DNA from: Calditrichales bacterium MX18-03
GTDB lineage: Bacteria; Bacillota; Clostridia; Lutisporales; Lutisporaceae
NCBI GenBank assembly: GCA_021083345.1
Contig: JAJGRE010000002.1
Span: 186,001 to 250,000, forward strand
Reading direction: 5' to 3'
Length of the DNA stretch: 64,000 nt
Notes under the pieces: generated by a model
What the model was told of the DNA's origin: nothing
Seen by the model: only the letters and a program-made list of their open reading frames with translations
The model's database searches: none
Program-made: the position numbers and the translations under genes
Shown here: positions 1-64,000 of the stretch, in pieces
Layout: each line of letters opens with the position of its first letter
Numbering within the stretch: the first letter of the stretch is position 1

Positions 1-235
1 ATTTCATCGCATCGATAAAGCGGAACATCAGCTTTTCTTTGGGGATATCCTCCTTCATGGCGGTATACTTGTAGCACTTTGTCAGATTTGCAATTTCACC
101 CACCTTGACTTGCAGTGCAAGAAACCTCAGGTCAAATACATTCTCCTTCCCCAATACATCTTCATCTATTTGCGACAATGTCTTTATGCTGTTCTCCATT
201 ATTTCCTGTATTTTAAACAACTGCTGCAGGTTCAT
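1..235 (-). CDS. dUTPase-like all-alpha NTP pyrophosphatase, N-terminal part (runs off window)
   Basis: Only the first 78 residues are inside the window; the 3' part lies beyond position 1. The start (MNLQQLFKIQEIM) follows AGGAGG with a 6-base gap. The MNLQ-LF-IQ opening and the ALQVKVGEIANL-KCYKY stretch at about residues 40-57 resemble the dimeric dUTPase_2/MazG-like family of Bacillota, which hydrolyses dUTP to dUMP. In the usual motif (roughly VELGELANE) three acidic residues bind metal; here the first reads K and the last reads L, and only the middle E is kept. This may be a divergent or catalytically altered member. The assignment comes from motif similarity only. Confidence 0.5.
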   Translation of the reverse strand, partial: MNLQQLFKIQEIMENSIKTLSQIDEDVLGKENVFDLRFLALQVKVGEIANLTKCYKYTAMKEDIPKEKLMFRFIDAMK

Positions 236-268
236 AACCGTCCTCCTATTTCCTTTCTTATTACCTGG

Positions 269-283
269 TACTAATACTTAGTA
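269..283. promoter_or_regulatory. Short palindrome upstream of the dUTPase-like gene
   Basis: TACTAATACTTAGTA has perfect 6-bp arms (TACTAA/TTAGTA) around a 3-base centre, 34-48 bases upstream of the dUTPase-like start codon. It could be an operator near that gene's promoter. No regulator can be named. Confidence 0.3.
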
Positions 284-328
284 TACATTAATTTTGCAGG
301 ATTGTAAATAGGAGACTGCATCAGCACC

Positions 329-1219
329 TCACTCTCCATCCGGAAAGAAACTCAATTGAACAGGTTCAGGGCTGCTATAGGTTTTGAGATCCTTCATTCT
401 GTATGCCATGCCGTACTTTTTGCACTGCTCCTTCACAACGGCATATAGTGTTTCCGCGTTGGCCGAATTGCATGCATACTGGTTTCCGAAGCTTTCGATG
501 TACCTCTTTTTCAAGCCAGGAAAGTGGGCATCCAGTTTTCTGTAGTAATATTCCCGCTGCCTATCCCGAAGCGACATGCCCATCCACGGGATGACAAAGC
601 TTGCCCCGCACCCGTGGGCTGCCGCAATGATCCCATCGATATTATCCGCCCTGTCCTCCAGGTAGGGCAGAACGGGCATCATCAGAACGCCTACATAAAT
701 GCCTGCGGCGGCAAGCTTTTCGATGGCAGCCAGCCTGGCAGACGGTGAAGGGGCATTGGGTTCTATGACCGATGCAAGCCCCTTATCTAAAGTCGTGATG
801 GTCACAGCTGCGGAGGCATGAATTCGGTTGATGGCTTTCAGCAAATCGATGTCGCGGAGGATCCTATCGCTTTTCGTACAGATATGCACGGGGTATTTGA
901 AAGCCGCAATCAGTTCCAACGCCTTTCTCGTCATTTTATATTCCGTCTCCGCAGGCGTATAAGGATCACTCATAGCACCCGTTCCGATGGTATCAATCTT
1001 ACATTTGGAGGAAAGCTCCTTTTGCAGGAGACTGATGGCATTGGTCTTCACCGCCACCCGGTCAAAGTCTTCGATGCCGTAGCACTGGCTTCTGGAATCA
1101 CAGTAAATGCAGCCGTGCTCACAGCCTCTGTAAAGGTTCATATTATATCTGACACCAAACCATTTTTCGGGTTCCTTCATGGTTGTCAGAATGGATTTCG
1201 CCTGGATCTCCGTTATCAT
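329..1219 (-). CDS. SPL-family radical SAM protein
   Basis: The 296-residue protein carries a radical SAM cluster motif near the N-terminus, C33-x3-C37-x2-C40 (GCEHGCIYCDSRSQCY), which binds the [4Fe-4S] cluster that cleaves S-adenosylmethionine. The following sequence (GTGAMSDPYTPAE, then ICTKSD and MMPVLPYLED) matches the spore-photoproduct-lyase-like family of stand-alone radical SAM proteins rather than true SplB: it is shorter than SplB and has the family's P-Y-x-P-x-E signature. The substrate is unknown. It is a single gene, convergent with the partial gene at the window start and divergent from the LysR gene. Confidence 0.75.
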   Translation of the reverse strand: MITEIQAKSILTTMKEPEKWFGVRYNMNLYRGCEHGCIYCDSRSQCYGIEDFDRVAVKTNAISLLQKELSSKCKIDTIGTGAMSDPYTPAETEYKMTRKALELIAAFKYPVHICTKSDRILRDIDLLKAINRIHASAAVTITTLDKGLASVIEPNAPSPSARLAAIEKLAAAGIYVGVLMMPVLPYLEDRADNIDGIIAAAHGCGASFVIPWMGMSLRDRQREYYYRKLDAHFPGLKKRYIESFGNQYACNSANAETLYAVVKEQCKKYGMAYRMKDLKTYSSPEPVQLSFFPDGE

Positions 1220-1356
1220 TTCCTATCACCCGCCTGTTACAACCCCTTATTTGGTACCTTGACCATCATCCTTCAACATGTAAGAATAGATCCTTATCCC
1301 CTTTCATTGGTCGCTGTCATAGTCTATTATACCGCTTGCAGAACAACAATTCCAGT

Positions 1357-1384
1357 TTGTCTCCGGCCGGCTGCATGTTATACT
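1357..1384 (+). promoter_or_regulatory. Candidate sigma-70 promoter of the LysR gene
   Basis: TTGTCT (1357-1362), 16-base spacer, TATACT (1379-1384), about 37 bases upstream of the LysR start codon. The match is moderate. Confidence 0.4.
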
Positions 1385-1420
1385 AATACTGTCTAGTAAT
1401 CCATTAAGCGAGGTGTTTCG

Positions 1421-2305
1421 ATGGATATCAATCTCGAGCGCTACCGGACCTTCTATCATGTGGTGAAAGCCGGCAGCATCTCTGCAGCGGCTCAGGCGCT
1501 CTGCATCTCCCAGCCTGCTGTCAGTCAGGCCGTCAAGCAGTTGGAGCGCCATTTGGGCGGGCAGCTGTTCTTCAGAACGGCCAAGGGTATAAAGCTAACC
1601 CCTGAAGGGCAAGTGCTATTCCAGTATATTGAGCAAGGCTACGCGTTGATGCAGATGGCAGAGGACAAATTCGCCGAGGTACTGAATCTGGAGGCAGGCG
1701 AGATCCGCATCGGTGCCAGTGATATGACCTTGCGCTTTTTTCTGCTGCCCCATCTGGAAAGCTTTCATAAGCTGCATCCCAAGGTAAAAATCAGAGTTAC
1801 CAACGGACCCACTCCGGAGGTCATGCGCTCCCTCAAGAAAGGCTTGATTGATTTTGGCGTCATCAGCTTGCCGGCAGCAGCGGACAAAAGCCTTCATATT
1901 GTGGAAGCGGCAGAAATACAGGACTGCTTCGTAGCCGGCAACCGGTTCAAAGCAATATCGGACATGCCGCTGTCCTTTATGGAGCTGGCCGGTTATCCGC
2001 TGATCATGCTGGAGAAGAACACCAGCACCCGAAATTATATCGACGCGCTGGCAAACAAGCAAGGTGTCGAGCTGAATCCTGACATTGAGCTGGCAACCAG
2101 CGACCTCATCGTGCAGTTTGCAGAGCGCGGACTTGGGATTGCATGCGTTGTCCGCTCCTTTGCGGAAGAAGCCATAGCAAGGGGAGACCTGTTTGAAATC
2201 CGCTTGAACGAGGATATACCGCCCAGAAAGCTAGGTATCCTGACACAGAAGGATATGCCTCTGTCTCCTTCGGCCAGGCGTTTCTTGGAGCTGGTGAACA
2301 GCTGA
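1421..2305 (+). CDS. LysR-family transcriptional regulator
   Basis: The 294-residue protein has the LysR winged helix-turn-helix at residues 1-60 (YHVVKAGSISAAAQAL followed by ISQPAVSQAVKQLE) and a periplasmic-binding-protein-like effector domain from about residue 90 (IRIGASDMTLRFFLLPHL). The length is standard for the family. An AGCGAGG-type ribosome-binding site precedes the ATG. It sits in the same orientation directly before purA, with a 109-base gap holding a palindrome and a separate promoter, so it might control itself or purA. The effector cannot be predicted. Confidence 0.85.
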   Translation: MDINLERYRTFYHVVKAGSISAAAQALCISQPAVSQAVKQLERHLGGQLFFRTAKGIKLTPEGQVLFQYIEQGYALMQMAEDKFAEVLNLEAGEIRIGASDMTLRFFLLPHLESFHKLHPKVKIRVTNGPTPEVMRSLKKGLIDFGVISLPAAADKSLHIVEAAEIQDCFVAGNRFKAISDMPLSFMELAGYPLIMLEKNTSTRNYIDALANKQGVELNPDIELATSDLIVQFAERGLGIACVVRSFAEEAIARGDLFEIRLNEDIPPRKLGILTQKDMPLSPSARRFLELVNS

Positions 2306-2317
2306 TATAACCCAATG

Positions 2318-2332
2318 TTATATCAGATATAA
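2318..2332. promoter_or_regulatory. Perfect palindrome between lysR and purA
   Basis: TTATATCAGATATAA has 7-bp arms around a central A and lies 12 bases upstream of the -35 box of the purA promoter. It fits the T-N11-A dyad form of LysR-type binding sites, so the upstream LysR protein is a plausible binder; this is inference. Confidence 0.4.
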
Positions 2333-2343
2333 CTAATATTAAT

Positions 2344-2372
2344 TTTACTTATATGAAGATTTCCGATATAAT
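2344..2372 (+). promoter_or_regulatory. Candidate sigma-70 promoter of purA
   Basis: TTTACT (2344-2349), 17-base spacer, TATAAT (2367-2372), giving a 5' leader of about 35 bases before the purA start. Confidence 0.6.
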
Positions 2373-2414
2373 TGGACTGCATGTTCACCATACTATATTT
2401 ATGGAGGTTTTCAT

Positions 2415-3692
2415 ATGGTTAAAGCAATAGTCGGCGCCAATTGGGGCGATGAAGGCAAAGGCAAGATGACCGATATGCTGGCTGCCGAATCGGATATCGT
2501 CATCCGTTTTCAAGGCGGAAACAATGCCGGGCATACCATCATCAACCATTACGGCAAATTTGCCCTTCACCTGCTTCCATCCGGCGTATTTTTCAACCAT
2601 ATCACCAATATGATCGGCCCCGGCGTCGCATTGAACATCCAGGCCTTTTTCAGGGAATTGGACGGGCTTGCCGCCAAGGGCGTACCGCAGCCCCAGCTTC
2701 TGGTATCCGATCGGGCTCAGATCGTCATGCCTTATCATATCCTTTTCGACAACTGCGAAGAGGAAAGGCTTGGGCATAAGAGCTTCGGCTCCACAAGATC
2801 CGGTATTGCGCCCTTTTATGCCGACAAATACCACAAGACCGGCATTCAGGTCTGCGACCTGTTTGATACCGGCACATTGAAGGAAAAGGTCTTCTCGGTC
2901 TGTGAAGTAAAGAACATTCTGCTGCAGAACCTGTATAAGGCAGAGCCGGTCAATCCGCAAAGCATCTTTGATGAGCTGCTTTCCTACCGTGAAAGGCTTG
3001 CTCCTTATGTATGCGATACTTCCGTTTATCTGAACAAAGCCTTGGGAGAAGGCAAACGGGTTCTACTGGAAGGTCAGCTGGGCGCGCTCAAGGACCCTGA
3101 CCATGGGATTTATCCCTTTACCAGTTCCTCCTCCCCACTGGCAGGCTATGCTGCCGTTGGCGCCGGGATTCCCCCATACACCATAAAGAATATCATCGCC
3201 GTAGTCAAAGCCTATTCAAGCTGTGTCGGAGCAGGCGCTTTCGTCAGTGAAATATTCGGCGATGAGGCTTCAGAGCTTCGCGAAAGAGGCGGCGACGGCG
3301 GAGAGTACGGCGCAACCACAGGCCGCCCCAGACGGATGGGCTGGTTTGATGCCGTTGCAACGCGTTACGGCTGCATGATACAGGGTGCAACCGAAGTCGC
3401 ATTTACATTGCTGGATGTATTGGGCTATCTGGATGAGATCCCTGTCTGTACGGCTTATGAAGTCGATGGCCGCGTCACGCAGGATTTCCCCACAACCCCG
3501 CTTTTGGCAAAAGCCAAACCGATATTTACCGTATTGCCCGGCTGGAAGTGCGATATCCGGGGTATCCGCAGCTTCGAAGCGCTGCCGGAAAATGCACAGC
3601 GCTATGTGCAGTTTGTTGAGGAACGCATCGGTGTGCCGGTCAAATGGGTATCCAACGGTCCGAAACGCGAAGACATTATTGTAATGAAATAG
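2415..3692 (+). CDS. purA: Adenylosuccinate synthetase
   Basis: The 425-residue protein is the usual length of bacterial PurA, which joins IMP and aspartate using GTP to make adenylosuccinate, the first committed step to AMP. The N-terminal GTP-binding loop GANWGDEGKGK (catalytic Asp12) and the QGGNNAGHT motif (catalytic His40) are intact. The ARPK-like C-terminal region shows TTGRPRRMGWFD and the final VKWVSNGPKREDII. GGAGG precedes the ATG. It has its own promoter and terminator, so it is monocistronic, downstream of a LysR gene rather than within a pur operon. Confidence 0.95.
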   Translation: MVKAIVGANWGDEGKGKMTDMLAAESDIVIRFQGGNNAGHTIINHYGKFALHLLPSGVFFNHITNMIGPGVALNIQAFFRELDGLAAKGVPQPQLLVSDRAQIVMPYHILFDNCEEERLGHKSFGSTRSGIAPFYADKYHKTGIQVCDLFDTGTLKEKVFSVCEVKNILLQNLYKAEPVNPQSIFDELLSYRERLAPYVCDTSVYLNKALGEGKRVLLEGQLGALKDPDHGIYPFTSSSSPLAGYAAVGAGIPPYTIKNIIAVVKAYSSCVGAGAFVSEIFGDEASELRERGGDGGEYGATTGRPRRMGWFDAVATRYGCMIQGATEVAFTLLDVLGYLDEIPVCTAYEVDGRVTQDFPTTPLLAKAKPIFTVLPGWKCDIRGIRSFEALPENAQRYVQFVEERIGVPVKWVSNGPKREDIIVMK

Positions 3693-3694
3693 TA

Positions 3695-3731
3695 AAAGGC
3701 AGGGTTGCTCCGACCGGACGACCCTGCCTTT
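3695..3731 (+). terminator. Intrinsic terminator of purA
   Basis: An 11-bp perfect stem AAAGGCAGGGT (3695-3705)/ACCCTGCCTTT (3721-3731) follows the purA stop and is followed by a T/A-rich tail. Confidence 0.85.
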
Positions 3732-3732
3732 A

Positions 3733-3945
3733 TTATATTTCCGCTTCTTTGCCGTTTACCTTATCCTTATACTTCCCTACATCTGCTTCCCTCAAGACTG
3801 CTTCAAAGGTCTGGCTCTTATTGGTTCTCAAAGAATAACCCAGGCTATATTCAACTGAGTCATTGGGCCTGACAGATGCCATTATGGTACCGGCCGCTTT
3901 TATGATCAGCTTGTCTCCGTTGGCATGTCCGTAGGTATCAACGAA
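3733..3945 (-). pseudogene. Remnant of a GGDEF (diguanylate cyclase) domain with its active site deleted
   Basis: Read on the minus strand directly after the rsgA stop codon and in the same frame, about 70 codons remain open to a TAA at 3733-3735. They begin FVDTYGHANGDKLIIKAAG, which matches the diguanylate cyclase substrate-binding segment (N-D-T-Y-G-H-x-x-G-D), continue to VRPNDSV, then jump to YSLGYSLRTN and AVLREADVGKYKDK, which match the domain's end (S-x-G-x and L-x-x-A-D-x-x-M-Y-x-A-K). The segment that should hold the GGDEF active site between them is missing. There is no start codon or ribosome-binding site, so it is a dead fragment, probably a deletion scar. Confidence 0.7.
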
Positions 3946-5019
3946 TCAGCACCGCTTATTCATATTCTTTATCCTCTTGCTCCGCTGCTTTAGCATTTCC
4001 CTGTATTCCGAAGCAGCTGTCTTGTTCAGCTTTCTCTCAATGAATTCGGCTTCCTTCTTCAGCTTCAGGTAGCTTTCAAACCTATGCACCGGCAGCAGTC
4101 CTTCTTCAATAGCTGCTCTTACCGCACAACCCGGCTCATCCTGGTGCTTGCAGTCGCTAAACCTGCAACGGCAGGCAATTTCACTGATATCTCCGAAGGA
4201 GCCGTCAATGCCCTCTGAAACATCCAGCAGCTGTAGCTCCCTCATGCCGGGCGTATCGATGAATATACCGCCTGACGGCAGAACGATCAGCTCCCTGTGT
4301 GTAGTCGTATGCCTTCCTCTGTCATCGTTTTCCCTTACAGCTTGTGTTTCCTGTATGGCCTCACCGGACAGGCAGTTTACCACTGTCGATTTTCCCACAC
4401 CTGAGGAGCCGATCAAGGCGTAGGTCCGCCCAGACACGATCATGGCCATCAGCGCTTCCAGTCCATATCCGCTAACAACACTGATGGGGAGCAATTGCAC
4501 ACCCACCGCAACTTCGCTGGTTTCCCTGATCTTTTGGTCCAGATCCTGGCACAGGTCAGCTTTTGTCAGCAGTACAACTGGCGTTGCCCCGCTGTCCCAA
4601 GCTTGCGAAAGATATCTTTCCAGCTTTCTCAGGTTAAAATCCCTGTTCAGCGCCATGCAGATAAAAACCGTATCGATATTGGCTGCAACAATTTGCTCCT
4701 CAACTCTGCTCCCTGCCACTTTTCTGGAAAACTTGCTTTTCCTCTCAAGCACACCGTGGATAACGGCTTCACCCTGTTCATCTGATACACGGTCCAAAAC
4801 CACCCAGTCCCCTACCGCCGGATAATCGACCCTATCCAGTGCCCGGTACATGCTTTTACCCGACACCCTTGCCAAAACCTCGCCGCATTCCGTCGCGATA
4901 CGGTAGAAGCTTCTATGCTCTACAGTAACCCGTCCAAGATAAAGTCTGTGGTCGTACTTTTCATACGCTTTCAGTAACGCTTCATTCAGTCCCAGTTTTT
5001 TCAGTTTCTCGTAATTCAT
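3946..5019 (-). CDS. rsgA: Ribosome small-subunit-dependent GTPase A
   Basis: RsgA assists late maturation of the 30S subunit. The 357-residue protein has the N-terminal OB fold, the circularly permuted GTPase motifs (LTKADL as G4, then GSSGVGKSTVVNCLSG as the P-loop, then DTPGM as G3) and the C-terminal zinc knuckle (CRCRFSDCKHQDEPGC). I place the start at MNYEKLKK, 7 bases after AGGAAGG, rather than at an ATG 30 bases upstream. The stop codon TGA is followed in frame by a decayed GGDEF fragment, which suggests that an old recombination event joined the two; the RsgA end itself looks normal. Confidence 0.93.
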   Translation of the reverse strand: MNYEKLKKLGLNEALLKAYEKYDHRLYLGRVTVEHRSFYRIATECGEVLARVSGKSMYRALDRVDYPAVGDWVVLDRVSDEQGEAVIHGVLERKSKFSRKVAGSRVEEQIVAANIDTVFICMALNRDFNLRKLERYLSQAWDSGATPVVLLTKADLCQDLDQKIRETSEVAVGVQLLPISVVSGYGLEALMAMIVSGRTYALIGSSGVGKSTVVNCLSGEAIQETQAVRENDDRGRHTTTHRELIVLPSGGIFIDTPGMRELQLLDVSEGIDGSFGDISEIACRCRFSDCKHQDEPGCAVRAAIEEGLLPVHRFESYLKLKKEAEFIERKLNKTAASEYREMLKQRSKRIKNMNKRC

Positions 5020-5049
5020 TTCATTACCTTCCTTCCTTAAAAAGGGCAT

Positions 5050-5095
5050 AAAAATACCCCGGCATCATGCAATCAGGCACACTGCTCCGGGGCAT
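5050..5095 (-). terminator. Intrinsic terminator of the small upstream transcript
   Basis: On the minus strand a 9-bp stem ATGCCCCGG/CCGGGGTAT (5087-5095 with 5054-5062, one G-T pair) is followed by TTTTT. It lies between a 22-codon ORF and rsgA, so it would end a short transcript before rsgA or attenuate read-through into it. Confidence 0.7.
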
Positions 5096-5121
5096 ATCCT
5101 GCTTCTTCTGAGAAAAAAGGC

Positions 5122-5190
5122 TTAACGATACGCAAAAATGGAGCAGTGCATAACGACTATCAACGCATACATTCCTAACTGTTTATTCAT
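5122..5190 (-). CDS. Possible 22-residue hydrophobic peptide
   Basis: An ATG at 5190 follows AAGGAG with a 9-base gap and opens a 22-codon ORF (MNKQLGMYALIVVMHC, then SIFAYR and stop). Residues 6-19 could form a short membrane helix. The ORF is followed by a clear intrinsic terminator and then rsgA. The good ribosome-binding site, hydrophobic core and own terminator make a small expressed peptide or a leader peptide plausible, but I recognise no family. Confidence 0.4.
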   Translation of the reverse strand: MNKQLGMYALIVVMHCSIFAYR

Positions 5191-5354
5191 TTGACACCAC
5201 TCCTTACTCAATAAAATTGGAACCCGCATTTATTATACAACAAACCAGTTGGCGAATCAAGTCTCGAAAAGAAATATTTGCAAACAGCCGGCTGCCCGAT
5301 GAAATCTGTAGTATTCTTTCTGCCTGGCGCATAGGATGATAGGGGGTGATGGAA

Positions 5355-5447
5355 ATGAAAAAGGAGGATATCAAATATCCCATTATTCTGGCATTCTCGC
5401 TGGCAGCAGCATATTTTCTGTACAACCTGGGCAGATTTGTCGGTTGA
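5355..5447 (+). CDS. Possible 30-residue single-pass membrane peptide
   Basis: The ATG at 5355 follows AGGGGGTGAT with a short gap. The product begins MKKEDIKYP and continues with a 14-18 residue hydrophobic helix (IILAFSLAAAYFLYNLG) ending RFVG. The Lys-rich start and single helix resemble many small membrane proteins of Bacillota. There is no named match. It stands alone between the divergent 22-codon ORF and the hypothetical gene at 5556. Confidence 0.45.
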   Translation: MKKEDIKYPIILAFSLAAAYFLYNLGRFVG

Positions 5448-5555
5448 TACTCCGGAAGCTTTCAGAATATATTGACTTAATTATGACGAATAGCTGTTCA
5501 AGCTATTTTTTTTCGGTTAGAATAGGAATAGGAGGCCGCATCGGGAGGTAGGAAA

Positions 5556-5990
5556 ATGAACCATACAGATCACGAACACATCGGAAAGGCACCGGATTTT
5601 GTTGTCAACCGGCTTGACGTCAAATACCATACCATCGCCGCTTTTCAGACAGCAATCAACCGGATTAAGGCTACCAATGCCGAAACCCTCAGCATTGGTC
5701 CTGATACAAAAGTACATATACTGACCAATTTCGGAACGGTAACAGGCGAAATCGTTGTAGACCATACCATTAAAGAAGTTGTTAACGTACTGGAGACAGT
5801 TGTAGTAGACAGCCGCAACGAGGAACTTGCCAATCTGCATACCGAAAAGTCCATTATTGTCAATAATACCGCTACACTTTTCGTCCGTAATGCTCATTTG
5901 AAACCCTATGCGAATCCCAAGGTCACGCTGGAGTATCCTTCTCTCCATATATTTGTAGACCAAATCGTCGGATTCAGCTGGGGACATTGA
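5556..5990 (+). CDS. Hypothetical protein, 144 residues
   Basis: I do not recognise this protein. GGGAGG precedes the ATG with a good gap. The product is soluble, has no signal peptide or cysteines, is rich in beta-prone Val/Ile/Thr stretches (TKVHILTNFGTVTGEIVVD, LETVVVDSRNEE, KSIIVNNTATLFVRN) and ends HIFVDQIVGFSWGH. The valine-rich central part suggests a compact beta-sheet domain, perhaps nucleic-acid or ligand binding. It is flanked by the small-peptide region and by the convergent membrane-protein/Xre pair, so context gives no function. Confidence 0.6.
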   Translation: MNHTDHEHIGKAPDFVVNRLDVKYHTIAAFQTAINRIKATNAETLSIGPDTKVHILTNFGTVTGEIVVDHTIKEVVNVLETVVVDSRNEELANLHTEKSIIVNNTATLFVRNAHLKPYANPKVTLEYPSLHIFVDQIVGFSWGH

Positions 5991-6062
5991 TCAGCGCGGA
6001 TCCTTAGAACTCCTCATGGCATCATACTATCGGCCTCCATATTCCTCTAATACAATATGATG

Positions 6063-6512
6063 CTATTGATCCTTCCCCCGGTTCTGCTTCATGGATGCGA
6101 TGCTTACAATAACCGCTACCACAATGGCGACGGCAGAAAATATAAAAAGCACCATTGCGCTGGTTCGATCCGGTACTTGTGTCTCGGTGTTGTTCTTCCA
6201 AATGGCAAATATTGAAACCGAAGCTGCAACTGCCGCTGTGATCACAGTGGCTGCTGTTTTTCTTGCAGCTTTTTTGATGCTGCTGTCCGGACCTATATAG
6301 GCGCCCGCCCATAGGATGCGGATCAAATAATAGAACATGGTTGAAACCATGATGACAAAAACATTCAAGGGATATTGCAGCCATTTCACCCCGAACCCAT
6401 TAAGTCCGACGTCGGTCAGAAGCAGGTAAAACAGGATCATAAATGCCTGGTTTCCTATCCGGTTTCTCATTTGCAGCTGCATTTCATCCAGCACTGACTT
6501 ACGCATCTCCAT
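6063..6512 (-). CDS. Four-helix membrane protein paired with an Xre regulator
   Basis: This 149-residue protein starts with a charged segment (MRKSVLDEMQLQMRNRIGN) followed by four predicted membrane helices (AFMILFYLLLTDVGLNGFG, PLNVFVIMVSTMFYYLIRI, AATVITAAVAASVSIFAIW, AMVLFIFSAVAIVVAVIVS) and a short basic tail. It overlaps the end of the upstream Xre gene by 14 bases, so the two are translationally coupled. Such DUF-type membrane proteins next to a small Xre regulator are common in Bacillota; the function of the membrane partner is not known. It may act as sensor or target of the regulator. Confidence 0.7.
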   Translation of the reverse strand: MEMRKSVLDEMQLQMRNRIGNQAFMILFYLLLTDVGLNGFGVKWLQYPLNVFVIMVSTMFYYLIRILWAGAYIGPDSSIKKAARKTAATVITAAVAASVSIFAIWKNNTETQVPDRTSAMVLFIFSAVAIVVAVIVSIASMKQNRGKDQ

Positions 6513-6708
6513 TATCCTCCCAAAAAACTTGATCTAAGGTCTGTCCCAGCACTTTGCATATTGCTATGCACAAATTGATAGAAGGGTTGTAGTTGCCGCT
6601 TTCGATGGCATTGATGGTTTGCCTGGTAACCCCTATCGCATCAGCCAGATCCTGCTGTGACAGGTCCCTGGCTGCCCTGGCGGATTTTAAACGCAGATTC
6701 TTGCCCAT
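6499..6708 (-). CDS. Small Xre/Cro-family HTH regulator
   Basis: The 69-residue protein is little more than a helix-turn-helix domain: LKSARAARDLSQQDLADAIG, then VTRQTINAIESGNYNPSINL, typical of Cro/C1-type DNA binding. GGAGGTGACGCC precedes the ATG at 6708. It is the first gene of a two-gene operon with the membrane protein. A large perfect inverted repeat lies 27-74 bases upstream, covering the place where the promoter should be, so autorepression is likely. Confidence 0.85.
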   Translation of the reverse strand: MGKNLRLKSARAARDLSQQDLADAIGVTRQTINAIESGNYNPSINLCIAICKVLGQTLDQVFWEDNGDA

Positions 6709-6734
6709 GGCGTCACCTCCATCTTAAATGTACT

Positions 6735-6782
6735 ATATTCCAGATATAATGTCAAATATATTTTACATTATATCTGGAATAT
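6735..6782. promoter_or_regulatory. Large inverted repeat, probable operator of the Xre regulator
   Basis: Two perfect 18-bp arms, ATATTCCAGATATAATGT (6735-6752) and its reverse complement (6765-6782), are separated by 12 A/T-rich bases. The repeat lies just upstream of the Xre gene. Each arm itself contains a smaller dyad (ATATTCCAGATATAAT), so two dimers could bind. Confidence 0.6.
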
Positions 6783-6820
6783 TTGATAATCGGACGAAAT
6801 CAGACGAAACCGGCTAGTGA

Positions 6821-6848
6821 AAAGGGAGTTCCTACTGGAACTCCCTTT
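6821..6848. terminator. Intrinsic terminator of the YbjQ gene
   Basis: A perfect 12-bp stem AAAGGGAGTTCC/GGAACTCCCTTT with a 4-base loop ends 9 bases from the YbjQ stop codon. It has T-runs on both strands, so it could work in both directions. Confidence 0.8.
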
Positions 6849-6856
6849 TTTGCTTC

Positions 6857-7177
6857 CTATTCCAAAACCACTGCCGTACCGGAGGCGGTGACCATGAGCA
6901 TGTTATTGCCCTGTCCCAGCACCTCGTAATCCACGTCTACAGCAACAACAGCATTAGCCCCCATGTTGCCTGCCCTTTTCACCATCTCGGCTATGGCGTT
7001 TTCCCTTGCATCAATCAGCTCTCCCTCATAAGAGCCGGACCTGCCCCCGAAGAAATTGGTCAGCCCTGCTGCAAAGTCCTTGATGAAATCCACTCCGGAA
7101 ATAACCTCGCCAAAAACGATTCCTTTGTACTCCTTGATCCTCCTGCCCTCAATATTGGGTGTAGTGGTTACCAGCAT
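6857..7177 (-). CDS. YbjQ/UPF0145 family protein
   Basis: The 106-residue protein ([19 protein letters not shown], then [29 protein letters not shown] and [16 protein letters not shown]) matches the YbjQ (UPF0145, formerly DUF74) family, a small beta-sandwich protein that forms pentamers and has been suggested to bind metal. The start is taken at MLVTTTP because AAGGAGG lies 7 bases upstream; the ATG 18 bases further up lacks a site. It is transcribed alone. The physiological role of the family is unknown. Confidence 0.9.
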
Positions 7178-7253
7178 TATATTTCCTCCTTGCATCCATT
7201 TCTATCCATATTATAACATATCCGGCCTTGGGCTGTAATATGCCTTCTTCCGC

Positions 7254-8642
7254 CTAATCTCTGGTCAGCAGCTGTGCCAGCTCCGCGTTGTCCACAATTT
7301 CTTCTATCTTGTTGATTCCCAACTGCTTCAGGATTTTCATGACATTCAGGTTGTCAAAAGGTGTCATGATCAGAGAATCTTCCCCAAAGTCATTAACCAG
7401 CCTGAAAGCTTTTTCCATTGGAATATTGGTCCTGGGACCGCCGATGCAGCCGCCCTCACAGCCCATTCCTTCTATGAAATTGGCATGTATATCCCGGCCC
7501 TCCGATAAAGCCTGCAAAACGTCCTTGCAGCTTGTAACCCCGTGAACCTTTTTAGCCTTCAGCTTGATCAGCCGGCTTGGTTCCAGCCTGTTTACGACTG
7601 TCTTGACTGAAAAGCTCACGCCGCCTGTTCTGGCATACACCCTGCCGCCAAAGGAGGCCTGGTCCTTTTCGTCCCCGGTCAGTGTTTCCGGCCGTATATC
7701 GAGAGCCTTGAATATCTCCAGCAGCTCACGGAAATTCAGGACAAAGTCTACGGCACCCTTCAGGCCGAGTTCTTTTATCTCAGCCTTCTTCGCGATGCAA
7801 GGTGCAACAAATACGATCCTGCTTCCCTCATACAGTTTTTTCAGGATTCTGCCAGATGCAATCATGGGAGATACGGATGGGGACATCTTGGCATAAATCT
7901 CAGGATAGTTCTTTTTTGTCATGTTGAACCACACCGGACAGCAGCAGCTGGTAAGGAAGAAGTCCGCTTCCGTTTTCACCAGATGATTGAATTCGAAGGC
8001 TTCCTTGATGGTCAGTATATCTGCGAAAAGGGCTACCTCAATCATGTCCTTGAAGCCCAGCAGCTTCATTGCAGTCCTGAGCTGACCCATGGATATTTCC
8101 TCGCCAAACTGACCTACGATGGCGGGTGCCACTACGGCATATACCGGCACCTTCTTTTCTTTCAGCAAGTCCACCACCGGCAAAAACTCGATTTTGTCCG
8201 CCAACGCACCGAAATCGCAGCTTGTTACGCAATGCCCACAGCTGATGCATTTATTGTTTACAATGACCGGACCCTTTTTCCGCTTATACACATGCGCCTC
8301 ATATTTGCAGACTTCCTTGCCCTTGCAGTGGGCTTCGCTGCATTGCTCGCAAGGACCTTCAATCTTAGCCACCACGGGCGGACCGATTTCCTTGGAATTC
8401 CTAACGAGATCCAGTGCCTCCCGGAAGTCACTGTCATCTTTCGGATCCATGCCCATAGCAACCCGGATATGGTTTTTTATAAAGGGAATGTCCTTATCGT
8501 CAAAACCATACTTTTCTTTGATTTCAATGGCCAGAGCCAGCAGGTCATCTGAGGAATTCAGATTGCCGTTCCAATATTTCCTGACAAGCTCCCCAAAAAT
8601 GTGCATGCGTTTTTCTGAGAAGCCGTCATATTTCTTTTCCAT
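7254..8642 (-). CDS. [FeFe]-hydrogenase family protein, group-B-like
   Basis: The 462-residue protein has an N-terminal helical part, a cysteine cluster C98-x2-C-x4-C-x5-C, a 4Fe-4S ferredoxin motif at 132-143 (CISCGHCVTSCDFG) and an H-cluster domain. H-cluster motifs: L1 as TSCCCPVW (231-238), L2 as APCIAKKAE (about 281-289) and L3 as EGMGCEGGCIGGP (391-403), so the four cluster-binding cysteines are kept. The L3 form and length fit monomeric group-B-type or sensory enzymes rather than the classic CpI type. No HydEFG maturases are in the window. The start MEKKYDG follows AAGGAGGT by 6 bases. Role could be H2 turnover with ferredoxin or H2 sensing. Confidence 0.8.
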   Translation of the reverse strand: MEKKYDGFSEKRMHIFGELVRKYWNGNLNSSDDLLALAIEIKEKYGFDDKDIPFIKNHIRVAMGMDPKDDSDFREALDLVRNSKEIGPPVVAKIEGPCEQCSEAHCKGKEVCKYEAHVYKRKKGPVIVNNKCISCGHCVTSCDFGALADKIEFLPVVDLLKEKKVPVYAVVAPAIVGQFGEEISMGQLRTAMKLLGFKDMIEVALFADILTIKEAFEFNHLVKTEADFFLTSCCCPVWFNMTKKNYPEIYAKMSPSVSPMIASGRILKKLYEGSRIVFVAPCIAKKAEIKELGLKGAVDFVLNFRELLEIFKALDIRPETLTGDEKDQASFGGRVYARTGGVSFSVKTVVNRLEPSRLIKLKAKKVHGVTSCKDVLQALSEGRDIHANFIEGMGCEGGCIGGPRTNIPMEKAFRLVNDFGEDSLIMTPFDNLNVMKILKQLGINKIEEIVDNAELAQLLTRD

Positions 8643-8672
8643 TTCCGGACCTCCTTTTGTCATCCCATGAGC

Positions 8673-8732
8673 AAAAAAAAGAAAGCATCAGGCATAGAGT
8701 ATCCTTTCTGCTTAGGATTATTCCTTGCCTGA
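8673..8732 (-). terminator. Intrinsic terminator after the MerR gene
   Basis: Read on the minus strand, TCAGGCA (8726-8732) pairs with TGCCTGA (8688-8694) around an inner GGAT/ATCC stem; the hairpin is followed by a T-rich run over 8673-8684. Confidence 0.6.
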
Positions 8733-8754
8733 TCCTTCCGAATACAGCTTTAGC

Positions 8755-9567
8755 CTATTTTTTCACAGGCGCCTGAATCTCAGTCAGATAATTCTCAGAA
8801 CTTTGTTCACACCATGGACCTTTATGATAGATTGCTCTGGTGGGCCCATTCATTTCATATCCGTTTGCCGACAGCCACACGCCTAATGCATGATAGGCAG
8901 CAGACATTTCTTCAAAGGGTCCCTGATGCATTACGACCGCCATCTCAGGAACTGCTTCAAGCTCTCTCAACTTGATACGGTCGGTACCTTCCACAGTTTC
9001 ATTGGTGGACATGGTTACTTCGATATCAACATCACTTTCCTTATAGCCCGGATCGTGATAAATGGCATAGCAGGGCGATCCGCATCTCAGGCCTTTTTTG
9101 CCGACAAATGCCTCCAGCTCTTCCCACAGCTTTCCTTCCATGCAGTACGCCGGAATCACATCCCTTACTGATATGACCTTGTATGCTGGAATACTTTTTA
9201 ATGCTATTTCATATTTCATACTCGATTCCTCCTCGTCGATAAGTCGGATGAGGGTCTCCACCCTCAGTAACTTTTCACTCTCTTTCTTTATTGCTTCTGT
9301 AATCTCACGCTGTCTATTCTGCAGCAGGCTAAGCAGCTGCTTCGCATCCAGCTCCTTTTCCATCAGGCCGCAGATTTCGGATAGGGAAAATCCCATCTCC
9401 TTCAGGACGAAAATACGGTTGATTTTCGGTATCTGGTCTGCTGAATAGAAGCGGTAGCCGGTAAAGTCATCTGTTGACTGCGGCTTAAGCAAGCCAATTT
9501 CGTCATAATGCCGCAGCATTCTGACGGATACCCGTGTCAGTCTCGAAAAGTCCCCTATCTTTAACAT
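8755..9567 (-). CDS. MerR-family regulator with GyrI-like effector domain
   Basis: The 270-residue protein begins with a MerR winged HTH (LKIGDFSRLTRVSVRMLRHY, YDEIGLLKPQ), a coiled dimerisation helix (about 75-115), and a C-terminal GyrI/BmrR-type ligand pocket (about 120-270, EIALKSIPAYKVISVRDVI and the final AIYHKGPW with YLTEIQAPVKK). This architecture is typical of multidrug-responsive activators such as BmrR. Its upstream region contains a promoter with the 19-bp spacer that MerR proteins act on, so it probably controls itself. No transporter is adjacent in the same orientation, so the target gene is not evident. Confidence 0.88.
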   Translation of the reverse strand: MLKIGDFSRLTRVSVRMLRHYDEIGLLKPQSTDDFTGYRFYSADQIPKINRIFVLKEMGFSLSEICGLMEKELDAKQLLSLLQNRQREITEAIKKESEKLLRVETLIRLIDEEESSMKYEIALKSIPAYKVISVRDVIPAYCMEGKLWEELEAFVGKKGLRCGSPCYAIYHDPGYKESDVDIEVTMSTNETVEGTDRIKLRELEAVPEMAVVMHQGPFEEMSAAYHALGVWLSANGYEMNGPTRAIYHKGPWCEQSSENYLTEIQAPVKK

Positions 9568-9606
9568 ACGCCCTCCTATATTTTCTACAATCCGGATTGT
9601 AATCTC

Positions 9607-9637
9607 AGTTTAAACCCTCACATACTGTGAGAGTCAA
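9607..9637 (-). promoter_or_regulatory. MerR-type promoter with 19-bp spacer and operator
   Basis: On the minus strand TTGACT (9632-9637), a 19-base spacer and TAAACT (9607-9612). The spacer contains CTCACA/TGTGAG arms around TAC, matching the over-long spacer with a central dyad that MerR-family activators untwist. It lies 40 bases upstream of the MerR start. Confidence 0.65.
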
Positions 9638-9640
9638 GTA

Positions 9641-9675
9641 AAAAAAATACGATTTAAGTAAATATTTAAATCGTA
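9641..9675 (-). terminator. Intrinsic terminator of the GGDEF/HD-GYP gene
   Basis: A perfect 10-bp stem TACGATTTAA/TTAAATCGTA (9648-9657 and 9666-9675) is followed on the minus strand by an 8-9 base T-run. Confidence 0.85.
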
Positions 9676-9686
9676 CTTTCTGCAAA

Positions 9687-11984
9687 TCAGAATTTTTTCA
9701 TCATTTTCAGGAACTCTCCGGTCAGAATGGGGTCAAACTGCGTTCCGGCGCAGCGTTTCAGTTCCTCCAGCGCAGCCTCCTTGGAGAGTGCTTTCCTGTA
9801 TGGTCTGTCATTGGTCATGGCATCATAGGCATCAACGATGGTTAATATCCTGCATTCCACCGGAATTTCATTCCCCCTCAAACCAAAGGGATAGCCGCTT
9901 CCATCCCAATGTTCATGATGTTTCAGGATATAATCCGCAATGGGCAGCAAATCCACAGAAGACTCCGCAATACGATGCCCTATCTCAGTATGGCGTTTCA
10001 TCATTTCGAACTCTTCCTTAGTCAATGCTGCAGGCTTGGTCAGGATATAGTCGGGTATACCGACTTTGCCTATATCATGGAACTGAGCCAGAAGCCGCAT
10101 ATCGTCTATGTCCTTTTCCTGAATGCCGATCACGCGGGACAAGCCGACTGCCAGTTCCTCCATCCGAGTGGCATGACCTTCGGTAATAAAATCCCTTTCC
10201 TCCAGCATCTTTTTCATTGCCTGGACCACTTCGCTTTTCATGCTCCGCCTTCGGTGGAGCTTCACCCGGTACATCCTGTTATCGGCTTCCTTCAACATCT
10301 CATGGATGTCGAGGCTTTCCCCCTCTGCGAAGACATATCCATATGAAATGCTCATCTGAATGATATGACTCTCTTTATTGATATTATTTAAGCCCTCATT
10401 GAACCGGCTGATGCAGGTCTGAATCTCTTTATTGGTCCTATCGGATACAATGACACAGAACTCGTCGCCGCCGATTCTGGAGATCATGCTGTCCTTAGGA
10501 AATGCATCTACAATGATTTTTGAAGCAGCAACCAGATATTGATCCCCAACGGAATGACCTAGGGTGTCGTTGATCAGCTTCAGCCCGTCCAGATCAAACA
10601 TCATGATGCACAATGAATGCATCACTTCGCCTTTTAGCCTTGCCACTTCATTCTCAAAGTAATACCGGTTGAACAAGCCGGTCAGGGAATCGTGAATGCT
10701 GATATCTACCAGCCTTTCTTCCGATTTCTTACGCTCTGTAATGTCCCGGACAATGCCAACGACCCTGTCGCTGCCGCAAGAAGCCAGACGAGCTTCAAAA
10801 TCCGACGGGTTGTGGTGTATCGACAGGTTGTATTCAATTGTCTGTATCTTCTTTGATTCAATAGCTTTTCCTATTGCGGCCAGCATAACCTGGGACAGCT
10901 CTGCCGGAAAGATATCGGCAACACTTTTGCCAAGAAACTGTTCCGGCGGCATATACAGTTCGCTCTCTTGCACTGCATGATAATCCATGATCCTTCCCGA
11001 CTTATCGAACATGAAAAACAAGTCCGGAATAGCTTCCAATATCGCTTTGGCTCTGGCTTCACTGGTTTGAAGCTCATCGATGGTACGTGAAAGCGCCTTT
11101 GTCTTCTGCCTGACACGCAGATGCAGTGTTCTGTTCCATGCCAGAAGAAACAGGATTACAGCAAGGATGATGACAAGCGTAATGATTGCAGACCTGAACA
11201 ATTCGGTTTCATATATCGGCTGTGTTGTTTTCCCGTACCACTTGTCTTGGATTTTCTTGTATTCTGCCTTCGAAATACTGGAAAAACCCTTATTCAGCGT
11301 ATTCAGCAAACTCTTATCGCCCTGTTTCACCGCCCTGAAGAACTGGCTGGTATATAAAGAACTGACATAATTGAACTCATTATGTATCCCCATTTTATAC
11401 ATATGATACAAAGAAGGCGGCTTTCCCATTACAAAAATCACGATCTCCTGATTCCGGGCCGCTCTTATGACAGCCTCAGCAGACTCATAGGCCTTGATAT
11501 TCGTAATGCCTTTCTTCATCAGTTCATTGATGGCATTATCGCCCCTTTTGGCGCCTACGGCAAAGCCCTTCAAGGAATTGACATCCGTTATGCCGGATAT
11601 GTTTTTGTGGAAAAAGATCGGTACATCAATGGTGGCATAAGGCTCGGAATAATCCAGTATCTTATCTCTCCCTTCGTTATAGGATATGGTATCCACCACG
11701 TCGAATTTGCCTTCCAGCATGGACTGATAGGCATTGTTCCAACTCATGCCGGTTATGTTAACCACTATCCCGGTTTTCTGCTCAAAAAGCTGCCATTGGT
11801 CTATGGTGATTCCCTGGAGCTTTCCGCTGTCGTCTCTGAAGGCGTACGGCGGATAGTTATCATCCATGACCACTCGGATGACTTTCTTATCGTCAGCAAC
11901 CCCATGACTCGCCAATACGGGCGATGTTAAAATCAATATGGAAATCAGGAATATGAAGCAATAAACACAATTTTTTTTACGCAT
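9687..11984 (-). CDS. Membrane receptor with SBP, PAS, GGDEF and HD-GYP domains
   Basis: The 765-residue protein has a signal peptide (1-25), an extracellular solute-binding domain of the amino-acid type (about 35-255, VVMDDNYPPYAFRDDSGKL), a membrane helix (about 265-290), a PAS domain (about 315-425, ending VVGIVRDITERKK), a GGDEF domain with intact RIGGDEF motif, and an HD-GYP domain with HDIGKVGIP and HHEHWDGSGYP both intact. It should therefore both make and degrade cyclic di-GMP, or switch between them, in response to an external small molecule. The product-inhibition site R-x-x-D reads FPKD, so feedback may be lost. Start MRKKNC follows GGGGGAG by 5 bases. Confidence 0.93.
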   Translation of the reverse strand: MRKKNCVYCFIFLISILILTSPVLASHGVADDKKVIRVVMDDNYPPYAFRDDSGKLQGITIDQWQLFEQKTGIVVNITGMSWNNAYQSMLEGKFDVVDTISYNEGRDKILDYSEPYATIDVPIFFHKNISGITDVNSLKGFAVGAKRGDNAINELMKKGITNIKAYESAEAVIRAARNQEIVIFVMGKPPSLYHMYKMGIHNEFNYVSSLYTSQFFRAVKQGDKSLLNTLNKGFSSISKAEYKKIQDKWYGKTTQPIYETELFRSAIITLVIILAVILFLLAWNRTLHLRVRQKTKALSRTIDELQTSEARAKAILEAIPDLFFMFDKSGRIMDYHAVQESELYMPPEQFLGKSVADIFPAELSQVMLAAIGKAIESKKIQTIEYNLSIHHNPSDFEARLASCGSDRVVGIVRDITERKKSEERLVDISIHDSLTGLFNRYYFENEVARLKGEVMHSLCIMMFDLDGLKLINDTLGHSVGDQYLVAASKIIVDAFPKDSMISRIGGDEFCVIVSDRTNKEIQTCISRFNEGLNNINKESHIIQMSISYGYVFAEGESLDIHEMLKEADNRMYRVKLHRRRSMKSEVVQAMKKMLEERDFITEGHATRMEELAVGLSRVIGIQEKDIDDMRLLAQFHDIGKVGIPDYILTKPAALTKEEFEMMKRHTEIGHRIAESSVDLLPIADYILKHHEHWDGSGYPFGLRGNEIPVECRILTIVDAYDAMTNDRPYRKALSKEAALEELKRCAGTQFDPILTGEFLKMMKKF

Positions 11985-12087
11985 GGCTTCTCCCCCTCTC
12001 CATTGATAAAAAGCAGCTCCAATTAATATTAATATTATCTCAAATTTCATCATGATTCAACAGAATTCGCAGAAATGGGGATCGACG

Positions 12088-12124
12088 AAAAAGGACCCCC
12101 TTCTCAGGAAAAGGGATCCTTTAT
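12088..12124 (-). terminator. Intrinsic terminator of the phosphoesterase gene
   Basis: AAAGGA/TCCTTT outer and CCCTT/AAGGG inner arms form a hairpin; the minus strand continues TTTTT. It separates the phosphoesterase gene from the receptor gene downstream. Confidence 0.75.
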
Positions 12125-12141
12125 CGTTGCAGAGGAAAAGC

Positions 12142-13497
12142 TCATTTTTCACTAGAATAAAACGGTACGAAAAGTGTATTGTTGTCCTTTCTCTCATCCT
12201 TGAGCATGGCCGATACATAGTCTTTCGTAAAACAAGAGGGCAGACTTTCCAGGAGCTTATAGCCTTCCGACTCCACTATATCGTCTAATGCTTCGTTTCT
12301 AAATCCAGCAAAATACAACAGGTTCATCCTGGCTATCGTGTCGCACACCTTATCTTTATCTTCCTCCGAGAGCGTTTTCAGATCCAATTTGAAATTGTCA
12401 TATTGCTTGCAGCACTGCTCAATAAAGGCGTGAACAGAATATGCTTCTATGTCGGGCAAAGACTCACCTGTTGCCTGTACCCTTTCAGTCCAATACCTGT
12501 TATCCAGCTTGACGGTACGATAATATAAGCCCTTGCCAGGTACAAAATTCATTCGCCCATATTGATGAGGATATACAGCCAGACTTGAGGTTGCGAGATC
12601 ATACAGCTTCTGCGCCCCGGATTGTTGCGTCTTTATGTCCTGTATATGGACATGGCCTGTCAGGACTATATCGATACCGCATTTTTCAAATACCTTCAGC
12701 AATTCATCATTGTCTTTGATTGTATAGTCCATATGGATGATTGGACTGTGGTCAAGCAGGCTATGATGCATTATGGCGATGAGCCTTGCTTTGTTTTCCC
12801 TGGCCAGTTCTCCACATTGTTCAATCCATTTCAAGGTGTCTGGCGTCAGGCTGCCCCCAAGCTCCGGATACTGCCTGCCTGCATTGAGCTGGGAATGTGT
12901 GGAGTCCAGCATCAATAACCACACGTCTTCCGCCGGCATCGCAAGATAGCTTAAAGAATCCGCATCTCTCGATATCGCATCATCATACCCAAACCTGGCA
13001 TAAATGTTCCGGAATTCTTCGTAGGTTATCCCATCCGACTTTATGGACATTTCTCCTGTGAAGCGCTGCGAACAAGGATTCAGTATGTCATGGTTGCCTG
13101 GGACAACAAAAGCACAGGTACCGCTGCGCTCTATAGACTCCAGCATTTGGACCAATTCGAGATGGCTTTCCCGGTCACCGTTGCATGTCATATCTCCGTT
13201 AATGATGAGGAAATCCGGACTTGCCAGCTCTATTTCCTTCTCAAGCGTTTCCAGCATCTCTCCGGAATATTTCACAAGCTTGCCGCCGGCTGTTGTGAGG
13301 AATGCAGCAAAAGCCGTTCCATTGTCATATGTACTTTTTGATAAGTGGTGAAGATCATTGGTGATAAAAAAGCTAAAGCTCTGCCCGGACCTGATTTCAG
13401 CACAACCCATCGAGTACCGGAAGGCTCTGTAGCATCCGAAAGCTGTAAGCAGGACCGGCAACGCGATGATAACGGCATAGAGGCAATGCTTTTTCAT
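12142..13497 (-). CDS. Exported calcineurin-like metallophosphoesterase
   Basis: The 451-residue protein has an N-terminal export signal or anchor (MKKHCLYAVIIALPVLLTAF followed by GC, a possible lipobox) and a full set of metallophosphoesterase motifs: FFITNDLHHL, INGDMTCNGD, VVPGNHDI, IAIMHHSLL and LTGHVHIQD. These bind two metal ions and hydrolyse phosphoester bonds. About 150 residues after the last motif form an extra helical domain with no clear match. The start is at MKKHC after GAGGG; a TTG two codons upstream is less likely. The substrate is unknown; nothing in the neighbourhood suggests one. Confidence 0.85.
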   Translation of the reverse strand: MKKHCLYAVIIALPVLLTAFGCYRAFRYSMGCAEIRSGQSFSFFITNDLHHLSKSTYDNGTAFAAFLTTAGGKLVKYSGEMLETLEKEIELASPDFLIINGDMTCNGDRESHLELVQMLESIERSGTCAFVVPGNHDILNPCSQRFTGEMSIKSDGITYEEFRNIYARFGYDDAISRDADSLSYLAMPAEDVWLLMLDSTHSQLNAGRQYPELGGSLTPDTLKWIEQCGELARENKARLIAIMHHSLLDHSPIIHMDYTIKDNDELLKVFEKCGIDIVLTGHVHIQDIKTQQSGAQKLYDLATSSLAVYPHQYGRMNFVPGKGLYYRTVKLDNRYWTERVQATGESLPDIEAYSVHAFIEQCCKQYDNFKLDLKTLSEEDKDKVCDTIARMNLLYFAGFRNEALDDIVESEGYKLLESLPSCFTKDYVSAMLKDERKDNNTLFVPFYSSEK

Positions 13498-13655
13498 GGT
13501 CAACCCTCACTTTCTTATATTAGAAATGAGTGCAACCAGCAACTTTTATACCTAATACCAGTATAGCATATTTTTACATTGAGTGTGTTGTTTTTTTAAC
13601 AAAGTTTTATATCCTTGCTCTCCTATTTATACTCTGATAACGCTTGACCAATAGC

Positions 13656-13680
13656 AAAAAAAGGAGCCTATTGCTCCTTT
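13656..13680 (-). terminator. Intrinsic terminator overlapping the CBS-protein stop codon
   Basis: AAAGGAGC (13660-13667) pairs with GCTCCTTT (13673-13680); the TAG stop lies in the loop, and the minus strand continues with seven Ts. The terminator stem is made of the gene's last codons. Confidence 0.8.
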
Positions 13681-14096
13681 GGCTCATTGCCTTTGTTAAA
13701 ATGCAGTGTATATAAATAATTGATAATGTCGCTCCTTTTGATGATTCCGATAAAAATCTCCTGGTCATCCACTACCGGTATGAAATTCTGGTTCACAGAC
13801 AGCAGAATCAGATCTTCAATGTGGGAGTTGATGGAAACAGGCTTATTCTGCTGGTGCTTGGCGATGTCTTTTATCAGGACTTTCTTGGAATCCTTGAAGC
13901 TCAGATTCGGGGTATGCTTCAAGCACCATAGGATGTCTCCTTCGGTTATTGTGCCAGCATATTTGCCCTCATTGTCCACCAACGGAATGGCAGTATACCG
14001 GTGAAACTCCATTTTTTCAATGGCTTGCCTCATGGTTGCATCTTCCGATATCCAAATGATTTCTTCCTTTGGTGTGAGAAAAAAAGCGATGTTCAT
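13668..14096 (-). CDS. Protein with two CBS domains
   Basis: The 142-residue protein consists of a tandem CBS pair: first repeat at about 5-70 (DATMRQAIEKMEFHRYTAIP, then VDNEGKYAGTITEGDILWCL), second at about 75-135 (IEDLILLSVNQNFIPVVDDQ, IGIIKRSDIINYL). Stand-alone CBS pairs bind adenine nucleotides or related ligands and report cellular energy state. The start MNIAFF follows GAGGGGGA by 5 bases; an upstream ATG in frame overlaps that site. It is monocistronic, and its partner is unknown. Confidence 0.88.
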   Translation of the reverse strand: MNIAFFLTPKEEIIWISEDATMRQAIEKMEFHRYTAIPLVDNEGKYAGTITEGDILWCLKHTPNLSFKDSKKVLIKDIAKHQQNKPVSINSHIEDLILLSVNQNFIPVVDDQEIFIGIIKRSDIINYLYTLHFNKGNEPKEQ

Positions 14097-14221
14097 GTGA
14101 TTCCCCCTCACTCATGCAGCGATCCTTTTCATGTCGATTTTATTATATCCGTTTTTATGAAAGAAGGGAATAGCCTTTTGATAACTTAAGCAATGATCCC
14201 GTTATAAGGTTTTGCCACAGC

Positions 14222-15574
14222 TTATTCTTGGCTGCAGTGCTTTTCCATTTTCAGCATTTCCTTTTTCAGTAGTGCGAATGTGATGATCGTAGAGAAAAAA
14301 TCCGCCAGCGGCATAGAAAGCCAAATCCCCGCCAGCCCAAGACCAAAGATACCCGGCAGCAGTAAAATCAGAGGAATCAAGAATAGGACTTGTCTCGTTA
14401 ATGTCAGGAGGAGCGAAGGAACCGCTTTCCCTACTGACTGGAACAGCGAAGCGCCGATAATCTGCACACCGATAACGGGTACCATGGAAATGGTCAGCCT
14501 TAGAGCAAGCACGCCGCCTCTGATTAAATCCGGATCATCGTCAAACAATCCGATAATAAATCCCGGAAAAAGTTCACCCAGTAGAGTACCAACAGTTGCA
14601 AATACAGTCGTGACAAGAATGGACAGCCTGACGACTTCCTTGATTCTGTCAAACCGCTTTGCTCCGTAGTTAAAGCCTGCAATGGGCTGCATTCCCTGTA
14701 CTACGCCGAACAGGGGCATGAAGAGGAACATGATCACACGGTTGATAACGCCATAAATGGATATGGCCAGCTCTCCTCCATAAAAAGCAAGGGAGTTATT
14801 CATCAGAATTGCTATCAAGCTGCCGGCCGTCTGCCTTGCAAAAGCCGGAAAACCCACAGCCAGGATTTCCCGAATCATTCCCCATTCCGGGCTTAAGTGG
14901 TGAAGCTTTACTTTCAGGCTGCTTCTCCCTCCATACATGTAAAACAGAATATAAAGGACAGATGCCAGCTGTGAAAGAATGGTCGCCAGAGCAGCCCCGC
15001 GGATTCCCATTCCCATAGGAAAAATAAACACATAATCCAGCACAATGTTCAAGACCGTACCGATCAGCATTGAGAACATGGCTGTCTTGGCGTTTCCTTC
15101 CGCACGGATCAGATTGTTGGTTGAAACAGCGAAAGGGAAATAGATGCTCCCCGCCAGAATGACCTGCAGGTACTCTTTGGCATAAGGAAGCAGGATATCC
15201 GTAGCCCCGAAGATCCGAAGCAGCGGATCTATGAAGGCCAATCCGAAAATACAGATAAATATGCCCAAAAGGCCTACCGCCAGATATGAATTGCCGGCGG
15301 CACGCTCCGCACGCTCATAATCCTTAGCGCCCAGACTCCGCGATATGACTGAGGCAGCACCAATGCCCACCATCTGCGCAATAGCCATGATGATCATCTG
15401 AATCGGAAATACGATGGTTAATCCGCCAATGGCAAGATACCCGATGCCTCTTCCGATAAAAATGGTATCAACGATATTATACAAAGCATTGACAATCATC
15501 GCTATGGTGGCCGGCAAAGACAGGCTCACCAGTAGCTTTCCAATTTTCTCGTTTTCAAGTCTTTCATTTTTCAT
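14222..15574 (-). CDS. MATE-family efflux transporter
   Basis: The 450-residue, 12-helix protein matches the MATE/NorM-like superfamily: LLVSLSLPATIAMIVNALYN at the N-terminus, then IGRGIGYLAIGG, GIGAASVISRSLGAKD, the central FPAFARQTAGS and QPIAGFNYGAKRFDRI in the second half. Such proteins export cationic drugs or metabolites by Na+ or H+ antiport. Its ATG lies inside the last codons of the PfkB gene (11-base overlap), so the two are translationally coupled, and the exported compound could be related to the kinase product. Confidence 0.9.
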   Translation of the reverse strand: MKNERLENEKIGKLLVSLSLPATIAMIVNALYNIVDTIFIGRGIGYLAIGGLTIVFPIQMIIMAIAQMVGIGAASVISRSLGAKDYERAERAAGNSYLAVGLLGIFICIFGLAFIDPLLRIFGATDILLPYAKEYLQVILAGSIYFPFAVSTNNLIRAEGNAKTAMFSMLIGTVLNIVLDYVFIFPMGMGIRGAALATILSQLASVLYILFYMYGGRSSLKVKLHHLSPEWGMIREILAVGFPAFARQTAGSLIAILMNNSLAFYGGELAISIYGVINRVIMFLFMPLFGVVQGMQPIAGFNYGAKRFDRIKEVVRLSILVTTVFATVGTLLGELFPGFIIGLFDDDPDLIRGGVLALRLTISMVPVIGVQIIGASLFQSVGKAVPSLLLTLTRQVLFLIPLILLLPGIFGLGLAGIWLSMPLADFFSTIITFALLKKEMLKMEKHCSQE

Positions 15575-16457
15575 ATAATCTCAACACTTCTTTCAAGTCC
15601 GGAATAGCCGCCCGGCCACCTAGTTTTTGTACGGACAATGCAGCTGCGATAGACGCGATTTTCACTGTTTTCACTTTATCAAAGCCTTCAGCCAGGCAAT
15701 AAGCAAAAGCCCCATGAAAAATATCCCCTGCGCCGGTGGTATCTATCGCATTGACCTTATATGCCTGCTGATGGACGATCCTGCCATTATCTTTATACAG
15801 GCAGCCCTTTTCACCCAGCGTCACAACGATTTCCTTGCCGTTCAGCTTTTCCAGCTTCTCAAAAAACAGCTCTGGATGCGCTAGCGGATGCAGATTGCCG
15901 AGTCCGGCATATACCGTGGCAAAATCCTCGGAGCAAACAAGCCAATCCACCATTTCTGCCAGCTTCCTTGTCGCTGGATTATAGGAGCCTGCATCCAATA
16001 CGGATACGGCACTCCTGTATTTTTCGATGGCCTGAAGGGAGGCTGGAAGCTCATGCCCGTCCGCCAATATGACAGCGGGCTCCTCTTCTTCAAACTGCAC
16101 CTGGAGCTTCGGATTGCTCTTTTTGTTATGGTTGAACAGTGTCCGGCTCCCGTTTGACTCATTGGCCAGTATAAAGCTGAAGGGCGTCACACTGCTCTCA
16201 TCCCAAACCAGATAACGCAGGTCTACGCCTGCCTGCTGCAGCTCCTCCCGTATTTTCATACCGTAGACGTCTTTCCCCAGCACCCCTGCATAGCCGCTGC
16301 TCATTCCCCATTTGGCTATCAGAAAGGCCGCATTGCCGGCCGGACCACCGCCGCACTCCAATACTAAGTCAATGCTGTATTTCTTGTTTTCTATGGGATA
16401 TTGCGGCAGCAGAAGCGTTATATCATAAGCAGAGTGCCCTATGCACAATACTTTCAT
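15564..16457 (-). CDS. PfkB-family carbohydrate kinase
   Basis: The 297-residue protein has both PfkB/ribokinase signatures: GGGPAGNAAFLIAKWG near residue 36 and the C-terminal anion-hole motif DTTGAGDIFHGAFAYCLAEG (catalytic Asp in GAGD). It phosphorylates a sugar, nucleoside or similar alcohol using ATP; sequence alone does not decide between ribokinase, fructokinase or adenosine kinase-like activity. AAGGAGAG precedes the ATG. It is the first gene of a two-gene unit with a MATE exporter, an unusual pairing. Confidence 0.88.
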   Translation of the reverse strand: MKVLCIGHSAYDITLLLPQYPIENKKYSIDLVLECGGGPAGNAAFLIAKWGMSSGYAGVLGKDVYGMKIREELQQAGVDLRYLVWDESSVTPFSFILANESNGSRTLFNHNKKSNPKLQVQFEEEEPAVILADGHELPASLQAIEKYRSAVSVLDAGSYNPATRKLAEMVDWLVCSEDFATVYAGLGNLHPLAHPELFFEKLEKLNGKEIVVTLGEKGCLYKDNGRIVHQQAYKVNAIDTTGAGDIFHGAFAYCLAEGFDKVKTVKIASIAAALSVQKLGGRAAIPDLKEVLRLYEK

Positions 16458-16490
16458 CCTGTTTTCTCTCCTTATGCTTCATACGGGTGT

Positions 16491-17735
16491 TTACGGATTC
16501 CCGCCAACACCATAAGTTATTTCTTCTCTGACATGCAATTCCGTTTTAACTTTCAGCACCTGCATCGCCGCCGCACCGGCAAGCGCCAGGCAGAAAACCA
16601 AAGGCCATACGGCCCGGACACCCATGATGTCCATATAAAGTCCCATGAGGGACGTTCCCAGGGCAGACCCCAGTGCCCAGCTCAGCGAAGTGACGGCGTT
16701 GAATCTGGCTCTGAAATTTTGGGGTGTATTGTTGGCGATGTAAACGCCGAAGTTTGTCACCACCAGGATTTCGCCCACCGTCCAGATAAACGTAGACAAA
16801 ATATATAATGGCATGATGTTGATAAAAGCGATCATGCCAAAGCCGACCGCATACAAAAGCCCTGCGGCGGCAATGGCGCTCAGCGGCTTCCACTTCCTGG
16901 TGGCCTGCGTCACCAGCATGGTCATCCCCAGCACGGTGATGGCGTTAAAGCTCATGACAACGCCATAATTCCTTGCGCCATCATTCCCAAATACATTATC
17001 CAGCATCATGGGAAGTGAAAAGGTATGCTGGTTGTATGCGATGCTGAACAATACATTAATCAAAAGAAACGCAAGTATCTTGGGGCGTTTCATCAAAACC
17101 GTAAAAACATTGCCTTCCTCCCGTTTTTCTTCCTGTCTGACATTCTGATTGTCCTCATGCTTCGGCATGGTTTCCTCTATGTTTGACATAACCAAGGCAA
17201 CCGCAACGAAGGAGGTGATGGCATCTCCAATAAAAATCAGCGGAAGGTAGCGGTTGAATAAAAAGCCTGAAACCAGCGGTCCCAATGCAACGCCGATGTT
17301 GATTCCCAGATAGGACAGAGAAAAGCCCTGTTTTCTCTTTTCTGCCGGCAGCACATCTGTAATAATGGCCGAGATGATGGGACGGACACCTCCATTCAGA
17401 AATGTGGAGATGCATACCAACGTAATAATAATGACAGGATTGTTGAAAAACACACACAATAGCAGCGCTATGCCTGCTGAGGCTTGAAACATGGCATAGG
17501 TCCTTTTGCGTCCGAAATGGTCCGCAATCTTCCCGCCGGCAAAAGAACCCGGAATGCTGGACAGCGCAGCCGCCATGGCAGCGAGCCCGGCACTCTGATA
17601 GCTGAGCCCCAGCTTTTTAACCAGGAAAAGTGTCAGAAAAGGCATAACGAAATCACCGAACCGGTTGATGATCTGCGCAAAAAATATGATGTAAACACTT
17701 TTTGGCAATCCCTTATAGGCATTAAAGATTTTCAA
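16491..17735 (-). CDS. Major facilitator superfamily transporter (DHA1-like)
   Basis: The 414-residue protein has 12 predicted helices and the MFS loop motif GGKIADHFGRKRTYAMF between helices 2 and 3, plus GPLVSGFLFNRYLPLIFIGD in helix 5, as in drug:H+ antiporters. The most likely start is a TTG (MKIFNAYKG), with a weak GGGTGGG upstream. A central loop (NIEETMPKHEDNQNVRQEEK) is hydrophilic. It sits upstream of the PfkB-MATE pair with a 33-base gap and may be co-transcribed. The substrate is unknown. Confidence 0.85.
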   Translation of the reverse strand: MKIFNAYKGLPKSVYIIFFAQIINRFGDFVMPFLTLFLVKKLGLSYQSAGLAAMAAALSSIPGSFAGGKIADHFGRKRTYAMFQASAGIALLLCVFFNNPVIIITLVCISTFLNGGVRPIISAIITDVLPAEKRKQGFSLSYLGINIGVALGPLVSGFLFNRYLPLIFIGDAITSFVAVALVMSNIEETMPKHEDNQNVRQEEKREEGNVFTVLMKRPKILAFLLINVLFSIAYNQHTFSLPMMLDNVFGNDGARNYGVVMSFNAITVLGMTMLVTQATRKWKPLSAIAAAGLLYAVGFGMIAFINIMPLYILSTFIWTVGEILVVTNFGVYIANNTPQNFRARFNAVTSLSWALGSALGTSLMGLYMDIMGVRAVWPLVFCLALAGAAAMQVLKVKTELHVREEITYGVGGNP

Positions 17736-17816
17736 TCCAACCCACCCTTTATCTTTTATTCACACACACCATCCATCATAAATCAAAATGCAATAATTGT
17801 AAACTGCAGCATGTCT

Positions 17817-18632
17817 TTACCACTTTTTTATCGGGATCTGGATCTCCGATACATATTCATTCTCTGAATCGGAAAAGTCATAATCTACAATGTTTTTCTC
17901 GATGGAATCCCCGGCGATACGGTATCCATTGTCTTCAATCCACTGCGTCAGTATCTCGTAGTGTTTTCCCATATCCCTGTAGGGACCAAGAAAGGCTATG
18001 CAGGCATATTCGTTTTCCGGGATGACCTTCAGCTGCATGCATGGCTCTGAATCCATGGCGACAATTTCAATAAAGTACCTGAACTTATTGAAGATCCTCT
18101 TTTCCATGTTTTCTTTTGAGAGGGAGGTGTACACCTGCCCTTCGATGAGCCAGGAACTGGCCTTCAGATACTTCTCATTCCGCTTGAAGGCTTCCTTTAT
18201 TTCCTGATCGTTTTCAACATCGTTCATATCAAGGAAAACACCCATCCGTTCCGGAATACGCTTGACCTTTACCTGATCCAGCTCATCCTTTATGCTTTCC
18301 AGAAGCTCCAGCTTCGTCTGGATCTTCTTTTTCAAGTTGATCAGCCGGTGCATCTTTGCATCGATCTCTTCTTCCTTTTTTTTGAGAAGGTTCACCAGAT
18401 TGCTGGTGTTTTTATTCCGCATGTATTTCTTGATATCCTCCAGAGAAATATCAAGGCTCTTAAAGAACAGAATGCGGCTCAACTTGAAAAAATTCCGGAT
18501 GCTGTAATACCGGTAGTCATTTCTCCAGTCATAATCCGGCTTTAGTAGGTCGATCCTGTCATAATGCCTCAGAGTGTCGGTACTGATATTGAATAGCTTT
18601 GAAAGCTCACCGATCATAAATTTATCCTTCAT
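17817..18632 (-). CDS. MerR-family regulator with C-terminal effector-binding domain
   Basis: The 271-residue protein opens with a MerR HTH (MIGELSKLFNISTDTLRHYD, RIDLLKPDYD), followed by a long basic helix (LLKKKEEEIDAKMHRLINL, KKKIQTKLELL) and a GyrI-like ligand-binding domain (CMQLKVIPENEYACIAFLGP to SEIQIPIKKW). The start MKDKFMIG is chosen because GAGAGGG precedes it; the open frame extends 23 codons further without a site. It is divergent from an OFA-family transporter whose promoter has a 19-bp spacer, so it probably activates that gene. Confidence 0.85.
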   Translation of the reverse strand: MKDKFMIGELSKLFNISTDTLRHYDRIDLLKPDYDWRNDYRYYSIRNFFKLSRILFFKSLDISLEDIKKYMRNKNTSNLVNLLKKKEEEIDAKMHRLINLKKKIQTKLELLESIKDELDQVKVKRIPERMGVFLDMNDVENDQEIKEAFKRNEKYLKASSWLIEGQVYTSLSKENMEKRIFNKFRYFIEIVAMDSEPCMQLKVIPENEYACIAFLGPYRDMGKHYEILTQWIEDNGYRIAGDSIEKNIVDYDFSDSENEYVSEIQIPIKKW

Positions 18633-18745
18633 AGCGCCCTCTCTTATTCCTTTCTTGCCGCAAAGCACTTCGCCCTTTATACCATGCCGCTTTGATGTCA
18701 TTATACAGCACGCCGGAAACCTTTACAATATTCCCATTCCCCCTC

Positions 18746-18776
18746 TTGACCTTTGAGTAACTCTAAAGTTTATAAT
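18746..18776 (+). promoter_or_regulatory. MerR-type promoter of the OFA transporter gene
   Basis: TTGACC (18746-18751), a 19-base spacer, TATAAT (18771-18776). The spacer holds CTTTGAGT and ACTCTAAAG half-sites. Near-consensus boxes at a non-optimal 19-base distance are the hallmark of MerR-activated promoters. Confidence 0.75.
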
Positions 18777-18819
18777 CACTTTGAAATGATGCTCAGCGCA
18801 AATGATATGGAGGTATGTC

Positions 18820-20073
18820 ATGCAAAGAAATGTTACGATCAAAGATGGATGGAAAGTCCTTATAGCAGGTTTGTGTATTAACCTGACCTTGGGCGTCCTG
18901 TATTCCTGGAGTGTCATCAAGAAGGCCATCGTCAGCGAGTGGGGCTGGACAAACAGCGATGCCTCGCTGCCCTATTCCGTTGCTATCGTTGTCTGGGCTG
19001 TTACGCTGCTTTTTGCAGGCAGTCTTCAAGATAAGATCGGCCCGCGGAAGGTTGTGACCTTAGGTGCCATATTTACCGGGGCGGGTTTGATATTATCCGG
19101 TTTTATCCAAAGTGTCCCCTTGCTGATTCTGACCTTCGGTGTTTTAGCGGGAGGCGGTATCGGTTTTGCTTATGCTTCTGTCACCCCCCCTGCCTTGAAA
19201 TGGTTTCATCCCTCCAAAAAGGGCATGGTTACCGGTATTGTCGTAAGCGGGATGGGTCTGGCTTCGCTTTACATCGCACCCCTGACCACCTTTTTGCTGG
19301 AAAAAGTGGGCGTATCCAAAACCTTTCTGATCCTGGGCTTATTCATTCTGGTAGTTGCTACCTTGGTAGCCCAGCTGATCAATAATCCGCCGGCAGGTTA
19401 TGTTCCGCCCGTTCCGGCAAAGCTGCCTAAGTCTGCTGCTAAAGCCGCAGTAAAAGATTATTTCTGGAAGGAAATGGTCAAGACACGGCAGTTCTACTAT
19501 TTCTGGATCATGTTCGCTTTCGCATCCTCTGCGGGGCTTATGATCATAGGAAATATTGCTACCATCGCCAAAACGCAGGCAAGCTGGGAGAAAGGCTTTT
19601 ACCTGGTAGGCTTGCTGGCAGTTTTCAATGCATGCGGACGGTTGGCAGCGGGCTTCCTCTCGGACAAGATCGGCCGGGTCCGGACTATGATGATCGTCTT
19701 TTTGCTGCAGGGAGTCAATATGGCATTCTTTGCAAGCTACGCCACACCCTTGGCCATCTCTATCGGTACAGCCCTGGCCGGCATTGGCTACGGGGCGCTG
19801 CTCAGCCTCTTCCCATCGGTTGTTGCGGATTATTATGGTGTCAAGAACTTCGGGGGCAATTATGGCGTACTCTATACAGCGTGGGGTGTGAGCGGAACCA
19901 TCGGCCCTATTATCGCAGGGTTGGTTGTGGATAAGACAGGCACTTTTGATTTAGCCTATATCATCTCAGCAGCCTTGCTGGCAGTGGCATTTGTCCTGGC
20001 ACTGCTGACAAAACCCCTCAGCGTTCCTGAGAAAGCTGAAGTTTCGAATAATAAGCCTGTATTGGAGGCTTAG
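18820..20073 (+). CDS. OFA-family MFS transporter (oxalate/formate antiporter-like)
   Basis: The 417-residue protein matches the oxalate:formate antiporter subgroup of the MFS, which often exchanges small monocarboxylates or dicarboxylates: LCINLTLGVLYSWSVIKKAI in helix 1, LFAGSLQDKIGPRKVVTLG in loop 2-3, and GGNYGVLYTAWGVSGTIGPI near helix 11 are typical. The start MQRNVT follows TGGAGGT by 5 bases; an ATG six codons earlier has no site. It has its own MerR-type promoter and terminator. The real substrate cannot be inferred. Confidence 0.88.
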   Translation: MQRNVTIKDGWKVLIAGLCINLTLGVLYSWSVIKKAIVSEWGWTNSDASLPYSVAIVVWAVTLLFAGSLQDKIGPRKVVTLGAIFTGAGLILSGFIQSVPLLILTFGVLAGGGIGFAYASVTPPALKWFHPSKKGMVTGIVVSGMGLASLYIAPLTTFLLEKVGVSKTFLILGLFILVVATLVAQLINNPPAGYVPPVPAKLPKSAAKAAVKDYFWKEMVKTRQFYYFWIMFAFASSAGLMIIGNIATIAKTQASWEKGFYLVGLLAVFNACGRLAAGFLSDKIGRVRTMMIVFLLQGVNMAFFASYATPLAISIGTALAGIGYGALLSLFPSVVADYYGVKNFGGNYGVLYTAWGVSGTIGPIIAGLVVDKTGTFDLAYIISAALLAVAFVLALLTKPLSVPEKAEVSNNKPVLEA

Positions 20074-20085
20074 TTCCAGTCAAAG

Positions 20086-20126
20086 CAGGTGCTCTTTGCA
20101 GCGATGTAAAAGGCACCTGTTTTTTA
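20086..20126 (+). terminator. Intrinsic terminator of the OFA transporter gene
   Basis: CAGGTGC (20086-20092)/GCACCTG (20113-20119) with an additional inner CTTT/AAAG pairing, followed by seven Ts. Confidence 0.85.
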
Positions 20127-20174
20127 TTCAAGACTTATCAAAGCCGGTCATGATAACATTCTACGACTTCACTG

Positions 20175-20204
20175 TTTACAAATTTTGGTAAAGTGTGCTA
20201 TAAT
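20175..20204 (+). promoter_or_regulatory. Candidate promoter of the fibronectin-III gene
   Basis: TTTACA (20175-20180), 18-base spacer, TATAAT (20199-20204), 31 bases before the start codon. Confidence 0.6.
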
Positions 20205-20235
20205 TTGGTAAAATATGTAAACAAGGAGATCTGCT

Positions 20236-21390
20236 ATGTTTAGGACCTATCTAACAATCCGGATCTGGCTGGTTTTGCTGTTAATGGCAGCCAATACGCA
20301 ATCCCCTACGGCACCTGGAGGGCTAATCGCCTCCAACCGCACCCAAACGTCAATTTCATTAAGTTGGTCAGCAGCTTACGATGATACCGGTGTTAAAGGC
20401 TATCAGGTATTTAGGGACGGCAAGAAAATCATATCGACGTCAAAATTAAACTATACCAACAGTGATCTGGTACCGGGGAGAAAGTATGCCTATGCCGTTA
20501 AAGCCTATGATGCAGCCGGAAACCTGTCTGAAAGCAGCACCGTTTTATATGCTGCAACCATCAGCGATTATCAAAGCCCTTCACCTCCAAGCGGCCTCTC
20601 AGCAGCTGCTTCATCCTTCACTTCCATAACGCTTGCCTGGGAAGCATCCACGGATAATGTGAGCGTCAAAAACTATGAGGTTTTCCGAAACGGCCAAAAG
20701 ACTGGTTCCACCTCTGACACGCAGTATGAATGCAAACGGCTTATACCCGGCACCGTTTATACATTCCATGTAAAGGCTTATGACAAAGCGGGCAATGCTT
20801 CAGCCGAAAGCAGTCGGATTTCCGCCCGAACCGTGCCTGACCTTCAGGCCCCCACAACCCCCACCGGGCTGAAAGCTGCCTCCGTTACAGTAGCGGAGGC
20901 AAACCTGATATGGACACCCTCTTCTGACAACGTAAAGGTTAAGGGATATGAGATTTTCCGGGATGGCGCAAAGATAGGAACAACCACCAAAACAAGCTAT
21001 TGCAGCAAGAGCCTGGCTCCGGGAAAGAGCTACGAATATGCGGTGAGAGCATCCGATGCATCGGGAAACCTGTCAAAAAACAGTAGTACACTGCGAATCA
21101 GTACACTGAAGGATTCCCTGTCACCCACCGCGCCTGCGGAGCTTAAAATAAGCAAGGCCAGCGGGTCCTCCGTCTCTCTTGCCTGGACAGCCTCTACCGA
21201 TAATGCAAAAGTCTCAGGCTATCAGATTTATTGCAACGGCATCGTCATCGCCACTGCAGCCAGAACCACCCGCACCGTCAAAAGCCCCTTCGGCCTGGGT
21301 ATTGACCTTTACTGGGTAAAGGCTTATGATCAGGCCGGCAACCTGTCGGGCAGCAGCAATAAGGTAACGGCTGTCACGCTGACCCGATAA
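20236..21390 (+). CDS. Secreted protein of four fibronectin type III domains
   Basis: The 384-residue protein has a short export signal (residues 1-20, LTIRIWLVLLLMAA) and then four tandem FN3 repeats of about 93 residues at roughly 23-110, 114-206, 207-299 and 300-384. Each starts with a P-T-x-P-x-x-L phrase, has the central VKGYQVFRDG-like strand and ends YAVKAYDAAGNLS-like. Such repeats are usually spacers in extracellular glycoside hydrolases; here no catalytic, cell-wall-anchor or carbohydrate-binding domain is present, so the protein is all spacer or an adhesin. AAGGAG precedes the ATG; own promoter and terminator. Confidence 0.9.
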   Translation: MFRTYLTIRIWLVLLLMAANTQSPTAPGGLIASNRTQTSISLSWSAAYDDTGVKGYQVFRDGKKIISTSKLNYTNSDLVPGRKYAYAVKAYDAAGNLSESSTVLYAATISDYQSPSPPSGLSAAASSFTSITLAWEASTDNVSVKNYEVFRNGQKTGSTSDTQYECKRLIPGTVYTFHVKAYDKAGNASAESSRISARTVPDLQAPTTPTGLKAASVTVAEANLIWTPSSDNVKVKGYEIFRDGAKIGTTTKTSYCSKSLAPGKSYEYAVRASDASGNLSKNSSTLRISTLKDSLSPTAPAELKISKASGSSVSLAWTASTDNAKVSGYQIYCNGIVIATAARTTRTVKSPFGLGIDLYWVKAYDQAGNLSGSSNKVTAVTLTR

Positions 21391-21396
21391 AAAAGG

Positions 21397-21429
21397 CAGG
21401 CACTATTTACATCAAGTAAACAGTGCCTG
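21397..21429. terminator. Bidirectional intrinsic terminator between the FN3 gene and the methyltransferase operon
   Basis: A 14-bp stem CAGGCACTATTTAC/GTAAACAGTGCCTG with one mismatch and a 5-base loop; it is followed by TTTCTTC on the plus strand and by TTTTT on the minus strand. On the minus strand its stem contains the end of the last operon gene. Confidence 0.85.
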
Positions 21430-22845
21430 TTTCTTCTTTAATAGCTCTTTGCCAATGCCGAGCTCTACTTCAAGATATCTGCGCAGCTCCAGCAGCAATT
21501 CCTCATCCAGCTTAGGCCTTTTATAGGCTTCCAGCATTTCTTCCATCTGCTTTTGAATATTGAGCTCATACAGGCTGAGCGAGTCCTGGTTGTTTTCCAG
21601 TACTTTATTTATCCCTACCTGTGAATGCCAGGCTGTCTTCCGGCAGTTTTCATAGGTATGCTCGGACGTAAGATACTCTCCGCCAATTCCGATACGGCTT
21701 ATTTCATCGACCGGTATAGCTGTATCTGTTACATCCAGCCTTCCCATGAAGCGCTTGGCCATGCTGATTACTTCCAAATCGGATATGAACTTTTCGAAGG
21801 ACATGGACGCATAGCTGTCCAATATCCCGGCGCTGTGCAGTACGAAGCTGGTTTTTTCAGCCAGTGTGCTCATCATGCTCATCATAGACTCATAGCCGCT
21901 TTGAGCTCCAACGAACTTTGCATCCGTCAATGTACCGCCGCAGCGGTTAGGCAAGTTATAAGCCTTGGCCAAACGAGCCGAATAAACCATTTGCAATGCA
22001 TTTAGAGGACTGCCGATGGATACGGCACCAGAGCGCATATTCATCGTTGTGGGGTTCAGACCGTAAATTACCGGGATACCCGGACAAAGCATCTGTGCTG
22101 CTGCGATAGCTGCCAAAGCCTCCGCATTACCTACTGCAAGGTTGCCTGCTATGGTAACCGGTCCGGTGGCACCTGCCATGGGCCCGGGCGCAATGATGAC
22201 AGGCTGTCTGTATCTGGCACAAGCGACAAGCGTGTCGGCGCCAATATTTCCAAGGTGCAGCGGGCTTGCGGTATTGATCAGTGTCAGTAAATGGGGCTTT
22301 TCTCGGAATGCTTCATCCCCGCCATACAATACAGCTGCCATATTCATGCACAGGTCTACTTTCTTTTCTAAGCCTGGTATCCCCATCAAGCACTTATCCG
22401 AATGTATCATTGCAGCAAGCATCATCATGGGCATGCCGATTTCCGGCTGCAAATCCGAAGGCTGAACCAGTATCCCCCCGTTAATGCTGAAAGTATCGCT
22501 TTGATGCACCAGCTTTGCAAACTTGATATAGTCGGCATAGTCGGCACTGCGCCTTGACCCATCCCTGTCTATAATGGAGGTACAGCCGTAACCGGCTGCA
22601 AACCAGATATTTTCTCTGTTTATCAGCATATTGTGTTTAGGATTTCTGGCGTATAAGGTAAATGACTTGGGTGCTTGTGCAATACTCGACATGATCTGGT
22701 CTTCAGTGAAAAAGGCAATGCTGCCTTCAACCTTTACGCCGTTTTTCCTGAGCACTTTGACAATCTCCTGCCTGTGTACGTTGAATCCGGTTTCCCACAG
22801 AATCCGTATGGAAGCCTCATGTATCCTTTTCAATTCATATTCCAT
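21412..22845 (-). CDS. MttB-superfamily methyltransferase 1 (non-pyrrolysine)
   Basis: The 477-residue protein matches the trimethylamine methyltransferase (MttB/COG5598) superfamily over its whole length: GPVTIAGNLAVGNAEALAAI, GGTLTDAKFVGAQSGYESM and IGGEYLTSEHTYENC. The frame has no internal amber codon, so it belongs to the non-pyrrolysine branch, whose studied members demethylate glycine betaine, proline betaine or carnitine and pass the methyl group to a corrinoid protein. The start is an ATG 9 bases after GGAGG. It is the last gene of a ten-gene operon, 15 bases after the ABC ATPase livF. No corrinoid partner is nearby. Confidence 0.88.
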   Translation of the reverse strand: MEYELKRIHEASIRILWETGFNVHRQEIVKVLRKNGVKVEGSIAFFTEDQIMSSIAQAPKSFTLYARNPKHNMLINRENIWFAAGYGCTSIIDRDGSRRSADYADYIKFAKLVHQSDTFSINGGILVQPSDLQPEIGMPMMMLAAMIHSDKCLMGIPGLEKKVDLCMNMAAVLYGGDEAFREKPHLLTLINTASPLHLGNIGADTLVACARYRQPVIIAPGPMAGATGPVTIAGNLAVGNAEALAAIAAAQMLCPGIPVIYGLNPTTMNMRSGAVSIGSPLNALQMVYSARLAKAYNLPNRCGGTLTDAKFVGAQSGYESMMSMMSTLAEKTSFVLHSAGILDSYASMSFEKFISDLEVISMAKRFMGRLDVTDTAIPVDEISRIGIGGEYLTSEHTYENCRKTAWHSQVGINKVLENNQDSLSLYELNIQKQMEEMLEAYKRPKLDEELLLELRRYLEVELGIGKELLKKKQALFT

Positions 22846-22860
22846 CGGAAACACCCTCCG

Positions 22861-23568
22861 TTATGCAATACCTAGGTACATTTTGCGCACATGATCGTCT
22901 TTGGCCAATTCCTCGCTGGATCCTTCCATCGCGATCCTGCCTTGCTCCATAACATACGCACGATCTGCTACGGATAGGGTGGTGTTGACATTTTGCTCAA
23001 CGATAACCACGGTAACTTTTTCTTCCCTGAGTTTTTTGACAGCATCAAAAACAACCAGTACATTCTTGGGAGAAAGTCCCATCGAAGGCTCATCCAGCAT
23101 GACCATTTTGGGTTTGGACATAAGCCCTCGGCCTATTGCCAGCATCTGCCGCTCGCCGCCGCTCATGGTCCCTGCAAGCTGCTTGCTGCGCTCCGCCAGT
23201 CTGGGAAAGAGCTCCAAAACATAGTCCAGGTTCCTTTTCACCTCTGCATTGTCCTTCAAGATATAAGCACCCATCAGAAGGTTTTCTCGAACCGTCATGG
23301 CTGTGAACAGGTTGCGTTCCTCCGGAATAAAGGAAAGCCCCAACTTAACCAGCTGACAGGTCGGCAGCCCGGTTATGTCCTGTCCGTTGAATAGGATCTT
23401 ACCGCTCTTAGGGGTGAGAACGCCTGCAATGGTTTTCAACGTCGTCGTCTTACCGGCTCCGTTAAGACCAAGTATAGCGACAACTTCCCCTTGGTGAATT
23501 TTCAGCGAGACATCCCAAACCACCTGGAGATATCCGTATCCTACATTCAGATTCTGTAGCTCCAACAT
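22861..23568 (-). CDS. livF: LivF-type ABC transporter ATPase
   Basis: The 235-residue protein has Walker A GLNGAGKTTTLKT, signature MSGGERQMLAIGRGL, Walker B MVMLDEPSMGLSP and the LivF-type end VADRAYVMEQGRIAMEG. It powers one half of a branched-chain-amino-acid-type (HAAT) importer together with LivG. GAGGTGG precedes the ATG. In this operon the cargo is probably the substrate of the methyltransferases and opine dehydrogenase rather than leucine or valine. Confidence 0.92.
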   Translation of the reverse strand: MLELQNLNVGYGYLQVVWDVSLKIHQGEVVAILGLNGAGKTTTLKTIAGVLTPKSGKILFNGQDITGLPTCQLVKLGLSFIPEERNLFTAMTVRENLLMGAYILKDNAEVKRNLDYVLELFPRLAERSKQLAGTMSGGERQMLAIGRGLMSKPKMVMLDEPSMGLSPKNVLVVFDAVKKLREEKVTVVIVEQNVNTTLSVADRAYVMEQGRIAMEGSSEELAKDDHVRKMYLGIA

Positions 23569-23601
23569 GAGAATACCACCTCTTCCTGATTTACTGCATT
23601 A

Positions 23602-24339
23602 TTATAAGTTATAGTTTTCGCCCAGATAAGCTTTGATCACATCTTCATGCTCGGTTATCTCCATAGGTGTACCTTCTGCAAGCTTTTCACCGAAATAAAG
23701 CACGGCTATATGGTCGCAAACACTCATAATCAACTTCATCAAGTGCTCAACAATAATAATGGTGATGCCCATATCGTCACGCATCTTGCGGATAAGGACG
23801 GTAATATCGTTAAGCTCGCCGGGCGTCAGTCCCGCAGCAACCTCATCCAATAGAAGCAGCTTGCAATTGGTTGATAAGGCACGGGCCATTTCCAGCCTTT
23901 TCAGCTGCATGGTGTTCAATTCATATGCAAAGGTGTCCGGTGAAAGCGGGAACCCCACGAATTCCAAGTATTCCAAGGCCTTCTTCCTCGCTTCGTGACG
24001 GCTCATTTTTCCTCCAAAGATACCGCCTACCAGTACATTTTCCAATGCTGTCATATTGGGGAAGGACCTGACAATCTGATAGGTTCTTGCCATGCCTTCG
24101 TGGCACACTTTAAAGGGCTTGATGCCTGTTACATCTTTTCCGTTAAAAAAGACCTTTCCCTCCTCTGGGGTGTAAGTTCCGGAAATGATGTTCAGGAATG
24201 TGGTTTTTCCTGCTCCATTTGGTCCGATTAAACCATATATCTGTCCTTGCTCAACTTTAATACTGACATTATTTACTGCTTTTAAACCGCCAAAGCGTTT
24301 GCAAGCATTTTGAGTTTCAAGAAGTACCAACACCTTCAC
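23602..24339 (-). CDS. livG: LivG-type ABC transporter ATPase
   Basis: The 245-residue protein has Walker A GPNGAGKTTFLN, the family's Q-loop phrase GMARTYQIVRSFPNMTALEN, Walker B LLLLDEVAAGLTP and the LivG end DHIAVLYFGEKLAEG. The usual LSGGQ-like signature segment reads LNTMQLKRLEMARAL, that is, the glycines are replaced (family LivG has L-S-Y-G-x-Q-R-R-L-E). This weak signature is worth noting. The start is probably a GTG near 24339 (GTG or the TTG/GTG two codons on); the exact start is uncertain. Confidence 0.88.
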   Translation of the reverse strand: MKVLVLLETQNACKRFGGLKAVNNVSIKVEQGQIYGLIGPNGAGKTTFLNIISGTYTPEEGKVFFNGKDVTGIKPFKVCHEGMARTYQIVRSFPNMTALENVLVGGIFGGKMSRHEARKKALEYLEFVGFPLSPDTFAYELNTMQLKRLEMARALSTNCKLLLLDEVAAGLTPGELNDITVLIRKMRDDMGITIIIVEHLMKLIMSVCDHIAVLYFGEKLAEGTPMEITEHEDVIKAYLGENYNL

Positions 24340-24424
24340 CCGCTTTTCTCATTACTTTTCAGTACGATACAGTGCGACAGACATTGTTCCATCGCACTGT
24401 ATCCTGTTTTACCTAAACACGTGG

Positions 24425-25768
24425 TTACTTCGCAAAGTCAGGTATCTTAATATCCTGATCCTTCCAGGCATCCGGCCAAACCATCTTACCTTGGCCTTCG
24501 AAGTACTGGATGACAGGGAATATGTAGTGATCCTGATCCACGACAGGATCCGGGAAGGATTCGGGCGTGTACTTGTATTCCTGGTGTATGATACCGCCGG
24601 TATAGGAGACCTTGCCCGGAATAACATGCTCTTCTGCAACCTTCCTGAAGCTTTCGGTGCTCAAGTCACCATATTGTTCAAGCGTCAGGTTCATAACCTT
24701 AATAAAGAAATTCGCCCAGTCATAGCCCATACCGGCTGTAGAAGGACCAGGCTCATAGCCGTACTTTTTGGTGTAATCGTCTTTGAACTTCTTTGCTTCG
24801 GCCGTCGTCCACTGCGGAATCTGGTCAAGCACGTAATCCGAAGCAGTACCGCAAAGGCCGTACCACTCGCCGACCCAGCCGAGTCCGTCACAGATGATCA
24901 GGCTCTTGAGGCCGACTTCTCTTGTCTGCTTGATAAAAGCTGCAACAGATGAAGGGTCGGACATTGTACCTGCTATAAGGGAAACATCCTCCTTCTTAAG
25001 CTTGGTGAGCAAAGGATAAAAGTCGGTTTCTCCCAGGCCGACCCATGCCTCATCTGCAATTGTCCAGCCCGCATCCTTGAACTGCTTGCCGATAGCAGCG
25101 CCGAAGTTTCTGCCCCAGTCATTGTCGACGCCGTAAATGGCACACTTCATGTTTCTTGGCGTCCATGCCTTGCTGTCAATTGCTTTTGTAACTGTTTCCA
25201 CATAGGCCTGTGTCAGCAGTGACGATGTAGGCCATGCCTTTCCTACCCAGTACTTGTACTTTTCATAATCGCCTTTGATTTTTTCATTGATGGTATCCCC
25301 GGCACCAAAAGAGAAGAAATGTGGTATCTGGTACTTGGCGGATATATCCATGCACGATACGGAAACCCAGCTGTGCCAATCCATGAAGCCGACATCGATC
25401 TTATCCTTGACGATTGCCTGCTCATAGGCGCGGGCAGCCTTTTCGGCGTCGGATTCACTGTCAATCCAGACAAACTCGATATTGTAGTCCCCTACTTTGT
25501 AATTGATTGCTTCAAAAGCCATCAAGATGCCGTTTTTGATTTCTTCACCTGAGCGGGCGGCAGGACCAGTGTAAGGACCGATAACACCAACCTTGCAAAC
25601 CTTCGGCGTCTCGGCTGCTTCCGGAGCTTTATCACCCTCTGCCGCAGCAGTGGCTGATTTGGCTGCATCATTCCCGCTGCAGCCGGAAAGCATCATCCCT
25701 GCCATGGACAACAGCAACACCAGTACCAGGATTGACTTGGCCATTTTTTGTTTGGATAACTTTCTCAT
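24425..25768 (-). CDS. Substrate-binding lipoprotein of a HAAT-type ABC importer
   Basis: The 447-residue protein has a lipoprotein signal (LVLVLLLSMAGMMLSGCSG, lipid-modified Cys in LSGC), a short Ala-rich linker and a type I periplasmic-binding fold (VCKVGVIGPYTGPAARSGEE, AFEAINYKVGDYNIEFVWID). This is the LivK/amide-urea-binding class that captures the ligand outside the membrane. It is longer than true LivK (about 365), in the range of proteins for amides or other non-amino-acid ligands. GGGAGG precedes the ATG. It is the fifth cistron of the transport set. Confidence 0.9.
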   Translation of the reverse strand: MRKLSKQKMAKSILVLVLLLSMAGMMLSGCSGNDAAKSATAAAEGDKAPEAAETPKVCKVGVIGPYTGPAARSGEEIKNGILMAFEAINYKVGDYNIEFVWIDSESDAEKAARAYEQAIVKDKIDVGFMDWHSWVSVSCMDISAKYQIPHFFSFGAGDTINEKIKGDYEKYKYWVGKAWPTSSLLTQAYVETVTKAIDSKAWTPRNMKCAIYGVDNDWGRNFGAAIGKQFKDAGWTIADEAWVGLGETDFYPLLTKLKKEDVSLIAGTMSDPSSVAAFIKQTREVGLKSLIICDGLGWVGEWYGLCGTASDYVLDQIPQWTTAEAKKFKDDYTKKYGYEPGPSTAGMGYDWANFFIKVMNLTLEQYGDLSTESFRKVAEEHVIPGKVSYTGGIIHQEYKYTPESFPDPVVDQDHYIFPVIQYFEGQGKMVWPDAWKDQDIKIPDFAK

Positions 25769-25817
25769 TTCTTTCCCTCCCATTTTTATTTTATTTGGGC
25801 AAACGTTACTGCTAAAA

Positions 25818-26849
25818 TCAAATTGCACCGTTTTTAGAGAAAATCTTCCTGAAAGGCTTCCATATCTTATTGCTTCTACGCAGGAAAGCAGTCACAGCCT
25901 CCCACAGTCCCACCAGTCCCTTGGGATAAAATATCATAACTGCAATCATAAGCGCACCGTACAAGACAAGCCTGAGCTCCATCAGGCCTTTGGAGTACTC
26001 CATCAAGGGTACCATAATCATGGCGCACGCCAAACCGCCCCATATGGTTCCCCTGCCGCCGATATAGGAAATGGCCATGATTTCAACCGTTTTGGCAGTT
26101 CCCAATGCTTGCGGTGTGAGTATGCCGATGAAATGGGCATAGAACCCGCCGATCAAACCGGCAATGGCACAGGAAATCGTAAAGTTAACCACCTTGTATT
26201 TTGTCGGATTCACACCGGATGACGAAGCTGCCTCAATGTCTTGGCCAATTGCCCTGAATGCCATTCCCATGTTTGATTTTGTGATGCGCATCAGAACAAA
26301 GTAAACCAGCAGCATTATGGCTAGCATGACATAATAGTACGGTGCATTTTGCACTGTATCGAAAAGCGCAGGTACATTGAGACCGGCACTGCCCTTTGTG
26401 AGCGAAACCCAATTATAGGTTACAGCCATCATCGCCAACGCAACAAACCACGTCATGCAGGAAGCGAATATACCGCCCAGGCGGATGGTCAGCAGTCCCA
26501 AGCCAAACCCGACGATAGCCGACATGACGCCTCCGCAGAGCATCCCGACCCATGGCGATACGCCGAGCCTTATTGCAACGATGGCACTGGTATAGGCACC
26601 AAGACCCCAGAAGGCGCAAAAACCGAAATTGCAAATGTTGATATAGCCTGACGTAAAATCAAATGCCATAGCCAACGCACCGTACATGAGTGTTGCGACC
26701 AACAGCCGCGTGACGAACTCATCCCTGAATATGAAGGGCAGCACACTGATCGTCAGGAGTGCAGCAGCACCTAATGGGGTAAGCCCGAACTTGCCGATCA
26801 GCTCCAGCATGCCGGCTTTTTTCTCTGTTGACAGGACTTTTTCTTCCAT
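25818..26849 (-). CDS. livM: LivM-type ABC permease
   Basis: The 343-residue membrane protein carries the LivM hallmarks: ALAMAFDFTSGYINICNFGF, LGAYTSAIVA, then KSNMGMAFRAIGQDIEAAS in the coupling loop and AQALGTAKTVEI-like C-terminal helices. It forms the channel with LivH. The start MEEKVLS follows GGGAGGT by 7 bases, 13 codons downstream of the first ATG. It is 49 bases upstream of the binding-protein gene. Confidence 0.9.
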   Translation of the reverse strand: MEEKVLSTEKKAGMLELIGKFGLTPLGAAALLTISVLPFIFRDEFVTRLLVATLMYGALAMAFDFTSGYINICNFGFCAFWGLGAYTSAIVAIRLGVSPWVGMLCGGVMSAIVGFGLGLLTIRLGGIFASCMTWFVALAMMAVTYNWVSLTKGSAGLNVPALFDTVQNAPYYYVMLAIMLLVYFVLMRITKSNMGMAFRAIGQDIEAASSSGVNPTKYKVVNFTISCAIAGLIGGFYAHFIGILTPQALGTAKTVEIMAISYIGGRGTIWGGLACAMIMVPLMEYSKGLMELRLVLYGALMIAVMIFYPKGLVGLWEAVTAFLRRSNKIWKPFRKIFSKNGAI

Positions 26850-26874
26850 CACTAGCACCTCCCGCTTCTTTGTA

Positions 26875-27765
26875 TTATTCTGCAGCACTTTTTACGCCTT
26901 TTTTGCCGAAGATTCCGTTAGGCTTAACCAGCAATATAACGATAATAACGGCAAGACTGATGACATCCTGCCAACCTGCTCCGAATTGGAAATAAGAGAT
27001 GGTTTCCAGGAGCCCGACGATCAGTCCGCCGACGATGCTGGCGCCAAGATTGCCCATACCTACCAGAATCAGAACAAACCAGGATTTATAAAGCGGGTTG
27101 ATCCCCATCACCGGAAAAGCGGGTGTCAACGGCAATAGACAAGCACCTGCCAGCGCAGCCAGCATGCAGCTCAAACCGAAGGTCAGCGTGTGGATCATGT
27201 TAAGATTGACACCGACCAGGCTTGCACCGGTTTCATCCATTGATACCGAGCGGATCGCCCGTCCCAGTTTGGTTTTGTTGAGGAACAAAACAAAAATAGC
27301 AATTGCAATGCATGCCACAGCAAAAGCGAATATACGGTCATTGGGTATTTGCATTGTACCCACCGAGATTGTCCCGCCAAAGTAGGATGTTACGCCGCGA
27401 TATCTGGAACCCCACATCAGCTTTGCACCGTTTTGCAATATGATGGATACACCGAGTGTCAAAAGAAAGGTATTCATCAGCCAGTTCTTTTTGCTCCGCT
27501 TGCGCAGCGGATAAAATAACCCTCTTTCTACGATTACGCCGACGGCAAAAGCTAAGAGTGCCGCAATCAGTACACTGGGGATAACACCCAGTTTGAAAGT
27601 AGTGAATGAAAAATACGCGAAATAAGCGCCCAGCATGTAAAACTCACCATGAGCAAAGTTCGCTATGTTCATGACGCCGAACACCAACGAAAGGCCTAGT
27701 GCCATCAACGCATAAATCCCGCCGCGCAGCACCGCCGTCACAAGTATATCTCCAAACTCCCCCAT
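26875..27765 (-). CDS. livH: LivH-type ABC permease
   Basis: The 296-residue membrane protein shows the LivH signatures GIYALMALGLSLVFGVMNIANFAHGEF (given in parts: residues about 16-42), TKLGRAIRSVSMDETGASLV in the coupling loop and FVLILVGMGNLGASIVGGLI. The start MGEFGDIL follows GGAGGGGAGG with an 8-base gap; an earlier in-frame ATG would overlap the upstream methyltransferase gene. It forms the translocation pore with LivM. Confidence 0.9.
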   Translation of the reverse strand: MGEFGDILVTAVLRGGIYALMALGLSLVFGVMNIANFAHGEFYMLGAYFAYFSFTTFKLGVIPSVLIAALLAFAVGVIVERGLFYPLRKRSKKNWLMNTFLLTLGVSIILQNGAKLMWGSRYRGVTSYFGGTISVGTMQIPNDRIFAFAVACIAIAIFVLFLNKTKLGRAIRSVSMDETGASLVGVNLNMIHTLTFGLSCMLAALAGACLLPLTPAFPVMGINPLYKSWFVLILVGMGNLGASIVGGLIVGLLETISYFQFGAGWQDVISLAVIIVILLVKPNGIFGKKGVKSAAE

Positions 27766-27794
27766 TGTTTCTGCCTCCCCTCCATTCGATTTTT

Positions 27795-29183
27795 TCACAG
27801 GTATGCCTCAATAATCTTTTTTTGCCGTTGCGTCAGTTCGGGTTCAACATACGCATTCAGTCTTCGAATGCATTCTCCAGCAGCCCTGTCTTCAAGGCCA
27901 AGCGAACCCTTCGACTCCCATGCCTCATAGCCCTCACGGGAAAACAGGGCAGGTGTATGGATCTCCGAACGGTAGTATTGGACGGTATGCTCCTCTGCAA
28001 GGAATTGCCCGCCCGGACCCAGTCTTTCTATGGTCTCCAGACCCAGGCATTCCGGGTCGATCCGGTAGCCCCTGTGCATCCGCATAACCGATTCGATTGT
28101 AACTTCATCAATAATGAATTTTTCCAAGCACACCGTATTGAAGGATTCCAGAATCCCACAGCTCTGAAGGATGAAATCCACACCTGACATGATAGCCGGA
28201 AGCATTGTCATGGCTGACTCAATTCCGGCCTGCATGTCGGGCAGCTTTGAATCGGTCAGCGAGCCGCCTGACCTGCACGGCAGCTTGTAGTACTTACTGA
28301 GCGCCGATATGGTGGCTGTAATAAGCCCGGTTTCAGGTGAACCGATAGCGGGCGCCACATACCGCAGATCGCAAGCCGTGGAGGTGCTGCCATAGATCAC
28401 CGGGAGCCCGGGAGCAATCAGCTGGGCCAGCACGATTCCAGCCAGCACCTCGGCATTGTCGATGACAATCGTCCCGGCAATCGTCGCAGGGCTTGTCGCT
28501 CCCGGCTGTGAGCAGGCAGCAAACATCAGCGGCTGCCTGTGCAATGCATAGTCAAAGATGTGATCCAGCATATGTCCGTCATAGACCAATGGAGAAATGG
28601 GGCTGATTATACCGATCAAGCGGTATTCATCCAGTGAGCCGTAAAAGTCACGGACAAGCTCAAGGCACTTTTGGGAAAGGCCGCTGCCCATGGTGATCCC
28701 GATCAGCGGCTTCTTGGAATGCTTGAGAGCGGAGGCAACCTGAAAAAGTTTACGTTTGTTCTCAGGCATATCCTGAGGCTCTACAACAATATAGTTGGCA
28801 ACTTTCAGCACTCGGCTGGTCTCAGTCAGTTTGAGCAAGTTGGTAAAGTCTTCGGTGGTCGCCAGGCGCTTGATGCCCGCTTGTCTGACATAAACCGGTC
28901 CTGAAGCTGAAGCAAATGCAGGCGTACCGCCGCCCACTCGCACATCGTTTTCCCGTTCACGCCCGCTAAGAAAAAAGCTTTCAGGCGCGCATGCAAGGGC
29001 TTTATCCAACAGAGCAGAATCAATAAAGACCATATTACCGTTGACTCTGGCTCCGTGCTGCTTGAAAACCTCTATCGCCCTCTCGCTTTGGAAGCGCACA
29101 CCCACAGTGGATAGTACCTTAAGGGTGGCCTGGTGCAATGCACGCAACTCTTCCTCTTTAAGAAATCGTCCTTTTAATTCCAT
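27795..29183 (-). CDS. MttB-superfamily methyltransferase 2 (non-pyrrolysine)
   Basis: The 462-residue protein keeps the superfamily motifs SPATIAGTIVIDNAEVLAGI, GGSLTDSKLPDMQAGIESAM and GPGGQFLAEEHTVQYY, with no internal stop codon. It differs strongly from the other two copies, so the three are diverged paralogues rather than recent duplicates and may act on different methylated substrates or steps. The start MELKGRFL follows GAAAGG with an 11-base gap; an open frame of 32 codons upstream overlaps the racemase gene and is not used. It lies directly before livH. Confidence 0.87.
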   Translation of the reverse strand: MELKGRFLKEEELRALHQATLKVLSTVGVRFQSERAIEVFKQHGARVNGNMVFIDSALLDKALACAPESFFLSGRERENDVRVGGGTPAFASASGPVYVRQAGIKRLATTEDFTNLLKLTETSRVLKVANYIVVEPQDMPENKRKLFQVASALKHSKKPLIGITMGSGLSQKCLELVRDFYGSLDEYRLIGIISPISPLVYDGHMLDHIFDYALHRQPLMFAACSQPGATSPATIAGTIVIDNAEVLAGIVLAQLIAPGLPVIYGSTSTACDLRYVAPAIGSPETGLITATISALSKYYKLPCRSGGSLTDSKLPDMQAGIESAMTMLPAIMSGVDFILQSCGILESFNTVCLEKFIIDEVTIESVMRMHRGYRIDPECLGLETIERLGPGGQFLAEEHTVQYYRSEIHTPALFSREGYEAWESKGSLGLEDRAAGECIRRLNAYVEPELTQRQKKIIEAYL

Positions 29184-29212
29184 GCTCTTTTCAACCTTTC
29201 CCGTCCAGTCAG

Positions 29213-30004
29213 CTAGACGTGGCCGTAATAGTCTCGATGTGCCACTACCGAGTAGGCATAATCCAGCAATGTACCCCAACTGAACACCGGGAGATCGACT
29301 TCACGCTGAATCGCTCTGGCAAAGGGCTGCATTCCGGTGCATTCCAGCATGATCGCACCGATATCGGGATTCTTCTCCACAAAAGCCTTGCAGCAGTCCA
29401 CCAGCTGCGCCTCTGCTTTTTCAAAGCTTGCCTGCGGCACCTCGGGCCGTTTGAAGGGATTCCAAAGATTGTCGAATTCCGTTACCCCATATTCATCTTG
29501 AGAACCGGCAATAACGTAGTTCGAAGCCAGATCAATCCCGACATTGATCAAGTGCTGTTCGCTCAGAAACTGCTTCTGTGCACAGACAATACCGACTTTT
29601 TTCTTGGGACCTATTATTTGCTGAATGAACGGTACCTGCAGGAGACTTGACATAAAAACCGGGATGTCCACTGCATTTGCGACATCATTCTGAAAGAATG
29701 CAAAATAACCGCACTCCGCTGCGATTGCCCGGCAGCCCATCCGCTCAAGGTGCTTTGCAGCGGCTATGACCGCATCTCTGCAGAGTACAGGGTTCTTATC
29801 ATAAACAAGCGTCTTGTTGGTTACACCCTCAGCAATCTGATATTGCATCGGATAGGGAAAGGCGCTGGCATTCCTGACATCTCCGGGAAATCCCGGGTAA
29901 GCGTCGTTCAAGAGAATAACCCCTATTCCCATCCCATAGCAAACATGGTTCTTTCGCGCTTTGATATGGTTAATGCCCATATCTCGGTTCTGCCACATGA
30001 TCAT
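29213..30004 (-). CDS. Asp/Glu racemase-superfamily protein
   Basis: The 263-residue protein has the two cysteines expected of the cofactor-free aspartate/glutamate/hydantoin racemase superfamily, in AIAAECGYFAFF (about residue 98) and IMLECTGMQPFARAI (about 219). Members racemise amino acids or hydantoins, isomerise maleate or cleave related acids. AGGAGG precedes the ATG. Positioned between two MttB-type genes in a catabolic operon, it may invert the stereocentre of an amino acid released by the dehydrogenase or demethylase. The exact reaction is unknown. Confidence 0.75.
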   Translation of the reverse strand: MIMWQNRDMGINHIKARKNHVCYGMGIGVILLNDAYPGFPGDVRNASAFPYPMQYQIAEGVTNKTLVYDKNPVLCRDAVIAAAKHLERMGCRAIAAECGYFAFFQNDVANAVDIPVFMSSLLQVPFIQQIIGPKKKVGIVCAQKQFLSEQHLINVGIDLASNYVIAGSQDEYGVTEFDNLWNPFKRPEVPQASFEKAEAQLVDCCKAFVEKNPDIGAIMLECTGMQPFARAIQREVDLPVFSWGTLLDYAYSVVAHRDYYGHV

Positions 30005-30040
30005 GATGCTGCTTCCTCCTTACTTCTTATACTGCCAGGT

Positions 30041-31456
30041 CTAAAATTTACTCTCCCATCTCTTTAGACACTGTAAAGAGTCTTTGTCCAGAGCAGGGAC
30101 CTCATAGTTGTCAACAATATCCCGAAGCTTTGCCTTTACCAGCTCTGACACCTGCGATTGGTCTTCACTCACCATCTTGCGGCTAAAATATCGAGGGTAC
30201 CAGACGCTCTTGAAGTTATCCAGTGTATGCTCCTCGCACAAATAAGACGATCCCGGTCCCACCGCTTCGATTACATCCATGGCAAAGTCAGATTCATCTG
30301 TGGAAATGCCTGCGGCATAATGTTTCAGTCCCTCAATGACTTCATCTGCCAGAACAACCAGCTCCGGCGATACACTGTTGCAATGGTCCATGATACCCAC
30401 GTCATGTATGATATTGGCTTTCGACAACAAGGTGGAAAATACCTCATAGGTCATTTCAAACATGGACTGTTCATCTATGACCTTGGCATCGGTACAGCCT
30501 GCAGTACCGTAGAAGGGTAATCCATACCAGGCAACCAGGTCGGCCATGGCTGCTACATTCAGATGGAACTCGGGTGCTGCATACGAGCCTACTGTCGTCT
30601 TCATGTCCATGATAGACGGCATAGCACCATATATAAAGGGAGTACCTTCCGATACCAACTGCGCCAGTACAAGACCGCCCAACGCTTCGGCGTTGCACTG
30701 TGCCAGTGTGCCCGCAATGGACATGGGTGACGTTCCGCCCATCATGCAGAAGGGCATATAGACAAACGGAATACGGTTCTCTGCTGAAATATAAATCTTC
30801 TCCGTTGACTCCAATGGATGCTTCAGCGGCGGAATCGGTTCACAGTAATTGAAGATGAACGGCTTTTCCTGCAGCTTTGGCAATCCGCCTGCGAAATCTG
30901 CTGCGATATCGATGCAATCCTGTAAAGACCGGATATCGTTTGAGGAAAAGTTAATGGTTTTATCAAAATTTTTCAGCGTTTCAATGAATGTGGTCTGGGT
31001 CTGTATTTTGGGATCGACATCGGCTGACATGCCTACTGATAATACGAAATAAATATTTTTCAATGCACTGGCTACTTTGCACATGGTTTTTGTGTCTGCC
31101 TTCTTAAACGGGCGCACCCTGTTTTCAAAGGGATCCACATATTGCAGCTGGTCTGCGTGTGTGCCGAAATATACCTGGTTTCTGCTGTCTATCAGCATGG
31201 AGGGAGAGCCATCCCTGTTATAGAGCTGAAGTTTCTTCGGTGCACAGTCCAGCGCACGTTCCACCATTTTTCGGCTGATATGCACCCGCCCGTCTCTATC
31301 CACCGTTGCCCCAGCATCCTTCAGCAGCTTAATTGAACGTTCCCCTGCGTACTGCATCCCTACCTTCTCCATCAGGTACAGGGTTTTTTCGTGTATCTTC
31401 TCGATCTGCTGCTGATTCAGCACCGAGAAGCTGATGTTTCTTTTTATATCCGACAT
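30041..31456 (-). CDS. MttB-superfamily methyltransferase 3 (non-pyrrolysine)
   Basis: The 471-residue protein has SPMSIAGTLAQCNAEALGGL, GTAGCTDAKVIDEQSMFEM and VGPGSSYLCEEHTLDNF, the same blocks as copies 1 and 2, again without an amber codon. It is the most divergent of the three (for example FGTHADQLQYVDPFENRVRP near residue 95). It follows the opine dehydrogenase gene and precedes the racemase-like gene, with 36-42-base gaps. Its substrate is presumably a methylated amine brought in by the operon's ABC importer. Confidence 0.87.
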   Translation of the reverse strand: MSDIKRNISFSVLNQQQIEKIHEKTLYLMEKVGMQYAGERSIKLLKDAGATVDRDGRVHISRKMVERALDCAPKKLQLYNRDGSPSMLIDSRNQVYFGTHADQLQYVDPFENRVRPFKKADTKTMCKVASALKNIYFVLSVGMSADVDPKIQTQTTFIETLKNFDKTINFSSNDIRSLQDCIDIAADFAGGLPKLQEKPFIFNYCEPIPPLKHPLESTEKIYISAENRIPFVYMPFCMMGGTSPMSIAGTLAQCNAEALGGLVLAQLVSEGTPFIYGAMPSIMDMKTTVGSYAAPEFHLNVAAMADLVAWYGLPFYGTAGCTDAKVIDEQSMFEMTYEVFSTLLSKANIIHDVGIMDHCNSVSPELVVLADEVIEGLKHYAAGISTDESDFAMDVIEAVGPGSSYLCEEHTLDNFKSVWYPRYFSRKMVSEDQSQVSELVKAKLRDIVDNYEVPALDKDSLQCLKRWESKF

Positions 31457-31498
31457 GGCGCATCATTCCTTCCTGATTTGCTTAATAGATCCTTATCT

Positions 31499-32716
31499 CT
31501 ACGGCAATACGCCTTCACGCAGATAGGCATTCAGCTGATCCTTTGTCATTCCGCCGATTCCCAGTGAATCCAGCGTATATGCGTTCTTTGTCAAGTCGCG
31601 TTTAAGGATTGCACAGGCAAGGTGGATCATCGCATCAACGACGGGCGTTTCCACACCGTATGCTTTGCCAAGCTCATGGTAGACATGGCAGCCTACCGGG
31701 ATGTCCTCCGTGATGTACCGGTTCTCCATATTGAAGGGACCAGTGCCGAACTGAATGGGATCCTGTGAATCAAAAGGAATCATATAGTCATGGCCCATAT
31801 ACTCCTGTCCCAGCACGTTCTCACGGGAGAAGAAGTCATTTCGCTGGTAGGGCTGTATTCCAACACCGATAGCATCGGCCAGAGCATGCTCTTCCAGATA
31901 GAAGCTGTACTGGACCTCGGATATGGAGGGGCAATAAGCATGGGAGTAGATGGAAAACTTATTTTTATCTTCACCGAATATACGTCCGAAGTTCTCCATG
32001 ACACCGACACCCAATATAGCACCGGGGCAGTGCAGCACAGGGTTGACATTTGAGAAACCGGTATCCAGTACCGTATCGCCGGCAACCGCTCCATCGCCAA
32101 AGGTTACCGCATCCATGGACGGCAGATATTTCGAGCTTTCTATGAACGCTTCGGTATCGCAGGCCGGAAGAGCCGCACCCCGTAGGGTGATTGCCCGGTA
32201 GTAGACTCGGATCTTGTGCGTTATAACGCCGCCATGGATATCCACACGGCTGCCGTAGGTGGAGCTGGACCAGCCGCCGACTATGATGTTTTTTGTGCAG
32301 CCGGCTTCCCGCATCATTTTGCGAAGGATAAGAGAACCGTAATTATCCGGGAAAATATGAACCACCTGCCCATCCTCCAGAGCAGGAATCAGCTTCTCAA
32401 AAAACGGCCTGTGTCCAAAGGTGGGTGTGGCAACAACGATAAGGCCTGCACCTTTTACGGCAGCTGCTACATCCGTGGTAACCATCTCCATCTTCGCAAA
32501 CCCTTCACGCTCAAAGCCGTACAGGTTAATCTGATCCCCATAGAACTTGATGCCTACACGTTCAATATTCATCAGTGTTTTAGCGGCAAAAGGCGGTAAA
32601 TCGCAAATTCTGACTTTGGCACCACCCAGTGCACAATCACCCGCAATTGCTTTGCCGACTGCCCCGGCGCCTAATACTGCTATGGGTTTTTCCTTCAAAT
32701 AGCTCATGTCCTTCAT
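31499..32716 (-). CDS. Octopine/nopaline dehydrogenase-family oxidoreductase
   Basis: The 405-residue protein begins with an NAD(P)-binding Rossmann motif (IAVLGAGAVGKAIAGDCALG) and continues with the opine dehydrogenase fold; the phrase VVATPTFGHRPFFEKLIPAL and a conserved His in the second domain (IYSHAYCPSISEVQYSFYLE, containing S-E-x-x-Y) fit the octopine/nopaline dehydrogenase family. Such enzymes reversibly join an amino acid and a 2-oxo acid through a secondary amine; in a catabolic operon the oxidative direction is more likely. It is the first gene after the sigma-54 promoter. Start at 32716 after AAGGATGG is preferred. Confidence 0.85.
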   Translation of the reverse strand: MKDMSYLKEKPIAVLGAGAVGKAIAGDCALGGAKVRICDLPPFAAKTLMNIERVGIKFYGDQINLYGFEREGFAKMEMVTTDVAAAVKGAGLIVVATPTFGHRPFFEKLIPALEDGQVVHIFPDNYGSLILRKMMREAGCTKNIIVGGWSSSTYGSRVDIHGGVITHKIRVYYRAITLRGAALPACDTEAFIESSKYLPSMDAVTFGDGAVAGDTVLDTGFSNVNPVLHCPGAILGVGVMENFGRIFGEDKNKFSIYSHAYCPSISEVQYSFYLEEHALADAIGVGIQPYQRNDFFSRENVLGQEYMGHDYMIPFDSQDPIQFGTGPFNMENRYITEDIPVGCHVYHELGKAYGVETPVVDAMIHLACAILKRDLTKNAYTLDSLGIGGMTKDQLNAYLREGVLP

Positions 32717-32766
32717 TTATTCAGCCATCCTTCCGTTCTTATTTCGAATCACTTTCCTACTTGAAT

Positions 32767-32782
32767 TGCATAATCCATGCCA
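32767..32782 (-). promoter_or_regulatory. Sigma-54 (-24/-12) promoter of the methyltransferase operon
   Basis: On the minus strand TGGCATGGATTATGCA has the invariant GG and GC exactly 10 bases apart, close to the RpoN consensus TGGCAC-N5-TTGCA. Transcription would start about 40 bases before the opine dehydrogenase start codon. A sigma-54 activator gene is divergent from it. Confidence 0.8.
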
Positions 32783-32824
32783 TTCTTAAATCGTTGATTT
32801 TTCAAGGTTTGAAAATACCGAATT

Positions 32825-32840
32825 GTCAAAAAATTTTTAC
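32825..32840. promoter_or_regulatory. Second partial activator-binding half-site
   Basis: GTCAAAAAATTTTTAC repeats one arm of the large palindrome at 32899 (CAAGAAATTTTTAC) with one mismatch over 14 bases. It lies between the palindrome and the -24/-12 promoter, so it could be an auxiliary site. Confidence 0.45.
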
Positions 32841-32898
32841 ACATATTCTATCCGAATCTTGCCAAATGACTGGATTTACAGCTAATAGCCTGTTATCC

Positions 32899-32930
32899 GT
32901 AAAAATTTCTTGCGCGCAAGAAATTTTTAC
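32899..32930. promoter_or_regulatory. 32-bp perfect palindrome, probable enhancer (UAS) for the sigma-54 activator
   Basis: Each arm is GTAAAAATTTCTTGCG or its exact reverse complement, meeting without a spacer. The centre is about 145 bases upstream of the -12 element, the usual distance for bacterial enhancer-binding proteins, and 155-185 bases upstream of the activator gene. Confidence 0.7.
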
Positions 32931-32979
32931 AATCGCCTGCAAACGGCTGTATCTCTAGTGCTTGTTAAAAAAATACTCC

Positions 32980-33008
32980 TTATACAATTTTCAGCAGCGT
33001 AGTATAAT
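32980..33008 (+). promoter_or_regulatory. Candidate sigma-70 promoter of the activator gene
   Basis: TTATAC (32980-32985), 17-base spacer, TATAAT (33003-33008). Confidence 0.5.
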
Positions 33009-33084
33009 GTAAAAGGATACACCATCGCATTTAAAGAGCTTCAGTCACTTGGTATCGGTATTAACTTTGAAAGGATGTGTTTTT

Positions 33085-34539
33085 ATGAAGGACAACCTCA
33101 ACTTTTCCTTGCCTGAGGCGGCACTCGAACTGCCGTTTAAATGCATTGAAGTATTGGAGGATATTTGCATCCACGTTATTAATGCCAATAAACGCACCAT
33201 CTATTATTCAAAGGGCTGTGAGGCGATTGAGCAGTATAAAAAAGAGGACATAATAGGCAAAGACATCCGTGATGTCTACATGCTGAACGAAGAAAGCGAT
33301 CTGGACGATGAGAACAGTATCCTGCTGAAGGTTTTGAAAACACAGAAGCCTATCAAGGATAAAACCATGAAATACATTACAAAAAAAGGCAAGATCGTCA
33401 ATGTCATAAGCAGTGCCTACCCTTTATTCATCAACGATAAGCTGGCAGGGTCTATTGCAGTTTTCAGAGATGTGACACAAATTATGGAAATGTCCTCTAC
33501 GATTGAAAAGCTCCAAAACGTTATTTTTTTACAGAACAAAATGAACATAAAAAATGGTACACAATACCATTTCCATGATATTATAGGCTCCAGCAACGTT
33601 ATCAAAAGGACCGTCAGTATGGCGAAAAAAATGTCAAGCAGCAGCAGCCCCATCATCATTGTCGGCGAGACAGGAACCGGTAAGGAATTGTTTGCGCAAA
33701 GCATACACAACAATAGTCCCGCTTCCGCAGGCCCGTTTGTTGCCATCAACTGCAGCGCCATTCCTGAAACACTGCTTGAGAGCATTCTGTTCGGTACGAC
33801 GAAAGGTGCTTATACAGGGGCCGCAGATAAGCCCGGTCTTTTCGAGGAAGCGGAAAACGGCACATTGTTTCTGGATGAACTGAATGCCATGAACCTTTCC
33901 TTGCAGTCAAAACTGCTCAGGGCGCTTGAAACAAAAGCCATACGAAGGGTAGGAAGCAACCATGAGATTTCTTTCAACGCGCGCATTATCAGTGCAACAA
34001 ACATAAACCCCACGGAAGCCATTGAGAAGAAGCAGTTAAGAGAGGATCTTTATTACAGGCTGGCTGTACTTACGCTGGAAATACCGACCTTACGTTCAAG
34101 GCTTGAAGATATAGATGACCTTGTGATGGGCTTTATTGAAGCCAATCACAAGGTCATGGGGAAAAATATACTTGGTATCACAGATAAGGCGCTTAAAGCC
34201 TTAAAAAGCTATAATTGGCCGGGGAATGTCCGGCAATTGAAGCATGCCATCGACTATTCCATGAATGTTGCCGAAATCAATGATGTCTTGATCGATTTGT
34301 CTCATATTCCCAATTACATTACTGAAATAATCAAGAGCAACGAGATTCAACATATATACAGCAAAAAAAACAAAGGCAGCTTGAGAGAAACCCTGGAAGA
34401 AATTGAGAAAACCATCATCATAGAGGAAATAAAGAAAAAAAATGGGAATCTCAGCCAAACCGCCAAAGAGCTTGGCGTATCCAGACAGCATTTGCAGTAT
34501 CGCCTGAAAGCCTTGGATATCGATCATAAAATACGATAG
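33085..34539 (+). CDS. Sigma-54-dependent transcriptional activator (PAS-AAA+-Fis)
   Basis: The 484-residue protein has an N-terminal PAS-type sensory domain (about 12-130, ending SIAVFRDVTQI), an AAA+ sigma-54 interaction domain (about 163-395) with Walker A VGETGTGKE (193-201), the sigma-54 contact loop as GAYTGA (241-246, a tolerated variant of GAFTGA) and Walker B TLFLDEL, and a Fis-type HTH (about 445-484, GNLSQTAKELGVSRQHLQYR). With no receiver domain, it probably senses a ligand or redox state through PAS. AAAGGA precedes the ATG by 9 bases. It is divergent from the ten-gene operon and is its obvious activator. Confidence 0.93.
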   Translation: MKDNLNFSLPEAALELPFKCIEVLEDICIHVINANKRTIYYSKGCEAIEQYKKEDIIGKDIRDVYMLNEESDLDDENSILLKVLKTQKPIKDKTMKYITKKGKIVNVISSAYPLFINDKLAGSIAVFRDVTQIMEMSSTIEKLQNVIFLQNKMNIKNGTQYHFHDIIGSSNVIKRTVSMAKKMSSSSSPIIIVGETGTGKELFAQSIHNNSPASAGPFVAINCSAIPETLLESILFGTTKGAYTGAADKPGLFEEAENGTLFLDELNAMNLSLQSKLLRALETKAIRRVGSNHEISFNARIISATNINPTEAIEKKQLREDLYYRLAVLTLEIPTLRSRLEDIDDLVMGFIEANHKVMGKNILGITDKALKALKSYNWPGNVRQLKHAIDYSMNVAEINDVLIDLSHIPNYITEIIKSNEIQHIYSKKNKGSLRETLEEIEKTIIIEEIKKKNGNLSQTAKELGVSRQHLQYRLKALDIDHKIR

Positions 34540-34566
34540 CCTGCATATCATCCGGCTGCCTCAACT

Positions 34567-35631
34567 TCATTTCAAGTGGTTGAATGTCTTTGCCAGAAAC
34601 GCACCTTGTACCGCTCTGGCAAAAGGATTATTGTAAATGAACTGCTTTAGAACGGGAACGCCTACAATGGTCATGATCCGGTCATAATCATCATTGTCAA
34701 GCCGGTTAATGGCTTTGCGGTATTCATGCAGCTTGACGATATTCTCGAATATCGGCCTGGCGAGCTGCTTGTAATCCAGGTTCATTGCGATAGCGTCCGC
34801 TGCCAATATGCCGCTTTCAATTGCATTGATTCCACCTACACCCAGAAAATCATCGGTAAAGCCGGCAGTGTTTCCGACAAAAAAAGTACCGTCTTTTTCC
34901 AATGGATCCACAAAGCCGCAATAATGCTCTACATCCTTGGTTTCAACCAAATGATAGTCTATACTCTCCATTGCCAGAAACCTGTTCCAGTAAAAATCTA
35001 TTTCGGAATAGGTGATCCCATTCACAATCAGTACCAGGGATGCTTCCTTCTGACTGCTGGGAATCAGATAGGCAAATGCATTTTTTGCATAGCTTGTATT
35101 AAACCAGATCATGATGGTGCTTGTATCAAATTTTCCCAGTACAACCCCATAACGAACTTGGGCAATAAAGGTTTCAGTCCATACACCAAGCTGTTTTGCG
35201 ATCAGATTGCTTCCTGTGGCTACGACTATATGATCGTACTCATCTTTTATCTCTTCATACTCAATATATCTGTCAAAAACAATTGGGGCATTTGCTTTGG
35301 CTGCTATCTGGTTCTCCAGGGAATAGCTTTCAGGCCCCCGCTTCATGATATCACCTAAATGCCCTCTGATGTGACATGTTTTGTTTTCAGATTTCATGAT
35401 GATTTTTTTCAGGGGTGCCAGAGGTTCTACTTCCAAATCATACTGTTTTTTCAGATAGGTGAACGGATTCCCGGCCACCCTGCTGAAAAGCCTTAAGTTA
35501 ATGCACGCGTTACATAATGCATCCCCTATTTGGTTTCTCTTTTCAAATACTGTTGGTGCAATTCCAAGTTGCCTTAGCCTATTGGCACATGACAGGCCTG
35601 AAAGTCCGGCTCCAATTATTGCGACACGCAT
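34567..35631 (-). CDS. FAD-dependent oxidoreductase
   Basis: The 354-residue protein has an N-terminal dinucleotide-binding motif (VAIIGAGLSGLSCANRLRQL) with the FAD acidic residue in VFEKRNQIGD, a second ATG motif IVVATGSNL, and a C-terminal FAD-binding phrase FFVGNTAGFTDDFLGVGGINA plus ESGILAADAI. This resembles flavoprotein monooxygenases/geranylgeranyl-reductase-like enzymes. It contains one CNACI near residue 41. GAGGTGG precedes the ATG. It converges on the sigma-54 activator gene (28-base gap) and is monocistronic; the substrate is unknown. Confidence 0.8.
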   Translation of the reverse strand: MRVAIIGAGLSGLSCANRLRQLGIAPTVFEKRNQIGDALCNACINLRLFSRVAGNPFTYLKKQYDLEVEPLAPLKKIIMKSENKTCHIRGHLGDIMKRGPESYSLENQIAAKANAPIVFDRYIEYEEIKDEYDHIVVATGSNLIAKQLGVWTETFIAQVRYGVVLGKFDTSTIMIWFNTSYAKNAFAYLIPSSQKEASLVLIVNGITYSEIDFYWNRFLAMESIDYHLVETKDVEHYCGFVDPLEKDGTFFVGNTAGFTDDFLGVGGINAIESGILAADAIAMNLDYKQLARPIFENIVKLHEYRKAINRLDNDDYDRIMTIVGVPVLKQFIYNNPFARAVQGAFLAKTFNHLK

Positions 35632-35919
35632 CGGACCACCTCACTTATATTCTGCTATGCTATATGGTGTCCAATTAATGCAGATTCATTTCCATCATTT
35701 ATTTAGAATCCGGTTAATAGAATCCTAATAGTGTGTAAAAACTAAATAGACTTTCATTAAACGAGGTGAAAACTGATGGCACCCCTGCTGGTTGGGATTT
35801 GTTGTGATGCATAATGATGCGCTAAGCTCATCTTGAATAGTTTTCAGTGATTCTCAACAAAATACTATGTAGTATCCTGAGCATTTATCATACATTATTA
35901 ACTAAGAAGGTATTAGCCC

Positions 35920-36677
35920 ATGGATAAGAATAACCGGACTACACTCGCTACACTCAGTGTGTATGGCATTACACACCTGCATCGTCAGAATCCATACATG
36001 GTTGCCTGGTGGTCGGCTACTTTTCCAGGCTTTGGCCATTACATGCTGAACCAATATATTCGTGCCACTTTACTGACTCTGTCTGAATTGATAATTAACA
36101 CCCTATCCCGTGTGAATGAGCGATTGTATATTCCTTCTGCGGAGAATTCGAAATGGCCAAGTCAGTCATAGAAACGCGCTGGGTATACGGCTACCTCACC
36201 ATTTACTTTTATTGCATATGGGACAGCTTTCGGGGCACATTGGTTCAAAACAAGCTGTGTCAGCTTGCTGAGCTCAAAAATGAACCCATACCAGGCACGC
36301 TCATTCATCCGCTGGAAATTCAGTATATTGAAAAGAAAAATCCGTTTACCGCAGCCTTTTATTCCTTCTGTTTTCCTGGGTTGGGTCAGCTGTACAATCA
36401 CCGGTTCGGTCTTGCATTTTATGCAATGTTCTGGTGGTGGTTTTATATTACCTTTTCCCATGCTTATGAGTCCTTGTTTTTTACTTTTATGGGTAATTTT
36501 GAGGCAGCTATCTCCATATTACATCCCCATTGGCTGCTCTTTATGCCATCCGTTGCAGGGGGATCGGTTTTTCATGCTTTTATTACGGCAGTAGAACACA
36601 ACCGGCTTTTCCGCATTATGCAGCGCCAGCGTCTTGCAGAACGGTACAGCAGCTCCGAAGTCCGCATATTCCCCTGA
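35920..36677 (+). pseudogene. Conserved membrane protein gene with a single-base frameshift
   Basis: Two open frames together encode one protein of about 252 residues. Frame 1 runs from ATG 35920 (after AGAAGGT) through MVAWWSATFPGFGHYMLNQY to INTLSRVNE, then goes out of frame. From base 36120 the other frame continues without gap as AIVYSFCGEFEMAKSVIETR to the end (EVRIFP). Adding one base at 36119/36120 (GA-GCG to GAAGCG) restores a continuous reading frame. Two halves repeat the theme AAFYSFCFPGLGQLYNHRFG, a glycine-rich hairpin between helices. This is either a real recent mutation or a base-calling error in an AA run. The function of the family is unknown. Confidence 0.7.
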
Positions 36678-36691
36678 GGAGGTGCAGTCAA

Positions 36692-37150
36692 TTGTTGATT
36701 ATCGGAACCTTTGAGCACTCAATTGAGCTGGAGCAAGCCTTAGCCGTCTTGGAGCATAATGGCATCCCGCGAAAGCAGATACTCTTGATACCTATGGAGA
36801 CTGCCCCTGCAGCCTCTTTTCGGTATGCCGAAAACCCTCTTGACATATATTACAAGAGCTTTGAATTCGGTGTGGCATGTGCCACTCTGGCATCTGTTTT
36901 TGGAGCTAGCGTTGGGTTTATTCTGACATGGGGACCTATTCTCTGGGGCTTGATTGCTTCTTTTTCCGGCTTTGCTGCCGGGTTCGGCATCTATTTTCTC
37001 ATAAACAAGCGTTTGCACTCACCCAAAAAAAAGAAGCTTCCCGAGGTTGCGGTCATTGTTCAATGCTCGGAAAGCGAGTCTGCTTTTGTTGAGGAAACCA
37101 TGTGGAATTACCGCGTACTGACAGTAGGACAAACAATTAGCCCTTCTTAA
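36692..37150 (+). CDS. Hypothetical membrane protein, partner of the frameshifted gene
   Basis: The 152-residue protein starts at a TTG after AGGAGGT (8-base gap), overlapping the end of the preceding gene's stop. It begins LLIIGTFEHSIELEQALAVL followed by EHNGIPRKQILLIPM, a ferredoxin-like alpha/beta domain reminiscent of general-stress or SHOCT-type small domains, then two membrane helices (about 68-108, GVACATLASVFGASVGFIL) and a cytoplasmic end with VAVIVQCSESESAFVEE. It is co-transcribed with the frameshifted gene and convergent with ftsX (4-base overlap of stops). Function unknown. Confidence 0.7.
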   Translation: MLIIGTFEHSIELEQALAVLEHNGIPRKQILLIPMETAPAASFRYAENPLDIYYKSFEFGVACATLASVFGASVGFILTWGPILWGLIASFSGFAAGFGIYFLINKRLHSPKKKKLPEVAVIVQCSESESAFVEETMWNYRVLTVGQTISPS

Positions 37151-38034
37151 AAGCGCCTCTCAGACATCAATCCGAAAAGGCTTCCTGCAATCCCCAGGGC
37201 CGCACTGAGCGGCAGCATCAGAGTTGCCATGCTCTGTATGACAGCTCCGATGGGCGGCAGCGGAATGAAAGGAAGCGGACCTGCCATCTGTCCATAAATG
37301 AACTTCAATGTATAAGCAGCCAGCGCGGCAGCTACTCCCCCGCCAAGCAGCGTCAACAGCAAGCCTGCCATCAAAAACGGGAAAGCGATGAACGCTTCCG
37401 GTGCACCCAGCAGCCTCAAGGTATGTATTTGTTCCCTGTTATGATAAATGCCTTGCCTGATGATGTGGGATAGAATGACCAGTGTGGAAATACCAACAGC
37501 TGCTATGATCAGATAACCCAGAACACTTAGGATCTCTGCAATCTGGTGAAGACGTTCCAGTACTTCCCTATTATCCCGGATATCTGCAACCCCTTCTGTC
37601 CGTCGCAGCACCTCCATAATAGGCTGGACTTTATCCAAGCTTATCCTGACTTCGACAAAGGCACCGAAGGGATTATCATCGAAATACTCCAGAACCCGGG
37701 CATCTTTTCCCAGAATATCTACCATCCGGTCATAGGCCTCATCCGCACTTATGACATGTGCGCCTTGCACGCCTTCAATCTCTTTGATGCGCTCAACCAG
37801 CTGCATAACACCGTCATCTTCCAAGCGTTCATCATAATAAACGCTCATTTCGGCTTCCCCTCTGACGGATTCCATGACACTGTCTGAAATCCACCACCCG
37901 GAGATCACCATGGCCAACAGGAAAAAAATAAGGCCTGTACTGATCAGCGTCAGAATATTGGATACCCAATTCATCCGGAAGAGGGTTCTAACTTCTCTGA
38001 AAAAATAACCTGTATTGCAAAAGATATGCTTCAT
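37147..38034 (-). CDS. ftsX: Cell-division ABC transporter permease FtsX
   Basis: The 295-residue protein has the FtsX layout: a short cytoplasmic start, one helix (LTLISTGLIFFLLAMVISGW), an extracellular domain (MSVYYDERLEDDGVMQLVER to the end of the KVQPIMEVL segment), then three helices (LIIAAVGISTLVILSHI, FLMAGLLLTLLGGGVAAA and a last one). FtsX passes an ATP-driven signal from FtsE to extracellular peptidoglycan hydrolases. Its ATG overlaps the ftsE stop (TAATG). It is the third gene after the coiled-coil protein. Confidence 0.92.
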   Translation of the reverse strand: MKHIFCNTGYFFREVRTLFRMNWVSNILTLISTGLIFFLLAMVISGWWISDSVMESVRGEAEMSVYYDERLEDDGVMQLVERIKEIEGVQGAHVISADEAYDRMVDILGKDARVLEYFDDNPFGAFVEVRISLDKVQPIMEVLRRTEGVADIRDNREVLERLHQIAEILSVLGYLIIAAVGISTLVILSHIIRQGIYHNREQIHTLRLLGAPEAFIAFPFLMAGLLLTLLGGGVAAALAAYTLKFIYGQMAGPLPFIPLPPIGAVIQSMATLMLPLSAALGIAGSLFGLMSERRF

Positions 38035-38708
38035 TAGGCCCCACCTGTCCTTTCCCGTGAAATGCTTCCGCCGTCAACCCTGATCAGCGTGCAATCCTTT
38101 TGACCTTCGATCAAATGAGTGGCATGGGTGGTGATGACAACCGCAGTCTTATTATCCTTGAAGGAAGTCAGAAGCTCCAGAATGTTCAATGCATTATCCT
38201 TGTCCAGGTTGCCCGTTGGTTCATCGGCCAATATAAGTTCCGGTTTCCTGGCTACTGCCCTGGCTATGGCCACCCGCTGGCATTCACCCCACGACAGGTT
38301 TTCCACCAGTGAAAGTGCCTTATGCGCCAGTCCCACCTTTGTCAGGGCAACGCCGGCATCCTCCTTTAAGCGGCTGGGGGAAGCATTCAGAAAACGCATG
38401 CCCAGCATCACGTTTTCCATGACAGTCCTTCCTTTGATCAGCCTGAACTCCTGAAAAACAGGCCCCAGCTTCATTCGCAGCTGCCTGATCTCTTTTTCAT
38501 GAACTTTTGCAATCTGCTGTCCCAGAATCTCCAATGAACCTTCCGTAGGGTACTCCACACCCATGAACAGCTTCAACAGGCTTGTTTTTCCCGAGCCGCT
38601 GGGACCTGTAACATATACCAGCTCACCAGGCTCAACCGACAGGTTTATATTGTTTAAAGCCGGCGTACCGTCCGGATATTTCAGGCATACGCCTTTTGCT
38701 TTGATCAT
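38034..38708 (-). CDS. ftsE: Cell-division ATPase FtsE
   Basis: The 224-residue ABC ATPase has Walker A VTGPSGSGKTSLLKL, Walker B LILADEPTGNLD and H-loop VITTHATH, with the FtsE feature FQEFRLIKGRTVMENV. The signature reads NLSWGECQRVAIARA instead of the usual L-S-G-G-E-Q-Q-R: the second Gly of the motif is Trp and a Gln is Cys, which could change ATP turnover. GGGAG precedes the ATG at 38708; a GTG just before it is less likely. It lies between the coiled-coil gene and ftsX. Confidence 0.9.
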   Translation of the reverse strand: MIKAKGVCLKYPDGTPALNNINLSVEPGELVYVTGPSGSGKTSLLKLFMGVEYPTEGSLEILGQQIAKVHEKEIRQLRMKLGPVFQEFRLIKGRTVMENVMLGMRFLNASPSRLKEDAGVALTKVGLAHKALSLVENLSWGECQRVAIARAVARKPELILADEPTGNLDKDNALNILELLTSFKDNKTAVVITTHATHLIEGQKDCTLIRVDGGSISRERTGGA

Positions 38709-38729
38709 CACACGTCACTCCCTCGTCCT

Positions 38730-39854
38730 TTATTGAAAAAAAACCGGCTTGATGACAAATTCCAGAGAATCCTCTTTCAGCTCTACGCCTTGCAGAATGT
38801 TGCGGCCCAGAACCGGCTTGAAATCCAGGGACAGATTCCCTCCCCGGAACAATTCTTCCAAAGCCTCAGGCTTCAAAGGCATTCCGAAAAAGCTGCCGGA
38901 CAGCACCTGAAGCTTCAGCACACTGCTGTCCTGTACAACAAAAGTACCTGTCAGCGTAAGGTTCTGTTCCGGCATCTCCAGTTCAACCTTATCCTGAATA
39001 AAGCTGAAGGTCATTTTCGGCAGACCGGACTGAGCAGCGACTATCTCGTTAAAGGTATCATCATCAATGGATGCCCTGACGCTGAAAAAAGAAAATTTGA
39101 TTTCCAGCGCATCAGGCGGGAAGCCGCCGGACTCTATCATGCCTGAAAAAACTTTTACCAGCTCAGGGAAAAGGGACTGCACTGCCTCCCATACCTGCTC
39201 TATTTCCGACAGAAAGTCCTGAAAATGGGATCTTTCCTTGCCCAAGGCTGCTAGAAGCGCTTCACGGTCGGCTTTCAACTGCAGACGCTCCTCCAATGCA
39301 GCTTTCAGTTGGACTTGCTTCGCCTCCATCAAAGCCAGCTTCTCCTTCATGCTTGCTTCCTCAGCTGCGAGCCTGTTCCTGCTTTCTTCCAATGAATCCA
39401 GAAGCCGGCCTGTATTGCGCGTCAAGTCCCGCAGGGTATTGATGCGCCTGAGGAAAGTATTGAGGCTGTCCGAGTCCAGAATCACCTCCAGGTAAGAGGC
39501 CGGCCCGCGCCTTTGATAGCTCCTGAGTACTTGCTTCAAAGCAGCCTGCTTATTCTCAAATACAGCCCGCTGCGCCTTCATTCTCCCTTCAAGGTCTTTT
39601 ATATCGTCCTCCAATGCCGCCATTTCACTGGCAAGCGCTGCTTCCTGCCGTTCCAAGCCTTGGGCTTCCTGCACCAAAATGAACAGATTCTTTATGATCT
39701 CTCTTTCCTGTGCCGTAATGCCGGTCAGTTTTTCACGGATTTCCGGAAAAGGTTCTGCCTGACCTACAAAATAGCTTGTACAAAATAATAGTACGGCTAA
39801 AGCCAGCATCAAGCTATAACCAGTCATTTGTTTACTTCTTCCCTTGATGGTCAT
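38730..39854 (-). CDS. Exported coiled-coil protein, likely FtsEX partner, with unknown C-terminal domain
   Basis: The 374-residue protein has an N-terminal membrane signal (YSLMLALAVLLFCTSYFVG), then a long antiparallel coiled coil (about 40-235, rich in LEDDIKDLEGRMKAQRAV-type heptads), with SYLEVILDSDSLNTFLRRIN in the hairpin. This is the layout of PcsB and EnvC-type proteins that bind FtsX. The end (about 240-374) is not the CHAP, NlpC/P60 or LytM hydrolase domain of those proteins but a beta-rich segment (FSFFSVRASIDDDTFNEIVA, LTLTGTFVVQDSSVLKLQVL). GGGAGGATGATCAT precedes the ATG. First gene of the ftsE-ftsX unit. Confidence 0.75.
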   Translation of the reverse strand: MTIKGRSKQMTGYSLMLALAVLLFCTSYFVGQAEPFPEIREKLTGITAQEREIIKNLFILVQEAQGLERQEAALASEMAALEDDIKDLEGRMKAQRAVFENKQAALKQVLRSYQRRGPASYLEVILDSDSLNTFLRRINTLRDLTRNTGRLLDSLEESRNRLAAEEASMKEKLALMEAKQVQLKAALEERLQLKADREALLAALGKERSHFQDFLSEIEQVWEAVQSLFPELVKVFSGMIESGGFPPDALEIKFSFFSVRASIDDDTFNEIVAAQSGLPKMTFSFIQDKVELEMPEQNLTLTGTFVVQDSSVLKLQVLSGSFFGMPLKPEALEELFRGGNLSLDFKPVLGRNILQGVELKEDSLEFVIKPVFFQ

Positions 39855-40015
39855 ATGATCATCCTCCCGTTTGCCTCAGGCTTAGATTGCCCGGTGCAGA
39901 CACACTCTCATTCTACCAAAATCTTACCTGTACTAGAACCCCTTTAAATAATTTTACAAAATGCGGACAGGATTGATAAACACCATTTACTGCATGCTAT
40001 GCTTTTCAGCACAAA

Positions 40016-40037
40016 AAAAGGAGCATTAGCTCCTTTT
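40016..40037 (-). terminator. Intrinsic terminator of the GNAT gene
   Basis: A perfect 9-bp stem AAAAGGAGC/GCTCCTTTT with loop ATTA; the minus strand continues with seven Ts. Confidence 0.85.
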
Positions 40038-40075
40038 CCAGTAGTGCCATTCTTATTGATATCTGCGATCATCGC

Positions 40076-40825
40076 TTAGTGCTGAGCTGCAGTTTCATTG
40101 AACCTGACATAATTCAGCATTCTCTTTTCCATGAGCATCCAATAGCCGATGTACCCGTTCTCTATTAAATCCTTCTGCTCCTCCAGATCATTCAATTTGG
40201 AAGTAAAAAATTCTATGGGACTCCGGTAGGCCGACATTTCCAAATCCCGGTGCAGAATGAACCGCCAAAGCCCATCCGACTTCATCTCATCCGTTCCGTA
40301 TTTCCTTTTCAGCGCTTTGATTTTCAAACCGTTTTTCATTATATTATATAAGCTGAAAAGATTCTGCGGCGATACAGTACACAGCAAATGCCTGTAGCCT
40401 AATACCTTGACCATTGAGACAGCATGTTGCAGCGTCAGACTCTGCAGTCCGTTTCCCCGATAATCCGGATGCACAACAGTTGTTTCAAGATGGACAACCT
40501 TTTCCAGTTCAATTTCCGGCATCGTGATATCGTATCCCAGGTTCCTGACATCCTTCCCCGGAAAACCTATATGCCTGTAAGCGATCAGTTCATCAGTCTC
40601 ATTGAAGACACCGATAATCTTCGCACCCGATTCAATATCCTTGAGCATTTCTTCATATGAATCCATATACAAAACCTGCTTGTTGGGAAGCTGCTCATAG
40701 ACATAAGCCTGCAATTCTGCAACAGCCCTAAGCTCATCTACGGATGTCAACCTCATGGTATAGTTTTCTATCACTTTTGAGTCTTTGACACACTTTGCCA
40801 TTTTACCTTTATCCAAAAGCAACAT
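40076..40825 (-). CDS. GNAT-family N-acetyltransferase
   Basis: The 249-residue protein has the GNAT acetyl-CoA-binding motif A (LETTVVHPDYRGNGLQSLTL) at about 113-132, a preceding beta-strand pair, and an extended C-terminal helical region of about 90 residues (YRSPIEFFTSKLNDLEEQKD). It would transfer an acetyl group to an amine. GGGAGG precedes the ATG. It lies 164 bases downstream of a BusR-like repressor gene, has its own strong promoter, and that promoter is covered by two inverted repeats, so its expression is tightly controlled. Substrate unknown. Confidence 0.85.
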   Translation of the reverse strand: MLLLDKGKMAKCVKDSKVIENYTMRLTSVDELRAVAELQAYVYEQLPNKQVLYMDSYEEMLKDIESGAKIIGVFNETDELIAYRHIGFPGKDVRNLGYDITMPEIELEKVVHLETTVVHPDYRGNGLQSLTLQHAVSMVKVLGYRHLLCTVSPQNLFSLYNIMKNGLKIKALKRKYGTDEMKSDGLWRFILHRDLEMSAYRSPIEFFTSKLNDLEEQKDLIENGYIGYWMLMEKRMLNYVRFNETAAQH

Positions 40826-40855
40826 AGATAGGCCTCCCTTCTAAAATCTCAACCT

Positions 40856-40932
40856 GACAACTTGTTGTTAATCATTAAGTTGTCTGTATCTATATTATAT
40901 CACTGACAACTTGCATTTGTCAATCAGGTTGT
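40856..40932. promoter_or_regulatory. Two tandem inverted-repeat operators in the GNAT promoter region
   Basis: IR1 (40856-40884) has arms GACAACTT/AAGTTGTC around 13 bases. IR2 (40905-40932) has GACAACTT and a degenerate partner AGGTTGTT. The two repeats are spaced 49 bases start to start and cover the promoter at 40894-40923 (TTGACA, 18-base spacer, TATAAT, minus strand). A pair of spaced inverted repeats is what tetrameric BusR-type repressors use. Confidence 0.6.
40894..40923 (-). promoter_or_regulatory. Strong sigma-70 promoter of the GNAT gene
   Basis: On the minus strand TTGACA (40918-40923), 18 bases, TATAAT (40894-40899); both boxes match consensus perfectly. The -10 box lies between the two operator repeats. 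Confidence 0.75.
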
Positions 40933-40989
40933 TAGATGTGGTCATAAAAAAACTGCTATCTTGGAGATAACAGTTTACCTATTGTATAA

Positions 40990-41637
40990 TCAGCCTTTGT
41001 AAACATATTTTTGGACCTTATCTGAGATGTTTGCTGCATTTCCTACATACAGGATAATGTCACCGGCATAGAATGTCAGTTTGGGCCCGGGAGACAAATA
41101 TAAATGCCCGTATCTATTTATTCCGATAATCGTCGCACCAGTGAACTCCCAGAATCTTACTTCCCCAATGGACTTGCCGATCAGATGGCTTTCTTCCGGT
41201 ATTTTCATTTCCAGCGGAAAGATAATGCCAATATTTCTCAAGAGCATGGCCTGTTCAATGATGGAATCCATTCTTTCCAGAACGGCATCTTCTATGGCTC
41301 TTTTTTCAGCAACCAGATTCATGATATCTTCCCGTAGCGTCAGTATCCTGTCCTTTGACTGGTACTCCTTTATGAAAGCATCTGCTGCTTCCTTGGACCG
41401 GATCATAATGCCTTTCCGTTCAAGGACACTTACAACCTGCAATTCTTCCAGCAATTTCAACGCCCTCCTGATGGTTTCAGGCGATACGCTGTACTTGCCA
41501 GATAGCGTGGAACGTCCTTTCAGGATCTCGCCAACCTTCCACTCATCGTTCAGAATGCCGTAAGCTATATCAAGTGCAATTTTCTCATACCTTGCCGCTG
41601 TATCCTTCTTCTCTTCGCTGCTGCCGTTTAACTTCAT
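40990..41637 (-). CDS. GntR-type regulator with RCK_C (TrkA-C) domain, BusR-like
   Basis: The 215-residue protein has an N-terminal GntR winged HTH (LSGKYSVSPETIRRALKLLE, about 45-90), a coiled-coil linker (about 95-145) and a C-terminal RCK_C/TrkA-C ligand domain (about 140-215, IPEESHLIGKSIGEVRFWEF, then LYLSPGPKLTFYAGDIILYV). This is the architecture of BusR, the c-di-AMP-dependent repressor of osmolyte uptake in Lactococcus and streptococci. GGATGG precedes the ATG; an in-frame ATG earlier lacks a site. Inverted repeats lie just downstream in front of the GNAT gene, its likely target. Confidence 0.85.
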   Translation of the reverse strand: MKLNGSSEEKKDTAARYEKIALDIAYGILNDEWKVGEILKGRSTLSGKYSVSPETIRRALKLLEELQVVSVLERKGIMIRSKEAADAFIKEYQSKDRILTLREDIMNLVAEKRAIEDAVLERMDSIIEQAMLLRNIGIIFPLEMKIPEESHLIGKSIGEVRFWEFTGATIIGINRYGHLYLSPGPKLTFYAGDIILYVGNAANISDKVQKYVYKG

Positions 41638-41812
41638 AAAAACACCATCCATCATAAAATCAGCATCACTTATTATTTATTCTTTCATTTTTTATGCCTT
41701 CTGTCAAATAACAATTCATTCTAAAATGAGGGTACATATGTTCCGGCAGCATCAGGATTGAGTGCTTGCTTGTAGGCACCAAAATAAGCTTCGTCATAAA
41801 CGAGCAATATAA

Positions 41813-41829
41813 GAGATAAGCCTTATCTC
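41813..41829. promoter_or_regulatory. Palindrome in the leader of the LytTR regulator gene
   Basis: GAGATAAGCCTTATCTC has perfect 8-bp arms around one C and lies 8 bases upstream of the GGAGGT ribosome-binding site. It is followed by an A-run, not a T-run, so it is an operator or an RNA hairpin near the ribosome-binding site rather than a terminator. Confidence 0.4.
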
Positions 41830-41850
41830 AAAAAATCGGAGGTCAAGCTC

Positions 41851-42552
41851 ATGAATTGTATCATAATCGACGATGAACACCCTTCCATACATGAGTTAAG
41901 CTATTTTATCGAGCATTTCAGCTCCATCCGGATATTGGAAAAGTTCGATGATAGCATCAAAGCGCTGGAGTTCGTACAGAAAAATGATGTGGATGTGATT
42001 TTTCTCGATATTAATATGCCCAGGCTGGACGGCATGGCCTTCAGCAGGATCATCAATACGCTGAAAAGCAAACCGTTGCTGGTTTTTATCAGTGCCTACA
42101 GTGAATATGCCATTGAAGCCTTCGAGGTTGCGGCTTTTGATTATATCTTGAAGCCCTATTCCGAGAACAGGATCACGGACACGCTGAAAAGGCTTGAGAA
42201 CTGCACTGCTGCCAAATGTAGCAGCGGCAAGATGACATTGTGGAAAAGCGATAAGCTCTTTGTACTGAACATCCAGGATATATATTACTGTGAGGTTCGC
42301 GAGCATGAGGTGTATGTGCACACAAAAGATGACCAGTACAAGCTAACCTCCAGTATTTCGGAGTTCTACAAAAAGCTTCCGCCGTCCAGCTTTTTTAGAT
42401 GCCACCGTTCTTATATCGTCAACATCGACAAGATCACGGAAATCATCCCCTGGTTTAATAATACCTTCATGCTGAAGCTTCAGGACATCCGGACAGAAAT
42501 ACCTGTAAGCCGGCAAAACATTCAAACCTTCAAACAGTTGATGGGCATATAA
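41851..42552 (+). CDS. LytTR-family response regulator
   Basis: The 233-residue protein has a receiver domain (IIDDEH at residues 4-9, phosphorylation site Asp in VIFLDINMPRLDG at about 53, KPY at about 105) and a LytTR DNA-binding domain (about 135-233, FFRCHRSYIVNIDKI and the final IPVSRQNIQTFKQLMGI). No histidine kinase is encoded nearby, although the related BtsSR/LytSR systems pair with one. It precedes cstA in the same orientation with a 107-base gap, so activation of cstA by this regulator is probable, as BtsR activates a CstA-type pyruvate transporter in E. coli. Confidence 0.9.
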   Translation: MNCIIIDDEHPSIHELSYFIEHFSSIRILEKFDDSIKALEFVQKNDVDVIFLDINMPRLDGMAFSRIINTLKSKPLLVFISAYSEYAIEAFEVAAFDYILKPYSENRITDTLKRLENCTAAKCSSGKMTLWKSDKLFVLNIQDIYYCEVREHEVYVHTKDDQYKLTSSISEFYKKLPPSSFFRCHRSYIVNIDKITEIIPWFNNTFMLKLQDIRTEIPVSRQNIQTFKQLMGI

Positions 42553-42659
42553 ATGTATTTTATGTGTCCTTTTTGTCATTTGGCGCTGACTTCGTTTTTT
42601 ACGGACAAACATCCTTTATAATAAAGCTGTAAAAAATAATCGAACAGGGAGGTCTATTC

Positions 42660-44096
42660 ATGTTATCATTTTTCTTATCCATTGTTGCCCTGCTCCTGGG
42701 TTACTTTATTTACAGCAAAATTGTTGACCGAGCTTTCGGCGCCGACGAAAACATCAAGACACCGGCAGTCCGGCTTGAAGACGGCGTTGACTTTGTCCCT
42801 ATGCCCATGTGGAAAATATTCCTTATCCAATTTTTGAACATTGCAGGCCTGGGTCCCATCTTCGGTGCCATTGCCGGTGCATTATGGGGACCTGTTGCAT
42901 TCCTTTGGATTGTTTTAGGCTCCATTTTTGCAGGCGGTGTTCATGACTATTTCTCAGGCATGCTGTCTGTCAGACACGACGGTGCAAGTATCCCTGAAGT
43001 AGTGGGCAAGTACCTGGGTACCGGCTTCAAGAATTTTATGAGAGGCTTCTCCGTCGTGGTACTGGTTCTTGTAGGAGTCGTCTTCATAACAGGCCCTGCA
43101 AAGCTGCTGGCCGGCTTGACACCTGCACAGTTTGATGTTACTTTCTGGGTTTATGTCATATTCGCTTATTACGTATTGGCAACCCTGCTTCCCATCGACA
43201 AGCTCATTGGTAAAATATATCCGGTATTCGGCGTTTGCCTTTTGATTATGGCATTGGGTGTTTCCGGAGGTATTCTTTTCGGAGGCTATCAGATTCCCGA
43301 AATCACCTTGGCCAACCTCCATCCCAAGCAGCTGCCGATATGGCCGTTGATGTTTGTCACCATTGCCTGCGGCGCAATCTCAGGCTTCCATTCCACTCAG
43401 TCACCAATGATGGCAAGATGCATCACATCTGAAAAGCAAGGCAGACAAATATTCTACGGTGCCATGATTGCTGAAGGTGTGGTGGCCTTGATCTGGGCGG
43501 CTGCTGCCATGGCATTCTTCGGCAGCACAGGTGAATTGGCTAAGCAAATGGGTGCCAACGGCGGACAGGGTTGGGTCGTCAGCATCATTTCCAACACCTT
43601 GCTTGGCAAATTTGGTGGTGCACTGGCCATCCTTGGTGTAATTGCCTGCCCTGTTACATCCGGTGACACGGCATTCAGAAGTGCAAGACTGACCATTGCC
43701 GATTTCTTGAACTACAAGCAAGGTCCGATAAAGAACAGACTGTTCCTGACCATCCCCTTGTTCATCATCGGTTTTGCATTGACAAAGATTGATTTCAACG
43801 TGGTATGGCGGTACTTCGCATGGTCCAACCAGACTCTGGCCATGATCGTACTATGGGCTGCAGCCATGTACCTGGCCATAAAAAAGCAGTTCCACTGGAT
43901 CGCAACCGTGCCGGCTACATTTATGACAGCGGTATCCATCACTTATATCCTTATTGCACCTGAAGGCTTCAAGCTGCCCGCTTCCTTCGCGTATCCCGCC
44001 GGTTTGGCAGCAGCTGCCGGCGCACTGGCCTTGTTCTTGGTCACAGCGAGCAAGAAGGCACAGAACGCAAAGGCAAACAATCAGGCCAAGGCATAA
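42660..44096 (+). CDS. cstA: CstA-family transporter (peptide/pyruvate type)
   Basis: The 478-residue membrane protein matches the CstA (carbon starvation) family: IFGAIAGALWGPVAFLWIVL, GGVHDYFSGMLSVRHDGASI and GFHSTQSPMMARCITSEKQG. E. coli CstA and BtsT import peptides or pyruvate when carbon is scarce; this protein is the shorter form (about 480 instead of 700 residues) common in Clostridia. CAGGGAGG precedes the ATG. A TATAAT at 42617-42622 without a good -35 box fits control by an activator such as the LytTR protein upstream. Confidence 0.9.
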   Translation: MLSFFLSIVALLLGYFIYSKIVDRAFGADENIKTPAVRLEDGVDFVPMPMWKIFLIQFLNIAGLGPIFGAIAGALWGPVAFLWIVLGSIFAGGVHDYFSGMLSVRHDGASIPEVVGKYLGTGFKNFMRGFSVVVLVLVGVVFITGPAKLLAGLTPAQFDVTFWVYVIFAYYVLATLLPIDKLIGKIYPVFGVCLLIMALGVSGGILFGGYQIPEITLANLHPKQLPIWPLMFVTIACGAISGFHSTQSPMMARCITSEKQGRQIFYGAMIAEGVVALIWAAAAMAFFGSTGELAKQMGANGGQGWVVSIISNTLLGKFGGALAILGVIACPVTSGDTAFRSARLTIADFLNYKQGPIKNRLFLTIPLFIIGFALTKIDFNVVWRYFAWSNQTLAMIVLWAAAMYLAIKKQFHWIATVPATFMTAVSITYILIAPEGFKLPASFAYPAGLAAAAGALALFLVTASKKAQNAKANNQAKA

Positions 44097-44102
44097 GAAA
44101 AG

Positions 44103-44136
44103 AACCGGGATCAGCCTTCTGGCTGGCCCCGGTTTT
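44103..44136 (+). terminator. Intrinsic terminator of cstA
   Basis: AACCGGG/CCCGGTT plus inner CAGCC/GGCTG arms, followed by TTTTC. The next gene converges on it from the other side. Confidence 0.8.
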
Positions 44137-44144
44137 CTATTTCC

Positions 44145-45140
44145 TTATCTGGCATTATATTTGAAGCCCTTGTATAGGGCGGTAGATACATCTATGAAGC
44201 AGCCAAGAATGATGAACATAATGATCCATGTGGTCAGTCTCAACCAAACATTCAAAAACTCAAAGCCTGCGTTGGCGTACTTTATGATTTCCGCAGCGAA
44301 ATTCGGATTCCAGATGCTTGGATTGGAAAAAACGATCAAAGCAAGGGCCGCTGACAGGATACTCATCAAAGAAAATATGACCGATAACCGGATCGTCCAT
44401 CTGCCTGAAACCAACTTCAAGGCTTCTTTTGCGGTATTGAAAATGTACATGCCGGCAAGCAGCAGTCTGTACTCTCTCAACATAGCAGTATCAAAAACAG
44501 GGACCATCGTCATACCCGACGGATCTCTGGGGATGTAAACAGCAAGAAGCTGCGGTGCAAAGTAAAGCAGAGCTATGAACAATGTAGAGAACAGAATGGC
44601 TGCAATCGGCTCTGCAGGCGGGATGGCTGCCTTCTTTTCAGGTATCTCCGGCAGCAGTTCCAGGCTCCAGGCCTCTTTTCCGGACTGTTTTTTTCTCATA
44701 TCGACACCCCGGCCTTCTGCAATGGCAAAAGCCAGCGTCACCCAGGCAAATGCCTGTGCAAGTCCTGAAAACAGCGCAGACAGATAACCACCTATAATGC
44801 CTCCGATACGCAGCTCCTCAGAAAACAAACCGGCAATTGCCATCGCAACGGATATTCCGAGAAATACGGCTCCAAAAACGATTTTAAGAATCAGCAGGTA
44901 GTTGTCATAATTTTGAGGGCCTATCAAATAGCGTTTTGAATCACGGTAGCTTTCTGCCAGCAATTCCGGGTCTCCCAAGCTCAGCAGGACATTTTGCAGC
45001 TTAAGCTCCTGCGTTTCAGGTCCCTCTTCCTGTTCCAGCATATCATCGATAAGCGTTCTGAGTTCTTTGCCGATGTCCTCCCGCTGCTTCTGGGGCAATC
45101 CTTTTGTGACGGCATATATATATCTTTCGTTCAATTCCAT
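44145..45140 (-). CDS. HAAS-domain membrane protein
   Basis: The 331-residue protein starts with a HAAS-type cytoplasmic helical domain (LNERYIYAVTKGLPQKQRED, LRTLIDDMLEQ, LLSLGDPELLAESYRDS), followed by seven or so predicted membrane helices. Such proteins are encoded with PadR regulators and are thought to take part in membrane or envelope signalling, but no activity is established. Its ATG directly follows the PadR stop codon (TAA-ATG), so the two are translationally coupled. Confidence 0.8.
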   Translation of the reverse strand: MELNERYIYAVTKGLPQKQREDIGKELRTLIDDMLEQEEGPETQELKLQNVLLSLGDPELLAESYRDSKRYLIGPQNYDNYLLILKIVFGAVFLGISVAMAIAGLFSEELRIGGIIGGYLSALFSGLAQAFAWVTLAFAIAEGRGVDMRKKQSGKEAWSLELLPEIPEKKAAIPPAEPIAAILFSTLFIALLYFAPQLLAVYIPRDPSGMTMVPVFDTAMLREYRLLLAGMYIFNTAKEALKLVSGRWTIRLSVIFSLMSILSAALALIVFSNPSIWNPNFAAEIIKYANAGFEFLNVWLRLTTWIIMFIILGCFIDVSTALYKGFKYNAR

Positions 45141-45494
45141 TTATTTCACATCCTTATCCCTGATTATTGCATTCATACTATCCACCATTTCATACCAATG
45201 GGTGCATAATCGATCATATATGTCCCTGCCCATATCGCTGAGTTGGTAGTATTTTCTCGGCTTTGCGCTTTCCACATCCCAGTTGCTTTCCAAAAGCCCC
45301 TGGCTTTCCAACCTTCTGAGCAGCGGATATAGCGTGCCGGCATCTACGGGTATCCCCTTCTCTTCCAGAAGTACCACGAGAGAATAACCATACTGTGGAG
45401 CTTTCAGTTGGCTCATGACGCTCATGACGATAGTACCGCGCCTCAGTTCCGATATCAGGCTTTCATACAACTCATTCTGCTTTTTTGTATCCAC
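45141..45494 (-). CDS. PadR-family regulator
   Basis: The 117-residue protein has the PadR winged HTH: LRRGTIVMSVMSQLKAPQYG, VDAGTLYPLLRRLESQGLLE and ESAKPRKYYQLSDMGRDIYD. PadR proteins repress their own operon and respond to phenolic acids, antibiotics or envelope stress. The start is a GTG after AGGAGG (7-base gap), 7 codons inside the longest open frame. It is the first gene of an operon with the HAAS membrane protein. Confidence 0.9.
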   Translation of the reverse strand: MDTKKQNELYESLISELRRGTIVMSVMSQLKAPQYGYSLVVLLEEKGIPVDAGTLYPLLRRLESQGLLESNWDVESAKPRKYYQLSDMGRDIYDRLCTHWYEMVDSMNAIIRDKDVK

Positions 45495-45513
45495 CTCATC
45501 ACCTCCTGATCTC

Positions 45514-45543
45514 ATTATACTGTATGGTATACACTATTGTAAA
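45514..45543 (-). promoter_or_regulatory. Promoter and operator of the PadR gene
   Basis: On the minus strand TTTACA (45538-45543), 18-base spacer, TATAAT (45514-45519). The spacer contains the dyad GTATACCATAC (arms GTAT/ATAC, 45522-45532), the usual PadR operator style, so autorepression is likely. Confidence 0.6.
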
Positions 45544-45595
45544 TATAATATCATAATAAATTTCATGTTATTTTATTGTTAATAATAAAATGAAA

Positions 45596-45620
45596 AACCC
45601 TATAGCCAGGCTATAGGGTT
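45596..45620 (-). terminator. Intrinsic terminator of the DegV gene
   Basis: A perfect 10-bp stem AACCCTATAG/CTATAGGGTT with a 5-base loop, followed on the minus strand by a TTTTTCATTTTATT stretch. Confidence 0.8.
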
Positions 45621-45634
45621 CTGTCTCATTTCCG

Positions 45635-46603
45635 CTAAACATCTTTATGCTTGTTTCCATATTTTTTAAGCCATTCATTTTTCTTGTCTATCAATCCTTG
45701 GACTTCATTAATCAAAAGGCTGTCCTTCAGGTGGTCTTTTTCAATGAAGAACATGGAAAGCGCTCCCAATCCAACATGGGTTCCAACGGCAACCCCCATC
45801 TGCATAAGATGAATTTCGCCGGTAAAATCCGTTTCCTTTGTGATCTTCAGCCTGAGGTTTTCCGCATAGGTTATGTCTGAGGTATAGCCGATAATGATAA
45901 AATCTGTCGTCTCCATGTCAACCCGCCTGGCGAACTCACTGACATAGTGCTCCAATACCTTCTTCCGTCCTCTTTCTTTTGCCACGATGGCGCCTTTCCC
46001 CTTCTTCATCGTCATAATCGGTTTTAGCTTCAGGAGTTTCCCTATAAAGGCGCTGGCATTGGTCAGCCTGCCGCTTTTTATCAAATGATCCAAATCATCT
46101 ACGGACAGGAAATGCTTGACATTGGTCTTGTATGCTTCATTAAACTCTACCAGTTCTTTGAAACCGGCACCCGCTTCCCTCAGCATGGCGGTTTTCAGGA
46201 TCAGCCACCCGCTGCCATGGCTCATGCATTTGGAATCTACAACATGTATTTGTGCTGCCGATTGGGGGTTCTCCTCAAAAAAATAGTCCCTGGCAATGAC
46301 GGCAGACTGATAGGACCCGCTTGTACCACTGGACATACAGATACAGAGTATGGATGTATACCCGCTTTGAAGCGCATGGTTGAAAATGGCCATATATTCC
46401 ATCGGGCTCGGCATTGCTGTAGTCGGTTCCTTCTCCAGCTCTTCCATCATTTTATAGAAATCATCCGGCTTGATATCGATCCTGTCCCGGTACGCTTTGT
46501 TCTCAATATTAATCGTAAGGGGCGCAAGGCTTATGTCGTACTTTTCAAGTATATCCTGCGACAAATCACAAGTCGAGTCTGCCATTATTTTTACCGTATA
46601 CAT
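45635..46603 (-). CDS. DegV-family fatty-acid-binding protein
   Basis: The 322-residue protein shows DegV motifs: IMADSTCDLSQDILEKYDI, the SSGTSGSYQSA fatty-acid phosphate-binding loop (ICMSSGTSG), HHGSG-type VDSKCMSHGSG and VGTHVGLGALSMFF. DegV/FakB proteins hold an acyl chain for phosphorylation by FakA, but no fakA gene is here. The ATG follows AAGGATG with a short gap. It is divergent from the thiamine operon, with overlapping promoter regions. Confidence 0.9.
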   Translation of the reverse strand: MYTVKIMADSTCDLSQDILEKYDISLAPLTINIENKAYRDRIDIKPDDFYKMMEELEKEPTTAMPSPMEYMAIFNHALQSGYTSILCICMSSGTSGSYQSAVIARDYFFEENPQSAAQIHVVDSKCMSHGSGWLILKTAMLREAGAGFKELVEFNEAYKTNVKHFLSVDDLDHLIKSGRLTNASAFIGKLLKLKPIMTMKKGKGAIVAKERGRKKVLEHYVSEFARRVDMETTDFIIIGYTSDITYAENLRLKITKETDFTGEIHLMQMGVAVGTHVGLGALSMFFIEKDHLKDSLLINEVQGLIDKKNEWLKKYGNKHKDV

Positions 46604-46682
46604 CCTTCCACTACTCCCTTAAAGAAATATTTTACCTATGACTCATTATACCACACCTCCTGTCAACAAATAAAAAATATGA

Positions 46683-46711
46683 TTTACATGACCGGTCGAA
46701 ACAACTATAAT
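46683..46711 (+). promoter_or_regulatory. Promoter of the thiamine salvage operon
   Basis: TTTACA (46683-46688), 17-base spacer, TATAAT (46706-46711), 24 bases upstream of the riboswitch. Confidence 0.7.
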
Positions 46712-46734
46712 GATAAAGAAAACTAAAACTAGAA

Positions 46735-46815
46735 TTACTAGGGGAGCGGAAGCTGAGAGAGCCATCATAGGCTTGACCCTTGAACCTGTTTGGGTAATAC
46801 CAGCGTAGGAAAGTA
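46735..46815 (+). promoter_or_regulatory. TPP riboswitch (THI element)
   Basis: All conserved pieces are present in order: GGGGAGC, GCTGAGA, the variable P3 region, GACCCTTGAACCTG and GGGTAATACCAGCGTAGGAAAG. Thiamine diphosphate binding should fold the aptamer and allow the terminator downstream to form, turning off the operon. Confidence 0.95.
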
Positions 46816-46833
46816 ATTGTATCTTGGATTAAG

Positions 46834-46857
46834 AGTGCAAGTGCTTTGCACTTTTTT
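46834..46857 (+). terminator. Riboswitch-controlled terminator before thiD
   Basis: AGTGCAA/TTGCACT (46834-46840 and 46846-46852) with a 5-base loop is followed by six Ts. It lies 19 bases after the aptamer and 73 bases before thiD, the expected expression platform. Confidence 0.85.
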
Positions 46858-46930
46858 ATTTTGGATCACGTCCTATCGCCTTTCCTTTTTTATCCATTCC
46901 AGCGTTTCCGTACCCGAAAGGGAGGTATGT

Positions 46931-47737
46931 ATGAAAAATGTATTAACCGTTGCCGGGTCTGACTCCTGCGGGGGAGCAGGCATACAGGCGGACCTGAAAA
47001 CCTTCAGTGCCCTGGGAACCTACGGCATGAGCGTCATCACCGCCGTTACCGCCCAGAACACGAGAGGCGTGACCGCCGTTCGCGACATGGATGTGGAAAT
47101 CGTCAGAGGGCAGATCGATTGCCTTTTCGATGATATCGAAATCCATGGCATAAAAATCGGCATGGTATCCAGTATCGACATTATCCGAACCATTGGAGAA
47201 AGCCTTAGCAGAAACAATGCGGCCAATATTGTCCTGGACCCTGTCATGGTCTCAAAAAGCGGCTGCCATCTCTTGAATCCTGAAGCGAAGCATGAATTGA
47301 TCAGGGTCCTTTTCCCTCTGGCTTTGGTGGTGACGCCCAATCTGTTTGAAGCTGAGGTCATAACAGGGGACAAGATAGAAATGCTGCAGCAAATGGAGAG
47401 TGCTGCTGTGAAAATCCATGCCATGGGTGCAAAGCATGTCGTGGTAAAAGGCGGGCATCTTTCCGGAGACGCCATTGATGTATTATTTGACGGAAAAGTT
47501 TTTCATTACATAAAGGGTGTGCGGATCGACACGAAAAACACCCACGGCACAGGCTGCACTTTCTCTTCCGCCATTACGGCATATATTGCAAATGGCCACT
47601 CCGTGGTTGATTCTGTCAAACTGGCCAAGCTGTATATAAACGGCGCAATAGAGAATTCGATCCAGCTGGGAAAAGGCGTCGGTCCGACAAACCATTTCTA
47701 CAGCCTCTACAAGAGGGCAGGTGTAAACTATGAATAA
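46931..47737 (+). CDS. thiD: Hydroxymethylpyrimidine/phosphomethylpyrimidine kinase
   Basis: The 268-residue protein matches ThiD over its length: VAGSDSCGGAGIQADLKTFS, YGMSVITAVTAQNTRGV and the C-terminal DTKNTHGTGCTFSSAITAYI anion-hole motif (the Gly-Thr-Gly-Cys form). It phosphorylates HMP to HMP-PP in two steps. The start MKNVLTVAG follows GGGAGGT by 4 bases; the longest open frame would start inside the riboswitch terminator. It is the first gene after the TPP riboswitch; cytX starts before it ends. Confidence 0.95.
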   Translation: MKNVLTVAGSDSCGGAGIQADLKTFSALGTYGMSVITAVTAQNTRGVTAVRDMDVEIVRGQIDCLFDDIEIHGIKIGMVSSIDIIRTIGESLSRNNAANIVLDPVMVSKSGCHLLNPEAKHELIRVLFPLALVVTPNLFEAEVITGDKIEMLQQMESAAVKIHAMGAKHVVVKGGHLSGDAIDVLFDGKVFHYIKGVRIDTKNTHGTGCTFSSAITAYIANGHSVVDSVKLAKLYINGAIENSIQLGKGVGPTNHFYSLYKRAGVNYE

Positions 47738-48938
47738 GGAAAGAAAGCTGGGCGGCTTCAGCCTGTTCAGCTTATGGGCCGGTGCAGCCATATCCATCGC
47801 AGAAATCATGACAGGAAGCCTCATCGCACCTTTAGGTATTAAACTGGGGATTTTGGTTATCCTGGGAGGACACATTATAGGTGGTCTGGTGCTGGCTGCC
47901 GTCGGCGTCATCGGCTTCAGGGAAAAACAGCCCTCCCTGATTGCCAGCCGTATTTCCCTTGGAAGATATGGCTCCTATGTCATCTCGGTCTTCAACATCA
48001 TCCAGCTTGTAGGCTGGACGGCCATCATGCTGATCCAATGCACCAGGTCCGTTCAAACCATAACATCGGGGTTGTTCGGACTAGAGAATTATGCCTTGCT
48101 GCTGACCATTACCGCAGTACTGGTCGGGCTATGGACCTATTATGCCGATAAGGGCATCAGTCTGGTAAACAACATAGCGGTGGTATTGCTTCTGGTATTG
48201 AGCGCCATTATGCTGGGTTCCGTACTGAAGACAGGTGTTGTCCAGCAGACCGGTGAAACCATTTCAATCGGCTCAGCCCTGGAGCTTGCCATTATTATGC
48301 CCTTGTCCTGGGTCCCGTTGATTTCAGATTATACCATGTCGGCAAAGAGCGCTAAAGGCAGCTTCCTTGGAAGCTTCTGGGGCTATTTTACCGGCAGCTG
48401 CTTTATGTATATCATCGGTCTGGTGTCGACTATTTACACAGGAACGGCAGACCCTTCCGCCATACTTTTGTCGCTGGGCATGGGTTATCCGGCACTGATG
48501 ATCGTCGTGCTTTCCACGGTAACCACAACATACCTGGATGTCTATTCAGCCGTGCTCTCCACAACGAATCTTGCACCTCGCGTATCAAGGAAACAGCTTA
48601 TACTTATATTCACTGTGCTTGGCGCGCTGCTGGCCATGTACTTCCCAATGGAGCACTACCAAGGCTTCCTCTATATGATCGGGTCCATTTTTGCTCCGGT
48701 ATTCACCGTGGTCATTGCCGATTATTTTGTCTTCGGCAGGGATCGGCGGAATGAGCTCTTCAACATAACGGGTCTCATAGCAGCCGGCATCGGAACACTG
48801 TTCTATTACGTGATTATCCGCTACGATTTTATATTGGGCTCAACCATTCCCGTTATGGCCATAACCGCTGCAGTATACTCCCTTATGGAGCTGGCAAAAA
48901 ACAAACTGAAGTTAGGAGATGTTCAATATGATAAATAA
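47730..48938 (+). CDS. cytX: CytX-type hydroxymethylpyrimidine transporter (NCS1 family)
   Basis: The 402-residue membrane protein belongs to the NCS1 cytosine/allantoin permease family: LWAGAAISIAEIMTGSLIAP, GLVLAAVGVIGFREKQPSLI and LEIAIIMPLSWVPLISDYTM-type segments. Riboswitch-linked members (CytX) import the thiamine precursor HMP. It overlaps thiD by 8 bases and precedes thiM by an 11-base overlap. Confidence 0.9.
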   Translation: MNKERKLGGFSLFSLWAGAAISIAEIMTGSLIAPLGIKLGILVILGGHIIGGLVLAAVGVIGFREKQPSLIASRISLGRYGSYVISVFNIIQLVGWTAIMLIQCTRSVQTITSGLFGLENYALLLTITAVLVGLWTYYADKGISLVNNIAVVLLLVLSAIMLGSVLKTGVVQQTGETISIGSALELAIIMPLSWVPLISDYTMSAKSAKGSFLGSFWGYFTGSCFMYIIGLVSTIYTGTADPSAILLSLGMGYPALMIVVLSTVTTTYLDVYSAVLSTTNLAPRVSRKQLILIFTVLGALLAMYFPMEHYQGFLYMIGSIFAPVFTVVIADYFVFGRDRRNELFNITGLIAAGIGTLFYYVIIRYDFILGSTIPVMAITAAVYSLMELAKNKLKLGDVQYDK

Positions 48939-49731
48939 TGTCATCGATATTTTGAAGGATGTACGAAAAAATACGCCTCTTGTACAGGCTATCACCAATT
49001 ATGTTACCATCAATGACTGCGCCAACATATTGCTGTGCTTTGGGGCGTCCCCCGCCATGTGCGAAGCACGGTCCGAAGTTGAAGAGTTCGTCAATCTCAT
49101 ATCCGCCCTCTATATCAACATCGGTACGCTTACTGAGGAGCAGGAAGCTGCTGCTTTGCTGGCGGCAAAAAAGGCATCGGCGCTGAACAAGCCCATCGTG
49201 CTGGATCCTGTCGCCTGTGGTGCTATCAGCAGAAAAACTGATATCACCATGAAGCTGCTGGAAAGCGCCAAAATATCCGTCATTAAAGGAAACACCGGAG
49301 AAATAAAGTCTCTGGCAGGTTACCAAGGCAAGATGCGCGGCGTGGACTCCATTGATGACGGCGATGACGTCGTAGAAGCTTGCAAGGCACTTGCCGCGAA
49401 ATATGGTACGGTTGTAGCTGCTACCGGAAAAACAGATGTCGTGACGGATGGTGATAGGACTTGCCTGATAGAAAACGGTACGCCCATACTGACGCTTGTA
49501 ACAGGTGCGGGATGCATGGCCGGAGCCTTGACCGCTGCCGCGGCCGGAGTCAGCCAGGACAGGTTTTTGTCTACCGCAGCAGCACTTACGGCAATGGGGC
49601 TTGCAGGCGAGATGGCTGCCAATGCCATAGAGGGCGTCCTTCCTGGTACCTTCAGAATGAAGCTTTTTGATTATGTCTACTCCATGACTGCTGAGGATGT
49701 ACTGAAGGGTGGAAAGTTAAGATGTCTATAG
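48928..49731 (+). CDS. thiM: Hydroxyethylthiazole kinase
   Basis: The 267-residue protein matches ThiM: PLVQAITNYVTINDCANILL, GASPAMCEARSEVEEF, LDPVACGAISRKT and VTGAGCMAGALTAAAAGV near the end. It phosphorylates the salvaged thiazole alcohol. The start MINNVIDIL follows AGGAGA with an 8-base gap, and overlaps cytX by 11 bases. Together with thiD and thiE it allows thiamine to be made from taken-up precursors. Confidence 0.95.
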   Translation: MINNVIDILKDVRKNTPLVQAITNYVTINDCANILLCFGASPAMCEARSEVEEFVNLISALYINIGTLTEEQEAAALLAAKKASALNKPIVLDPVACGAISRKTDITMKLLESAKISVIKGNTGEIKSLAGYQGKMRGVDSIDDGDDVVEACKALAAKYGTVVAATGKTDVVTDGDRTCLIENGTPILTLVTGAGCMAGALTAAAAGVSQDRFLSTAAALTAMGLAGEMAANAIEGVLPGTFRMKLFDYVYSMTAEDVLKGGKLRCL

Positions 49732-50348
49732 ACTACAGCTTATATCTGGTTACAGACAGAGGTATACTAAAAGGGCGCGATCTGCTTCAGGCCGTTGAAG
49801 CAGCCATAAAAGGCGGTGTTACGATGATACAGCTGAGGGAAAAATCAATATCCAGCCTTGATTTTTATAATATCGCCTTAAAGGTTAAGGAAGTGGCGAA
49901 GGTTTATAATGTGCCCTTCATCATCAATGACAGGCTGGATATTGCATTGGCTGTGGATGCCGACGGTCTGCACATAGGTCAGGACGACCTTCCGTTGCAG
50001 GAAGCCCGGAAGCTTCTGGGAAAATCCAAATTATTGGGATATTCCGTAACAACGGCAGCTGAAGCAAGATTCGGTGAAGAAAACGGTGCCGATTATCTTG
50101 GCGCCGGTCCGGTTTTTCCTACCGGCAGCAAGGATGATGCCGCTCTGCCCATTGGCGTCTGCCTTCTGAAGGAAATCAAGGACAGTGTATCCCTCCCGGT
50201 GGTGGGTATCGGCGGAATCAGTCTTGACAATGTCAGCGTAATTAGACAGGCCGGGATTGACGGGATTTCAGTCATATCCGCCATTTTGGGACGAAATGAC
50301 ATAAAAGCTGCCGCCAGATTTATGGCTGATGCATGGAGGAAACCGTGA
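49722..50348 (+). CDS. thiE: Thiamine-phosphate synthase
   Basis: The 208-residue TIM-barrel protein has the ThiE motifs YLVTDRGILKGRDLLQAVEA, IQLREKSISSLDFY, FIINDRLDIALAVDADGLHI and YLGAGPVFPTGSKDDA (residues that bind the diphosphate). It joins HMP-PP and thiazole phosphate to thiamine phosphate. It overlaps thiM by 10 bases and the HAD gene by 4 (GTGA). Confidence 0.95.
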   Translation: MSIDYSLYLVTDRGILKGRDLLQAVEAAIKGGVTMIQLREKSISSLDFYNIALKVKEVAKVYNVPFIINDRLDIALAVDADGLHIGQDDLPLQEARKLLGKSKLLGYSVTTAAEARFGEENGADYLGAGPVFPTGSKDDAALPIGVCLLKEIKDSVSLPVVGIGGISLDNVSVIRQAGIDGISVISAILGRNDIKAAARFMADAWRKP

Positions 50349-50971
50349 GCAAAGTTATTTTTGTGGATTTTGACGGTACCATTACAAAGGAAGATACGTG
50401 TGACGCAATGGTCCGAGTCTTTGCTTCCGAAGGCTGGGAGGAGATCGGCAGGCTGTGGGAGGAAAAGAAACTAACCACAGCAGAATGTGCAAACAGGCTG
50501 TTCGAGCTTCTGAATGCAGACCTGGAAGATATCGGCAGGCTGATGGATGCTATGGAGATCGACGAACATTTCAAGGCGTTTTTGGCGATGTGTGAGGATA
50601 AATGCTATAAGGTCTTTATCCTAAGCGACGGGTATGATTTCAACATTGAGAGAATACTCAGAAGGTATGACATCCAAGTGCCTTTTTATGCCAACAAGCT
50701 GCTTTATGATGTAGGGTTTCGGATCCAGTGTCCTTACCAAAATGCAGACTGCGGACGCTGTGGGACCTGCAAGACGAACCTGATTTCCAGCCTCACGGAA
50801 ACCGGAGATGAGGTGATTTATATCGGTGATGGATTCTCCGACAATTGTGCTGCCACTCATGCCGATCTTGTGTTTGCTAAAGGCTCCCTATACCGGTTCT
50901 GCCAGAACAACCATGTACCTGCCATCAAATTTGAGGATTTTGGTGATATATTGGAATCTCATTTGCTATAA
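50345..50971 (+). CDS. HAD-superfamily phosphatase, MtnX-like, in the thiamine operon
   Basis: The 208-residue protein has HAD motif I VIFVDFDGTITKED (catalytic Asp9 and Asp11), motif II as FILSDGYDFNI and motif III/IV IYIGDGFSDNCA, as in MtnX-like phosphatases. A CPYQNADCGRCGTCK cluster could bind zinc. The likely start is a GTG that overlaps the thiE stop, after GGAGGAAACC. As last gene of a riboswitch operon it could dephosphorylate thiamine phosphate, supplying thiamine for a kinase; I infer this from position only. Confidence 0.8.
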   Translation: MSKVIFVDFDGTITKEDTCDAMVRVFASEGWEEIGRLWEEKKLTTAECANRLFELLNADLEDIGRLMDAMEIDEHFKAFLAMCEDKCYKVFILSDGYDFNIERILRRYDIQVPFYANKLLYDVGFRIQCPYQNADCGRCGTCKTNLISSLTETGDEVIYIGDGFSDNCAATHADLVFAKGSLYRFCQNNHVPAIKFEDFGDILESHLL

Positions 50972-50986
50972 TTGAAAATTTTACCG

Positions 50987-51019
50987 GGCATGCTGCCGCT
51001 TGTTGCAGTATGCTCTTTT
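50987..51019 (+). terminator. Terminator of the thiamine operon
   Basis: GGGCATGCTGC (50986-50996) pairs with GCAGTATGCTC (51005-51015) with mismatches, followed by TTTT. Confidence 0.75.
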
Positions 51020-51107
51020 GTTTTCCGCTCATAGATTTATAATTAATTTTTATCATTCAGGTAATAATGTTAGTAAGAACCCAAAATCAATAATGAGGAG
51101 GATCACA

Positions 51108-51701
51108 ATGAAAGTCAAAGCAATTTTATTGACATTTGTCCTGATTGCGTCGCTGCTGGCAGGCTGCGCTCCGCAGCCAGCACCTGCTCCGGCGCCGACA
51201 CCGACACCGACTGCAACACCGACGCCGACGCAGACAACACCTCCGGAAACAACGCCGGATGTGGTGACAACCGCATCCATCGTTGACACCAATGAAGCTT
51301 TTGAAAAGGCTATCAGCAGTACTGGTACCTGGATCATCTGTACTGTAAAGGATTTGACCTTTAATAAGGAGCTTGTGCTGGCAGGTGAGTTCAAGAACGG
51401 CAAGAAGGATGAAAGCGGCAAGGATATCATACAACGCAAGATAGCCCTTTATGCCCAGGATGAAAACCGTAAAGTTACAGCCAGGTATAATCTGACGGCA
51501 CCGAAATTAACCATCAACAGCCCCAACGCTAGAATTCAAAGCGGAACCTTTAAGGGCGACCTCTATGTTTCCGCAGATAACTTCCAGCTAGTTGATGCGA
51601 CGGTTGATGGAAATGTCTACTTTACTACCGATAAAGCCAAGTCCACTTTCAAGATGGATGACAAGAGCAAGATTACCGGAAAGCAAGAAATGAAGAAATA
51701 G
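51108..51701 (+). CDS. Lipoprotein with Pro/Thr linker and polymer-like C-terminal domain
   Basis: The 197-residue protein has a lipoprotein signal with lipobox LLAGC (residues 1-17), a Pro/Ala/Thr-rich linker (about 18-45, repeated PTPT units) and a C-terminal beta-helix-like region (about 60-197: KLTINSPNARIQSGTFKGDL, then VDATVDGNVYF and FKMDDKSKITG). It has no catalytic motif. It seems to be a surface lipoprotein, perhaps cell-wall or matrix linked. GGAGG precedes the ATG. Own terminator downstream. Confidence 0.7.
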   Translation: MKVKAILLTFVLIASLLAGCAPQPAPAPAPTPTPTATPTPTQTTPPETTPDVVTTASIVDTNEAFEKAISSTGTWIICTVKDLTFNKELVLAGEFKNGKKDESGKDIIQRKIALYAQDENRKVTARYNLTAPKLTINSPNARIQSGTFKGDLYVSADNFQLVDATVDGNVYFTTDKAKSTFKMDDKSKITGKQEMKK

Positions 51702-51704
51702 AAA

Positions 51705-51738
51705 AGCCCTGCTGTGGATAATTATCCCCAGCAGGGTT
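51705..51738. terminator. Bidirectional intrinsic terminator between the lipoprotein and TipA-type genes
   Basis: AGCCCTGCTG/CAGCAGGGTT with an inner GGATA/TATCC pairing. It ends the plus-strand lipoprotein gene, and its minus strand carries TTTTC for the convergent MerR gene. Confidence 0.8.
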
Positions 51739-51741
51739 CTC

Positions 51742-52506
51742 TTATTGCCCCATGCCTGTGTAGATCATGACCGCATCCCTCAGGAATACTGCCAAGCCTG
51801 GTTGTTCTATATCATAGTAAGCCGTGAATCGCTCATCGTCGACATACATTTGCGCTACGCCGGCATGTGCTTCCTTGGTATAGCTGTCCCACCAGAAGCT
51901 CAGCCATTGGCGGTGCAGATCAGCAGCCTTCTGGGCCAGTTCACCTGCCGGATCTCCTGTTGCAAACGCATCCTTCAGCGTCTCCATGACATCGGCTCCC
52001 AGCTTCTCGGCGGCAGCATACTGCTCCTGGGACATGCCCTTCAGCTTGCTGTTGGACTTTTCAACTGCATCCTTGCCGTACTTTTCTCTAATTTCTTTTC
52101 CGTACTGTTTCTCATTATCATCAATGAGCTTTTGTTTGAAGCCTTCAAACTTCTCTTTGTCTGCCATTTTTATCCTTCCTTCCGTTAAGGCGATGGTTTT
52201 CTCAACATTGGCAATCAGCAGGTCCAATTGCCCGCGCTTTTCAAGAAGCTTTTCATGATGCTCCTTCAGTGCCGCAGAACCGTCAAAGGCAGGCGATGTG
52301 ACAATATCCTTTATATTCTCCAAGCTGACGCCCAGTTCTCTGTAAAAAAGGATCTGCTGCAGCCTGTCAACCTCCTGCGGTCCATAGATGCGGTACCCTG
52401 ATGAATTGATTCTAGCCGGCTTCAGAATTCCAATTTCATCATAGTAGCGCAGTGTCCGCGTACTGATGCCCGCCATTTTTCCCAGCTTCTGCACTGTGTA
52501 CTCCAT
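51742..52506 (-). CDS. TipA-type MerR regulator
   Basis: The 254-residue protein has a MerR HTH (VQKLGKMAGISTRTLRYYDE, GILKPARIN), a coiled-coil linker, and a C-terminal TipAS-like domain (about 140-254, QEQYAAAEKLGADVMETLKD and YVDDERFTAYYDIEQPGLAV), which in TipA binds thiopeptide antibiotics covalently or similar compounds. The start MEYTVQ follows AGGAGG by 7 bases. It is monocistronic, convergent with the lipoprotein gene; target genes are not obvious. Confidence 0.88.
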   Translation of the reverse strand: MEYTVQKLGKMAGISTRTLRYYDEIGILKPARINSSGYRIYGPQEVDRLQQILFYRELGVSLENIKDIVTSPAFDGSAALKEHHEKLLEKRGQLDLLIANVEKTIALTEGRIKMADKEKFEGFKQKLIDDNEKQYGKEIREKYGKDAVEKSNSKLKGMSQEQYAAAEKLGADVMETLKDAFATGDPAGELAQKAADLHRQWLSFWWDSYTKEAHAGVAQMYVDDERFTAYYDIEQPGLAVFLRDAVMIYTGMGQ

Positions 52507-52584
52507 GTACTCACCTCCTGACAAGACCATCATACACCTTTACGCAACGTCAATGTCAAACACTTTTTTGAGTTTTTAATAGTA

Positions 52585-54375
52585 TTATAGCAAAAGTCTT
52601 ACTTTAACCAACCAAACGACAAAGATGATGCAAGCGCTGCTCCAAACAGAGTAGAGCAAACACAAATGCAGCCTTTGCTTTTTATACCAGAAATACAGTG
52701 ATGACAAAACACCCAGAAAAGCAAAAATCAAAACGAACAATGCCTCGAATTTCAGTATGGCGATCAGCCCCTTGATATCGGTCTCCGCCCAAAAAAGGCT
52801 TTGTATGCATATCACCACAAAAACCAGGAATACCGCCATTCCCGGTATGGTATTCCATGCTATAAGCCGTCTGCCACTTTTTGTTTTTCTCATTATGCCC
52901 TTAATAAAAATTCTGGCGGACATGGCGAATACGGTTGCCGACATAGACGAAAAGAACAGCAGGGCAAGCCCTTGCCAGCTTCTGTGATCATGCCAAGATG
53001 CCCGTACGTATGAGAATGTATCACCGGAAAGATAACCCTGCCCATTTTTCTCACTGTACTTCAAATAACCAAAAGCGGATTTGTAATGATCCTTTCCAAC
53101 CGCTGTCAGCTTTTGTCCGTCAAGATAAAAACCCTCTCCCGCTTTGCCCGTGATACGGATTGTCGAATGCCGGTTCAGGAAATTGAGAAACTTTTCTGCT
53201 GTCTTAAAGGATGAAACGGTTGAAACATAGTAACCGCTGATGTCCCTATTGTCTTTGCCTTCATACGCCGGAGGGTTCCCTTCACTGCCCAGCAGCATAT
53301 CCGTTATGCCGTTCATGAGGTCTGCCTTGATCTTCTCCGGTGTAACGGTGTTGAAGGAAAGAAAGACCCCGATATTTTTATCCGGATATAAAATGATCCT
53401 TGAAAAGAAATTCCTGGTCTCACCCTTCTTCTCAAAAAACAAGCTTCCGTTCCTGGTGTGCCTATTCCAGACATATCCGATTCCCGGCAAAACCTCATCC
53501 ATTGCAAAGTGCCGCCTGAAAAGCTGGGACTTTGCTTCGCTGTCCAGGATACCGTAGCCCTCTCCCAGCAGGAAATCCATATACTTGGCCATGTCCGACG
53601 CTGTTGACGCAACAGAACCTGAGGGATAAATGTTCGTTATATAGTCCGCACGTTCAGCACCGTCAGTGCCATACCCCTTGGAAACTGGGGCAACCGGTGA
53701 AAAATCAGGTCTGAAAGTGGTGCGACTCATCCCCAGCGGTTTGAATATCGCTTCCTCAGCATAAGCGAAATAGGGTTTTTGCGTGATTCTCTCCATCACA
53801 TACCCGGCAAGGGCAATCCCATAGTTTGAATAAGCCTGAACCTCTCCCGGCATAAAAACCTGATTGGGTCTGTTATACCTCACCGTTTCACCGAGGGGCT
53901 TAACCTTGCTTCTGTCATATGCAACCATGCCGGATGCCGTGTTTTCAAAGCCTGCTGTATGCGTCAGCAAATCCTTCATTGTAACGGGATACCTGAACCT
54001 GGGAAAATCCGGCTCCAAATACCTGTCAACCGGAGCAGCCATATCCAGCTTCCCCTGTTGTGCCAGCTGTAAAGCTGATATAGCGACAAAGGTTTTTGTA
54101 AGGGAACCAATTCTGAAAGCTGTTTTTTCTCCGTCCGCTTTTGTTCCCGCTTCCTCATCCGTATAGCCATAACCTTTGCATAAGAGCACCTTATTATCCC
54201 GTACGACGGATACAACTGCTCCTTTTACGGTTTTATCCTGAACTAACCGGACAACTTCCGTATCAATATATTTTACAATATCGTTCTCTTTGTATCTTTT
54301 GTTGTCTATGATTGAAAAACCACATAGGACACACAGTCCCATTATGACTGCCATGATGCGGATTGCTTTACTCAA
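52585..54375 (-). CDS. Beta-lactamase-fold serine hydrolase with C-terminal membrane helices
   Basis: The 596-residue protein has an N-terminal signal anchor (RIMAVIMGLCVLCGFSII), a class C beta-lactamase/PBP4*-type domain (about 35-360) with the catalytic GSLTKTFVA (S-x-x-K) and YSNYGIA (Y-x-N) motifs, an interdomain beta region and four C-terminal membrane helices. Such proteins act on D-amino-acid peptides or esters outside the membrane. The start is a TTG after AGGAGG (7-base gap). Upstream lie two methyltransferase genes in the same orientation. Confidence 0.88.
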   Translation of the reverse strand: MSKAIRIMAVIMGLCVLCGFSIIDNKRYKENDIVKYIDTEVVRLVQDKTVKGAVVSVVRDNKVLLCKGYGYTDEEAGTKADGEKTAFRIGSLTKTFVAISALQLAQQGKLDMAAPVDRYLEPDFPRFRYPVTMKDLLTHTAGFENTASGMVAYDRSKVKPLGETVRYNRPNQVFMPGEVQAYSNYGIALAGYVMERITQKPYFAYAEEAIFKPLGMSRTTFRPDFSPVAPVSKGYGTDGAERADYITNIYPSGSVASTASDMAKYMDFLLGEGYGILDSEAKSQLFRRHFAMDEVLPGIGYVWNRHTRNGSLFFEKKGETRNFFSRIILYPDKNIGVFLSFNTVTPEKIKADLMNGITDMLLGSEGNPPAYEGKDNRDISGYYVSTVSSFKTAEKFLNFLNRHSTIRITGKAGEGFYLDGQKLTAVGKDHYKSAFGYLKYSEKNGQGYLSGDTFSYVRASWHDHRSWQGLALLFFSSMSATVFAMSARIFIKGIMRKTKSGRRLIAWNTIPGMAVFLVFVVICIQSLFWAETDIKGLIAILKFEALFVLIFAFLGVLSSLYFWYKKQRLHLCLLYSVWSSACIIFVVWLVKVRLLL

Positions 54376-54425
54376 GATTAAACCTCCTATTTATATGAAA
54401 TTGGCGGTAGATTCCGTCAGTATTA

Positions 54426-55001
54426 TCACTTTTTGACGGCTCTTAGGTCAACGTATTTGCCGGTTAACCGACTCTCCTTCACCTCATAGTCATAAGAAAA
54501 ACACTTGATTGCTTCGAACAGGTTTACCAGAATATGCAGCGGCATCCCATGCTTCACGCTTAAAGGCTCCCGTATCAGGAGAACCCCGCCTTGCTTCAGA
54601 TTGAGGGCCAGCTGACTGATAATAGCAGCCTGGTAATCAGTCGGGAAATCGTGCAGCGCAAAATGCACCAGTATCTTATCGAAATTCCCGCCCCCAATCA
54701 GCCCGCAGAAATCATCCAGCTTCCATCCTTGGACGTGTTTGTAAGCTTCCAGTTTCTTTCCCGCATGGGACAGCCATTTTCCGGATACATCCGCATAAAC
54801 CAGCTGTCCTCCCTGCAGTTCTTCTGCCATGTGCTTTGAAATGTTCCCGCTTCCTGAGCAGTAGTCCAGTACTTTATCCTTCTTTTCCAGCTTCAAGCTG
54901 TCCACAAGCTTTGAGCAGTATCTATGAAGCAAAGTGCTCCCGATCAGCTCTGTCAGCACGATTTCTGCCTTTGCAGGCTCAAAGATATACGTTCTTGTCA
55001 T
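54426..55001 (-). CDS. Class I SAM-dependent methyltransferase
   Basis: The 191-residue protein has the SAM-binding motif I VLDYCSGSGNISKHMAEEL, motif II VYADVSGKWLSHA and motif IV as FDKILVHFALHDF, with the typical post-motif GGVLLIREP. It methylates an unidentified small molecule. The start lies 21 bases after the ICMT-like gene, suggesting co-transcription, and the serine hydrolase gene follows 50 bases later. Confidence 0.88.
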   Translation of the reverse strand: MTRTYIFEPAKAEIVLTELIGSTLLHRYCSKLVDSLKLEKKDKVLDYCSGSGNISKHMAEELQGGQLVYADVSGKWLSHAGKKLEAYKHVQGWKLDDFCGLIGGGNFDKILVHFALHDFPTDYQAAIISQLALNLKQGGVLLIREPLSVKHGMPLHILVNLFEAIKCFSYDYEVKESRLTGKYVDLRAVKK

Positions 55002-55022
55002 TTTTTAGTCCGCCTTTCCGAT

Positions 55023-55634
55023 TTATACAACAAAAGGAATGAACCTTTTCGTCTTCTTCATATACATGATGTATTCCTCACCGAATTCCCTGACCATATC
55101 CCTTTCTTCCTTCCTTGCCAGCCGATAATACATCCAGGCGACAAAAGGCCACATGATCAGCATCGGCAATGTTGCCCATTCCAGTATCATGCCGACTGTC
55201 AGCAGCATGAAGCCGGTATATTGAGGATGACGGATGTACTTATACACCCCGGTTTTCACGACTTTGCCCTTGCCTGATTCTTTGGACCAGTATTGATGGT
55301 AGATATTGTACCAACCGTTGCCAATGATCAGAAGCGCGGTTGCTGCACACAGGATATTCAGATACATCCCGGTATAGCCGATCTGACTGATCAGGGTATG
55401 CCCCCACAATATGCCTTCCGGCAAGCTCTTGCCTGCAAACCATGAAATCAGATACATGCTCATGGGAATACCGTGCATTTCAATGGCAAATGCCAGGACA
55501 AAAGCCAAATAGGCCGTAGCAGGCTTTCTGTCCATTTTCTTATAGAAGGGCACAAACAAAAGTGCCGCAGCATACACAACCGTGAAAAAAAGCACCGCTC
55601 CCCATTGATGATAGTGACTTTGTAATGTTTCCAT
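55023..55634 (-). CDS. Isoprenylcysteine carboxyl methyltransferase-like membrane protein
   Basis: The 203-residue protein has five or six predicted helices and the ICMT/PEMT-type motif TGVYKYIRHPQYTGFMLLTV with a downstream EERDMVREFGEEYIMYMKKT, which forms the SAM-binding site in this superfamily. In bacteria such proteins methylate isoprenoid or phospholipid-like substrates. It is the first gene of a group with the class I methyltransferase and the serine hydrolase. Confidence 0.82.
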   Translation of the reverse strand: METLQSHYHQWGAVLFFTVVYAAALLFVPFYKKMDRKPATAYLAFVLAFAIEMHGIPMSMYLISWFAGKSLPEGILWGHTLISQIGYTGMYLNILCAATALLIIGNGWYNIYHQYWSKESGKGKVVKTGVYKYIRHPQYTGFMLLTVGMILEWATLPMLIMWPFVAWMYYRLARKEERDMVREFGEEYIMYMKKTKRFIPFVV

Positions 55635-55682
55635 ACGTAATACCTCCTGATTTGTTATACTTTTATTCTATAGGAAGCGGTC

Positions 55683-55725
55683 AAAAAAAAAGCCTAACCC
55701 CGGTTAGGGGTCAGGTTAGGTTTTT
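55683..55725. terminator. Intrinsic terminator with repeated GGTTAGG units
   Basis: CCTAACC/GGTTAGG arms (55693-55699, 55714-55720) with T/A-runs on both sides. The same GGTTAGG unit occurs three times within 38 bases, so alternative pairings are possible. It serves the LuxR gene that converges here. Confidence 0.7.
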
Positions 55726-55727
55726 GG

Positions 55728-57269
55728 TTAGGATATTTCACCCAGGCTTTTTGCTTTTTCAATGGCTTGGACCCTGTTTTTCACTTCCAGCTTGCTGAAG
55801 ATATGGTTGATATGCCACTTGATGGTACCAATCCCGATGAAAAGCGCCTTGCTGATCTCTTCGTTGTTTTTACCTTTGGCTATCAGCTGCATGATTTCCT
55901 TTTCTCTTGCCGAGAGCAGTGCCCCTGGCTGAGCTGCTGCATTGCCAACTATGTCTCCTGCCAGCATGCGGTATAGCTGGCGGTCCACTTTTTCCAACAG
56001 ATTCAACGACCGGAGGGGCAGTATACAGAAGGCGGCACAAATACCGTAGTCTCTGAATAATTGAGCTGCCTCCTTCAGGCATTCCAACGCTTCCTTTTGA
56101 CGGTTCTCACGGTAATGCAGCTCCGCCAGATAAATCAAGAACTGCTGCTGTGTCGGTACCATCCCGGTAAACCGGAGCTTCTCCAGTTTTTTTACCAGAG
56201 GCTCTGTCGTTATGAGATCACTCAACCCCCTCAGCTTCAGGAAGGCCAGGACTTCCACTACAATATCCTGAGTATTTTCTCTGTTTTTCATGTATTCAAC
56301 TTCGAACAGCTCAATGTCCGATTGAATCAATTGGCTTCCCTCCGGCTCAGCGGACATCAATCTGAGCATGGAAACGATCAGGTCTGTCATGATATAGTTC
56401 ATATGTCCGAATTTTGCTTCGGTATCCTTTACGATTTCTTCCATCCCTACAGCATCCTTGACCAGATAGTAGGCTTTGAACAGGTATAGCTCTACCAGGC
56501 CATGCATATGGAAAAGTTTCATATGGTCGATGCTGGCTTTTGCCAGCTTCAAATGCCGGATGGCCAGATTGCATTTGTTCATCTCATAATAGCATATTCC
56601 CAACGGTAGATGGACAATGTTCCAATAGTCCTGCGTTTCTTCCTTGTAGCTGGATGCCATGGTCAACGCTCTGCTGCAGGCATCAATGACCGCGGGGATT
56701 TCCCCCAGTCTGTACCGGTTCAACAATTCATTGACCAAGGCAATCATTGCAAGAAAATGAAGATCCATATCATAAAAAATCCGATGTGCTGCCGAAAACT
56801 GCTCGGCCGCCTGTCTGTAGCGGTCTGCACCTGCAAGCAGCTGCCCATAAGTCAGTTTGGCATTTGCCATGAATAGACCGGCATCCTTTTCAGGAAGGAT
56901 GTCAACCGCCAGCTTGGCGTACTTAAGCCTTTCAGCGTAGTCATCCGAGATGACAGCGAAGGCTTTCAGAGAGTAAAAAAAAGCGCTTTCATGGACCCCC
57001 GACAAGGCTGCTTCGTCAATATACTTCATTATGGAATACAAGCCTGCATTATCGCCGCTTAAAAAAGCCAGCCAGGCTTTGATGAGCTTGGGCATTGAGC
57101 GCTTTGATGCTGAGATGTCCACATGCTTCAGAACCTGATAGTAAGCAGCTATGCCAGGCGTTGAGAAGAAGGCTGCCGTATTCTTTTCCATAAAATCGTA
57201 AATGCTTTCCTCAGGTGCTGTATGAATCAGCTTCTGCAGCGCCTCATGGAACTTTTGCTCATTTTCCAT
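55728..57269 (-). CDS. LuxR-family regulator with TPR-like helical repeats
   Basis: The 513-residue protein is a long helical-repeat protein (about 20-430, TPR/MalT-like pairs such as DAGLFMANAKLTYGQLLAGA, then DRYRQAAEQFSAAHRIFYDM) ending in a LuxR HTH (about 450-513, LLSAREKEIMQLIAKGKNNE, ISKALFIGIGTIKWHINHIF). It lacks the N-terminal ATPase of MalT-type STAND regulators, so signal input is through the repeats. The start at the second ATG (57269) is preferred for spacing. Confidence 0.85.
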   Translation of the reverse strand: MENEQKFHEALQKLIHTAPEESIYDFMEKNTAAFFSTPGIAAYYQVLKHVDISASKRSMPKLIKAWLAFLSGDNAGLYSIMKYIDEAALSGVHESAFFYSLKAFAVISDDYAERLKYAKLAVDILPEKDAGLFMANAKLTYGQLLAGADRYRQAAEQFSAAHRIFYDMDLHFLAMIALVNELLNRYRLGEIPAVIDACSRALTMASSYKEETQDYWNIVHLPLGICYYEMNKCNLAIRHLKLAKASIDHMKLFHMHGLVELYLFKAYYLVKDAVGMEEIVKDTEAKFGHMNYIMTDLIVSMLRLMSAEPEGSQLIQSDIELFEVEYMKNRENTQDIVVEVLAFLKLRGLSDLITTEPLVKKLEKLRFTGMVPTQQQFLIYLAELHYRENRQKEALECLKEAAQLFRDYGICAAFCILPLRSLNLLEKVDRQLYRMLAGDIVGNAAAQPGALLSAREKEIMQLIAKGKNNEEISKALFIGIGTIKWHINHIFSKLEVKNRVQAIEKAKSLGEIS

Positions 57270-57312
57270 ATCCTTCATCTCTCCTTACTCAATTCCCAGA
57301 CTGAAAGGGATA

Positions 57313-57918
57313 TTAACTCAGCTCATCGAGTATGCAGCCGATCCTATCAGCGTCCTCCTGGCTGCAAAGGATGCATATGTGCCTGACAAAGCTGTCGTCA
57401 AAAACAATGTACCGGCATGCCGTCCGAAGCTTTTCTTCATCGCCGCCGCTTGACTGGAATATATCCAGCAATGTATCGGCTTGCTTATTCCGGTCATCAA
57501 TAAAATAATGCACATTGTATGTATCCATTATGGTCTTCATTTCCTTGAAGTCTTCAAAGCCCGCTGCCAAACCGATAACCAGCTCCTCGCAGGTTTTACC
57601 GTCCTGGTTCATCGCCATTCCAAAGATTTTTGTCTCCTTCTTCCGCTTGACGGTAACCTTTCGGTGCGCTATACTGATCCGGTTCAACAGGCTTAAGATT
57701 TCATCCTGTTTGCCGTTGTATGCAATATTCTGCTCCTTGTACATGTTGTCCGTATTGATTACTGCCAAACATATGCCGGAATCCGTTATTTTTTCCAGAA
57801 GCTCTGCTTTATAGCGCCCCGGTGCTTGATGGTTGTAATACTCAATATCGAATCTGACCCCATCCTGCACTGCTTTACGTTTAACCTTGGGCTTTCTTCT
57901 GCCAAACAAGAACATCAT
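57313..57918 (-). CDS. Hypothetical protein, 201 residues
   Basis: I do not recognise this protein. It begins MMFLFGRRKPKVKRKAVQDG, a basic start that is not a signal peptide, and then a mixed alpha/beta region (GICLAVINTDNMYKEQNIAY, LVIGLAAGFEDFKEMKTIMD, YIVFDDSFVRHICILCSQED). Two cysteines near the end (HICILCSQED) could bind metal. Its 3' part overlaps nothing, but its start overlaps the upstream GNAT gene by 4 bases (ATGA), so the two are translationally coupled and may work on the same product. Confidence 0.6.
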   Translation of the reverse strand: MMFLFGRRKPKVKRKAVQDGVRFDIEYYNHQAPGRYKAELLEKITDSGICLAVINTDNMYKEQNIAYNGKQDEILSLLNRISIAHRKVTVKRKKETKIFGMAMNQDGKTCEELVIGLAAGFEDFKEMKTIMDTYNVHYFIDDRNKQADTLLDIFQSSGGDEEKLRTACRYIVFDDSFVRHICILCSQEDADRIGCILDELS

Positions 57919-58463
57919 GTAATACCCCTCTCCAGTCGGTATACCACCATGTGATAAACCTGGTCATTCAGGCAACCTTCATCATCCACACGGTTAGTCT
58001 CCATAAAACCGCATTTTTCCAAAAGGCGGATAGCTCCGACATTGTTTTCTTCAGTATAGGCTTCCAAAACCTTCAACCCTATCACTTTGAAGCCATATTC
58101 CACTACCCGCAGCAAGGCTTCCTTCATCAACCCCTGCCCCTGGCAATCGGGGGTCATGCCAAAGCCCAATTCGCCGCTTTCCTGCAGGCTGTCCATGTTC
58201 CATATGCTGATGGAGCCGATCACTTTATGAAGCTGCTTATGCTCCATTGCCCATATGATCCATTTGTTATCCTCAACGCCTTTATTCATCTTGTCCATAT
58301 AGACCGTCGTCTCATCCATGTTTGCATCGGGTTTGGTATCCGTATGGACGTGCATCCGCGGATCTTTCCGCATCGAATAAAAGTCTTCGGCATCCTGCTG
58401 CCGTATTTTCCTTAGTGTCAGCCTTTCTGTCTCCATGGCTGGGAAGGGTGCAAAACCAATCAT
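57915..58463 (-). CDS. GNAT-family acetyltransferase (RimJ/RimL-like)
   Basis: The 182-residue protein has the RimJ/RimL-type opening (ETERLTLRKIRQQDAEDFYS), motif A as ELGFGMTPDCQGQGLMKEAL and motif B YTEENNVGAIRLLEKCGFME. It acetylates an alpha-amine, such as a ribosomal protein terminus or a small amine. It follows the aminotransferase gene by 5 bases and overlaps the hypothetical gene, so the three probably form one operon. Confidence 0.88.
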   Translation of the reverse strand: MIGFAPFPAMETERLTLRKIRQQDAEDFYSMRKDPRMHVHTDTKPDANMDETTVYMDKMNKGVEDNKWIIWAMEHKQLHKVIGSISIWNMDSLQESGELGFGMTPDCQGQGLMKEALLRVVEYGFKVIGLKVLEAYTEENNVGAIRLLEKCGFMETNRVDDEGCLNDQVYHMVVYRLERGIT

Positions 58464-58468
58464 TCACG

Positions 58469-59668
58469 TCACCAGCTTTCTTTCTTTCGGAGGGTTTTTA
58501 AGATTCTTCCCAGACGCTTCACACCCTCGGTGATCTGTGCTTCCGCTACGCCTGAATAATTCATCCTGCAGTGGTTTGCATGACCGCCGTTAGGGAAGAA
58601 CGGTGCGCCGGGGACGAAAGCAACCTTTTCTTCTGCAATGGCTTTCTTAAGGACAACCGCCGCATCCATGCCTTCCGGGAACTCCACCCAAGTGAAAAGA
58701 CCCCCTTGGGGATTGGTATAGGTGAAACCTTCCGGGAATTCCTTTGCGATGGTCTCCAGCATCAAATCCTTCTTCTTTTTATACAGCTTTCTTATTTCTT
58801 CAATATGCATGTCAATATCATACATTTCCAGGTACTTGTTTACCTGTCTTTGGATCAAGGTACTGGTCTGTGTATCGGCACTCTGCTTCAAGGTCACAAA
58901 CTTCTGAATCAGAGCCTCTTCGGCCACGATCCAGCCCAGCCGCATACCGGGGCTCAGGATCTTGGAGAAGGTTCCGATGTGTACGACCAGGCCTTTGGTA
59001 TCAAAGCTCTTGATGGAAGGCAGATGCTGGCCTTCATAGCGGACCTCCCTGTACGGGCTGTCTTCTATGATGACCATATCGTATTGATTTGCCAGTTCCA
59101 CCATACGTTTTCTTCTCTCAAGGCTCAGGGTGACACCGGTTGGATTCTGAAAATCCGGTATGGTATAGATGAACTTCGCTTTGGGGTTGGCTTCCAATAC
59201 TTTTTCCAGTTCTTCCATGATCATGCCGTCCTGATCCATCGGTACGCCGGCATACTTGGGCACATAGGGTCCGAAGGCAATGATGCCTCCCAAAAAAGTG
59301 GGGTTTTCGCATATAATGGTGTCCCCTTCATTAATGAATAACTTACCTGCAAAATCCAAGCCCTGCTGTCCGCCGTGTACCATAAAGACATTGCCGGCAT
59401 TGCAGTCAATATTGAGCCGCTTCATTCTGGCTGCAATCTTTTCTCGTAGCGGCAAGTAGCCCTCCGTGGAACTATATTGGAGCGCTGCCCGCCCCTCATC
59501 CACCAGCACCCTGTCAAATACAGCCCGCAACGGCTCAATGGGGAACAGCTCCGGCGCCGGAAAACCGCCGGCAAAAGAAATGATGCCGGGCTCCTCTGCG
59601 TATTTCAGCAAGTCCCTTATCGCTGAGCTTCTGACATTGTCCATCCTGTCTGCAAATCTATAGTCCAT
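58469..59668 (-). CDS. PLP-dependent aminotransferase, class I/II (2-aminoadipate/aromatic type)
   Basis: The 399-residue protein matches fold-type I aminotransferases: ISFAGGFPAPELFPIEPLRA, GGQQGLDFAGKLFINEGDTI, IPDFQNPTGVTLSLERRKRM and the PLP-lysine motif HIGTFSKILSPGMRLGW. The opening phrase S-A-I-R-D-L-L places it with the 2-aminoadipate/LysN-MocR-type branch, without a regulatory HTH. It heads an operon with GNAT, hypothetical and LuxR genes. The physiological amino donor is not evident. Confidence 0.9.
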   Translation of the reverse strand: MDYRFADRMDNVRSSAIRDLLKYAEEPGIISFAGGFPAPELFPIEPLRAVFDRVLVDEGRAALQYSSTEGYLPLREKIAARMKRLNIDCNAGNVFMVHGGQQGLDFAGKLFINEGDTIICENPTFLGGIIAFGPYVPKYAGVPMDQDGMIMEELEKVLEANPKAKFIYTIPDFQNPTGVTLSLERRKRMVELANQYDMVIIEDSPYREVRYEGQHLPSIKSFDTKGLVVHIGTFSKILSPGMRLGWIVAEEALIQKFVTLKQSADTQTSTLIQRQVNKYLEMYDIDMHIEEIRKLYKKKKDLMLETIAKEFPEGFTYTNPQGGLFTWVEFPEGMDAAVVLKKAIAEEKVAFVPGAPFFPNGGHANHCRMNYSGVAEAQITEGVKRLGRILKTLRKKESW

Positions 59669-59829
59669 TATACCTGCACCTCCGATTCTATATATCCATT
59701 AACATTATAACATATTTTCCCTTTTCAACTAATATAGCTTGCTCGCTTTAAATAACGTTCTCATTCATGTCACTCTGACGCAGTTAGAGTCTCAGATCCT
59801 ATGGAAACAACCCAAACTGGTGGATTGGT

Positions 59830-59858
59830 TTGTAAAACGTCACAATATGTCATATAAT
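59830..59858 (+). promoter_or_regulatory. Promoter of the CoA-binding protein gene
   Basis: TTGTAA (59830-59835), 17-base spacer, TATAAT (59853-59858), 46 bases before the start codon. The 235-base stretch from 59669 otherwise holds nothing I can identify besides a TATAAT for the divergent aminotransferase. Confidence 0.6.
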
Positions 59859-59903
59859 AGGATAAAGAGTGAGAAGAAAACTTTACGGATAGGCGGTGTA
59901 ACA

Positions 59904-60293
59904 ATGAGCAATCATTCAGATACAAAGGAAGCCATGCTGGAAAAAAAGATCTGGGCTGTGATAGGAGCCAACAACGATCCCGGAAAATTTGGAAACATTA
60001 TCTATAGAAAACTGAAATCAGAGGGCTACGAGGTATACCCGGTAAACCCCCTGCATGACAAGGTTGAAGGCGATCTGTGCTACCCCAATCTGACTTCCCT
60101 GCCGAAGAAGCCGGAGGTTCTGGATATGGTGGTGTCACCCAAACGGGGCAAAGCGTTTATTGAAGAAGCGGCAGCACTGGGTATCCCCTATGTATGGCTG
60201 CAACCGGGTACTACTGACACAGAGCTTCTGAAGCTGATACAGGAAAAACGGCTTACAGCTGTTCAGGCCTGCGTTTTGGTTGCATTAAGGTAA
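59904..60293 (+). CDS. CoA-binding domain protein (YccU-like)
   Basis: The 129-residue protein is a stand-alone CoA-binding Rossmann domain: IWAVIGANNDPGKFGNIIYR, GYEVYPVNPLHDKVEGDLCY and VVSPKRGKAFIEEAAALGIP, then VWLQPGTTDTELLKL, as in the YccU family and the N-terminal part of succinyl-CoA synthetase-like enzymes. It may bind CoA or NAD-like ligands for redox sensing; no catalytic part is present. AGGCGGTG precedes the ATG. An open frame of 55 codons before it is not likely to be translated. Confidence 0.88.
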   Translation: MSNHSDTKEAMLEKKIWAVIGANNDPGKFGNIIYRKLKSEGYEVYPVNPLHDKVEGDLCYPNLTSLPKKPEVLDMVVSPKRGKAFIEEAAALGIPYVWLQPGTTDTELLKLIQEKRLTAVQACVLVALR

Positions 60294-60300
60294 GAAAAAA

Positions 60301-60336
60301 GCGCAAGCAGCAAGTAATCATTCTCGCTGTTTGCGC
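60301..60336. terminator. Bidirectional terminator between the CoA-binding and TPM-domain genes
   Basis: GCGCAAGCAGC (60301-60311)/GCTGTTTGCGC (60326-60336), one mismatch; six or more A/T bases on each side. It ends both convergent genes. Confidence 0.8.
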
Positions 60337-60377
60337 TTATCTATTATCTTTTCTATTTTTAGGTTGCAGTTGAACGG

Positions 60378-61151
60378 CTAAAACCCGGATGAGGACCCAC
60401 CGCCTCCGGAGCGTCCACCGCCGCCTGAGTTCCTGCCGCCACCGCCGCCTCTTCTTGAGGCCGCAGCAGCCATCCGGAGGATGAAAAACGTAACCTGCCC
60501 TCCGGTCAGAATGAAATCCAGAACGACTAATATCAGAATGATGATGACCATAACAGCGGTCAGTATCGGGTGCTCCTTTACAAAGCTGCTGCCGGCATCT
60601 CCTTGATCAACTGCTTCTCGGGTTTCCGGATATTGAACACTGTCTCCGTCTCCGGTAACAATGCTGCAGATATCGGAGTAAATGATCTTCACGGCACCAT
60701 CGATGCCAACTTCCTCGTTCAGCTGTGAAAACTTCTTCAGCAGCTTGTTGCTTTCCAGATCTGTCAAAACCCCTTCGTAGCCATAGCCCACTTCAATCCT
60801 GGATCTTCGCTCCTGCATGCTTAGGATAAAAAGGACTCCCTTATCCTTGGTCCCTATCCCCCACTTATTGAAAAGGGTGTTGGCATATTCCTCAATGGCA
60901 GCACCATCCAGCGAATCCATGCTGACAAATACCACCTGCCCGCCCTCCTTGGCTTTGAAGGTGCTTTCTCCCATGCTGACAATATCACGTTCGGTATCCG
61001 AATCCAATATATCCGCAAAATCATTGCTGTAAAACTCACGGGAGGGATTTGGTATCTTAGGCTCCAATGCCTGGGCATCAGCAAGGCCGAAGGTCATAGC
61101 GGCCAATATCAATAGGACCAGTAAAGCTGCTTGCAGCTTGGTTTGTTTCAT
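60378..61151 (-). CDS. TPM-domain membrane protein (YgcG family)
   Basis: The 257-residue protein has a signal peptide (residues 1-27, ending ADAQA), a TPM_phosphatase domain (about 35-160, EFYSNDFADILDSDTERDIV, FNKWGIGTKDKGVLFILSMQ, RSRIEVGYGYEGVLTD), one membrane helix (ILTAVMVIIILILVVLDF) and a Gly/Ser-rich end (GGGGGRNSGGGG). It is encoded after LemA, and the two are a recurring pair in bacteria, though their role is unclear. The Gly/Ser-rich tail is typical of the family. Confidence 0.9.
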   Translation of the reverse strand: MKQTKLQAALLVLLILAAMTFGLADAQALEPKIPNPSREFYSNDFADILDSDTERDIVSMGESTFKAKEGGQVVFVSMDSLDGAAIEEYANTLFNKWGIGTKDKGVLFILSMQERRSRIEVGYGYEGVLTDLESNKLLKKFSQLNEEVGIDGAVKIIYSDICSIVTGDGDSVQYPETREAVDQGDAGSSFVKEHPILTAVMVIIILILVVLDFILTGGQVTFFILRMAAAASRRGGGGGRNSGGGGRSGGGGSSSGF

Positions 61152-61190
61152 TTATACGCCCCCTATTTTTCAAAACCTATCGGATAGATA

Positions 61191-61221
61191 AACAACTCTA
61201 AAAGCATGTTTTAGAGTTGTT
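61191..61221. terminator. 13-bp perfect hairpin between lemA and the TPM gene
   Basis: AACAACTCTAAAA/TTTTAGAGTTGTT with loop GCATG. Only a short T-run follows on the minus strand, so it may weaken rather than stop read-through from lemA to the TPM gene. Confidence 0.5.
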
Positions 61222-61262
61222 ATCCTGATCCAAACTGTATGGCTAAAGCGTCCAGACTTATC

Positions 61263-61826
61263 CTAGAACTTCACTTCAGGTGCCTGGTCCGCGCCTGCTT
61301 CTGCCTGGATATAAGGGAACTCCTCATTGTATCCCAGTATGCCTGCTGCTATGTTGGTGGGAAAGACCTTTATCTTCTTGTTATACACCTTTACGGTATC
61401 GTTATAATACTTTCTTGCCACTGCAATGCGGTTTTCGGTCCCTTCCAGCTGGACTCTCAGGTCCTGGAAGCCCTCGTTCTGCTTCAACTGGGGATAATTC
61501 TCGGTAATGGCCAGCAGCCTTCCCAGCACCGAAGAAACTTCAGCATTGGCATCAATTTTCTCCTGAACGCTGGCTGCACCGGCCAATTTTGACCGTGCTT
61601 CCGCTATTTGTGTAAAGATTTCCTGTTCTTTTATGGCCTGTGCTTTGACTGTCTCTACCAGGTTGGGAATCAGGTCCGCTCTTCTTTGATATTGCACCTC
61701 AATATCGCTCCAGGAAGCATTGACATCTTCACTCAGGTTGACAAGGCTCCGCTGCACGCCTACAAAATAAAAGCCCAAGAGAACGACAATACCGATGATG
61801 ATTATGATTAATGACTTACCTTTCAT
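61263..61826 (-). CDS. lemA: LemA-family protein
   Basis: The 187-residue protein has one N-terminal helix (LIIIIIGIVVLLGFYFVGV), the LemA helical bundle with VNASWSDIEVQYQRRADLIP, LVETVKAQAIKEQEIFTQIA and the end YIQAEAGADQAPEVKF. LemA proteins are anchored in the membrane with an outward domain and are linked to TPM-domain proteins. It is the first gene of the lemA-TPM pair. Confidence 0.93.
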   Translation of the reverse strand: MKGKSLIIIIIGIVVLLGFYFVGVQRSLVNLSEDVNASWSDIEVQYQRRADLIPNLVETVKAQAIKEQEIFTQIAEARSKLAGAASVQEKIDANAEVSSVLGRLLAITENYPQLKQNEGFQDLRVQLEGTENRIAVARKYYNDTVKVYNKKIKVFPTNIAAGILGYNEEFPYIQAEAGADQAPEVKF

Positions 61827-61897
61827 TTCCTTACCTCACTTTTAATTTTCATTCATTCTGAACCTCAAACGGTACCATATGAAATTCATTACTATAG

Positions 61898-61926
61898 AAT
61901 ATATCATATATTGCAGCACTTTGAAA
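61898..61926 (-). promoter_or_regulatory. Candidate promoter of lemA
   Basis: On the minus strand TTTCAA (61921-61926), 17 bases, TATATT (61898-61903), in the 211-base gap upstream of lemA; the rest of that gap shows no gene I can support. Confidence 0.4.
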
Positions 61927-62037
61927 GCTGCGTACAGGTCCGATATCAACGGATTTGAAATTACCAGGGTGGATACGGCCAATGCCGTTATCCTACCTTT
62001 TTCAAAGTAGCTGCAGGTCTCTCTATCTCGCTCAAGC

Positions 62038-62733
62038 TCATTGACTGCTTTTTTTGCGCCCCGTCCGGTATGGACAGACCCTGCGGCAGGCGCTGCAGTT
62101 ATACAGATCCCAGCCCCTTCCCGCTTTAAAGAAGGATTTTTCACGGCAAAGCTTTTGATTCACCGTGATTCCGTCCATTGCCTGCTGCGGGCAAGCCTCC
62201 AGGCACCGCCGGCAACCAGAGGGGCACTGGAAGTCTTCCAGCAGAGGGTCTGGCTCAACTACCGCATCGATGAGCACTGCACCGATATAAACCATATTGC
62301 CCAGCGCTTCATTCATAAAAATCGTGCTTTTACCCATTATACCCAACCCGGCAAGCACTGCCGCATGTTTGAGTGAAATAATGCCTTTGCCGTGCATGTT
62401 TTCCTGATCCCAGGACAGGTAGGGCACATCGGAGGGCACCAATACAGCCCTGACCTGCTTTTGCTGCAAGAAACGGCAAAGTTCCATGGCAATCCGGTCC
62501 AGTTCCTCATACATCTTGTAGGCGGTATGTGTATAAGGAACAGGGCTTTCGGCAAGGATGGCATCAATGGGCATCTGCTTGATGAAAACAACAACACTTC
62601 TGCACTGGCTGAAAACATCCTTGGGACTGAAGCCTATCGGCGCTTTTTCAAATCTTCCGATATCGGCTATTCCGCAGGCCTGTGCACCTGCTTCCAGTAC
62701 AAATTTCTTGATCTGTTCAGATAACATCTGCAT
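62038..62733 (-). CDS. Short epoxyqueuosine-reductase-like iron-sulfur protein
   Basis: The 231-residue protein resembles the middle and C-terminal part of QueG: AAVLAGLGIMGKSTIFMNEA, GNMVYIGAVLIDA and two cysteine-rich ferredoxin-like clusters, CPSGCRRCLEACPQQAMDG and CSACRRVCPY. QueG is about 370 residues and has further C-terminal HEAT-like repeats; this one is shorter, in the range of a subfamily of unknown activity found in Clostridia. It should hold two [4Fe-4S] clusters and a cobalamin-like cofactor site. The start MQMLSEQ follows AGGGAG by 4 bases and is uncertain by a few codons. Confidence 0.75.
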   Translation of the reverse strand: MQMLSEQIKKFVLEAGAQACGIADIGRFEKAPIGFSPKDVFSQCRSVVVFIKQMPIDAILAESPVPYTHTAYKMYEELDRIAMELCRFLQQKQVRAVLVPSDVPYLSWDQENMHGKGIISLKHAAVLAGLGIMGKSTIFMNEALGNMVYIGAVLIDAVVEPDPLLEDFQCPSGCRRCLEACPQQAMDGITVNQKLCREKSFFKAGRGWDLYNCSACRRVCPYRTGRKKSSQ

Positions 62734-62782
62734 TTCACTCCCTATAACCTTATTCATTCATTCATCGGGATATGTTTCAGCC

Positions 62783-63817
62783 TCATCGGCTTTCCAGCGT
62801 TTTTTTCATATCTGCAATAAATGCCAATACGGCATCCTCCCTCGTCGCCCATGAAGTGACAAGGCGAATCGATGAATGTGCTTCGTCAACCTTAGACCAG
62901 ATATAAAATGCATATATCTCCTGCAGCGCCTCTATCAACCGGTTGGGCAAAATAGGAAAAATCTGGTTTGAGGGTGATTGCGTCAGGAATGAAAAACCTT
63001 CTTTTCTTATGGCCTCTCTCAGCAAATCGGCCATCTTATTGGCATGCTTAGCCAGATCGAAGTACAGCTCATCCCTGAACAGTTCAAGAAACTGCACGCC
63101 AAGGAGCCTGCCCTTTGCCAGCAGCGCACCCTTCTGCTTCATATGAAAGCGGAAATCTTCCTGAAGGGACTCACGGCAGATAACCAGAGCTTCTCCAATC
63201 AGCGCACCGTTTTTGGTTCCGCCGATATAGAATGCGTCCGTCAGCCTTCCCAGATCGGTAAGCGTCAGGTCATTTCCTGCCGCGCATAATGCAGAACCAA
63301 GCCTCGCGCCATCCAGGAACAGAATCAGGCCGTTTTCTTTGCAGAAACCGCTGATCTGTTCTAGTTCACCCTTACGATAAATGGATCCGATCTCAGTGGG
63401 ATTTGAAATATATACCAGCTTGGGCTTTACCATATGCTCATCCGTATGGGTGTCCAATACGGACTTGATCTGGGCCGGTGTTATTTTCCCATCCTCCACT
63501 GCTATGGAAAGAACCTTATGCCCAGTAGCTTCTACCGACCCGGCTTCGTGCACAAGAATATGGCCTGTATTGGCCGCTATCGCTGCTTCGTGAGGCCTTA
63601 GGAAAGCGGAAATGGCAATCAGGTTAGTCTGCGTACCGCCGGATAACAAGTGGATATCTACATCCTTCCGATTGATCTTCTGTTTCAATAGTTCAACGGC
63701 TTCCTGTGTATAGCAGTCTTCTCCATATCCTTCCGTCTGAACCAGGTTTGACTCAATCAATGCGTTAAGTATTCTAGGATGCGCCCCTTCACTGTAGTCA
63801 TTTTTAAAACTGTACAT
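62783..63817 (-). CDS. ltaE: Low-specificity L-threonine aldolase-type PLP enzyme
   Basis: The 344-residue protein matches the threonine-aldolase/beta-eliminating lyase family: FKNDYSEGAHPRILNALIES, LLSGGTQTNLIAISAFLRPH, LVYISNPTEIGSIYRKGELE, LILFLDGARLGSALCAAGND and the PLP-lysine motif FYIGGTKNGALIGEALVICR. It cleaves threonine to glycine and acetaldehyde or a related beta-hydroxy amino acid. It precedes the QueG-like gene by 49 bases and is divergent from the gene that runs off the window. Confidence 0.92.
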   Translation of the reverse strand: MYSFKNDYSEGAHPRILNALIESNLVQTEGYGEDCYTQEAVELLKQKINRKDVDIHLLSGGTQTNLIAISAFLRPHEAAIAANTGHILVHEAGSVEATGHKVLSIAVEDGKITPAQIKSVLDTHTDEHMVKPKLVYISNPTEIGSIYRKGELEQISGFCKENGLILFLDGARLGSALCAAGNDLTLTDLGRLTDAFYIGGTKNGALIGEALVICRESLQEDFRFHMKQKGALLAKGRLLGVQFLELFRDELYFDLAKHANKMADLLREAIRKEGFSFLTQSPSNQIFPILPNRLIEALQEIYAFYIWSKVDEAHSSIRLVTSWATREDAVLAFIADMKKTLESR

Positions 63818-63969
63818 CTGTCGGACCCCCTTATTTTGTTTAGCATATTATGCTTTTTTCTGTTTACATTCATCATTATGTGCAATATAATATACATAAC
63901 GTGCTTTATATCGTTTATTTAATCTTACATCTTGTACATGATGATGTCAAGATACAGGAGGTATCCCTT

Positions 63970-64000
63970 TTGAAAGATTTAAACGCCATCTTTTCCGGAA
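63970..64000 (+). CDS. Start of a gene that runs off the window
   Basis: A TTG at 63970 lies 8 bases after AGGAGG and opens MKDLNAIFSG before the window ends. Ten residues are too few to name it. The 152-base region before it is divergent from threonine aldolase and holds A/T-rich promoter-like sequence with several short dyads. Confidence 0.4.
   Translation, partial: MKDLNAIFSG

Follow-up and report, generated by a model that had tools for sequence, protein, structure and literature searches.

The three MttB paralogues described here lie on the minus strand of a 64,000-nucleotide window of the Calditrichales bacterium MX18-03 genome (G000:C8:186001-250000; positions without a contig name refer to this window), in one sigma-54 operon of ten genes that runs from 32716 to 21412. 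By sequence, the operon forms a single transcription unit, in which the ten co-directional genes overlap or are separated by gaps of 85 bp at most. The first gene (31499..32716) encodes an opine-dehydrogenase-like protein of 405 aa (PF02317), referred to as OctDH, and is followed by MttB-A (30041..31456; PF06253, 260.3 bits, 471 aa), by AspRac, a member of the Asp/Glu/hydantoin racemase superfamily (29213..30004; NCBIfam PRK07475, 263 aa), and by MttB-B (27795..29183; PF06253). The longest open reading frame of MttB-B (27795-29279, 391.5 bits) opens with a TTG at 29279, inside the upstream gene; the ATG at 29183 is the better start and likely yields a protein of 462 aa. The genes of a Liv-type ABC transporter come next, with LivH-type (26875..27798) and LivM-type (25818..26888) permeases (both PF02653), a substrate-binding protein of the Peripla_BP_6 type (24425..25828; PF13458), and LivG-type (23602..24339; PF00005 and PF12399) and LivF-type (22861..23568; PF00005) ATPases. 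The last gene is MttB-C (21412..22854; PF06253, 375.6 bits, 480 aa). The initial annotation had set the operon at 21412-31456, where the three MttBs do lie, but the transcript begins one gene earlier, with OctDH.

Divergent from the operon, on the plus strand, is a gene for a sigma-54 activator of 496 aa with PAS, AAA+ and Fis HTH domains (33049..34539; PF13426, PF00158, PF02954), homologues of which (41-52% identical) are present at most of the relatives' loci. A sigma-54 (-24/-12) promoter, TGGCATGGATTATGCA, is predicted on the minus strand 66 bp upstream of OctDH (32767..32782). The intergenic region also holds a perfect 32-bp palindrome without strand, GTAAAAATTTCTTGCGCGCAAGAAATTTTTAC (32899..32930), which is probably the binding site of the activator; a search for a regulon shared with partner genes encoded elsewhere found its exact 18-bp core a single time in the genome, and one site with 3 mismatches on contig C7. 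At the other end, an intrinsic terminator with a 14-pair stem and a T run (21397..21429, minus strand) overlaps the stop codon of MttB-C. Given this terminator and the limits of the operon, no corrinoid gene lies just outside in the same transcript, and none was found in the operon or just past it, nor was an activase gene. Genome-wide HMM scans with PF02310 (B12-binding), PF02607 (B12-binding_2) and PF14574 (RACo_C_ter) gave no match within the window, which confirms the earlier statement that neither the operon nor the window encodes a corrinoid protein or a RamA-type activator.

All three MttBs are full-length PF06253 matches (260-392 bits against a cut-off of 25) with pairwise identities of 27%, 27% and 31%, and the description of three diverged paralogues in one operon therefore holds. 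An AlphaFold model of MttB-A (pLDDT 92) aligns end to end with 7xcl and 7xcn over residues 5-471, and its superposition on MttB of the MttB-MttC complex 7xcn gives a Z of 52.3 over 466 residues with an rmsd of 1.9. The predicted structure of MttB-A, the paralogue that was modelled, thus has the MttB fold including its C-terminal dimerisation part. In two MttB trees, both quick searches without bootstrap and with SH-aLRT supports, MttB-A, -B and -C fall in three separate regions; the clustering of all three with the enzymes of one particular corrinoid protein, which the initial annotation had envisaged as a counter-argument, did not occur. MttB-A belongs to a clade on the Pyl-MttB side of the tree and is the sister of the MttB-A from a Synergistales locus, L041 (SH-aLRT 98-99). 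MttB-B shares only a broad clade with Eubacterium limosum MtcB, outside which MttB-A and MttB-C are found, and MtcB is not a close neighbour of any of the three. MttB-C groups with homologues from Synergistales and Desulfosarcinaceae loci and adjoins the MtgB clade (SH-aLRT 84-87%); it stands outside the clade proper, which contains 9yce, and MttB-A and -B are far from it. The likeness to MttB of the Methanosarcina trimethylamine system is one of fold and, for MttB-A, of the side of the tree, but the three proteins lack pyrrolysine and their TIGR02369 scores (320, 337 and 286 bits) are below the cut-off of 525. At the pyrrolysine position, 334, there is a Cys in MttB-A and a Leu in MttB-B and MttB-C, and the frames are open, ruling out a pyrrolysine or a misread stop. 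A Cys in place of Pyl as the catalytic thiol that defines the MttB-A clade was also discarded, as the residue is Thr at loci L095 and L096 and Ala at L097.

An activity other than methyl transfer had been considered in the initial annotation, and no support for it was found. At least one MttB, most plausibly MttB-A, would in that case not be a methyltransferase and would act, for instance, in a lyase or isomerase step together with the racemase and the opine dehydrogenase. The deep divergence of MttB-A, the prevalence of Cys at the pyrrolysine position in its clade and the fact that it is always accompanied by a second MttB or by corrinoid machinery able to do methyl transfer are compatible with such a role. 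This Cys is not invariant, however, the full-length fold matches a corrinoid-bound complex from end to end, and in L095 and L096 the gene directly 3' of MttB-A encodes a corrinoid protein, so that we consider this explanation very unlikely.

The search of the complete genome for MttC/MtgC-type and RamA proteins proposed at the outset was productive. The genome encodes three corrinoid proteins of the MtgC/MttC type, MtxC1 (C8:1156.6k), MtxC2 (C8:516.8k) and MtxC3 (C10:64.5k), each with the PF02607 and PF02310 pair, as well as RamA/RACE activases, two of them beyond the acs operon (C10:52k and C8:512k) and one within it. An MtgA-type methyltransferase is found at C10:58k (PRK07535 match, 349 bits), and a Wood-Ljungdahl operon and a MetH with a corrinoid domain are present too. 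The corrinoid protein, MTII and activase that a quaternary amine:THF system needs are hence all encoded. The absence of a partner gene beside an MttB is moreover common in this genome, where for five of the seven MttB genes the nearest corrinoid gene is more than 10 kb away. The protein that is actually MtgB-like here is another one, MttB-F (C9:387k), encoded beside two BCCT transporters. Perfect sigma-54 promoters precede MttB-E and MttB-G, and no convincing one was found upstream of MtxC3, RamA2 or MtgA, so that the upstream regions of these three genes lend no support to co-regulation with the window operon.

The corrinoid proteins were compared with the one encoded in the sister operon of L041. 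MtxC1 and MtxC3 share 86% identity with one another and 60-63% with the L041 protein, of which they are the closest homologues here, both encoded in trans. The gene for MtxC1 is part of an operon with two further MttBs, which MtxC1 may serve exclusively. MtxC2, by contrast, is only 42% identical to the L041 protein. Its choice as the acceptor would have in its favour a complete corrinoid architecture, a TIGR02370 score above the cut-off (221.7 bits, where 215.3 are required) and a cluster at C8:516k with its own activase, RamA1. Nevertheless, this cluster contains no MtgA-type gene, and its two methyltransferases are of the MtaA/UROD type (MtaA/CmuA-type); MtxC2 is improbable as the acceptor.

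The same genes recur in relatives. OctDH homologues that are 66-83% identical have MttB genes next to them in Acetobacterium, Synergistales, Desulfobacteraceae and phylum relatives, and copies of AspRac (67-81% identical) lie beside MttB-A in Acetobacterium, Eubacterium, L051, L094 and L097. L094 keeps the gene order OctDH-MttB-A-AspRac-MttB-B, with an MttB-B orthologue that is 55% identical. In L041 the order is OctDH (divergent), MttB-A, LivHM, the substrate-binding protein, LivGF, MttB-C, corrinoid protein, RamA and MtgA; that is, the partners missing from our window are, as judged from gene order, co-operonic there. This genome has three MttBs, and its sole corrinoid protein other than MetH is the one in the module operon. 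The corrinoid gene of L095 and L096 sits between two MttB genes, and in L097, L122 and L124 the genes for MttB, corrinoid protein and MtgA are clustered. The corrinoid gene of L123, being part of an MtaB methanol system, was dropped as a module partner. Together, the three corrinoid proteins and the RamA and MtgA partners of the genome, and their co-operonic position in relatives, support the option, put forward in the initial annotation, of a shared corrinoid protein encoded elsewhere.

The MttBs are thus part of a module that recurs in three phyla or more, being found in Bacillota, Synergistota and Thermodesulfobacteriota and, among cultured bacteria, in Acetobacterium and Eubacterium. It comprises an opine-dehydrogenase-like enzyme, a cofactor-free racemase, MttBs, often PanB, and a betaine-type or Liv transporter. 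OctDH resembles the opine dehydrogenases CENDH and octopine dehydrogenase in its Octopine_DH domain (PF02317, 105.4 bits against a cut-off of 30) and in its nearest solved structure, that of CENDH (1bg6, E 4.5e-24), but differs from them in its genomic context, which in all the phylum relatives sampled is that of MttB/corrinoid demethylation. The PanBs of the module have Ile and Leu at the positions matching I202 and I212 of E. coli PanB, which we take to be positions that alter PanB specificity. The library searched contained no paper on MttB together with an opine dehydrogenase and a racemase, and the MttB-OctDH-racemase(-PanB) module is apparently undescribed so far.

Known systems show the same dispersal of components. 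In E. limosum a single corrinoid protein, MtqC, encoded in a separate cluster, serves MtpB, MtcB and MtyB (PMC8604678), and mtgB, mtgC and mtgD are dispersed in the genome of R. pomeroyi (PMC12478193). We located E. limosum mtcB through exact matches of the published primers and found a lone mttB with a divergent sigma-54 activator, as here; the 19 kb that were read contain no corrinoid gene. Since the E. limosum MTIs share a remote corrinoid protein, MttB genes without an adjacent partner are ordinary, and the oddity that the initial annotation had implied disappears. The resemblance extends to the sharing of a trans-encoded corrinoid protein, MTII and activase (MtqC, MtqA and RamQ in E. limosum), and the difference is that here a single operon unites three MTIs with a Liv-type ABC transporter, a racemase and OctDH. 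With the MtgB-MtgC-MtgA glycine betaine system of Desulfitobacterium hafniense our genome has in common the three-component logic, with MtgA-type and MtgC-type proteins encoded. The other option raised at the outset, a different methyl acceptor, which could be the corrinoid domain of MetH, free cobalamin or a non-corrinoid acceptor, found no support. The genome does encode such a MetH, and MtcB has robust carnitine:cob(I)alamin activity in vitro, but its close homologue MtyB cannot methylate free cobalamin (PMC8604678). In addition, the operon of relatives has a dedicated corrinoid protein, the only one besides MetH in L041, and there is little chance that the MttBs use another acceptor.

We consider it likely that MttB-A, -B and -C are MTI components of corrinoid-dependent methyltransferase systems acting on quaternary amines with partners encoded in trans. 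Their methyl groups would be transferred most likely to the near-identical pair MtxC1 and MtxC3, as the sister locus L041 suggests, and the corrinoid protein would be held in the Co(I) state by a trans-encoded RamA/RACE activase (C10:52k or C8:512k). The MtgA-type enzyme would pass the methyl group to tetrahydrofolate and hence into the Wood-Ljungdahl pathway. The activator, presumably sensing the substrate, would switch on only the substrate-specific part, that is, the transporter, the three MTIs, the racemase and the opine-dehydrogenase-like enzyme. The module probably demethylates a chiral alpha-amino-acid betaine. Tentatively, one could imagine an anaerobic pathway for such betaines in which the MttBs move N-methyls onto the shared corrinoid protein, the racemase inverts the alpha carbon and OctDH converts the N-alkyl amino acid that is left, by oxidative cleavage, into an alpha-keto acid; many members would also have a PanB-type enzyme dedicated to passing a further one-carbon unit between the keto acid and tetrahydrofolate.

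The missing partner beside this MttB operon is ordinary, as in well-studied gut acetogens. Partnerless MttB genes are normal where the genome keeps a shared set of corrinoid protein and activase, and corrinoid-gene adjacency is no ground for doubting MttB function. The presence of the module in cultured Acetobacterium and Eubacterium opens a way to its substrate through growth experiments and proteomics, the approach that succeeded with MtpB, MtcB and MtyB.

The three MttB paralogues of the window, MttB-A (30041-31456), MttB-B (27795-29279, probable start ATG 29183) and MttB-C (21412-22854), all lie on the minus strand and are full-length PF06253 proteins. Their pairwise identity is 27-31% and they fall in three separate parts of trees of 57-61 MttB proteins, so that they are old paralogues and not recent duplicates. 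No match to PF02310, PF02607 or PF14574 was found within the window, and the initial annotation was hence right in describing three diverged MttBs without a partner there. The operon comprises ten co-directional genes (32716 to 21412): an opine-dehydrogenase-like protein (OctDH), MttB-A, an Asp/Glu-racemase-like protein (AspRac), MttB-B, LivH, LivM, a binding protein, LivG, LivF and MttB-C. A terminator with a 14-pair stem overlaps the MttB-C stop, and the transcript, given this extent, contains no corrinoid gene. A sigma-54 activator (PAS-AAA+-Fis) starts divergently at 33049; the gap separating it from OctDH holds a perfect 32-bp palindrome (32899-32930), with a core matched exactly once in the whole genome, and, 66 bp upstream of OctDH, a -24/-12 site (TGGCATGGATTATGCA). 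Just beyond the terminator, the opposite strand encodes a 384-aa protein with four fibronectin type III repeats (20236-21390, +).

The genome (G000; 4.69 Mb, 15 contigs, completeness score 100%), in which the window spans C8:186001-250000, encodes seven MttBs and, apart from MetH and one sensor-like protein, three MtgC/MttC-type corrinoid proteins, namely MtxC1 (C8:1156k, adjoining MttB-D and MttB-E), MtxC2 (C8:516k) and MtxC3 (C10:64k). RACo/RamA-type activases are found at C10:52k, C8:512k and C9:369k (the last in the acs operon); a methyl-THF:corrinoid methyltransferase of MtgA type lies at C10:58k. CODH/ACS, AcsE-like, AcsV and methylene-THF reductase-type genes, recognised from sequence at C9:360-377k, indicate that the Wood-Ljungdahl pathway is present. 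At C7:1495k (L036:8900-9982), a 360-aa protein with both B12-binding domains adjoins sensor-kinase-like genes and is probably not a methyl carrier but a regulator that senses cobalamin or light.

Among the seven MttBs, a corrinoid gene lies within 10 kb of MttB-D and MttB-E only; the MtgB-like MttB-F has none at that distance. One operon with a perfect sigma-54 site (L029:14827-19641; C8:1156.2k-1161.0k) comprises MttB-E, MttB-D, MtxC1 and, between the two MttBs, a PLP enzyme similar to methionine gamma-lyase, whose placement hints that the substrate may be a sulfonium or of homoserine type. At L035:10037-15177 (C7:936k-941k), MttB-G has as neighbours a BCCT transporter and a divergent gene for a histidine ammonia-lyase-like protein, which at 524.8 bits narrowly misses the HutH cut-off; sigma-54 sites lie near MttB-G and near the BCCT gene, and a substrate of histidine-betaine type is conceivable.

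We read 18 loci with an MttB-A orthologue (the window, L041-L053 and L094-L097), and a corrinoid protein was encoded in the stretch read at 11 of them (L041, L045, L047, of a distant type, L048, L049, L050, L052, L053, L095, L096 and L097); four of the other seven are on short contigs (L042, L046, L051, L094). The Synergistales operon at L041 runs MttB-A, LivHM, binding protein, LivGF and MttB-C, followed by a corrinoid protein, RamA and MtgA; this corrinoid protein is the sole one besides MetH in a genome with three MttBs. At L095 and L096 MttB-A is separated from a second MttB by the corrinoid gene, at L122 and L124 (found via OctDH) OctDH is adjoined by MttB, a corrinoid protein and MtgA, and in Acetobacterium the corrinoid genes are on the other strand, about 7-8 kb away. 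The window locus is thus the dispersed form of an arrangement found compact in other genomes. MtxC1 and MtxC3 (86% identical to each other) share 60-63% identity with the L041 corrinoid protein, MtxC2 42%, and the window and L041 MttB-As are sisters in the tree; on these sequence relationships, MtxC1/MtxC3 are the predicted methyl acceptors of the window MttBs.

In E. limosum, MtqC is methylated by MtpB, MtcB and MtyB alike, and the mtqC cluster is separate from their genes and from MtqA/RamQ (PMC8604678). The locus numbers of R. pomeroyi mtgB, mtgC and mtgD are far apart (PMC12478193). The mtcB gene, located by exact matches of the published knockout primers (PMC10223405), is a lone mttB (L112:10276-11736) accompanied by an MFS transporter and a sigma-54 activator that is divergently oriented and shares 44% identity with that of the window, and no corrinoid gene was found in the 19 kb read. 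Of the 30 MttB genes in E. callanderi, 14 lie within 10 kb of a corrinoid gene. The absence of an adjoining partner is hence ordinary, and not the oddity it had been taken for. Among the options first proposed (a shared corrinoid protein elsewhere, another acceptor, or an activity other than methyl transfer), the trans MtxC, RamA and MtgA genes, the relatives' operons and the MtqC precedent make the first the likely answer.

The predicted model of MttB-A (pLDDT 92) superposes on MttB of the MttB-MttC complex with Z 52.3 and rmsd 1.9 (466 residues aligned); for MtgB the Z score is 51.4. The position of pyrrolysine 334 in MttB is occupied by Cys in MttB-A and by Leu in both MttB-B and MttB-C; Cys (GTAGC[TS]DAK) is usual in the MttB-A and MttB-E clades but not fixed, some orthologues having Thr or Ala.

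In a phylum sample of 398 genomes, OctDH (homologues at E <= 1e-80) occurs in nine and MttB-A in five, all among those nine; leaving out the window's own genome, 4/4 MttB-A genomes fall within 8 OctDH genomes (P = 7e-8). OctDH adjoins MttB-A in all five, and the remaining four have MttB genes at the OctDH locus. L094 retains the exact window order of OctDH, MttB-A, AspRac (81%) and MttB-B (55%), followed by PanB and an OpuC-type betaine transporter, and Desulfobacteraceae L051 carries PanB, OctDH, MttB-A, two MttB-C-like genes, AspRac and a Liv transporter. Across module loci the transporter varies (BCCT, OpuC or Liv), and the racemase is AspRac or of proline-racemase type, the latter with both catalytic-type Cys. 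A dedicated PanB is present at L043, L051, L094-L097 and the Acetobacterium loci; the window's genome has a cluster-type PanB in trans at C10:4.3k, which shares 71-75% identity with those of L094-L097, and a further PanB adjoining a PanC-like gene. The former has as neighbours a sigma-54 activator (46% to that of the window) and an aminotransferase gene that carries a perfect sigma-54 site (L107:2081-5144; C10:2.1k-5.1k); this is probably the trans part of the module. Near the Synergistales OctDH/MttB-A operon are Aconitase-X-type cis-3-hydroxyproline dehydratase-like genes (large, small) adjoining a racemase (L041:4906-6595). More distant OctDH homologues (52-66%) occur without MttB in the window genome's own family (L098-L101), two adjoining an aminotransferase and a membrane protein, which suggests that these dehydrogenases also act in other pathways.

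A chiral amino-acid betaine is the probable substrate, since BCCT and OpuC transporters are indicative of a quaternary amine, a racemase of an alpha carbon, and an opine-dehydrogenase fold of an N-alkyl amino acid. The Liv transporter would import this substrate and, judging from family, fold and the relatives' operons, the MttBs would N-demethylate it onto MtxC1/MtxC3, with RamA reactivating the corrinoid protein and MtgA passing the methyl group to THF. More speculatively, AspRac and OctDH might carry out stereo-inversion and oxidative N-dealkylation. What remains of interest is this uncharacterised module.
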